A DNA stretch of 32,045 nt from Paracoccaceae bacterium (GTDB taxonomy: Bacteria; Pseudomonadota; Alphaproteobacteria; Rhodobacterales; Rhodobacteraceae): positions 1 through 32,045 of the forward strand of contig RFUP01000002.1 of the NCBI GenBank assembly GCA_009922885.1, in the 5' to 3' direction. The notes under the pieces are model-generated. The model was not told where the DNA came from. It ran no database searches and was given only the letters and a program-made list of their open reading frames with translations. The position numbers and the translations under genes are program-made. Shown here one piece after another: positions 1-32,045 of this stretch; the first letter of the stretch is position 1, and every line of letters starts with the position of its first letter.

Positions 1-2
1 CA

Positions 3-1529
3 GCGCTGCGCAATGGGTTGGAGCAGGCGCTGGTGTTGTCCGGGATGTTGCCCGATGGCTTGCCCGCGCTCTTCAAGAGTGCGCGGCAGGCCTTGAGCGG
101 ACATGAGCATCTGATCGGGCTATTGGGGGATTCCTTGGTGGCCGAACCGCCGCTTCTGGCGCGCGACGGTGGATTTGTGGCCACGGGATATGATGCCGAA
201 CTCGACGAGATGCGCCAGTTGCGGGATGAAGGGCGCGGTGTGATTGCGCGGATGCAGACGGAATATGCCGATCTGACTGGAATTCCCTCGCTGAAGATCA
301 AACATAACAACGTTTTGGGCTATTTTGTGGAGATCACCTCCACACATGCCGACAAACTGTTGAGCCCTCCGCTAAACGAACAGTTCAAACATCGCCAGAC
401 CACCGCGAACCAACTCCGGTTTACCACACCTGAGTTGAGCGAGATGGAAACGCGAATTTTGAACGCGGGCGGACGGGCTATCGAGATCGAGAAGCGGATC
501 TTTGAGGAGTTGAGGCAGAACATTCTCGCAAATGCGGGGCAGGTCGGTGAAACCGCGCGGGCGCTGGCCGAGTTTGACGTGGCGGGCGGCCTGGCCGACC
601 TGAGCCGTGGTGAGGGCTGGGTGCGACCTAAAGTGGATGGTTCGCGGGTGCTTGAAATCATCGGCGGGCGGCATCCTGTGGTGGAACAGTCTCTGAATCG
701 GAAGGGTGAAGCCTTTGTGGCGAACGACGCCGATTTGGGGGCGGGAACAGACATCTGGCTGCTAACTGGCCCGAACATGGCGGGTAAGTCGACGTTTCTG
801 AGGCAGAATGCACTGATTGCGGTTCTGGCGCAGATGGGGAGTTTTGTTCCGGCAACCGAGGCCCATATCGGGGTTGTGAGCCAGTTGTTTAGCCGCGTGG
901 GGGCCAGCGATGACTTGGCCCGTGGGCGCTCTACCTTCATGGTCGAGATGGTGGAAACGGCGGCGATCCTTAATCAGGCGGACGAGCGAGCGCTGGTGAT
1001 CCTTGACGAAATCGGGCGGGGAACAGCGACTTATGACGGCCTGTCGATTGCATGGGCGACGCTGGAGCATCTGCATGAAGTGAACCGTTGCCGCGCACTG
1101 TTTGCCACGCATTACCACGAGATGACGGCGTTGGCAGGCAAACTGGGGCGGGTGGACAATGCCACGGTGAGCGTTCGCGAGCATGCGGGTGATGTGATCT
1201 TCCTGCACGAGGTGAAGAAGGGCGCTGCTGATCGGAGCTATGGGGTTCAGGTGGCGCGGTTGGCTGGACTGCCGGATTCTGTCGTTGCGCGAGCCAAGGT
1301 TGTTCTGGAAGCCTTGGAGAAGGGTGAACGGGAAGGCGGCAAGCGGCAGGTGGTGATTGATGATCTGCCGCTCTTTGCGGCGATGGCGCCGCCGGCTTTC
1401 AAAGTGCCTGCTCAGAAGCCTTCCGCCGCGCTGGATCGTTTGCGTGATATCCACCCGGACGATTTGAGCCCAAGGGAGGCTTTGGCGGCGCTGTATGAAC
1501 TGCGGGAAATCCTGAAAGCAGAAGAATAA
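3..1529 (+). CDS. mutS: DNA mismatch repair protein MutS (5' truncated by window edge)
   Basis: MutS recognises base mismatches and small loops in newly made DNA and, as an ATP-driven clamp, recruits MutL. Only the C-terminal ~508 residues are visible (full-length family members are about 850-880). The reading frame stays open to base 3 (ALRNGLEQA), so the TTG at 18 in the ORF track is not the real start. The visible part holds the core/lever and clamp domains, then the ABC-type ATPase: Walker [11 protein letters not shown] at about residue 250, Walker B with [14 protein letters not shown], and the switch ATHYHEM. The end carries the usual helix-rich dimerisation tail. The gene converges on grpE, with only 21 bases between the two stop codons, filled by a hairpin terminator. 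If the origin at 13.2 kb is correct, mutS is transcribed against leftward replication. Identification is secure; only the N-terminus is unseen. Confidence 0.97.
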
Positions 1530-1551
1530 AGGCGCCCGAAGGCGCCTTTTT
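1528..1551. terminator. Bidirectional intrinsic terminator shared by mutS and grpE
   Basis: A 9-bp perfect stem, AAAGGCGCC / GGCGCCTTT, with a CGAA tetraloop sits exactly between the two convergent stop codons. A T-run follows on the + strand (TTTTT), and the A-run on the left arm gives a T-run for the - strand transcript. It should therefore stop both mutS and grpE mRNAs. Confidence 0.85.
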
Positions 1552-2117
1552 CAGTTCTTTGGCATCGACGACACGCCAACTTGCGCGGGTCGCAAAAGGC
1601 GGTCGTGCAGCATGAAGCCTTCAGCCGCGACCTGAATAATGTCACCCGCTTTGGTACCGGGCACCGGGGCTTCGAACATGGCCTGATGGTGCTGCGGATC
1701 AAAGGCATCACCCACTTGCGGGGCAATGATCGTGATGCCGTGCTTGGCGAAAATGTTGAGCAGTTCGCGCATGGTTAGCTCAATGCCTTCAAGAAGAGGG
1801 CCGAACGTGGCGCGCTGTTCATCGGTGGCGGCGTCAAGCGCACGCTTCATGTTGTCATAGACCGGAAGCATATCGCGGGCGAGTTTGGAGCCGCCATATT
1901 GTTCGGCCTCACGGCGATCACGGTCTGCGCGCTTGCGGCTGTTTTCCGCATCGGCCAGCGCACGCATCCACTTGTCTTTATAGTCGTCACGTTCTGCGCG
2001 AAGGGAGTCTACCTGCACATCCGCGTCGGAAATCTCTTCTGCGAAATCGGCATTCTCTTCGAGTTCCGCATCCAGAAGATCATCAAGAAATTCGGGCTCT
2101 TTTCCGGGCTTGGCCAT
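1551..2117 (-). CDS. grpE: Nucleotide exchange factor GrpE
   Basis: GrpE releases ADP from DnaK (Hsp70) and so drives the chaperone cycle; it acts as a cytosolic dimer. The 188-residue length fits the family. There is an acidic N-terminus, then a long charged helix (about residues 25-90, containing RAERDDYKDKWMRALADAENSRKRADRDRREAE), then the beta-rich DnaK-binding domain with GDAFDPQHHQAM and a C-terminal RLLRPAQVGVS. The ORF track starts two codons earlier (2123), but the Shine-Dalgarno AGAGG is 2 bases from that ATG and 8 bases from the ATG at 2117, so I chose the latter. The 2123 ATG overlaps the hrcA stop as TAATG, so translation is coupled to hrcA. No dnaK/dnaJ lies nearby, so the partner genes must be elsewhere. 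Product certain, exact start less so. Confidence 0.95.
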   Translation of the reverse strand: MAKPGKEPEFLDDLLDAELEENADFAEEISDADVQVDSLRAERDDYKDKWMRALADAENSRKRADRDRREAEQYGGSKLARDMLPVYDNMKRALDAATDEQRATFGPLLEGIELTMRELLNIFAKHGITIIAPQVGDAFDPQHHQAMFEAPVPGTKAGDIIQVAAEGFMLHDRLLRPAQVGVSSMPKN

Positions 2118-2122
2118 GCTCA

Positions 2123-3205
2123 TTACCTCTCAGTACGGTCACCGATCATACGACCTACCAGTTGCGCGGTGTAATCCACGATCGGAACAATCCTGCCATA
2201 GTTCAGACGGGTTGGCCCGATGACGCCGATAGCGCCGATGATCTTTCGGTCAGCGTTCATATATGGAGAAACCACCAGAGAGGAACCCGAAAGTGAGAAA
2301 AGTTTGTTCTCTGAGCCTATGAAAATGCGCACCCCGTCGCCGCTTTCGGTCAGATCGAGGAAATCGGCGATGTCGCGCTTACGTTCAAGGTCATCGAAAA
2401 GGCTGCGGATGCGCTCCAGATCCTCTTCTTTGGTATCTGCGTTGAGCAGATTGGCGCGGCCGCGCACAATAAGGCGCTCATTGCGCCCGCCCTCATCCTC
2501 CCAGAGCACCAGACCTGATTCGACGAGTTCACGAGCGAGGGTATCGATTTCCTGACGCCGCTTCGCGATCTCGCGACGGATCACGGTTTTCATTTCAGAA
2601 AGCGTGCGGCCCTCAACAATGGAGTTGAGGAAGTTTGCGGCTTCGCGCATCGATGAGGGTGTTTGCCCGGCGGGCGGGGTAAACAAGCGGTTTTCCACCT
2701 GACCGTCCCCGAAAACGATCACCACAAGAGCACGCTCCGGCGAGAGGCTGACGAACTCAAGGTGCTTGATCGCGGCTTCATGTTTGGGCGTGAGCACGAG
2801 AGAGGCGCCGCGCGTGACACCCGAAAGCGCCGCGCCGACGCGATCCAGAAGGCTGCCCACATCGGGGGAATTGCTGCCAAGCGTTTCGTCAATCATCGCG
2901 CGGTCTTCGGCGTCGGGTGGGGCGACTTCGAGAAGCGAATCCACGAAAAGCCGAAGGCCAAGCTGCGTGGGGATGCGACCTGCAGAGATATGCGGCGATC
3001 CAAGGAGGCCGAGATACTCAAGGTCGTTCATCACGTTGCGGATCGTGGCTGCACTGACTTTTTCGGACATGGCGCGGGTGAGGGTGCGGCTCCCTACGGG
3101 ATCGCCGGACGACAGATACGACTCGACAACCCGGCGGAAGACCTCGCGGGAGCGGTCGTTCATCTCGCTCAGAATGTTTGTGCCGTCATTCATGCCAGAA
3201 CCCAT
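2123..3205 (-). CDS. hrcA: Heat-inducible transcriptional repressor HrcA
   Basis: HrcA represses chaperone genes (typically groESL or dnaK) by binding CIRCE operators, and its activity depends on GroEL. The 360-residue length fits. The N-terminus is a winged helix (about residues 15-90: [56 protein letters not shown]), followed by GAF-like and dimerisation regions; the end has [22 protein letters not shown], a family hallmark. It is the first gene of hrcA-grpE. Two starts are possible: 3205, or the internal ATG at 3193. A candidate promoter (3214-3242) would place the transcript start near the first ATG, which favours the second. I see no CIRCE element (TTAGCACTC-N9-GAGTGCTAA) upstream, so autorepression through CIRCE is not supported here. 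Confidence 0.95.
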
Positions 3206-3213
3206 GACACCGC

Positions 3214-3242
3214 AGTTAAAGAGTAAGGCGCGGAATGGTCAA
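3214..3242 (-). promoter_or_regulatory. Candidate sigma-70-type promoter for hrcA-grpE
   Basis: Read on the - strand: TTGACC (5 of 6 to TTGACA), a 17-base spacer, then TTAACT as a weak -10. The expected start of transcription falls at or just past the first hrcA ATG. Motif and spacing only; no experimental support. Confidence 0.35.
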
Positions 3243-3256
3243 TCGCACTTGCGCCT

Positions 3257-3272
3257 CAGGGGCGGGCCCCTG
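3257..3272. repeat. 7-bp GC-rich inverted repeat in the hrcA/rph intergenic region
   Basis: CAGGGGC-GG-GCCCCTG is a perfect inverted repeat with a 2-base centre. It lies about 30 bases before the rph start and about 50 bases before hrcA. The loop is too short for a good RNA hairpin and no T-run follows, so a DNA-binding operator is at least as likely as a terminator. Its role is unknown. Confidence 0.4.
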
Positions 3273-3302
3273 TATCCCCAAGACAAACGAAAGGATCCTT
3301 TT

Positions 3303-4019
3303 ATGCGCCCGTCTGGAAGAAAATTAAGCGAAATGCGGCCGATTTCAATCGAGACCGGAGTAGTGAAACATGCTGAAGGGTCTTGCCTGATCAAAGTGGG
3401 CGACACGCATGTGCTGTGCACCGCAACGCTGGAAGAGCGGGTGCCGCCTTTCGTGAAGGGGTCTGGCCTTGGTTGGGTGACGGCGGAATACGGGATGCTG
3501 CCGCGTTCGACTTCGAGCCGGATGCGCCGCGAGGCGGCCTCTGGAAAGCAGGGTGGCCGGACCGTTGAAATCCAGCGCCTGATCGGGCGTTCGCTGCGGG
3601 CGGGTGTGGATCGCGTTGCTTTGGGTGAGCGGCAGATCACGGTTGACTGCGACGTGCTTCAGGCGGATGGCGGCACGCGCTGCGCATCGATCACTGGTGG
3701 CTGGGTGGCCCTGCGGATTGCGGTGGATAAGTTGCTCAAGGCGGGCGTGATCTCGACCAATCCTTTGGAATTCCCTGTGGCTGCCGTTTCTTGCGGGATC
3801 TATGCGGGCCAACCGGTGTTGGACCTTGATTATCCCGAGGACAGCGAAGCAGGCGTTGACGGTAACTTCGTGATGCTGGGCGATGGACGTTTGGTGGAAG
3901 TCCAGATGTCGGCGGAAGGCGCGACCTTCACGCGCGCTCAGATGGATGAATTGCTGGGATTGGCCGAGAAGGGCGTCTCCGAACTGGTCGCAGCACAGCG
4001 GGCGGCGGTAGATGCGTAA
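3303..4019 (+). CDS. rph: Ribonuclease PH
   Basis: RNase PH is a phosphate-dependent 3'-5' exoribonuclease that trims tRNA 3' ends; it works as a hexamer. The ORF track extends far upstream (2766) across the antisense of hrcA, but the true start is the ATG at 3303, giving 238 residues, the usual length. It begins [14 protein letters not shown] and is preceded by AAAGGA at about 7 bases. Family motifs: [44 protein letters not shown] (phosphate-binding arginine region), [15 protein letters not shown] and [10 protein letters not shown]. It is the first gene of rph-rdgB-hemW-ybaN; its stop overlaps the rdgB start by 8 bases, so translation is probably coupled. Confidence 0.97.
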
Positions 4020-4620
4020 GTTTTCGGGCGATCGGCTCTTGGTGGCCACCCACAACAAGGGGAAGCTTGAGGAGATCGCGGATCTTCTCAAGCCTTTCGG
4101 TGTGACTGTGGTAGGCGCTGCCGAGATGGGGTTGCCCGAGCCGGAGGAAACCGGAACCACGTTTGTGGAGAATGCGCGGATCAAGGCGCATGCGGCGGCG
4201 CAGGCAACCGGTTTGCCCGCGCTTTCGGATGACAGTGGCTTGGCGGTTGATGCCCTTGATGGAGCGCCTGGCGTTTATACGGCAGATTGGGCCGAAACAG
4301 AGTCTGGTCGAGACTTTGTGATGGCGATGGAAAAGACCCATGCCGCCGTTTTGGCGACAGGCAAATCGCAGCCTTGGACGGCACGGTTTTGCTGCACACT
4401 GGTGCTTGCGTGGCCGGATGGTCATGACGAGGTTTTTCCGGGGGCGGTTGAGGGGCGGCTAACCTGGCCGATGCGGGGCGATCTTGGGCACGGGTATGAC
4501 CCCATGTTCATACCCGAGGGATTCGAAACGACGTTCGGCGAGATGGACCGTTGGGAAAAGAACCGAATGAGCCACAGGGCGGACGCCTTTCAAAAACTTG
4601 TGACGGGCTGTTTTGGCTGA
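4012..4620 (+). CDS. rdgB: XTP/dITP diphosphatase (RdgB/HAM1 family)
   Basis: This enzyme hydrolyses dITP, dXTP and their ribo forms to monophosphates, keeping deaminated purines out of DNA and RNA. The 202-residue length is typical. Motifs: [12 protein letters not shown] at the N-terminus (nucleotide/phosphate binding), [29 protein letters not shown] (metal and substrate site), [13 protein letters not shown] and the C-terminal [10 protein letters not shown]. It starts inside the end of rph and overlaps the start of hemW by 8 bases. Pairing of rph with rdgB is common in proteobacteria. Nothing is missing or altered in the motifs I can see. Confidence 0.97.
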
Positions 4621-5767
4621 GGATTGGCAAAACGGGGGCTTTGCCGCTTATGTCCATTGGCCCTTTTGTGCGGCCAAATGCCCGTATTGCGACTTCAACA
4701 GCCATGTTTCGCGGAGCATTGACCAGAAACGCTGGCTTGACGCGTATGTTTCCGAAATCGATCGCTATGCCGAGGAGGTTGGCGGGCGGGCGCTGACCTC
4801 GATCTTCTTTGGGGGCGGGACGCCCTCTTTGATGGACCCCGATGTGGTGAAAGCGGTAATCGACCGACTTCGTCTACATTGGCCCGCTGTGAATAATCTG
4901 GAAGTGACGCTTGAGGCGAACCCGGGATCAGTCGAGTCGGGGCGGTTTAGAGCCTATTCGGAGGCTGGAGTGAACCGGATTTCCATGGGCATTCAATCGC
5001 TGCGTGATGACGATTTGAGGCGTTTGGGCCGGATACATACGGTTGAGGAGGCAAAGAAGGCGTTCGATATCGCCCGCAACCAGTTCGAACGTGTGAGCTT
5101 CGACCTGATCTATGCGCGCCAACAGCAAACGCCGGAGGAGTGGCGGAAGGAGCTGGCCGAAGCCCTCTCAATGACCATCGACCATCTTTCGCTCTACCAA
5201 CTGACAATCGAGGAGGGGACAGCTTTCGGGGATCGCTACAAGGCTGGTAAGTTGCGAGATCTGCCTGCGGAAGACTCCGCCTCCGAGATGTACGAGATTA
5301 CCCAAGAGATTTGCGAGCGCTTCGGCATGCCGGCCTACGAGATTTCCAATCACGCGAAAGCTGGAGCGGAGTCTCAGCACAATATCGTGTATTGGCGCTA
5401 CGGTGACTATCTAGGTATTGGGCCGGGCGCCCATGGTCGGCTTACATTGGGCGGCACGCGCCACGCCACCGAAGGCTTCAGGGAGCCGGGAAGGTGGCTC
5501 GCTGCCGTTGGTGGAGGATCGGGCGAAAGCGTGCGGGATGTGCTTGAGGCCGAAGATGCGGCGAGTGAATTCCTTCTTATGGGTCTACGGCTTCGGGACG
5601 GCATAGATGCTGAGCGCTTCGAGCGTATTTCCGGCCGCCCCTTGAATGCCGAGCGTTTAGGCTATTTGCTTGAGATAGGAATGGTGGAGTGCGCTGGCGC
5701 AACTGTGCGCGCGACAGACTCCGGGCGTATGGTTCTGAATGCCGTTATTGGCGAACTCTTGAGGTGA
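4613..5767 (+). CDS. hemW: Radical SAM heme chaperone HemW
   Basis: HemW is a radical-SAM family protein that binds heme and passes it to respiratory proteins. It is often mislabelled oxygen-independent coproporphyrinogen oxidase. Evidence for HemW rather than HemN: the cluster motif reads [10 protein letters not shown], with phenylalanine where HemN has a fourth cysteine, and the HNxxYW signature is present (HNIVYW at about residue 255). Other motifs are [30 protein letters not shown] and GIGPGAHG. At 384 residues it matches HemW. The start is a TTG; an in-frame TGA at 4601 leaves no ATG upstream, and the protein opening [18 protein letters not shown] fits relatives. It overlaps rdgB by 8 bases and precedes the ybaN-like gene by 3 bases. 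Confidence 0.93.
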
Positions 5768-5770
5768 TTG

Positions 5771-6124
5771 ATGCGGTTTGTCTGGGCTCTTGCGGGGTTG
5801 GTGAGCCTGGCTTTGGCCCTGATCGGTATCGTACTGCCGCTTTTGCCGACAGTTCCCTTCCTACTGCTGGCCGCCTTTTGCTTCGCGCGATCGTCTGAAC
5901 GGCTGCACTCTTGGCTCATCAATCACAAAACACTCGGCCCGCCGATCCTTGAGTGGCAAGAACGCGGTTCAATTAACCGACGCGGAAAGCGTTTGGCAAC
6001 GCTTTCCATCGCGGTTGTGTTCTGCATTTCGCTGGCGCTTGGCCTGCGCCCGATGATTTTGGGCATTCAAGCGCTTTGCCTTGCTGGCGTGCTGACGTTT
6101 ATCTGGACGCGACCTAGCGCGTAG
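5771..6124 (+). CDS. DUF454/YbaN-family inner-membrane protein
   Basis: A small membrane protein (117 residues) of the DUF454 (YbaN) family, whose function is not known. The signature GIVLPLLPTVPFLLLAAFCFARSS spans about residues 18-42. There are about three to four hydrophobic segments: two near the N-terminus (7-26 and 28-42) and two near the C-terminus (about 75-90 and 96-112), with a central soluble stretch SERLHSWLINHKTLGPPILEWQERGSI. I chose the ATG at 5771 over the TTG at 5768 because GAGG lies 6 bases before it, overlapping the hemW stop region. The gene ends head-on into parB: the two stop codons overlap by 11 bases with no hairpin between. Family call firm, role unknown. Confidence 0.88.
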   Translation: MRFVWALAGLVSLALALIGIVLPLLPTVPFLLLAAFCFARSSERLHSWLINHKTLGPPILEWQERGSINRRGKRLATLSIAVVFCISLALGLRPMILGIQALCLAGVLTFIWTRPSA

Positions 6125-7022
6125 ACGAGAGAATACGGCACAACTCGTCGAGCTGATCGAGCGTCTCGTAGCGAATCACGATTTGACCCGCCTCTTGGCC
6201 GTTGTTGTGCAGAATCTCGACCGACATTTTCAGATTCGCCGCCAGATCTGCCTCCAATGCCCGTGTATCAGCATCTTTTTCAGCCTTCGGGCGGCTTTGC
6301 TTGGCACCACCCTCGGTGAAAATGTTCGATACAGGCTTTTTCGCGAGCTTCTCTGCTTCGCGAACGGAAAGCCCATCCTTGATAATCTTGCGAGCCGCCG
6401 TGATCGGGTCATCCATTGTGATCAAAGCGCGGGCGTGGCCGGCTGACAGCCTGCCTTCACGCACGTGCTCGACCACTTCTTCGGGCAAGGACAGAAGGCG
6501 CAGGAGGTTGGCGATATGGCTCCGGCTTTTGCCTAGGGCTTCGGCAAGACGCTCTTGGGTGTGGCCAAAGCGATCCATCAGCTGACGATACCCTGCGGCT
6601 TCTTCTATCGCATTCAGATCGGCGCGCTGAATGTTCTCAATGATAGCGATTTCAAGGACTTCCGTGTCGTCCAGCTCCCGAACGAGAACCGGAACGGTGT
6701 GAAGTTGGGCGATCTGCGAAGCGCGCCAGCGGCGTTCGCCGGCGACGATTTCATAATCTCCCGCGCGACCAGGACGAGGGCGGACGATTAGCGGCTGCAG
6801 GACGCCCTTTTCGCGGATCGAGGATGCAAGCTCCTGCAAGGCGTCGTCGTTGAACGTGCGCCGGGGCTGAGTTGGATTAGCGAAAATCTTCTCGACCGGA
6901 ACGAACATGTCAGGCCGACGCGCCGCCGAGGCCTCGATGGCCGGTGCAGCGGGGGCGACATCGGCCATTAATGCCGAAAGACCACGGCCAAGACCTCTGG
7001 ATTTATTCGTTTTATCGCTCAT
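6114..7022 (-). CDS. parB: Chromosome partitioning protein ParB
   Basis: ParB binds parS sites, slides onto neighbouring DNA as a CTP-dependent clamp, and loads SMC and guides ParA to segregate new origins. The 302-residue protein has the N-terminal ParA-interacting peptide (KSRGLGRGLSALM), the CTP-binding domain with PTQPRRTF, EKGVLQPLIVRP, IVAGERRWRA and ENIQRADLNAIEEA, then the helix-turn-helix parS reader (GHTQERLAEALGKSRSHIANLLRLL, about residues 150-175) and a C-terminal dimerisation domain. Its SD is GGAG 6 bases before the ATG; only one base separates it from the parA stop. Cognate parS sites lie in rsmG and at the mnmG start, and a near match lies between hslU and hslV. It is the last gene of the rho operon and converges on the ybaN-like gene. 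Confidence 0.97.
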   Translation of the reverse strand: MSDKTNKSRGLGRGLSALMADVAPAAPAIEASAARRPDMFVPVEKIFANPTQPRRTFNDDALQELASSIREKGVLQPLIVRPRPGRAGDYEIVAGERRWRASQIAQLHTVPVLVRELDDTEVLEIAIIENIQRADLNAIEEAAGYRQLMDRFGHTQERLAEALGKSRSHIANLLRLLSLPEEVVEHVREGRLSAGHARALITMDDPITAARKIIKDGLSVREAEKLAKKPVSNIFTEGGAKQSRPKAEKDADTRALEADLAANLKMSVEILHNNGQEAGQIVIRYETLDQLDELCRILSSTR

Positions 7023-7023
7023 T

Positions 7024-7845
7024 TCACACTCCAGCTACTGCAACAAGCTCAGGATAGCGGCGCAGGACTTCCTTTGCCAACTCGACATAGGCTTGAGATC
7101 CTTTGGATTGCGGATCGTATTCCAGCACCGGCATGGCGAAGGAGGGCGCCTCGCTCAATCGGACATTTCGCGGGATGACGGTCTGGAACACGACATCGCC
7201 CAGATTGGCGCGGGCATCGGCCTCAACCTGTTGCGAAAGATTGTTCCGCGCATCATACATCGTGAGAACAACGCCTTCGATGCGAAGCTTCGGGTTGGCG
7301 GCCTGACGCACCTCACGGATCGTCATCATAAGCTGGCTCAGGCCTTCCAGCGCGAAAAACTCTGATTGCAGCGGCACAAGAACAGAATGCGCAGCAACCA
7401 TGGCATTTACGGTCAGCAAATTGAGCGACGGCGGGCAGTCGATAAGGATAAAATCGAAGACGAAATCGTCCATAGCGCGCTGGTGAAGCGCGTCGTGGAG
7501 CATGAAGCTGCGCTTCTCATTTGCGACAAGCTCCATGTCCGCCGAGGAAAGATCTACCGTGGCTGGGATGATGCAAAGGCCTTCCACGCGCGTACGCTGG
7601 ATGGCTTTATGAAGATCGACGTCTTCGAGGATGAGTTCGTAGGTGGTGAGTTCACGGTCATCGGGCTCAATTCCCAATCCCGTGGACGCGTTACCCTGAG
7701 GATCAAGATCAACAAGGAGAACCCGCATGCCCAAAGCAGTGAGGGCCGCGCCAAGGTTGATCGCAGTGGTGGTCTTGCCAACACCGCCCTTTTGGTTCGC
7801 GACGGCAATGATTCGCGTATGGCTTGTGCGCGTAGGGTCAGACAC
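7024..7845 (-). CDS. parA: Chromosome partitioning ATPase ParA
   Basis: ParA is a deviant-Walker ATPase that forms ATP-dependent dimers on the nucleoid; ParB-parS complexes follow its gradient. Its 273 residues carry the deviant Walker A KGGVGKTTTAINLGAAL at about residues 19-35, LLVDLDPQGNASTGLG (Walker A'), IPATVDLSSADMEL and the Walker B region FILIDCPPSLNLLTVNA. The start is GTG, 8 bases inside rsmG, with SD AAGGGA 7 bases upstream embedded in the rsmG C-terminal codons. A short near-palindrome GGGAAATTCCC (7846-7856) covers this SD. It has no long N-terminal DNA-binding domain, so it is the chromosomal Soj-like type rather than a plasmid type. Confidence 0.97.
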   Translation of the reverse strand: MSDPTRTSHTRIIAVANQKGGVGKTTTAINLGAALTALGMRVLLVDLDPQGNASTGLGIEPDDRELTTYELILEDVDLHKAIQRTRVEGLCIIPATVDLSSADMELVANEKRSFMLHDALHQRAMDDFVFDFILIDCPPSLNLLTVNAMVAAHSVLVPLQSEFFALEGLSQLMMTIREVRQAANPKLRIEGVVLTMYDARNNLSQQVEADARANLGDVVFQTVIPRNVRLSEAPSFAMPVLEYDPQSKGSQAYVELAKEVLRRYPELVAVAGV

Positions 7846-8437
7846 GGGAAATTCCCTTAATTTTTAGAATTACTGCTTGATCGTCCGTGGCGCTTTTACA
7901 GGCTTCGTGGCTGAAGGACCATTGGCTTTGCATCTCGGCTAGCTCTTCTTGCCAGCGCGCACCCTTGGGGAAAAGACACATGCCGTCGGGCCCCAAATGC
8001 CTTAGTGCCAAGGGGGTGAGCGTTTTCAGGTCTGCCAGCGCGCGGGCTGATACGACGGAGGCGTTTTGTGGTTCCGCTTGCTCGATGCGCTCTGCGATGA
8101 CGGTTGCGGATGATCCCGTTTCTCGCAAGGCGGTTCGCAGAAACGTCGCCTTGCGTTTATCGCTCTCGATCAAAGTGACTTTTTTGACGGGATGAAAATC
8201 CGCAGCGCAAATCGCAATGACTATACCCGGAAACCCGCCGCCCGATCCCAAGTCCACCCAGTGATCCACAGGGGCATCTATCAGCCGAAGCAATTGAAGG
8301 CTGTCTTCGATATGGCGCGATCGCAAATCGGTCAGTGTTGACCTCGCGATCAAATTGATCGCAGGGTTCCACTTTTCGACGAGCTTGGCGAAGACTTCCA
8401 GCCGGTCGAATGTTTCACGTGAAACATCCGCCCACAT
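7838..8437 (-). CDS. rsmG: 16S rRNA (guanine-527-N7)-methyltransferase RsmG
   Basis: RsmG (GidB) methylates G527 of 16S rRNA using SAM; loss gives low-level streptomycin resistance in several bacteria. Visible motifs: the N-terminal VSRETFDRLEVFAKLVEKWNPAINL, the SAM-binding WVDLGSGGGFPGIVIAI, LIESDKRKATFLRTALRETG and VVSARALADLKTL. I start it at the ATG at 8437, which overlaps the mnmG stop as TGATG; the track's first codon is a GTG one codon earlier. The N-terminal residues VSRET are encoded by a perfect parS palindrome (8411-8426), so this stretch serves both protein and chromosome segregation. Length about 199 residues, normal for the family. Confidence 0.96.
   Translation of the reverse strand: MWADVSRETFDRLEVFAKLVEKWNPAINLIARSTLTDLRSRHIEDSLQLLRLIDAPVDHWVDLGSGGGFPGIVIAICAADFHPVKKVTLIESDKRKATFLRTALRETGSSATVIAERIEQAEPQNASVVSARALADLKTLTPLALRHLGPDGMCLFPKGARWQEELAEMQSQWSFSHEACKSATDDQAVILKIKGISRV
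8411..8426. other. parS centromere site 1 (inside rsmG)
   Basis: TGTTTCACGTGAAACA is a perfect 16-bp palindrome identical to the classical bacterial parS consensus; the symmetry extends to 18 bp (8410-8427). It lies within the rsmG coding region, about 4.9 kb from the proposed origin and close to parA/parB. ParB binding is expected from the consensus but not shown here. Confidence 0.93.
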
Positions 8438-10302
8438 CACGCCGATTTTTCCCGTTGGGCTTGCTTCATCTTGGCCAGAAGAAGCGTCAACGCGGCAGGC
8501 GTCATACCATCCACGCGCGAAGCTTGGGATAGGTTCGCTGGTTGCGCGCGGCCAAGCTTGAGCTTTAGCTCGTTGGAAAGGCCGTCGATCCGTGAATAAT
8601 CGAAATTCGCGGGTATCTCCTGGTTTTCATCCTTCCGCAACAGCTCTACATCCCGCTTTTGACGGTCGATGTAGTTGGAATAGAGGGCGTCTTTTGCAAG
8701 CTGGGACTGGATCTCGGGCTCGATTGAGGACAGTTCGGGATCAAGCTGTTCCAGATGTTTGAACTCGATCTCTGGCAGCGACAAAAGCTGGAAGGGCGTG
8801 CGACGAGGGCCATCCGGGTTGATCGCCATACCGAGGGTATTCACCTCCCGCGGTGTAAACGTTTGGCGCTCAAGCATTTCTCTGCCGGCCGAGAGCTTCT
8901 CCATCTTGCTCTCGAACGCAACTTTTCGGTCTTCACTCACACATCCGATTTGAAGCGCAAGCGGCGTGAGCCGCTGATCCGCGTTGTCTGCACGAAGGGA
9001 AAGTCGGAATTCAGCGCGTGAGGTGAACATCCTGTAGGGTTCAGCCACGCCGCGCGTCGTCAGATCATCAACCATGACCCCGATGTAGCTATCGGTTCGC
9101 GAGAAAATGACAGGTTCTTTCGCCATCGCTTCAGAGGCTGCATTCAAACCCGCCACAAGGCCTTGCGCGGCCGCTTCTTCATAACCGGTCGTTCCGTTGA
9201 TCTGGCCAGCGAGGAAGAGGCCAGGGACCGATTTAACGCCGAGGCGAAGATCAAGTGCGCGCGGATCGACATAGTCATACTCGATCGCATAACCGGGCTG
9301 AAGAATTGTCGCATTCTCCAAACCGACCATGGAGTGCACATAGTCGTGTTGGACATCTTCTGGAAGCGAGGTGGAAATACCGTTCGGATATACGGTGTGA
9401 TCGTCCAGGCCTTCCGGCTCAAGGAACACCTGGTGACTATCTTTATCAGAGAACCGAACGATCTTGTCTTCAATGGACGGGCAGTAACGCGGACCAACGC
9501 CTTCAATGTGACCCCCATACATCGCGGAACGGGACAGGTTTTCGCGAATAATATCGTGGGTTCTAGAGTTGGTGTGCGTGATGCCGCACGAGATTTGCCG
9601 GACAAATGGCGCTTTCGAGAGGAAAGAGAAGAGAACTGGCTCGTCATCCGCTGGCTGGGAGTCGAGCTTGCTCCAGTCGATTGTCCGACCATCAAGGCGC
9701 GGTGGCGTGCCCGTTTTCAGGCGACCGAGCGGAAGGCCGAACGCATCCATACGTTCCGCCAGCTTTACAGATGGTTTATCACCAATGCGCCCACCCGGCC
9801 GTTTCTTGTCACCGATATGGATAACACCTCTCAGAAAAGTGCCCGTCGTGAGCACAACCGCCGCGGCGCTAAGCTCCGAACCATCATCCAAAACGACGCC
9901 GGAAACGTGATCGCCCGTCATCAGGAGGTCGGTGCATTCCCCCTCAACGATCGTGAGATTTTGGCGTTGCTCCGTAATCGCGAGCATCGTTTCCCTGTAG
10001 ATCTTGCGATCGGATTGCGTGCGGGGGCCCTGCACGGCGGGACCTTTGCGGCGGTTCAATAGACGGAACTGGATACCGGAGCGGTCCGCGACATGGGCCA
10101 TGACCCCATCCATCGCGTCGACTTCGCGAACAAGGTGGCCTTTCCCAAGACCACCAATTGCAGGATTGCACGACATCACACCGATACCAGCGCGGGAAAG
10201 TGTGACCAGCGCGGTCGCCGCACCCATACGAGCAGCAGCATGAGCAGCCTCCGCGCCTGCGTGGCCACCACCAACAACAACGACATCGAAGCGATGTTTC
10301 AC
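8437..10302 (-). CDS. mnmG: tRNA U34 5-carboxymethylaminomethyl modification enzyme MnmG
   Basis: MnmG (GidA), with MnmE, installs the cmnm5 group on wobble U34 of certain tRNAs using FAD, glycine and a folate donor. Motifs: the FAD-binding [15 protein letters not shown] near the N-terminus, [63 protein letters not shown] and the C-terminal [17 protein letters not shown]. The track begins at a GTG at 10311, but that codon overlaps the SD (TAAGGAGTG); the next GTG, at 10302, lies 8 bases after AAGGAG and is the better start (621 residues, [10 protein letters not shown]). Relatives, as I recall, often begin MFHVKH, so the start is worth testing. Either way, the start codon region is the parS site. 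mnmE ends just upstream; rsmG follows with TGATG coupling. Confidence 0.95.
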
Positions 10303-10310
10303 GTGAAACA
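10295..10310. other. parS centromere site 2 (at the mnmG start)
   Basis: A second perfect TGTTTCACGTGAAACA, only about 2.9 kb from the proposed origin. It covers the mnmG start region: the central GTG is the start codon I favour, and the SD AAGGAG abuts the palindrome. The consensus match is exact; ParB occupancy is inferred. Confidence 0.93.
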
Positions 10311-10314
10311 CTCC

Positions 10315-11601
10315 TTACTTTCCGATGCAAAAGCTGGAAAAGATCTCATCCAGCAGGTTCTCAACATCAATCCGGCCCACAAGCTGATCCAGCGCCCTTG
10401 CCGCGGCTCGAATTTCCTCGGCTGCAAGATCCGACACTTCAGACCCAAGATTCACCAACTCTACTGCCTGTGCCAACGCAAGATCAGCTTTTTCAAGCGC
10501 GAAACGGTGTCGCTCTCGAACCGCGATCCCGGCATTCGCAGACAAAGCGGCCAGCCTGATCCGAAGATGCTCTAGCAGATTCTCGACCCCCTGACCACTG
10601 ACGCCTGAAACCGCTCCATCCAAATTCCCGTGAAGATCGGCCTTGGCAATAAGGACTAGATCACCTTCTAGTGGAGTGATTGGCGGCTCCTCCCCTTTTT
10701 CAACGAGGAAAAGACGAATGTCAGCCGTTTCAGCGCGCGCGATGGCTTTTGTAATTCCAATGCCTTCAACGAAATCTTCCGTTTCGCGAAGACCAGCCGT
10801 ATCCAGAAGCGTGACGGGAAGGCCTGCGATATCCATCCGAACCTCGATGACATCGCGGGTCGTTCCTGCGAATTCGGACGTGATCGCGGCCTCTCTGCCC
10901 GCTAAAGCATTGAGAAGGGTAGACTTCCCGACGTTCGGCGCCCCGACGATAGCGACTTCGAAACCGTTACGGACACGTTCCGCCGCGCTGGCGCCACGGA
11001 TTTGTTTCCGGATCTCGGCCTGAACATCCGAGAGCAAAGCCCGGACTTCGGGAGTGACATCGACGGGCACATCTTCGTCTGCAAAGTCGATTGTCGCTTC
11101 GATCAAAGCCGCGGCGCGGATAAGAGATTTCCGCCAAACGTCGGTCAGGGTTCCGATCTCGCCAGAAAAGACGCGCATTGCTTGACGGCGTTGCGCTTCG
11201 GTTTCGGAATCGATCAGATCCGCTAAACCCTCAACCTGAGCCAGATCGAGGCAGCCGTTTTCAAGAGCCCGGCGGGTAAACTCGCCGGGATCGGCCAGAC
11301 GGGCACGCTCATCCAACCCGATTTCACGCAAAACAGCGGTGACAATCGCGGTTGATCCATGCAGATGCAGTTCAACAGAGCGCTCGCCCGTAAAGCTCGC
11401 CCCTTGCTCGAAACAAATCACCAAGGCCTGATCAATCAGGTCGCCTTGCCTGCTACACAGCGCACGAAGGCCTGTTTTCCGAGGCTCTGGCAGTGACCCG
11501 ACAAGCGGAAGCGCGACGTCAAATGCATCGGCACCGGAAATCCGGATCACTGAAACGCCAGCCTTGCCTGGCGCGCTGGCCAAGGCAAAGATCGTGTCCA
11601 T
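10315..11601 (-). CDS. mnmE: tRNA modification GTPase MnmE
   Basis: MnmE (TrmE) is the GTPase partner of MnmG in modifying wobble uridine. The 428-residue protein has the N-terminal tetrahydrofolate-binding domain (MDTIFALASAPGKAGVSVIRISG; GEFTRRALENGCLDLAQVEGLADLID), a central helical domain, and an inserted G domain: P-loop GAPNVGKSTLL at about residue 220, switch region SEFAGTTRDV, G3 DTAGLRET and a poorly conserved G4. It ends with the family's C-terminal CIGK, which holds the catalytically important cysteine. It starts 7 bases after the rho stop with GAGG 5 bases upstream, and ends a few bases before mnmG, so rho, mnmE and mnmG are likely co-transcribed. Confidence 0.97.
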   Translation of the reverse strand: MDTIFALASAPGKAGVSVIRISGADAFDVALPLVGSLPEPRKTGLRALCSRQGDLIDQALVICFEQGASFTGERSVELHLHGSTAIVTAVLREIGLDERARLADPGEFTRRALENGCLDLAQVEGLADLIDSETEAQRRQAMRVFSGEIGTLTDVWRKSLIRAAALIEATIDFADEDVPVDVTPEVRALLSDVQAEIRKQIRGASAAERVRNGFEVAIVGAPNVGKSTLLNALAGREAAITSEFAGTTRDVIEVRMDIAGLPVTLLDTAGLRETEDFVEGIGITKAIARAETADIRLFLVEKGEEPPITPLEGDLVLIAKADLHGNLDGAVSGVSGQGVENLLEHLRIRLAALSANAGIAVRERHRFALEKADLALAQAVELVNLGSEVSDLAAEEIRAAARALDQLVGRIDVENLLDEIFSSFCIGK

Positions 11602-11608
11602 CGTTGCC

Positions 11609-12916
11609 TCAGCTGTTCATGGATTCGAAGAATTCGCCGTTCGTCTTGGTCTGCTTGAGCTTCGAGATGAGGAACTCGATCGCATCCGTCGTTCCCATCG
11701 GGTTGAGGATGCGGCGCAGGACGAAGGTCTTCTGGAGATCCTTCTGATTGACGAGCAGGTCTTCCTTACGGGTGCCGGACTTGAGGATATCCATCGCCGG
11801 GAAGACGCGCTTGTCAGCGACTTTCCGGTCGAGAACGATTTCCGAGTTACCGGTACCTTTGAATTCTTCGAAGATAACTTCATCCATCCGCGAACCGGTG
11901 TCGATGAGTGCCGTCGCGATGATGGTGAGCGATCCACCTTCCTCGATGTTACGAGCAGCACCGAAGAAGCGCTTCGGGCGCTGCAGGGCGTTCGCGTCCA
12001 CACCGCCGGTGAGAACCTTACCGGACGAGGGGACGACCGTGTTGTAGGCGCGACCGAGGCGGGTGATGGAGTCCAGAAGGATCACAACATCGCGCTTATG
12101 CTCAACCAAGCGCTTGGCCTTCTCGATGACCATTTCGGCAACAGCAACGTGGCGCGTGGCGGGTTCGTCGAAGGTGGAAGAAATCACCTCGCCTTTCACC
12201 GAACGCTGCATGTCCGTCACTTCTTCCGGGCGTTCATCGATGAGAAGAACGATCAGATAGCATTCCGGATGATTGGTTTCGATGGAATGTGCGATGTTCT
12301 GGAGCAGAACGGTTTTACCCGTGCGCGGCGGGGCGACGATCAGGGCACGCTGGCCTTTACCGATCGGGGCAACAAGATCGATAATGCGGGCCGAGCGATC
12401 CTTGATGGTTGGATCCTCGATTTCCATCTTCAATCGCTGATCCGGATAGAGCGGCGTGAGGTTATCGAAAGCAATCTTGTGACGAGCGCGCTCAGGATCT
12501 TCGAAATTGATCCGCTCGGCCGAAATAAGTGCGAAGTAGCGCTCTTCTCCCTCAGGGGCCTTGATCACGCCCTCGACAGTATCGCCGGTACGGAGAGAGA
12601 AAAGGCGGATCATGTCGGGGGAGACATAGATATCATCAGGGCCGGGTAGATAGTTTGCCTCAGGCGAGCGAAGGAAACCAAAGCCGTCCTGAAGAACTTC
12701 GAGCACGCCGTCACCGCCAATGACGCAATCCTCTGCGGCCATTTCGCGGAGGATCTGGAACATCATCTCGCCCTTACGCATGGTCGAGGCGTTCTCGATC
12801 TCCAGCTCTTCTGCCATCGCGAGAAGATCCTTGGCACTCATGGCTTTGAGTTCGGAGAGGTTCATCCGCTCCGGAAATTCAAAACCGCGATCTTCTTCGA
12901 TGATATCTTGAGGCAT
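11609..12916 (-). CDS. rho: Transcription termination factor Rho
   Basis: Rho is a hexameric RNA-dependent ATPase that ends transcription at unstructured C-rich RNA. Visible parts: N-terminal helix bundle ([25 protein letters not shown]), the cold-shock-like primary RNA-binding domain ([30 protein letters not shown]), and the ATPase core with Walker [25 protein letters not shown], Walker [17 protein letters not shown] and the Q/R-loop region [14 protein letters not shown]. The ORF track runs 43 codons further up; I start at 12916 (MPQDIIEED) because AAGGTG lies 7 bases before it. MNLSELKA, 17 codons later, is an alternative with a tight SD. First gene of the leftward rho-...-parB operon; a GC hairpin sits just before its SD. 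Length 435. Confidence 0.96.
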
Positions 12917-12931
12917 AGCAAAGCACCTTAA

Positions 12932-12945
12932 GCCCCGCTTGGGGC
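12932..12945 (-). promoter_or_regulatory. Leader hairpin immediately before the rho ribosome-binding site
   Basis: GCCCC-AAGC-GGGGC (read on the - strand) forms a 5-bp GC stem with a tetraloop, two bases before the AAGGTG SD of rho. rho is autoregulated through its leader in other bacteria, so a role in setting rho expression is plausible. On the + strand the same hairpin is followed, after 5 bases, by TTTTT and could act as a weak antisense terminator. Confidence 0.35.
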
Positions 12946-12993
12946 ACGTCTTTTTGAAATGAGGCTGCTGGATACCCGGACGGGCTCCGAAAG

Positions 12994-13002
12994 GGTGGAT
13001 AC
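12994..13002 (-). promoter_or_regulatory. DnaA-box-like sequence (7/9) in the rho promoter
   Basis: GTATCCACC on the - strand matches TTATCCACA at 7 of 9 positions and overlaps the proposed rho -10. Confidence 0.35.
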
Positions 13003-13024
13003 GCGTCTCGGCGTTCTGAGTCAA
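12996..13024 (-). promoter_or_regulatory. Candidate promoter of the rho operon
   Basis: On the - strand, TTGACT (5 of 6 to the -35 consensus), 17-base spacer, then TATCCA as -10 (matches only TAT of TATAAT). Predicted start near 12988, giving a leader of about 70 bases. The -10 lies inside a 7/9 DnaA-box-like sequence (12994-13002), and the -35 overlaps a GANTC site (13018-13022). Confidence 0.4.
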
Positions 13025-13042
13025 TCCGAGGGGGTTTCTCAC

Positions 13043-13076
13043 CAATATTAATAATAAAAGAATAGAAAAAATGATG
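13043..13076. other. AT-rich block, possible DNA-unwinding element
   Basis: CAATATTAATAATAAAAG and the following AATAGAAAAAATGATGATGATG form one of the most AT-rich runs in the window, next to the DnaA-box cluster. Such runs are typically where DnaA opens the duplex. Which of the two AT blocks melts first cannot be told from sequence. Confidence 0.5.
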
Positions 13077-13098
13077 ATGATGTAGGAAGCGGAAAAGC

Positions 13099-13107
13099 TG
13101 GGGATAC
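13099..13107 (-). promoter_or_regulatory. DnaA-box-like sequence (7/9)
   Basis: GTATCCCCA on the - strand; 7 of 9 positions match TTATCCACA. Weak alone, but part of the cluster. Confidence 0.4.
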
Positions 13108-13123
13108 TTTATTTAAACAGGTT

Positions 13124-13132
13124 TTTTCCACA
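13124..13132 (+). promoter_or_regulatory. DnaA box (8/9)
   Basis: TTTTCCACA, one mismatch from TTATCCACA, within the AT-rich region. Confidence 0.6.
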
Positions 13133-13165
13133 TGAAGATTGTTGGCGGGACCAGTATCATGAATC

Positions 13166-13174
13166 TGTGGATAT
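13166..13174 (-). promoter_or_regulatory. DnaA box (8/9) adjoining a GANTC site
   Basis: ATATCCACA on the - strand (TGTGGATAT on +), one mismatch from consensus. A GAATC (GANTC) site at 13161-13165 abuts it directly, so CcrM-type methylation could affect DnaA binding here. Confidence 0.65.
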
Positions 13175-13193
13175 TCAAAAATATTATAGCAAT

Positions 13194-13216
13194 TTCATAT
13201 ACTTAAAATATATGAA
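13194..13216. repeat. AT-only-type inverted repeat inside the origin
   Basis: TTCATATA and TATATGAA form an 8-bp perfect inverted repeat with a 7-base spacer (CTTAAAA). It lies between two DnaA boxes. It could be a protein-binding site or a melting element; no T-run or GC stem suggests a terminator. Confidence 0.55.
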
Positions 13217-13217
13217 G

Positions 13218-13226
13218 ACTGGATAA
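13218..13226 (-). promoter_or_regulatory. DnaA-box-like sequence (7/9)
   Basis: TTATCCAGT on the - strand; the first seven bases match the consensus exactly and the last two differ. Confidence 0.45.
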
Positions 13227-13399
13227 ATACGGGAACACTTTGAGATAAAACATGGACTGTGGGGATTTCAGTTATCCTTCTCCACGCGGGATGGCATGAG
13301 CATGTTTCCGTGGGGCACGGACGCCATAGCTTGCCGTTGCACAAATCTGGCGAATTCCGCAAAAGAATGCCCAGGCAAACCCGATAGATTTACCAAGAG

Positions 13400-13408
13400 T
13401 TATCCACA
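13400..13408 (+). promoter_or_regulatory. Perfect DnaA box overlapping the maf start codon
   Basis: TTATCCACA, 9 of 9. It sits between the maf SD-like AAGAG (13395-13399) and the ATG, sharing the A of the ATG. It is the strongest DnaA site in the window and marks the right edge of the origin. Confidence 0.8.
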
Positions 13409-14007
13409 TGAATTCTTCGATCATGCTCGCGTCGGGCTCAAAAATTCGCGCTGAACTTCTGCGAAACGCGGGAATCGACTTCTCTGTGATGCTGCCGAGA
13501 ATTGATGAAGAATCGGTTAAGGCAGCGCTGCTCGCGGATGAGGCAGCACCACGAGATGTTGCCGATACGCTTGCAGAGATGAAAGCGCGCAAGGTGAGCG
13601 ATAAGAACCCGGGTTCGATGGTGATCGGATGCGATCAAGTTCTGGAGCATCGGGGGGCTCTGATATCCAAGGCTTCGACCAAGGAAGAAGCGGAGAGCCA
13701 ATTGAAGGCGCTGAGGAATGATCGGCACTCGCTGCTGTCGGCCGTGGTGGTTTGTCAGGATGGGAAGCCGATCTGGCGGCATGTGGGTGTTGTGAGGCTT
13801 CAGATGCGTGACTTTTCGGACGCGTTTCTTGAAGGATATCTTGAGCGTAACTGGCCGGATATTTCCGAGAGTGTTGGCTCCTATAAGCTGGAAGCGGAAG
13901 GCGTGAGATTGTTTTCCCGCATCGAAGGTGATTATTTCTCTGTGTTGGGCCTGCCAATGCTAGAATTGCTAGGGTGGCTTACAGTGCGAGGAGATGTGCA
14001 AGGATGA
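13408..14007 (+). CDS. maf: Maf-family nucleotide pyrophosphatase
   Basis: Maf proteins hydrolyse non-canonical or modified nucleoside triphosphates to monophosphates; some members delay septation when overexpressed. The 199-residue length fits. Motifs: the N-terminal MLASGSKIRAELLRNAGI (phosphate-binding loop with the conserved arginine), EESVKAAL, VIGCDQVLEH (conserved aspartate) and the C-terminal GSYKLEAEGVRLFSRIEGDYFSVLGLPML. It is closer to the YceF-like branch than to YhdE, since the loop reads SGSxxR rather than SxSPRR; the exact substrate is not determined. Start at 13408 is supported by AAGAG 8 bases upstream. The DnaA box covers this spacing, so DnaA bound at the origin could block maf operon expression. 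Its stop overlaps the aroE start as ATGA. Confidence 0.93.
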   Translation: MNSSIMLASGSKIRAELLRNAGIDFSVMLPRIDEESVKAALLADEAAPRDVADTLAEMKARKVSDKNPGSMVIGCDQVLEHRGALISKASTKEEAESQLKALRNDRHSLLSAVVVCQDGKPIWRHVGVVRLQMRDFSDAFLEGYLERNWPDISESVGSYKLEAEGVRLFSRIEGDYFSVLGLPMLELLGWLTVRGDVQG

Positions 14008-14837
14008 GCCACGACCGTATTCCACTTGCAGGCGTCATTGGATCGCCTGTTGCACATTCGAAGTCGCCACGGCTGCACACCCATTGGCTGAAGGTTCATG
14101 GCCTTCAGGGGCACTACATTCCTATGGATATTGTGTCGGACGATCTGGAAACGGCTCTTCGCACATTGCCGAAGCTTGGTTTCGTGGGTGTGAACGTGAC
14201 CATTCCCCACAAAGAGGCCGTGATGAAGATTGCCGATATCATCACGGACCGCGCCGCTCTGATTGGAGCGGCAAACACGCTGATTTTCCGCAAAGACGGC
14301 AAGATCCACGCGGACAATACCGATGGTTATGGCTTCATAGAAAACCTGCGCCAGAACGCGCCAGATTGGGATCCAAAAGCGGGCCCGGCGGCAGTGTTGG
14401 GTGCAGGAGGCGCGGCGCGGGCAGTTGTTGCTTCGCTTTTGGACGTTGGCGTTCCGGAAATCCTTATTTCCAACCGCACCCGCGCGCGGGCAGAGGCTTT
14501 GGCGCAAGATTTCGGTGCTCGGCTGACGGTTGTGGAGTGGGTTCAGGCCGGGAACATGCTGGAAGATGCATCTACGATCGTAAATACAACGAGCCTTGGC
14601 ATGGTGGGCAAACCGGAACTTCGGGTTCCTCTGGACGGGCTGCGCGCCGGGCAGGTGGTGAACGATCTGGTCTATGCGCCCCTGCAAACCCGACTTCTTC
14701 GGGAAGCACAGGATATGGGGTGCACTGTGGTTGATGGGCTTGGAATGCTGCTGCACCAAGCGGTGCCAGCATTTGAACGCTGGTTCGGTGTGCGCCCCGA
14801 GGTTGATGCGGCGACGCGCGCGGCCGTTCTCAGATGA
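14004..14837 (+). CDS. aroE: Shikimate dehydrogenase (NADP+)
   Basis: AroE reduces 3-dehydroshikimate to shikimate, step four of aromatic amino acid synthesis. The track ORF starts earlier, but the ATG at 14004 (MSHDRIPLAG) overlaps the maf stop by ATGA and gives 277 residues. Motifs: GVIGSPVAHSKSPRLH (shikimate-binding serines), GVNVTIPHKEAVM with the catalytic lysine, AANTL, DNTDGYGF with the catalytic aspartate, the Rossmann loop VLGAGGAARAVV, SNRTRARAEALA (NADP-selective arginines) and NTTSLGM. The C-terminal GLGMLLHQAVPAFERWFG also matches. It is translationally coupled on both sides: ATGA with maf and ATGA with coaE. Confidence 0.97.
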   Translation: MSHDRIPLAGVIGSPVAHSKSPRLHTHWLKVHGLQGHYIPMDIVSDDLETALRTLPKLGFVGVNVTIPHKEAVMKIADIITDRAALIGAANTLIFRKDGKIHADNTDGYGFIENLRQNAPDWDPKAGPAAVLGAGGAARAVVASLLDVGVPEILISNRTRARAEALAQDFGARLTVVEWVQAGNMLEDASTIVNTTSLGMVGKPELRVPLDGLRAGQVVNDLVYAPLQTRLLREAQDMGCTVVDGLGMLLHQAVPAFERWFGVRPEVDAATRAAVLR

Positions 14838-15412
14838 TCCTGATCGGGCTAACAGGCTCCATCGGGATGGGAAAATCCACGACTGCCAAGATATTTGCAG
14901 ACGAGGGTTGCGCGGTTTGGGATGCGGATGCGGCGGTGCACCGACTTTATTCTGCAGATGGTGCGGCGGCGGAGCCGCTTCGTGCGCTGTTTCCTGATGC
15001 TGTTGGTGAGGGCGGTGTTGATCGGGCAAAGCTCCGCGATGTGATTTCGGCAGACCCCTCGGCCTTGAAGAAGATCGAAGCGATTGTGCACCCTTTGGTG
15101 GCAGAGGACCGCGCTCGGTTCATTGCAGAGGCTGAAGCCGATGTGGTGGTTCTGGATGTGCCGCTTCTGTTTGAAACAGGAGGCGATGCGCGTGTGGATT
15201 ACAAGGTGGTTGTTTCAACAACGCCTGAAAACCAGCGAGCACGAGTTCTGGCGCGAGGCACAATGACTGAAGCGCAGTTCGAAGCGGTTCTGGCCAAACA
15301 GATGCCGGATGCCGAGAAGCGAGTGCGGGCGGACTTCGTGGTGGAAACGGAAACGCCTGACATGGCGAAAGCGCAAGTGCGCGAGATTTTGAAGGCGGTT
15401 CGCAATGCGTGA
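14834..15412 (+). CDS. coaE: Dephospho-CoA kinase
   Basis: CoaE phosphorylates dephospho-CoA at the 3'-hydroxyl, the last step of coenzyme A synthesis. The 192-residue P-loop kinase begins [20 protein letters not shown] (Walker A at residues 8-16), then [10 protein letters not shown] (substrate-binding aspartate), [27 protein letters not shown] and [37 protein letters not shown] (lid and base-binding region). It overlaps aroE by 4 bases (ATGA) and dnaQ by 8 bases, so the three are surely co-translated. The aroE-coaE-dnaQ order is common in Rhodobacterales and related groups. Confidence 0.97.
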
Positions 15413-16139
15413 GATCGTACTTGATACGGAAACCACGGGGTTTGATCCGAACCAAGGGGACCGGATCGTTGAAATCGGGGCGGTGGAGCTGTTCAACCAC
15501 ATGCCCACGGGTGAAACGTTTCACGTTTATATCAATCCTGAGCGCCACATGCCTGATGAGGCCTTTGGTGTGCACGGGATTGGCTGCGATCTTCTGGAGC
15601 CGCCAAAGAAGCCTGAACCGGGGCAAATCACGCTTCGCGACAAACCGGTGTTCCGGGCTGTCGGGCAGAAGTTTCTCGACTTTATCGGCGACGCGAAGCT
15701 GATCATCCACAACGCGGCCTTCGATATGAAGTTCCTGAATGCCGAGCTGAAGTGGCTCAATATGCCGCAAATCCCGTGGGAGCGCGCGGTGGATACGCTG
15801 GAAATCGCGCGGCGCAAGTTTCCGGGATCGCCCGCATCTCTCGATGCGCTGTGCCGCCGATTTGCGATTGATAACTCGAACCGAACGCTGCACGGCGCGC
15901 TGCTCGACTCCGAGATTTTGGCCGAGGTGTATCTGGAGCTGATCGGGGGCCGGCAACCGGATTTCGGTTTGGCTCAGGTTGTGGAAACCAAGGGCAAAAC
16001 CGAAGCTGTAAGCGATTGGCGCCCTCAACCGCGTGCGGTGCCGTTGCCTTCGCGGCTAACCGCAGAAGAAACTGCCGCCCATGATGCGATGATTGCAAAG
16101 ATGGGCGACAGCGCGATCTGGAAGAAATATCAGGCCTGA
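15405..16139 (+). CDS. dnaQ: DNA polymerase III epsilon subunit (3'-5' proofreading exonuclease)
   Basis: Epsilon removes misincorporated nucleotides in the replicative polymerase core. The 244-residue protein has the three DEDDh exonuclease motifs: Exo [12 protein letters not shown] at residues 5-15, Exo [19 protein letters not shown] at about 97-113, and Exo [23 protein letters not shown] at about 161-180 with the catalytic histidine and aspartate. The C-terminal third is variable and should bind the alpha subunit. A clamp-binding-like motif is not obvious. It begins inside coaE and ends 10 bases inside secB, head-on, with no hairpin between. It lies about 2 kb from the proposed origin on the rightward leading strand. 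Confidence 0.97.
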
Positions 16140-16615
16140 CCGACGGGCTGCGCGGCCTGACGACGCATCAACTCGTTGCGATAGAGCGCGACGAAATCGA
16201 TGGTTTCCAGGTTGAGGGGCGGGAAGCCGCCGTCGCGGGTGACATCGGAGACGATGCGGCGCACGAAGGGGAAGAGCATCCGCGGGCATTCGATCAGAAG
16301 GAACGGATGAAGCTGGTCTTCCGGAACGCCTTCGATTTGGAAGACGCCGACATAATCCAGTTCCATGAGGAAGAGCTTGTCGTTCGACTCTTTCGCGACG
16401 GAATCCACGCGGAGCTTCATGGCGACTTCGAACTGATGCTCGGTAGAACGCTTGCGGGCGTCGAGATTCACTTGAACTTTTACATCGGGAACGACTTCGC
16501 CCGTGCTGCCCTTCTGCGAGAGAATGTTCTCGAAGGAAAGGTCGCGGATATACTGCGTGAGAACGTTCATGCGAACCTGTGGGGCTTGTGCTTCCGCGGC
16601 GCCATTTTCAGCCAT
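16130..16615 (-). CDS. secB: Protein-export chaperone SecB
   Basis: SecB is a tetrameric cytosolic chaperone that keeps precursor proteins unfolded and hands them to SecA. The 161-residue length and motifs match: [82 protein letters not shown] and [18 protein letters not shown]. The SD TAGGAG lies 5 bases before the ATG. It is separated from the upstream fxsA stop by 52 bases, where I see no convincing promoter, so it may be read from fxsA or from an unrecognised one. The C-terminus overlaps dnaQ by 10 bases in convergent orientation. Confidence 0.97.
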
Positions 16616-16667
16616 TTTTTGCTCCTAAATACGTTTGCACAAGCGTTAGCAGGTTGGCGCACGGGCC

Positions 16668-17147
16668 TCAATGCTTGGTCCAACCGGAGGGTTGATGCGT
16701 GGGAGATTTAGGACGCTCGACTTCGAAATAGTCGCCTTCGACGATGTCGGGGTTGTCTTCGGAAGGCCTCATGCCGGGGTGGCTGAAATTGACGGTAGAA
16801 ACTGTGACGCGCGAGCGGAAATAGGTGAAGACCGCTTTCCGAACGGCCGGGATCAGCAGGAGGAGCCCGCAGGTATCGGTAAAGAAACCCGGAGTGAGAA
16901 GCAGCGCGCCCGCAAACAGGATCATCGCGCCGTGCGCCAAAGGTTCGGTTGGGTCATTCAGGTTGCGGAAACTGCGCTGGACCTGCCCAAGGGCAAGGCG
17001 ACCTTGCGACCGCACGAGCGAGGTGCCAGCGATGGCGGTAAGAACGACGATCAGGAGCGTTGGCCACAAGCCGATCAGCCCGCCGACCTGAATAAACAGG
17101 CCGATCTCGATCAGCGGCACTAACAAAAATGCGAGAAACAGCCACAT
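16668..17147 (-). CDS. fxsA: FxsA-family membrane protein
   Basis: FxsA is a small cytoplasmic-membrane protein; in E. coli extra FxsA relieves exclusion of phage T7 by F plasmid, but its normal role is unknown. The 159 residues begin LFLAFLLVPLIEIGLFIQVG, the family signature, then a second helix (LWPTLLIVVLTAIAGTSLVRSQG), a conserved polar part and two more hydrophobic stretches AHGAMILFAGALLLTPGFFTDTCGLLLLIPAVR. The cytosolic C-terminal tail (about 45 residues) is acidic and variable. SD GGAG lies 9 bases upstream. It diverges from the Tim44-like gene and lies before secB. Family call is firm. Confidence 0.9.
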   Translation of the reverse strand: MWLFLAFLLVPLIEIGLFIQVGGLIGLWPTLLIVVLTAIAGTSLVRSQGRLALGQVQRSFRNLNDPTEPLAHGAMILFAGALLLTPGFFTDTCGLLLLIPAVRKAVFTYFRSRVTVSTVNFSHPGMRPSEDNPDIVEGDYFEVERPKSPTHQPSGWTKH

Positions 17148-17252
17148 TGAAAAAGACTCCTATTTCGCGCGGTAGACTTGCCTACGGCTGTAACCTACAT
17201 AAGTGCGGTGTGGCGGGATTTGAATGCCTGCCTCAATCTAGTGAGGATTTCG

Positions 17253-17912
17253 ATGAACCAACCCCTTATCCAGCTTCTAGTTCTTGCTGCGATCGCTGTG
17301 TTTCTGATCCTGCGGCTGAAGAGCGTTCTTGGAACTCGGGATGGTTTCGAGAAACCGGTTGCGCGTGAAGCTGAACCCAAGGAAAACCGTCGCCGCAGCT
17401 TCGAGGTGATTGATGGCGGCCCGGATCACGACATCATTGATCATGTCGAGGATGGTTCGTCTGCCGCGCGGGCTTTGGCCGAGATGAAGCGCGTGGAGTC
17501 GTCGTTTGGTGTGGCGGACTTCCTTCAGGGCGCGCGTGGCGCTTATGAAATGATCCTTATGGGGTTCGAGCGCGGCGATCTTGCGCCGATCAAGCCCTTC
17601 CTTTCGGCAGATGTGTACGAGGCTTTTGCGGGTGTGGTCGAAGAGCGCGCTGCGAAGGGCTATAAGGTCGAGGCCGATTTCATCGGGATCCGCGAGTTGG
17701 CGATTGCCGATGCGACCTTTGACGGAAAATCGGGCGAGGCCGAAATCACGGTGCGGTTTGCTGCCGAACTGACCTCTGTTGTGCGCGACAATGCGGGTGA
17801 GGTTGTGGAAGGCAAGGTGGGTGAGATCAAGCGCATCAAGGATGTGTGGACTTTTGCCCGCAAGATGGGGGCCAACGATCCCAACTGGGAACTGGTTGCC
17901 ACGGGCGAATGA
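17253..17912 (+). CDS. Tim44-like domain protein (bacterial TimA-type)
   Basis: A 219-residue membrane-anchored protein with one N-terminal helix (QPLIQLLVLAAIAVFLILRL, residues 3-22), a charged linker with a basic stretch (KENRRRSFEVIDGG), then a Tim44-like domain (about residues 85-215: FLQGARGAYEMILMGFERGDLAPIKPFLSADVYEAF, ATFDGKSGEAEITVRFAAELTSVVRD, KRIKDVWTFARKMGANDPNWELVATGE). Mitochondrial Tim44 tethers Hsp70 to the import pore; the bacterial relatives' role is little known. The track ORF begins 25 codons earlier; GAGGA 6 bases before the ATG at 17253 decides the start. The stop overlaps the mltA start (ATGA), so it is probably co-expressed with a periplasmic cell-wall enzyme. Function in this organism is not known. 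Confidence 0.85.
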   Translation: MNQPLIQLLVLAAIAVFLILRLKSVLGTRDGFEKPVAREAEPKENRRRSFEVIDGGPDHDIIDHVEDGSSAARALAEMKRVESSFGVADFLQGARGAYEMILMGFERGDLAPIKPFLSADVYEAFAGVVEERAAKGYKVEADFIGIRELAIADATFDGKSGEAEITVRFAAELTSVVRDNAGEVVEGKVGEIKRIKDVWTFARKMGANDPNWELVATGE

Positions 17913-18946
17913 GCGGGTGGCTTCGTGCAGTTCTGCTCTCAGTGTTGGTCATGACAGGGCCAGCATCGGCCAATGAGCCGACCATCACTGTGATGCAGTT
18001 TTCCGACCTGAATGGTTGGGAGGAAGACGATCACGAAGCGGCCTTTCAAGCTTTTCTGGAAACTTGCATCGATCTGAAAGACCCGGACTGGTCTTCGCTT
18101 TGTGCGGTGGCGCAACATCAGAAATCCGGGCGCGCTTTCTTCGAATTGTTTTTCCGTCCCGTGATGATCGAAGACGGGACGCCCGCGCTTTTCACCGGGT
18201 ATTTCGAGCCGGAGCTTGATGGCTCTCTCGTGCCGACGAGCCGGTTCCGCTATCCGGTTTACCGGATGCCACCAGAGGCGCAGCGTGTTTCGGTTTGGTT
18301 GAGCCGGAGGGAAATCGAAACCTCGGGTGTGCTTTCGGGGCGGGGGTTGGAAATCGCTTGGGTCGATGACCCGGTTGAGCTGTTTTTCCTGCAAGTTCAG
18401 GGGTCGGGGCGCATCCGATTGCCGGGTGGGAAGATGATCCGCGTGGGTTATGCGGGGAAGAACGGGCATACCTATCGGTCAGTCGGGATGGAGTTGGTGC
18501 GGCGAGGTGTTTACGCGCTGCATCAGGTTTCCGCCGAGGTGATCAAGAACTGGGTGCGGCGCAATCCTGTGGACGGGTCGGAGCTGCTGCATGTGAACCC
18601 GTCTTATGTGTTTTTCAGAGAGGTGAGCCAAGTTCCGGCGGAGAAAGGCCCGCTTGGGGCGATGAACCGTTCGGTGACAACGCTGCGGACCATCGCCGTT
18701 GATCCGGAATACGTGCCTTTGGGTGCGCCCGTCTGGATCGAGAAGGGCGGCTCCGAACCGATGCGGCGCTTGATGATTGCGCAGGATACGGGCAGTGCGA
18801 TCAAGGGTGCGCAACGTGCCGATATTTTCTTCGGCACCGGCGACGAGGCCGGAAAGATGGCGGGTACGCTGAAAGATCCCGGCCGGATGATCGTGCTGAT
18901 GCCGATCCAGCGCGCTTATGCGATGCTGCCGGAGGGAGAGGAATGA
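17909..18946 (+). CDS. mltA: Membrane-bound-type lytic murein transglycosylase A (MltA family)
   Basis: MltA cleaves the MurNAc-GlcNAc bond of peptidoglycan, leaving 1,6-anhydroMurNAc ends. The start at 17909 overlaps the upstream stop (ATGA) and gives a signal peptide MSGWLRAVLLSVLVMTGPASA with probable cleavage before NEP. Unlike E. coli MltA there is no lipobox cysteine, so it should be soluble in the periplasm. The MltA domain carries LFTGYFEPELDGS and VQGSGRIRLPGGKMIRVGYAGKNGH; the C-terminal 3D domain carries RRLMIAQDTGSAIKGAQRADIFFGTG with the conserved aspartates expected for catalysis. Length 345. The released 1,6-anhydro sugars could feed the amgK-murU type recycling genes at the right end of the window. 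Overlaps smr by 4 bases. Confidence 0.94.
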   Translation: MSGWLRAVLLSVLVMTGPASANEPTITVMQFSDLNGWEEDDHEAAFQAFLETCIDLKDPDWSSLCAVAQHQKSGRAFFELFFRPVMIEDGTPALFTGYFEPELDGSLVPTSRFRYPVYRMPPEAQRVSVWLSRREIETSGVLSGRGLEIAWVDDPVELFFLQVQGSGRIRLPGGKMIRVGYAGKNGHTYRSVGMELVRRGVYALHQVSAEVIKNWVRRNPVDGSELLHVNPSYVFFREVSQVPAEKGPLGAMNRSVTTLRTIAVDPEYVPLGAPVWIEKGGSEPMRRLMIAQDTGSAIKGAQRADIFFGTGDEAGKMAGTLKDPGRMIVLMPIQRAYAMLPEGEE

Positions 18947-19518
18947 CCCGGCGGCGGTTGTCGCAAGACGAGGTCGAGTTATGGCGCAAGGTGACTGACT
19001 CGGTGCACCGCATGCATCCGGACCGTTCTGTGGCTGACCCACTTCCCAAGCCGAAACCGATCAAACATGTGCAGCCGCGATTGCCGGAATTCAGCATCGG
19101 TGCGAAGGCAACCACCGGGCCGAGCCATGATATTCTCGCCCCTGTGGAAGTGCGCGTTGCCCGCCAGCCTGTTCAGATGGATGCGAAAGCTTTTCAGCGG
19201 ATGAAGCGCGGCAAGCTTTCGCCCGAAGCGCGGCTTGATTTGCACGGGATGACCTTGGACAAGGCGCATCCAGCGCTGGTTTCCTTCATCCTGTCGGCGC
19301 AGGCGCAGGGACTGCGGCTTGTTTTGGTGATTACCGGTAAGGGCAAGGACCGCGATGAGGGTGGCCCCATTCCGGTGCGGCGGGGTGTTCTTAGGCATCA
19401 GGTGCCGCAATGGCTTTCACTGCCGCCGATCCACCAAGCGGTGTTGCAGGTGGCGCAGGCGCATTTGGCCCATGGGGGCGGTGGCGCCTATTACGTCTAT
19501 CTGCGAAAGCGCCGCTAA
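18943..19518 (+). CDS. Smr domain-containing protein
   Basis: The Smr domain is a small fold found in MutS2 and stand-alone proteins; characterised members are nucleases acting on DNA or RNA. The 191-residue protein has an N-terminal basic and proline-rich stretch (about 1-95) and a C-terminal Smr domain with LDLHGMTLDKAHPALVSFIL (about residues 100-119), LVLVITGKGKDRDEGG and HGGGGAYYVYLRKRR at the end. The LDLHG and HGGxGA motifs are both intact, as seen in active Smr nucleases. It begins inside the mltA end (ATGA) and overlaps the next convergent gene by 4 bases. Substrate unknown; linkage with mltA is conserved in Rhodobacterales as I recall. Confidence 0.88.
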   Translation: MTRRRLSQDEVELWRKVTDSVHRMHPDRSVADPLPKPKPIKHVQPRLPEFSIGAKATTGPSHDILAPVEVRVARQPVQMDAKAFQRMKRGKLSPEARLDLHGMTLDKAHPALVSFILSAQAQGLRLVLVITGKGKDRDEGGPIPVRRGVLRHQVPQWLSLPPIHQAVLQVAQAHLAHGGGGAYYVYLRKRR

Positions 19519-20627
19519 TTCAGGCGCCTCCCAGTCACGAGAACGTCGGGTGACAGGATCACAGTGGTTGCCTTTTGAACCGTGAGGATGGTGCCAGAAA
19601 GCAAACCGGTTTTGCCCGCGCGATCCAGCTGGAAGGCGTTATCAACTTCAGAGGATCGGTTCAGGATGTTGATCAGTGCGGGAGATGTGCCCGCAGTGAA
19701 GTGGCCGCCTGCACCAGCGCTGAAGTCTGATACATCAAGAACGGTAACAGGGAAGTCCGCAAGCGCGACCGGATCGGCGAGATTGCCGAGGCGATTGCCG
19801 ACGCCGTTGATGAGTGACGAGAGGGCGAGCACGCGGTCTTTCTGCGAGACGAAGATCGCGAAAGGCTGTGGAAGTTCGCGGATGCGGCCCGCTTGGGTGC
19901 GGAACAGCTCTACGTCGAGGTCGGGTGAAATCAACACCACACCACCAAGGTGACGGCGCGACCAACCGGGTTCGCGGATCTCGATCTGGCGGAGTGTTTC
20001 CATGCTGAGCATCGTTCCGAGCGAATGCGCGACGAGAATGATGCGTTTGGCACCGCTGGCCGAGATATCCCGCAGGGTTTGTTCCAGCCCATCTCGGGCG
20101 ATCAGGAGGGAGTCGCGGTCATAGGTGTAGCCCAGCGGGTGCGCGGCGGAAGGCCATGCGAAATGCACGACTTCGCCCGGCAACTCGAAATCATGCATCA
20201 ATTGGGCGGAGCGATAGACGCCATCAAGGAACGAGTTGTTATAGCCGTGCACGTAGAGAACGACCTCGCGATCACTCGGGGCGTGGGCTTTTAGGGCTGT
20301 GCCAAGCTCTGCGCGGAATTGGGTGTTCGAAGCGAAATCCGATCGCTCGGCCACGACGAATGAGCGTTGAGGATTGGGGTTGCGGTACCCGGCTTTGATC
20401 TGGCCAGCTTTATGATTTGGTGGCACCGAGACATCGACCGCGAGGTAGCGGCGTTCCTCGGAGCGATCTGCGCCGAACCATCCGGTTTCATCGGGCATAC
20501 GTTCTGTGGTTACGAAAACGCGGTGGATCGTTCCGATGCCGATGGCGCTGGGCATGAGAACGGTAGAGCCGCGGTCGGTGCAGGCCGAAAGCAGGAAAAC
20601 AAACACAAAAAGAAGTCGAATGGCCAT
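19515..20627 (-). CDS. Alpha/beta hydrolase lipoprotein (DUF900-type)
   Basis: A 370-residue predicted lipoprotein: the N-terminus MAIRLLFVFVFLLSAC ends in a lipobox (LSAC), so it should be lipid-anchored to a membrane and face the periplasm. The body is an alpha/beta hydrolase of the DUF900 type: VVLYVHGYNNSFLDG (oxyanion region, about residue 120), VHFAWPSAAHPLGYTYDRDS, the nucleophile elbow ILVAHSLGTMLSMETLR with serine at about 205, and LISPDLDVELF. A later aspartate and the histidine in GAGGHFT are candidate triad partners. Substrate unknown. The ATG at 20627 is preferred over the TTG at 20630: a G-run SD lies 5 bases before. A hairpin overlaps this SD. It converges on smr with a 4-base overlap. 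Confidence 0.85.
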   Translation of the reverse strand: MAIRLLFVFVFLLSACTDRGSTVLMPSAIGIGTIHRVFVTTERMPDETGWFGADRSEERRYLAVDVSVPPNHKAGQIKAGYRNPNPQRSFVVAERSDFASNTQFRAELGTALKAHAPSDREVVLYVHGYNNSFLDGVYRSAQLMHDFELPGEVVHFAWPSAAHPLGYTYDRDSLLIARDGLEQTLRDISASGAKRIILVAHSLGTMLSMETLRQIEIREPGWSRRHLGGVVLISPDLDVELFRTQAGRIRELPQPFAIFVSQKDRVLALSSLINGVGNRLGNLADPVALADFPVTVLDVSDFSAGAGGHFTAGTSPALINILNRSSEVDNAFQLDRAGKTGLLSGTILTVQKATTVILSPDVLVTGRRLN

Positions 20628-20629
20628 CA

Positions 20630-20657
20630 AAACCCCCGCCTGATTAAGCGAGGGTTT
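20630..20657 (-). terminator. Hairpin downstream of hslU, overlapping the hydrolase RBS
   Basis: On the - strand AAACCCTCGC, 8-base loop TTAATCAG, GCGGGGGTTT: a 10-bp stem with one mismatch, followed by TTTTG. It resembles an intrinsic terminator for hslVU. It also buries the G-run that serves as SD of the next gene, so it could instead limit or attenuate hydrolase expression. Confidence 0.5.
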
Positions 20658-20678
20658 ATCGCGAAGAAATCTTCTCGC

Positions 20679-21980
20679 CTAGAGGACGTAACGGCTCACG
20701 TCCACGGAGCGCGAAAGTTCGCCCAGATTTGCTTCAACGAAGGCTGCATCAACAACGACAGAGTGCCCGGAGCGATCGGGTGCAGTGAAGGAAAGTTCTT
20801 CGAAGACGCGCTCCATCACCGTGTAGAGGCGGCGCGCGCCGATGTTTTCGACGCTCTGGTTCACCTCGGCGGCGATGCGGGCCAAAGCGGCGATGCCATC
20901 TTCGGTGAAGCTGACGGTGACCTCTTCGGTACCCATCAGGGCAGTGTATTGGCGGGTGAGGGCGTTATCGGTTTCGGTGAGGATGCGTACGAAATCGGCC
21001 TCGGTAAGTGGCTTCAACTCCACGCGGATCGGCAGGCGGCCTTGGAGTTCGGGCAGGAGGTCCGATGGTTTGGCGATGTGGAAGGCGCCCGACGCGATGA
21101 AGAGGATGTGGTCGGTTTTCACGGGGCCGTATTTGGTGGAAACGGTGGTGCCTTCGATCAGGGGAAGCAGGTCACGCTGCACGCCTTCACGGGATACATC
21201 GGCACCGCGGGTTTCGGCGCGGGCGCAAACCTTGTCGATCTCGTCAATGAACACGATGCCGTTTTCCTGCACGGCTTCCAATGCAGCGGCTTTGACGGTT
21301 TCGTCGTCGAGAAGCTTGTCTGCCTCTTCGGCGATCAGCACCTCGTAGCTTTCCGAGACGCTGAGTTTGCGACGGGTCTTGCGGCCACCAAAGGCTTTGA
21401 AGAGGTCTTGCAAGCCCTGCATCTGCATTTCCATGCCTTGCCCGGGCATCCCCATGACAGGCATTCCGCCAGAAGGATCGTTCAGCTCCAGATCGATGAT
21501 CTTGTCGTCCAACTCGCCAGCTTTCAGCTTTTTGCGGAACATTTCGCGGGTGGCTTCGCGCGCGTCGGAGCCAGCGATGGCTTCGATGACGCGATCTTCG
21601 GCGGCTTTCTGGGCGCGCGCTTTGACATCCTCGCGCATTTGTTCGCGAACCTGCACAACGGCGCTATCCATCAGATCGCGGATGATTTGCTCAACATCGC
21701 GGCCAACGTAGCCGACTTCGGTGAATTTGGTGGCCTCAACCTTGAGGAAGGGCGCTTTGGCGAGTTTGGCCAAACGGCGGCTGATTTCGGTTTTGCCAAC
21801 GCCAGTTGGACCGATCATCAGGATGTTCTTGGGATAAACCTCGTCGCGCAGGTCGCCGGGCAATTGTTTGCGGCGCCAGCGGTTGCGAAGGGCAACGGCA
21901 ACGGCACGTTTGGCGTCTTTCTGGCCGATGATAAAGCGGTCGAGTTCGGAAACGATTTCGCGGGGGGTGAGGTCGGTCAT
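20679..21980 (-). CDS. hslU: ATP-dependent protease ATPase subunit HslU
   Basis: HslU (ClpY) is the AAA+ unfoldase that feeds substrates into the HslV peptidase. The 433-residue protein shows [34 protein letters not shown], Walker [20 protein letters not shown] at about residue 55, the pore-loop motif VGYVGRD, a long I-domain (about 110-230), Walker [15 protein letters not shown], the sensor region [29 protein letters not shown] and arginine fingers in [13 protein letters not shown]. The C-terminus RYVL fits the tail that inserts into HslV pockets. It lies downstream of hslV, 33 bases apart, with a parS-like palindrome between. SD AAGG 6 bases upstream. Confidence 0.97.
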
Positions 21981-21992
21981 GCGAGGCCTTTT

Positions 21993-22008
21993 TGCTTCAC
22001 GTGAAACA
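21993..22008. other. parS-like site 3 (hslV-hslU gap)
   Basis: TGCTTCACGTGAAACA matches the parS consensus TGTTTCACGTGAAACA at 15 of 16 positions; only position 3 differs. It lies in the 33-base gap between hslV and hslU, about 8.7 kb on the other side of the proposed origin from sites 1 and 2. Being in non-coding DNA, it is not explained by conserved protein sequence. ParB binding is inferred. Confidence 0.7.
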
Positions 22009-22013
22009 GCGGA

Positions 22014-22571
22014 TCAGCCGCTGATCTTTTCCACGGTGAGATTGCCATTGGTGTAAACGCAGATGTCTGCGGCGATGGACATGGATTTTCTCGCCACTTC
22101 TTCGGCACTTAGGGGGCTATCCATCAGGGCGCGGGCGGCTGCGAGGGCGTAGTTTCCACCCGAACCGATAGCCGCGACGTTATGCTCGGGTTCCAGCACA
22201 TCGCCTGCGCCAGTGATGACGAAAAGCTCTTTGCCGTCCGTCACGATGAGCATCGCTTCGAGCTTTTGCAGGTATTTGTCCGTGCGCCAGTCTTTCGCCA
22301 ACTCAACAGAGGCGCGGGCGAGTTGGCCGGGGGTGGCTTCGAGCTTTTTCTCCAGCCTTTCCAGAAGGGTAAAGGCATCTGCGGTGGAGCCTGCAAAGCC
22401 CGCAACCACATCATAACCGCCGGGTGAAAGGCGGCGCACTTTGCGGGCGGTGCCTTTGATGACCGTTTGGCCGAGGCTTACCTGCCCATCGCCAGCAACG
22501 ACAACCTCGCCACCTTTACGCACACCGATAATGGTGGTTCCGTGCCATCCGGGAAACTTGTCTTCGGCCAT
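22014..22571 (-). CDS. hslV: ATP-dependent protease peptidase subunit HslV
   Basis: HslV (ClpQ) is a proteasome-beta-like threonine peptidase forming a double hexamer capped by HslU. The track ORF runs further up, but GGAGG 5 bases before the ATG at 22571 sets the start, giving 185 residues. The catalytic threonine should be the first T of [11 protein letters not shown], after an 11-residue leader [11 protein letters not shown] that must be cut off to free it. E. coli HslV has only the methionine there, so this is the longer, propeptide form seen in many alphaproteobacteria. Other motifs: [52 protein letters not shown]. First gene of hslVU, with a heat-shock-like promoter upstream. Confidence 0.96.
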
Positions 22572-22594
22572 ACCGCCCTCCGTGGTTAATGGGT

Positions 22595-22624
22595 TATATG
22601 GGCAGGAAATCCGCCGCTCGCAAC
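22595..22624 (-). promoter_or_regulatory. Candidate heat-shock (sigma-32/RpoH) promoter of hslVU
   Basis: On the - strand GTTGCGA, 14-base spacer, then GCCCATATA. The -10 matches CCCCATNTA at 8 of 9; the -35 shares TTG and the final A of CTTGAAA. It lies about 25 bases before the hslV start, and hslVU is a known RpoH target in other proteobacteria. Confidence 0.5.
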
Positions 22625-22711
22625 CATGCCAGATTGCGTATGGCTTGTGTATGGCAAGCGTCATGACGTTGATACGGACGTGCGCGGCGAAAAAATGGTT
22701 AACGAGGGGCT

Positions 22712-23623
22712 ATGAGCAACGAAAAAACCGTCCGGTTCTATCTGGAGCCAAGCCTGCGGGAGAGCGCTGAGCGGGGCGCGCATAATTTCATTTCCAAGAT
22801 TTCGGATGTGCTGCGGGAGCATGGGTTCGGCATCGAGGTGCATGGTAATGGGCCTGCCGAGGCGCGGCGGCATGCGGAGTTCGAAGGCTGGTCCTTGTTT
22901 CACATGGAGGAGCCTTGGGGGCCGCGCGGGCTGACGTTCCGGCGGGCGTATCATTATCCGTTCTGGGGGTTGGAGCCGAGCGGCGCGCGCTGGGAGTGGA
23001 ACGTGGCGCGGACGCCATTCGCGGGGCAGAGGATCGATCGGAAGGAAGCGAAACGGTTTTTCCGCTATTGGCGCGAGCGGCTCTTCGGCGAGGTGCTGGG
23101 CGATCTGGCCGAAGAGGGCTTCGTTTATGTTGCGCTGCAAGGGCGGTTGATGGAGCGGCGCTCGTTTCAGGCTTGCTCGCCCTTGGAGATGATCGAGACG
23201 GTGTTGCGCTGTGATGCGCGCCCTGTTGTGGCGGCACTGCATCCGAAGGAGCGCTACACCGAGGCGGAGTTGACGGCATTGCAGCGGATGGAAGACGCGC
23301 ACCCGCGTCTGACGGTTGTGATGGGGGAGATGGAGCGCTTGCTGCCGCGTTGCGATTATGTGGTGACGATGAATTCGAGCGTGGCGTTCAACGGCTATTT
23401 TCTGGAAAAGCCTGCGGTGCTGTTTGCGGGAGTGGATTTCCATCACATCGCTTTGGATGCGCGCGAGGATGCGGAAGCCGCGTTGCGCGATCCACTGGCG
23501 CATCGGCCGGATTACGAGGGCTATCTTTGGTGGTTCTGGCAGGAGATGAGCATCAACGCGGGCAGGCCCGAGGCCGAGGACAAGATCCTTGCCGCACTAA
23601 AGCGTGGCGGCATGCCGATATGA
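22712..23623 (+). CDS. Uncharacterised protein, capsule export/Kdo-transferase-like (KpsS/KpsC-like)
   Basis: I do not recognise this 303-residue protein with certainty. Its C-terminal half, with FVYVALQGRLMERRSF (about residues 137-152), RPVVAALHPKERYTEAEL, LLPRCDYVVTMNSSVAFNGYFLEKPAVLFAGVDFHHIAL (about 210-250), resembles the layout of capsule-type KpsS/KpsC sugar transferases, where a conserved NS(S/T)xxxE-like turn lies near the sugar-nucleotide site. The N-terminal half (HNFISKISDVLREHGFGIEV) is basic and tryptophan-rich. There is no signal peptide or membrane helix, so it should be cytosolic. It stands alone: divergent from hslV and closed by a strong terminator. GAGGGG lies just before the ATG. 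It could also be a member of an unnamed Rhodobacterales family; no partner capsule genes are visible. Confidence 0.75.
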   Translation: MSNEKTVRFYLEPSLRESAERGAHNFISKISDVLREHGFGIEVHGNGPAEARRHAEFEGWSLFHMEEPWGPRGLTFRRAYHYPFWGLEPSGARWEWNVARTPFAGQRIDRKEAKRFFRYWRERLFGEVLGDLAEEGFVYVALQGRLMERRSFQACSPLEMIETVLRCDARPVVAALHPKERYTEAELTALQRMEDAHPRLTVVMGEMERLLPRCDYVVTMNSSVAFNGYFLEKPAVLFAGVDFHHIALDAREDAEAALRDPLAHRPDYEGYLWWFWQEMSINAGRPEAEDKILAALKRGGMPI

Positions 23624-23651
23624 AAAAGGGCGCCGACAAGGGCGCCCTTTT
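23624..23651. terminator. Bidirectional terminator between the KpsS-like gene and trxA
   Basis: AAAAGGGCGCC, loop GACAAG, GGCGCCCTTTT: an 11-bp perfect stem right after the stop codon at 23621-23623, with T-runs on both strands. It should end the + gene and the leftward amgK-...-trxA transcript. Confidence 0.88.
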
Positions 23652-23671
23652 CGTGTTCGGTTTGGCAGGCC

Positions 23672-23998
23672 TTAGATGGCGCTGTCGATCCAGCTTTTCA
23701 GCGAGGCTTTCGGGGCCGCGCCGGCGCGGTTCGAGATCACTTGGCCGTCTTTGAAGATGAAGAGCGCCGGAATGCCGCGAACGCCGAGTTGGGCGGCAAC
23801 CTGCTGGTTGTTGTCGACGTCGATCTTGGCGATCTTCACCTTGCCGCCGTATTCGGTGGCGAGTTCTTCGAGGGCCGGGCCAATCTGGCGGCAGGGGCCG
23901 CACCATTCAGCCCAAAAGTCTACGACCACGGGGACGTCCGAGTTTTTGACTTCGGCGTCGAAGGTGGCATCAGTAACGGCAACGGTTGCGCCAGCCAT
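23672..23998 (-). CDS. trxA: Thioredoxin
   Basis: A standard thioredoxin of 108 residues, reducing protein disulfides such as those of ribonucleotide reductase. The fold is complete: [39 protein letters not shown] with the active-site WCGPC at about residues 32-36, [29 protein letters not shown] with the cis-proline in GIPALFIF, and a final helix [14 protein letters not shown] lies 7 bases before the ATG. It follows addA by 36 bases and is the last gene of the leftward run; the hairpin at 23624-23651 ends it. A role in reducing the AddAB products is not implied; the linkage may only be operon convenience. Confidence 0.98.
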
Positions 23999-24034
23999 AT
24001 CTCATCTCCTGAATGTGAGGCAGTTGAGGGTAAG

Positions 24035-27000
24035 CTATGGGGAGGGGCGCGGGGCGTCAAGGGTTGTGGCGCGCACATAGGCGGTGCGCAAGATATGCTC
24101 CGAGAGGGGCATGAAGGTGGTGGAGCTTGTCCAGATGAAGGCGGTTTCGATGCGCTTCTCGGGGTAAACCGCTGACAGGGCGGCGGAATATGCTGCCATC
24201 TGGCGCAGGAGGCCTTCGGGCACCTCGGATTCTGATGCGGGAACGACGCTGTTTGTCTTGTAATCAATCGCAAGCACGTGATCGGCTGCGACGATAAGGC
24301 GGTCGATCTTGCCAAAGACGCGGCCAAGCTCGGGGAGGGTGGCCGAAATCGGCACCTCGACGAGGCCTTGGGTGAAGTATTGCGATAAGGTGGGCGACTG
24401 GATGGTGCGCTGGGCTTCTTCCAAAGCGGGGGCGAGCGCTGCGGGATCGAAACCGGAGGCCAGTTGCGCGGCGGCTTCAGGCCAGAGCGACGGGGGAAGC
24501 CCAGGGAGCTTTTCCAAGAGGAGGTGGACGAGAGAGCCGAAAGACATCGCCTCATCCGGCGCGCGGCCTTCGCCGGGGAGCGCGTGTTCGCCGCCGAGGG
24601 AAGAGGGGCGGACGGTGCCTTGGGGTTTGGGCATCCGCTTGGCGGGAAGGTGGAAAAGTGGATCGAGCGCTTTGGTTTGGGGGGCTGATTTTTCCTTCGG
24701 GGTGTCAAGCGGAAGGGCGTGCCAGCCCTCGTCTTCCATGCGCAAGCCTTGACCGCTGGAGTAGGCGTGGGGCGTGGCGCCCATATTGGTCATGCTGCCT
24801 TGCAACTGGGCGTACCAGCCGGAGGAATCCTCTTTCAGCGAGCCGGATCCAGCGAGGATCAACCACTTTTCCGCACGAGTTAGGGCCACATAGAGGAGCC
24901 TGTCCCGCTCGGCGGCGACTGTGCCGAGGCGGGTTTCGCGGATGTCGTTATACATCTCCGGGCGCTCGGCGGCGTTGGGCCACCACCAGCAGAGACCGTC
25001 GTGCAATACGATGCGCTTCTCGTTCTGATCCCTGCGGTCCATCGTGTCGGGGAGGATGACGATGGGGGCTTCGAGACCCTTTGCGCCATGAACGGTCATG
25101 ACGCGGATCTCATCGGCATCACCGTCGAATTGGCGTTTGATTTCGAGATCGTCGGTTTCGATCCAGCCGAGGAAGCCCGTGAGGCTGGGGATATCGTTCT
25201 GCTCATAGGCAAGGGCCTGCGAGAGCAGGGCGTCGATCCCGTCTTCGGCTTCGGTGCCGAGACGTGCCAGAAGTTTGCGGCGGCCGTCGTGGCGGATGAG
25301 GATCCGTTCGATCAGATCATAGGGGCGGAGATAGTCCGACTGAGCGGCGAGATCGGCAAGAATAGAGACTGTTTCGGCGTGATCTTCTGCCTTCTCCTGT
25401 AGCGCAGCCCAAAGCGTTTTGTCGCCACGGGCGTGGGCGAGGGTGAATATCTGCTGCTCAGACCAGCCGAAAAGCGGGGAGCGGAGCGCGGTGGCGAGGG
25501 AGAGATCGTCCTCTGGCGTGGCGACAGCGGAGAGGAGTGCGGCTAGATCGCGGACGGCAAGCTCGGCGCCGACTTTCAGTCGGTCCGATCCGGCGATGGG
25601 CAGGCCCTCTTCCTTACAGGCCTTGATGATATGGGCGAATAGCGCGGAGCGGCGCTGAACGAGGATCAGGAAATCGCCCGCGCGAACGGGGCGGGCGACG
25701 ATCGGGCCGCCATCTTTCGGGGTTTCGGGGATCGTTGCGCCCGAGCCGATCATATTTCGGATTTCTTGGGCGATCTGGCGCGCGAGACGCACGTCATGGT
25801 GATCCGGAGAAACCCAATCGACGGTGGCGTCTTCCGGCGGCTTCTCCTTGTCGGCAGGTTCGACGAGAGGCCAGAGATCGACGCGGCCGGGCAGGAGGTC
25901 GTGGAACGCAATATGAGACGAATTCGCCTCGAAACCCGATCCTTCGCGATCCGTGAAAGTGTGATCGACGAGGGAAAGGATCGTTTTCGACGACCGGAAG
26001 GAATAGCGCAGGCTGGTAGAGACGAGCGGCGTTCCGATGGGGTCGAGCCGTTCGGAAAAACGAAGGCGCATGCGGTCGAATTCTTTCGGGTCGGCGCCTT
26101 GGAAGCTGTAGATCGACTGCTTCTTGTCGCCCACGACGAAGATGGTGCGCTGCTTGTTCGAGTTTGCGCCTTCGCCGGAGGTGAATTCCTGACTGAGGAG
26201 GTCGATCACCTGCCATTGGAGGGGGTTGGTGTCTTGGGCCTCGTCGACGAGGATATGGTCGATGCCGCCATCAAGGCGATAGAGCACCCAAGAGGCGACT
26301 TCGGAGCGGGAAAGCAGATCGCGGGCTTTCAGGATAAGATCGTCAAAATCGAGCCAGCCGCGCACCAGTTTTCGAGACTGATACGCCTCGATAAAGGGTT
26401 TCGCGAAGGCGTGAAGATCGGCAGTGGCCTCCCAGGCCTTGATCCGGTTCAGGAGTTCATGGGCGGCAGCGGTGCGTTCGATCCAGGCATCGATATCGTC
26501 AATGAGATGGGCGACAGCCTCGCGGACTTTATGGTGGTTCGCTTGGGGAATGCGGCCGACCTTGAACGGGCCGTTGTTCGAGTCGCGAAACAATGGAACC
26601 AGCGCTTCATGCGCGGCAATGCTGGGTTGGGGGAGGTTGATCTTGGAGAGGCCGTCGGCAAATTTCTTGGTCGCCGCCCCCTGCTTCGGGAAGAGTTCGC
26701 AAATGTCTTTCGCAAGGGCGGCTTCGGCGCCAGTGAAGGCGATGGGGAGCACGTCTTCGGGTTTGGCAGTGGGCTCCACGCCGAATAGCGGCGCGAGGGT
26801 GATGCGGGTGTGATCGCCTTGGAAGCCTGCACGGTTCATCACGATGGATTGGGTGAATTCGTCGAAATCAGACCCGGACAGACGCATCGCAATCGCTTCC
26901 ATCGCCTGTCGGTGCGGGCCTTCAGCCATGTCGCGCACAATCTCGGCGCGGAGGAGGGAGCCGGCGCGGTCGTCCATTTCCTGGAAGTTCGGGCTGACTC

Positions 27001-27418
27001 GGGCTTCGAGCGGGAAGCGGCGCAGGAGGGTGGCGCAGAAGGAGTGGATGGTTTGGACCTTGAGGCCACCGGGGGTTTCGATGGCGCGCGCGAAGAGGGT
27101 GCGGGCATCGCGGAGAACGCCCTTGGGGAGGTTCTGACCAAGCCCGAGTTTGTGCATTTCCTTCGATAGCGTGTCATTGTCGAGCATGGCCCATTCACCG
27201 AGGCGGCGGAACAGACGGTTCTGCATCTCGGAAGCGGCGGCCTTGGTATAGGTGAGGCAGAGGATCTTTTGCGGCTCGACTCCGTCAAGAAGCAGGCGCG
27301 CGACGCGGTCTGTCAGCACGCGGGTTTTTCCGGAGCCAGCGTTTGCGCCGACCCATGTGGAGACATCGGGGCGCGCGGCACTGACTTGGGCACGGGTAGC
27401 GTCGTTCATGCCACTCAT
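24035..27418 (-). CDS. addA: Double-strand break repair helicase AddA (alphaproteobacterial type)
   Basis: AddA is the UvrD-family helicase-nuclease subunit of AddAB, which processes double-strand breaks for RecA loading, like RecBCD. The 1127-residue protein has Walker A WVGANAGSGKTRVLTDRVARLLL at about residues 22-44, ILCLTYTKAAASEMQNRL (motif Ia), ILVDEAQDTNPLQWQVI (Walker B, about 420), FVVGDKKQSIYSFQGA (motif III), VMTVHGAKGLEAPIVILP (motif V) and LLYVALTRAEKWLIL (motif VI). The C-terminus is a PD-(D/E)XK nuclease: FGSLVHLLLEKL, GKIDRLIVAADHVLAIDYKTN. Both motor and nuclease motifs look intact. The start overlaps the addB stop (ATGA); another ATG lies three codons on. It precedes trxA. 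Confidence 0.96.
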   Translation of the reverse strand: MSGMNDATRAQVSAARPDVSTWVGANAGSGKTRVLTDRVARLLLDGVEPQKILCLTYTKAAASEMQNRLFRRLGEWAMLDNDTLSKEMHKLGLGQNLPKGVLRDARTLFARAIETPGGLKVQTIHSFCATLLRRFPLEARVSPNFQEMDDRAGSLLRAEIVRDMAEGPHRQAMEAIAMRLSGSDFDEFTQSIVMNRAGFQGDHTRITLAPLFGVEPTAKPEDVLPIAFTGAEAALAKDICELFPKQGAATKKFADGLSKINLPQPSIAAHEALVPLFRDSNNGPFKVGRIPQANHHKVREAVAHLIDDIDAWIERTAAAHELLNRIKAWEATADLHAFAKPFIEAYQSRKLVRGWLDFDDLILKARDLLSRSEVASWVLYRLDGGIDHILVDEAQDTNPLQWQVIDLLSQEFTSGEGANSNKQRTIFVVGDKKQSIYSFQGADPKEFDRMRLRFSERLDPIGTPLVSTSLRYSFRSSKTILSLVDHTFTDREGSGFEANSSHIAFHDLLPGRVDLWPLVEPADKEKPPEDATVDWVSPDHHDVRLARQIAQEIRNMIGSGATIPETPKDGGPIVARPVRAGDFLILVQRRSALFAHIIKACKEEGLPIAGSDRLKVGAELAVRDLAALLSAVATPEDDLSLATALRSPLFGWSEQQIFTLAHARGDKTLWAALQEKAEDHAETVSILADLAAQSDYLRPYDLIERILIRHDGRRKLLARLGTEAEDGIDALLSQALAYEQNDIPSLTGFLGWIETDDLEIKRQFDGDADEIRVMTVHGAKGLEAPIVILPDTMDRRDQNEKRIVLHDGLCWWWPNAAERPEMYNDIRETRLGTVAAERDRLLYVALTRAEKWLILAGSGSLKEDSSGWYAQLQGSMTNMGATPHAYSSGQGLRMEDEGWHALPLDTPKEKSAPQTKALDPLFHLPAKRMPKPQGTVRPSSLGGEHALPGEGRAPDEAMSFGSLVHLLLEKLPGLPPSLWPEAAAQLASGFDPAALAPALEEAQRTIQSPTLSQYFTQGLVEVPISATLPELGRVFGKIDRLIVAADHVLAIDYKTNSVVPASESEVPEGLLRQMAAYSAALSAVYPEKRIETAFIWTSSTTFMPLSEHILRTAYVRATTLDAPRPSP

Positions 27419-30345
27419 TCGAGCACCTCCGGGCTGGCCGTTTGGGTTTCATCCCACTCGCCGTAGCGGGCGAGGTGATCGTAGGGGGAGGCGTGTTGTG
27501 ATCGCTCCATTTGTTTGCGGGCCGTGAAGCCTGCGCCCTCTAGAAGGTAGTGCGACAAGAGTCGGTTGAGCCATTCCCATGTGGCGGCGATCTGGTCTGC
27601 GCCGTCTTTCGATACGAGTTCGGCTGGCTGGGTATTGAGCTTGGAACTGACTTCGAGATAGGCGGCGAGGCTGACATCGGCCGGATCGACATCCTTGAAC
27701 GCGCCGCGGCGGATCATGGCGGCCTCAATTTGAAGCTGGCGGTCAAAGTGCTTTTGCTGGGCTGGCGTTGGGGGCGAACCGGTTTTGTAGTCGTAGAGGT
27801 GGATGGTGCCATCGGAAGCGCGGTCGATCCTGTCGGCTTTGCCTTTCAGGGTGAGGTCGAAAGCGGGAAGAGTGAGCACGCCAACCGCTTCGATTTCCGC
27901 GAGCGAGGATTGGGATTGTCGGGCGACTTCTTCCTCAATGAAGGCTGAAGCGAGTTTTCGGAGGCGGGCACTCCAGAGCATGCGGACTTCGGGCCATGGG
28001 ACGTTTTCGGCCAGAATAGTCTCTGTTTCCGCAAGAAGGTGATCGACTGTGAGGAGGGAGGGCTCGCGTTTGACGGCGCGGAGGAACCGCTCGAACACCT
28101 CGTGCAGCGCGATGCCTTTGAGGCGGGCATCGGCGGATAGCATGAGGGGATCCAACGGCTGGAGCTTGAGGATTTCACGGGCGTAGATCGCGTAGGGGTC
28201 TCGGACGAGAGTTTTGATCTGGGTGACCGAGAGCTTCTTCGGCAGCGCCTCTTTCGGTGGGATGGGGGCGGGGCGCGTGGCCGAGGCTGTGCAGGTATAG
28301 GCTTCGATTACGGCAACTTTCGCGAGCCAATCGCCACCACGCGCGCGCATCGCCTTGAGAGCCGCCTTACCGCCTTGTTCGGGCAGGCCTTCGAGGAGGT
28401 TGGTGAGGCGGTTGAGCCAGCGGGAGGGCACGGATTGGGCATCGTCCGAGCGGAGCGAGCGGGTGAGCCAGACCTCTTTCGCGCCGATGGCCTGTTGGAA
28501 ATCGTGGGCCGCGAGGCCGAGGCGAACCTCGGGGAGGCGCATCTTGGCTTGCAGGCGCATCGCGCGGTTCATCCACGGATCGGGGGGAAGCGCGGCTGGC
28601 CACGAGCCGTCGTTGAGGCTGCCGAGGATCAGGAGATCGGAACCCATGACGCGGGCTTCCAAGGTGCCCCAGATGCGGATCAGGGGGTGCGGCTCGACGG
28701 CGGAGCGGACGACTTCGCGCATCAAAAGTGCGGAAATCAGGCTGGAATAGTCTCTGGATTCCATGAGACCGCCATGCGCGGCCTCTGCTTGGAGCCTTTG
28801 CATGACTGTCTGGGCGGCAAGGCCTGCTTCGCCTTCCCACAGGGGGATGTTATCTGCACCACCCGCCGAAAGCCTTTGGGCCAGAGCGAGATGATGCTTG
28901 ACCAAATCGGTGAGCGGAGCTTCCGGGCGTTCGGTGTTGGCAAGGCAGGAAACGAGCCAACCCATCCACTCCTGAACTTCGGGAGAGCGCGTTTCGGCCC
29001 AAGCGGTGAGGGTTTCCGCCGCAGGAAAAGGCATGCCGTGGCGGCGGATCTGCAATTCGAGGAGGCGTGTGTTTCGGAGGTGGAGTTTGCGGCCCTCGCC
29101 TGCATGGCAGAGCGGATGTTTCAGGATGACGAGCAGCGCTTCGGCGGTAAGGCGGCCTTCGAGCAGGGCGGAGGTGTGGCGCAGGAAGCGACCGGGGGCG
29201 CTGAGGTGGAGCGGTTCGCCGGCGCTGTCGTCGGCGATGAGGCGCCAGCGGTCGAGATGGGCGGCGACTTGGCGAGTGAGCATCCTGTCCGGCGTGATGA
29301 GCGCGGCGCTTTGGCCATCCTCGGCGGCTTGGCGCAGGCGGAGCGCGATGGAGAGCGCTTCATGGCGGCGGCTGGGGGCCTCTAGCAGGGTGATTTCTTG
29401 GGTGGCTTCCGCGAGATCGGGCAGTTTTGGGCCTTCTTCGAGCCAGCAATCGGTGACGGGTGCGGGGCGGAGCGCGAGGGAGACGAGTGCGTTGCGTGCA
29501 GGGTTCGGCGCGGTGCTATGGGGCCACGGGAGGATGTCTGCGGGAGCGAGTTTGAGGTCTTCCATCAGGCGGCGGAAGCGGGTTTGGGGGTGATCTTCGG
29601 CGGTCAGAGGATTGTTGAGGTCGGCCCACGCGTGCAGAGGCATGGCAAAATCGAAGCCCGGCAGGATGATGGCGCCTTGGGGCAGTTTCGCCACGGCGCA
29701 CATCAAGCGGCGGGTGGTGGCCCATGATCCGGTTGAGCCTGCGAGGATGATGGGCGTTTCGGGCGGGTTTTGTTGCCAATCGGAAGTGATGAGATCAACC
29801 GCGAGGCTCTGGCGTTCGCGCGCATCGGGGGTTTCCTGCATGTCGGCCAGATAATTGGTGGCGATGCTGAGGAAGGCTTGGGTGCGCGCCCAATGCGCGG
29901 AGTGGTTGGCCACATCGATGGCGGCAGCTTGGTTCGGGTGGATGCCTTCGCCGTGCATTTCGTCGATCAAGGAAGCAAGGCTATCGGCCAGATCGTAAAG
30001 CGAGCTTCGGGCGGCGAGATCGGGCTGGGCATCGAGGAGCGAGGCGATCAGGCGGGTGAGTTCGAGGCGGCGGCGGAGCGGGGAGCTGGCGGGGGGAAGG
30101 CCGAGAAGCCCGTGCTCCAACTCACCCACAAGTTCGATGCGCGGAAGCAGCAGTGCTGGGCCTTGGTGAAACAGCTCGGTGATGCGCCGCTCCATGCGGC
30201 GGGTGTTCACGATGATGCGGACCTGCGCGAGCGCTTCGGGCGGCTGGCCGTGATGGGCTTCGATCAGGTGATCGACAAGAGCGCGCGGGAAATCCGCTCC
30301 GGGCGGGAGACCGAAAACGCGCGGCTTCTCTTGGGGATCAAACAT
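27415..30345 (-). CDS. addB: Double-strand break repair protein AddB
   Basis: AddB is the second AddAB subunit: an inactivated helicase fold with a nuclease. The 976-residue protein has an N-terminal motor-like part (VRIIVNTRRMERRITELFHQGPALLLPRI), a middle region (DLLILGSLNDGSWPAALPPDPWMNRAMR), and a C-terminal PD-(D/E)XK nuclease: GIALHEVFERFLRA, LTLKGKADRIDRASDGTIHLYDYKTG, DRQLQIEAAM. There is no canonical Walker A near the N-terminus, in contrast to B. subtilis AddB. Only five cysteines occur (in MCAVAK, TDCWL, LCHAG, SCLAN, YTCTA), none clustered after the nuclease motifs, so the 4Fe-4S staple known from B. subtilis AddB appears absent. It overlaps the murU-like stop by 8 bases and addA by 4. 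Confidence 0.94.
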   Translation of the reverse strand: MFDPQEKPRVFGLPPGADFPRALVDHLIEAHHGQPPEALAQVRIIVNTRRMERRITELFHQGPALLLPRIELVGELEHGLLGLPPASSPLRRRLELTRLIASLLDAQPDLAARSSLYDLADSLASLIDEMHGEGIHPNQAAAIDVANHSAHWARTQAFLSIATNYLADMQETPDARERQSLAVDLITSDWQQNPPETPIILAGSTGSWATTRRLMCAVAKLPQGAIILPGFDFAMPLHAWADLNNPLTAEDHPQTRFRRLMEDLKLAPADILPWPHSTAPNPARNALVSLALRPAPVTDCWLEEGPKLPDLAEATQEITLLEAPSRRHEALSIALRLRQAAEDGQSAALITPDRMLTRQVAAHLDRWRLIADDSAGEPLHLSAPGRFLRHTSALLEGRLTAEALLVILKHPLCHAGEGRKLHLRNTRLLELQIRRHGMPFPAAETLTAWAETRSPEVQEWMGWLVSCLANTERPEAPLTDLVKHHLALAQRLSAGGADNIPLWEGEAGLAAQTVMQRLQAEAAHGGLMESRDYSSLISALLMREVVRSAVEPHPLIRIWGTLEARVMGSDLLILGSLNDGSWPAALPPDPWMNRAMRLQAKMRLPEVRLGLAAHDFQQAIGAKEVWLTRSLRSDDAQSVPSRWLNRLTNLLEGLPEQGGKAALKAMRARGGDWLAKVAVIEAYTCTASATRPAPIPPKEALPKKLSVTQIKTLVRDPYAIYAREILKLQPLDPLMLSADARLKGIALHEVFERFLRAVKREPSLLTVDHLLAETETILAENVPWPEVRMLWSARLRKLASAFIEEEVARQSQSSLAEIEAVGVLTLPAFDLTLKGKADRIDRASDGTIHLYDYKTGSPPTPAQQKHFDRQLQIEAAMIRRGAFKDVDPADVSLAAYLEVSSKLNTQPAELVSKDGADQIAATWEWLNRLLSHYLLEGAGFTARKQMERSQHASPYDHLARYGEWDETQTASPEVLE

Positions 30346-31030
30346 CGGAACCTTTCAACAGGGCTTCCCCGAGGAGGATACCTTCGGGGCGGCCAACATC
30401 GCACCATTTTCCCGGATAGGGGAGGCCGTAAAGCCTGCCTTGACCAAGCATCGCATCCCACAAACGGTTGAGTGAGAAGGAACGCTCGGGGATTGCGGTG
30501 AGGCCGTCGGGCTTGATGATCTGCGCGCCTGCGTAAATCAAGCCGGGCCCGCGCGCGGCTTGGCCTGTGCTGCTTATGAGGAAGTCGCCTTGGCCGTTAT
30601 GGCCCAGCGCGTTTTCCTTCGGGATGCAGAGGAGGAGCGCATCCATCTTCTCGGCATCCCAAGCGGACTGTAGCAGCGAGAGGGGGTTTGGACCGCGCCA
30701 CACGTAATCGGTGTTGAGGGTGAAGACCGGGCCTTCCCCCAAAAGCGGCAGAGCTTGGCGAAGACCGCCTCCGGTTTCGAGAATATCGGGCGTTTCATGG
30801 GAAAGACGCACCGGTTCGGCCGCGAGGTGCTCTTCGATCTTTGCGGCGAGGTAATGGGTGTTCACGACGATCTGCTGAGGCGCGATGGCTTTCGCCAGAT
30901 CAAGCGCATGATCCAGCAGGGCTTTGCCCCCCACTTCGATCAGGGGTTTCGGACGGCTCTTGGTGAGGTCGCCCATCCGCGTGCCGAAGCCTGCGGCGAA
31001 GAGCATTACGGCGCTTGGACTGTTCCGCAT
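30338..31030 (-). CDS. murU: Sugar-1-phosphate nucleotidyltransferase (MurU-like)
   Basis: A 230-residue NTP transferase. The signature AVMLFAAGFGTRMGDLTKSRPKPLIEVGG sits at the start (residues 7-35), followed by VVNTHYLAAKIEEHL, ETGGGLRQALPLLGEGPVFTLNTDYVW (metal-binding aspartate) and CDVGRPEGI near the end. With an AmgK-like kinase upstream it fits MurU, which makes UDP-MurNAc from MurNAc-1-phosphate in the cell-wall recycling bypass of MurA/MurB; the exact sugar is inferred from context. Start: the ATG at 31030 (MRNSPS) keeps the first beta strand whole. The ATG at 31006 overlaps the upstream stop as TAATG and is an alternative. The gene overlaps both neighbours. Confidence 0.87.
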   Translation of the reverse strand: MRNSPSAVMLFAAGFGTRMGDLTKSRPKPLIEVGGKALLDHALDLAKAIAPQQIVVNTHYLAAKIEEHLAAEPVRLSHETPDILETGGGLRQALPLLGEGPVFTLNTDYVWRGPNPLSLLQSAWDAEKMDALLLCIPKENALGHNGQGDFLISSTGQAARGPGLIYAGAQIIKPDGLTAIPERSFSLNRLWDAMLGQGRLYGLPYPGKWCDVGRPEGILLGEALLKGSDV

Positions 31031-32028
31031 AGGTCTTTCAGCTTTTGCAGATTGGCAGGGGTGGGTTCGGGCAGTTCGGCGCGGATCAGGGGGGCGATTC
31101 CGGCCAGAACGGGATGCTTGAGGTCGTTCATCAGATGCGCCCAGACGCGGGGGATTAGATCGACGTAATGGGGTTTGCCACCGAGCATCGAGAGGCGGGC
31201 GAAGACGCCGAGGATGCGGAGGTTTCGCTGCGCGCCGAGGAGGTGGTAGGCGAGGAGGAAATGGCCCGTATTCGTCTCTGTTGCACCGCAATACCGCGAA
31301 ATCATCCCCTGCATGATCTCATAGGGCACATCGCGGCGGGCGTCTTCGAGGAGCGAGACGAGATCGTAGGCGGGGTGGCCGAGCATCGCGTCTTGGAAAT
31401 CGAGTTGGCCTGCCTTGGCGGGGCCGTTGCGATCTGGCAGCCAGAGCAGGTTTTCGGCGTGGTAATCGCGGAGGATCATCACGGGCGTATCCGGAACGTG
31501 GGCTTCGAGGAGGCTCTGGAACGCGGCTTGGAAGGCGGCTTCACGGGCGGGATCGGCGCCGAGAAGCCCCGTGCGATACCAGTGCCATGCGAGCGCGGCC
31601 ATGCGGGCCATGACTTCGGGGTTATAGGCTTTCAACCCGTCAGCGGGGCTGGCGGCGTGGAGCGCGATCAGCGCATCGGTTGCGGCCTCGTACATCGGGG
31701 CTTCGAGGCTTGGCTCTTTCAGGACGACGCGCGCGAAGAGGTCATCACCGAGGTCTTCGAGGAGGAGGAAGCCGTTTGGCTGGTCTTCGGCGAGGATTTG
31801 CGGGGCCGAAAGGCCGATGCTGGAGAGGTGTTTGGCAACATGGAGAAAGGGGCGAACATCCTCGCCTTTGGCGGGGTCTGCATCCATCAGGACGGCGGGG
31901 GTGCCTTGGCTGGAAAGCAGACGGAAGTATTTCCGGTTTGAGGCGTCGCCCGCCAAGGGTGTGATCGCGGCGCCTGCCCATGCGGTTTGATCGACGAAGG
32001 CGCGGGCGAGATCGGCGCGGGAAGTCAT
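31006..32028 (-). CDS. amgK: Aminoglycoside-phosphotransferase-fold sugar kinase (AmgK-like)
   Basis: A 340-residue kinase of the aminoglycoside phosphotransferase fold. AmgK proteins phosphorylate MurNAc (and GlcNAc) at the anomeric carbon, feeding MurU. Motifs: GDASNRKYFRL at the N-terminal lobe, FLLLEDLGDDLFARVV (hinge), the catalytic LRDYHAENLLWLPDR at about residues 185-200, and the metal-binding GQLDFQDAMLGHPAYDLVSLLEDARRDV. The Brenner-like motif reads RDYHxEN rather than HGDxHxxN, as in AmgK relatives. It is not a resistance gene by context: it overlaps murU and runs into addBA. The start overlaps a likely upstream stop as ATGA, with GGAG upstream. Confidence 0.88.
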   Translation of the reverse strand: MTSRADLARAFVDQTAWAGAAITPLAGDASNRKYFRLLSSQGTPAVLMDADPAKGEDVRPFLHVAKHLSSIGLSAPQILAEDQPNGFLLLEDLGDDLFARVVLKEPSLEAPMYEAATDALIALHAASPADGLKAYNPEVMARMAALAWHWYRTGLLGADPAREAAFQAAFQSLLEAHVPDTPVMILRDYHAENLLWLPDRNGPAKAGQLDFQDAMLGHPAYDLVSLLEDARRDVPYEIMQGMISRYCGATETNTGHFLLAYHLLGAQRNLRILGVFARLSMLGGKPHYVDLIPRVWAHLMNDLKHPVLAGIAPLIRAELPEPTPANLQKLKDLCGTVQAP

Positions 32029-32045
32029 GCGAGAAGCTCCGGAAG
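32025..32045 (-). CDS. Possible 3' end of an upstream gene (fragment)
   Basis: In the frame that ends at TGA (32025-32027) the last visible codons read LPELLA. This TGA overlaps the amgK ATG as ATGA, the same coupling seen throughout the window, so another leftward gene probably continues beyond the edge. In related genomes, as I recall, tsaE often sits here. Only six codons are visible, so nothing can be identified. Confidence 0.3.
   Translation of the reverse strand, partial: LPELLA

Follow-up and report, generated by a model that had tools for sequence, protein, structure and literature searches.

A putative accessory parS site between hslV and hslU, across oriC from the core parS pair of a Rhodobacteraceae genome

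Organization of the origin region

The window analyzed here, a stretch of 32,045 bp from a member of the Rhodobacteraceae, carries hemW, parB, parA, rsmG, mnmG, mnmE, and rho in this order, followed by a gap and by maf, aroE, coaE, dnaQ, secB, a gene encoding a Tim44-like protein, mltA, and then hslU and hslV (Table 1). The rho-maf gap is likely to be oriC because it combines DnaA boxes and an AT-rich dip with a Caulobacter-like gene order. A similar order flanks the Caulobacter origin, and Caulobacter crescentus and the window share the same ParB class and a similar origin neighborhood. The GC skew showed no clean sign change near 13.2 kb and thus provides no proof of the oriC position.

Three parS-like sites were found in this region. 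Sites 1 and 2 constitute the standard pair of the family, situated at the 5' ends of rsmG and mnmG, about 1.9 kb apart, and lie about 4.8 kb and 2.9 kb, respectively, from the rho-maf gap. Site 3 is located on the opposite side of this gap, at a distance of about 8.8 kb from it and 11.7 kb from site 2. Compared to the perfect palindrome TGTTTCACGTGAAACA, site 3 carries a single T-to-C change at base 3 of the plus strand (T3C), which leaves the whole GTGAAACA arm unchanged. The site is noncoding and takes up 16 of the 33 bp between hslV and hslU, and the Shine-Dalgarno-like AAAAGG of hslU adjoins it but lies outside its 16 bases. The initial annotation had described site 3 as a 15/16 parS-like match in a 33-base gap without coding constraint, which, together with sites 1 and 2, would bracket oriC at distances of about 5, 3, and 9 kb. 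Sequence and coordinates of the match are exact, the extent of the gap follows from the start of hslU and the end of hslV, and the bracketing holds provided that the rho-maf gap is oriC.

Table 1. Features of the origin region, with positions given in window coordinates
Feature	Position	Strand	Remarks
parB	6114..7022	-	ParB_N, HTH_ParB, and ParB_C domains; parS-contacting residues as in Caulobacter ParB
parA	7024..7845	-	ParA/Soj-type ATPase
core parS site 1	8411..8426		16/16; 5' end of rsmG; position conserved in the family
core parS site 2	10295..10310		16/16; start of mnmG; position conserved in the family
probable oriC	13046..13407		AT-rich rho-maf gap; DnaA-box-like 9-mers at 13124, 13166, and 13400
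hslU	20679..21980	-	start at 21980
hslV-hslU intergenic gap	21981..22013		33 bp; contains site 3 and the hslU Shine-Dalgarno sequence
parS-like site 3	21993..22008		TGCTTCACGTGAAACA; 15/16; one full arm and the CACGTG core unaltered; in the hslV-hslU gap
hslV	22014..22571	-	end at 22014

In an alignment with Caulobacter ParB (6t1f), the ParB encoded in the window keeps Q162, G170, K171, S172, R173, N178, G201, and R204, the same residue set that comprises the parS contacts and the determinants of parS versus NBS recognition (PMC7383237). A strong pair of SMC_N matches on contig C19, among others in the genome, is consistent with the presence of an SMC protein.

Rarity, sequence tolerance, and conservation of site 3

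Within the window, three matches with up to three mismatches to TGTTTCACGTGAAACA were detected versus 0.09 expected, and none of 100 shuffles of the window gave three matches. The genome searched comprises 3.17 Mb in 855 contigs and is about 95% complete. At no more than one mismatch, it contains exactly three matches, namely sites 1, 2, and 3, all within 14 kb, compared to expectations of 0.019 genome-wide and 0.0002 per window under a first-order Markov model built on the window. The best match outside the window, on contig C32, is the only one at two mismatches, and three further matches have three mismatches. A chance origin of site 3, with about 2e-4 sites expected per window, was rejected.

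Binding of Hyphomonas neptunium ParB to TGCCTCACGTGAAACA, in which T3C and T4C are combined, is abolished (PMC6650430). We searched 397 genomes of the family for each single change. The exact 16-mer TGCTTCACGTGAAACA, carrying T3C, occurred three times in these genomes, once each in the window, G209, and G407, in all cases beside oriC. The T4C variant TGTCTCACGTGAAACA and a reversed control of the T3C pattern each had no occurrence in the 397 genomes. In G209, which belongs to another genus, the T3C 16-mer occupies the syntenic core position within rsmG, with a perfect site 1.9 kb away. The copy in G407 lies in coaE, beyond oriC and separated from the core pair by 5.2 kb. This placement argues that the T3C change would be tolerated. 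Since the T3C 16-mer was found only beside origins, and once at a core parS position, T4C is suggested to be the more damaging half of the Hyphomonas double change.

Site 3 is unchanged (16/16) in the congener G002, which shares 90% nucleotide identity with the window over 26 kb. G003 has TGCTTCACGTGGAACA at the same place, 15/16 identical to site 3 of the window, and in G001, hslV and hslU are separated by about 690 bp of unrelated sequence that contains no site 3. In the comparison of the window with G003, 15 of the 16 bases of site 3 are identical versus 10 of the 17 bases in the remaining gap (Fisher test, p=0.024), and third codon positions show 54% identity in hslU and 57% in hslV. At a background of 55 to 65%, the binomial probability of at least 15/16 identity is 0.001 to 0.01. 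Based on these 16 bases, the G003 comparison provides moderate evidence that site 3 may be under selection. The change in G003 puts a C at base 5 of one arm, and a C at base 5 also occurs in the perfect parS2/3 palindrome of Pseudomonas aeruginosa (PMC4368675).

Outside the genus, site 3 was found in none of the hslV-hslU gaps of the family genomes examined, and 80 named Rhodobacteraceae hslV loci had no site with up to two mismatches between hslV and hslU. Family-wide conservation of site 3 was thus apparent in neither of these sets. The site is absent from G001 and from the other gaps, so the family does not need it. Judged by the genomes compared, site 3 is lineage specific and arose recently in this lineage.

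Candidate role as an accessory parS and rival explanations

Site 3 shares its length, palindromic structure, CACGTG core, proximity to oriC, and a linked ParB with parS-specific residues with the universal chromosomal parS of ParABS systems (TGTTTCACGTGAAACA). However, it has the base-3 mismatch, stands alone 11.7 kb from the core pair, and lies across oriC at a position not common to the family. The parS cluster of C. crescentus (PMC5815017) is similar in comprising several sites of graded affinity and in the conserved GTGAAA half, but its strong sites lie within 5 kb on the left arm, whereas the window has one site on the opposite arm. Like site 3, parS1 and parS4 of P. aeruginosa (PMC4368675) are oriC-proximal and have one mismatch in one arm and an intact core; their mismatch, however, affects the outermost base and their binding was measured, whereas site 3 is altered at base 3. 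For binding in P. aeruginosa, changes confined to one arm are less harmful than changes in both, and the integrity of the CACGTG core is important (PMC4368675).

It seems unlikely that site 3 is a decayed or chance near-match without appreciable ParB binding, present in three species by descent without selection. This explanation would fit the lack of site 3 in most of the family and the fact that T3C is half of the double change that abolished binding in Hyphomonas (PMC6650430), and the 16/16 identity in G002 is unremarkable on its own at 90% overall identity. However, the mere 2e-4 or so sites that chance would place in the window, the retention of 15/16 bases by G003 within an otherwise diverged gap, and the occupation of a core parS position by the same 16-mer in G209 speak against it.

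The two remaining explanations relate the palindrome to the neighboring genes. It is very improbable that the palindrome acts as a regulatory element in the hslVU mRNA, for instance as a hairpin between hslV and hslU in which T3C would form a U-G wobble (UGUUUC-ACGU-GAAGCA): a six-pair hairpin with one U-G pair is possible and appears in the centroid fold, but the palindrome is unused in the minimum-energy structure, and the hairpin was rejected because folding was no better than that of shuffles (z=0.32 for the window species and 1.03 for G003). Moreover, the U5-to-C change in G003 breaks a stem pair without compensation, yet it matches a known parS variant, and the palindrome is absent from the other hslV-hslU gaps examined in the family. 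An operator for another regulator of hslU or hslVU that reads CACGTG-core palindromes would be suitably located just upstream of the hslU start. We nevertheless give very little credence to such an operator, considering that site 3 lies between two co-oriented, probably cotranscribed genes, that core sites 1 and 2 are the only other copies in the genome with up to one mismatch, and that the only other copies of the 16-mer detected in the family are situated beside oriC in rsmG and coaE and not at hslVU.

We therefore favor, with a probability of about 75%, the explanation that site 3 is a genuine accessory parS, predicted to nucleate ParB on the other arm from the core pair. The parS identity already proposed in the initial annotation gains support from the uniqueness of the site in the genome, its apparently selective conservation in a diverged congener, the same 16-mer at the core position in G209, and a ParB with all residues predicted to read parS. 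The genome-wide search for 15/16 matches, advised there as a check, returned only the three sites and none scattered elsewhere, with about 5% of the genome missing. ParB would then be loaded on both arms of oriC.

Proteins of the ParB family nucleate at parS, load as CTP clamps, and slide along the DNA. For site 3, ParB binding and spreading as well as SMC loading and redundancy are inferred. A ParB dimer, supplied by the gene 15 kb away, would bind the palindrome, load as a CTP clamp, and slide into the flanking DNA. A second ParB patch would thereby form on the side of maf and hslVU, smaller than the main patch at core sites 1 and 2 on the side of parAB. In Caulobacter, ParB spreading from a single site extends over no more than about 2 kb (PMC5815017), compared to the 11.7 kb between sites 2 and 3, and the patch at site 3 would thus be separate from that at the core. 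Site 3 would probably supplement the core pair in origin segregation rather than replace it, and it may give SMC a second point of entry, located on the opposite arm. In P. aeruginosa, a single strong site close to oriC is enough (PMC4368675), and thus site 3 is most likely redundant and may be dispensable. In Caulobacter, the permissive zone for parS encompasses about 500 kb around the native cluster (PMC5815017), and a zone of this type would explain why accessory sites are tolerated here.

Putative accessory sites in the genus and the family

A tree of ten concatenated proteins from four species resolved the genus as (G001,(G003,(G000,G002))) with full support, G000 being the window species. 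G001 and G003 share a third site, TGTTTCACGTGACACA, inside hemW, which G000 and G002 lack. It is situated at C4:15376 in G001 and C125:33330 in G003, about 3.1 kb from core site 1, and the codon string at this place differs in the window species, which has MYEITQ instead of MFHVTQ. As a suggestion only, and as the simplest course of events, the hemW site might be ancestral, the hslVU site might have been gained before the split of G003, and the hemW site might have been lost in G000 and G002. It is doubtful whether a third parS is under selection and moving in this genus, with the hemW site replaced by the hslVU site in G000 and G002 and both present in G003, so that accessory ParB and SMC loading shifted from the parAB arm to the opposite arm.

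Across the family, the first sample contained exactly two sites with up to one mismatch in 22 of 25 genomes, three in two genomes, and none in one genome. When this sample was pooled with a further 31 genomes, extra parS-like sites were present in 12 of 56, about one in five. Most of the mapped extra sites are on the parAB side of oriC: in parA (G018), rsmG (G126), mnmG (G106), and hemW (G069), between parB and hemW (G120), and beyond hemW (G121). G023 has a far-side site in coaE, CGTTTCACGTGAAACC, with the inner 14-mer intact. Since G407 and G023 both have far-side coaE sites, accessory sites on this side probably arose more than once.

Site 3 would thus be an ordinary accessory parS of recent origin, positioned across oriC from the core pair. 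It adds an example of accessory centromere sites being gained and lost over a short timescale in a family whose core pair is otherwise nearly invariant. According to a proposal by Tran et al., new parS sites are mainly tolerated in the vicinity of the native cluster (PMC5815017), and cases of this kind are needed for testing it. Site 3 likewise provides a natural setting in which to test whether ParB or SMC loading is altered by a parS located on the opposite arm.

Several further parS-like arrangements were observed in the family. G132 carries a 15/16 site, TGTTTCACGTGAACCA, at C5:261570, which lies beyond oriC and is separated from the core pair by 71 kb. Pairs of perfect parS sites exactly 134 bp apart were detected in G115 (C34:318670/318804), G126 (C1:120210/120344), where the doublet is located in rsmG, and G141 (C17:117509/117643); its presence in three genomes suggests that this doublet is recurrent or inherited. 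G101, without any perfect TGTTTCACGTGAAACA site, has four copies of TGTTCCACGTGAAACA (C1:147788 and C2:501864, 589943, and 958676) spread over hundreds of kilobases, a parS distribution unusual for the family. Sites with a C at base 7 or its mirror position, e.g., TGTTTCACGGGAAACA, which are midway between parS and NBS, the site of Noc, were found at G407 C1:1915214, L117:19730, G069 C21:108554, and G000 C32:2253, and those of G407 and G069 lie in the origin region.
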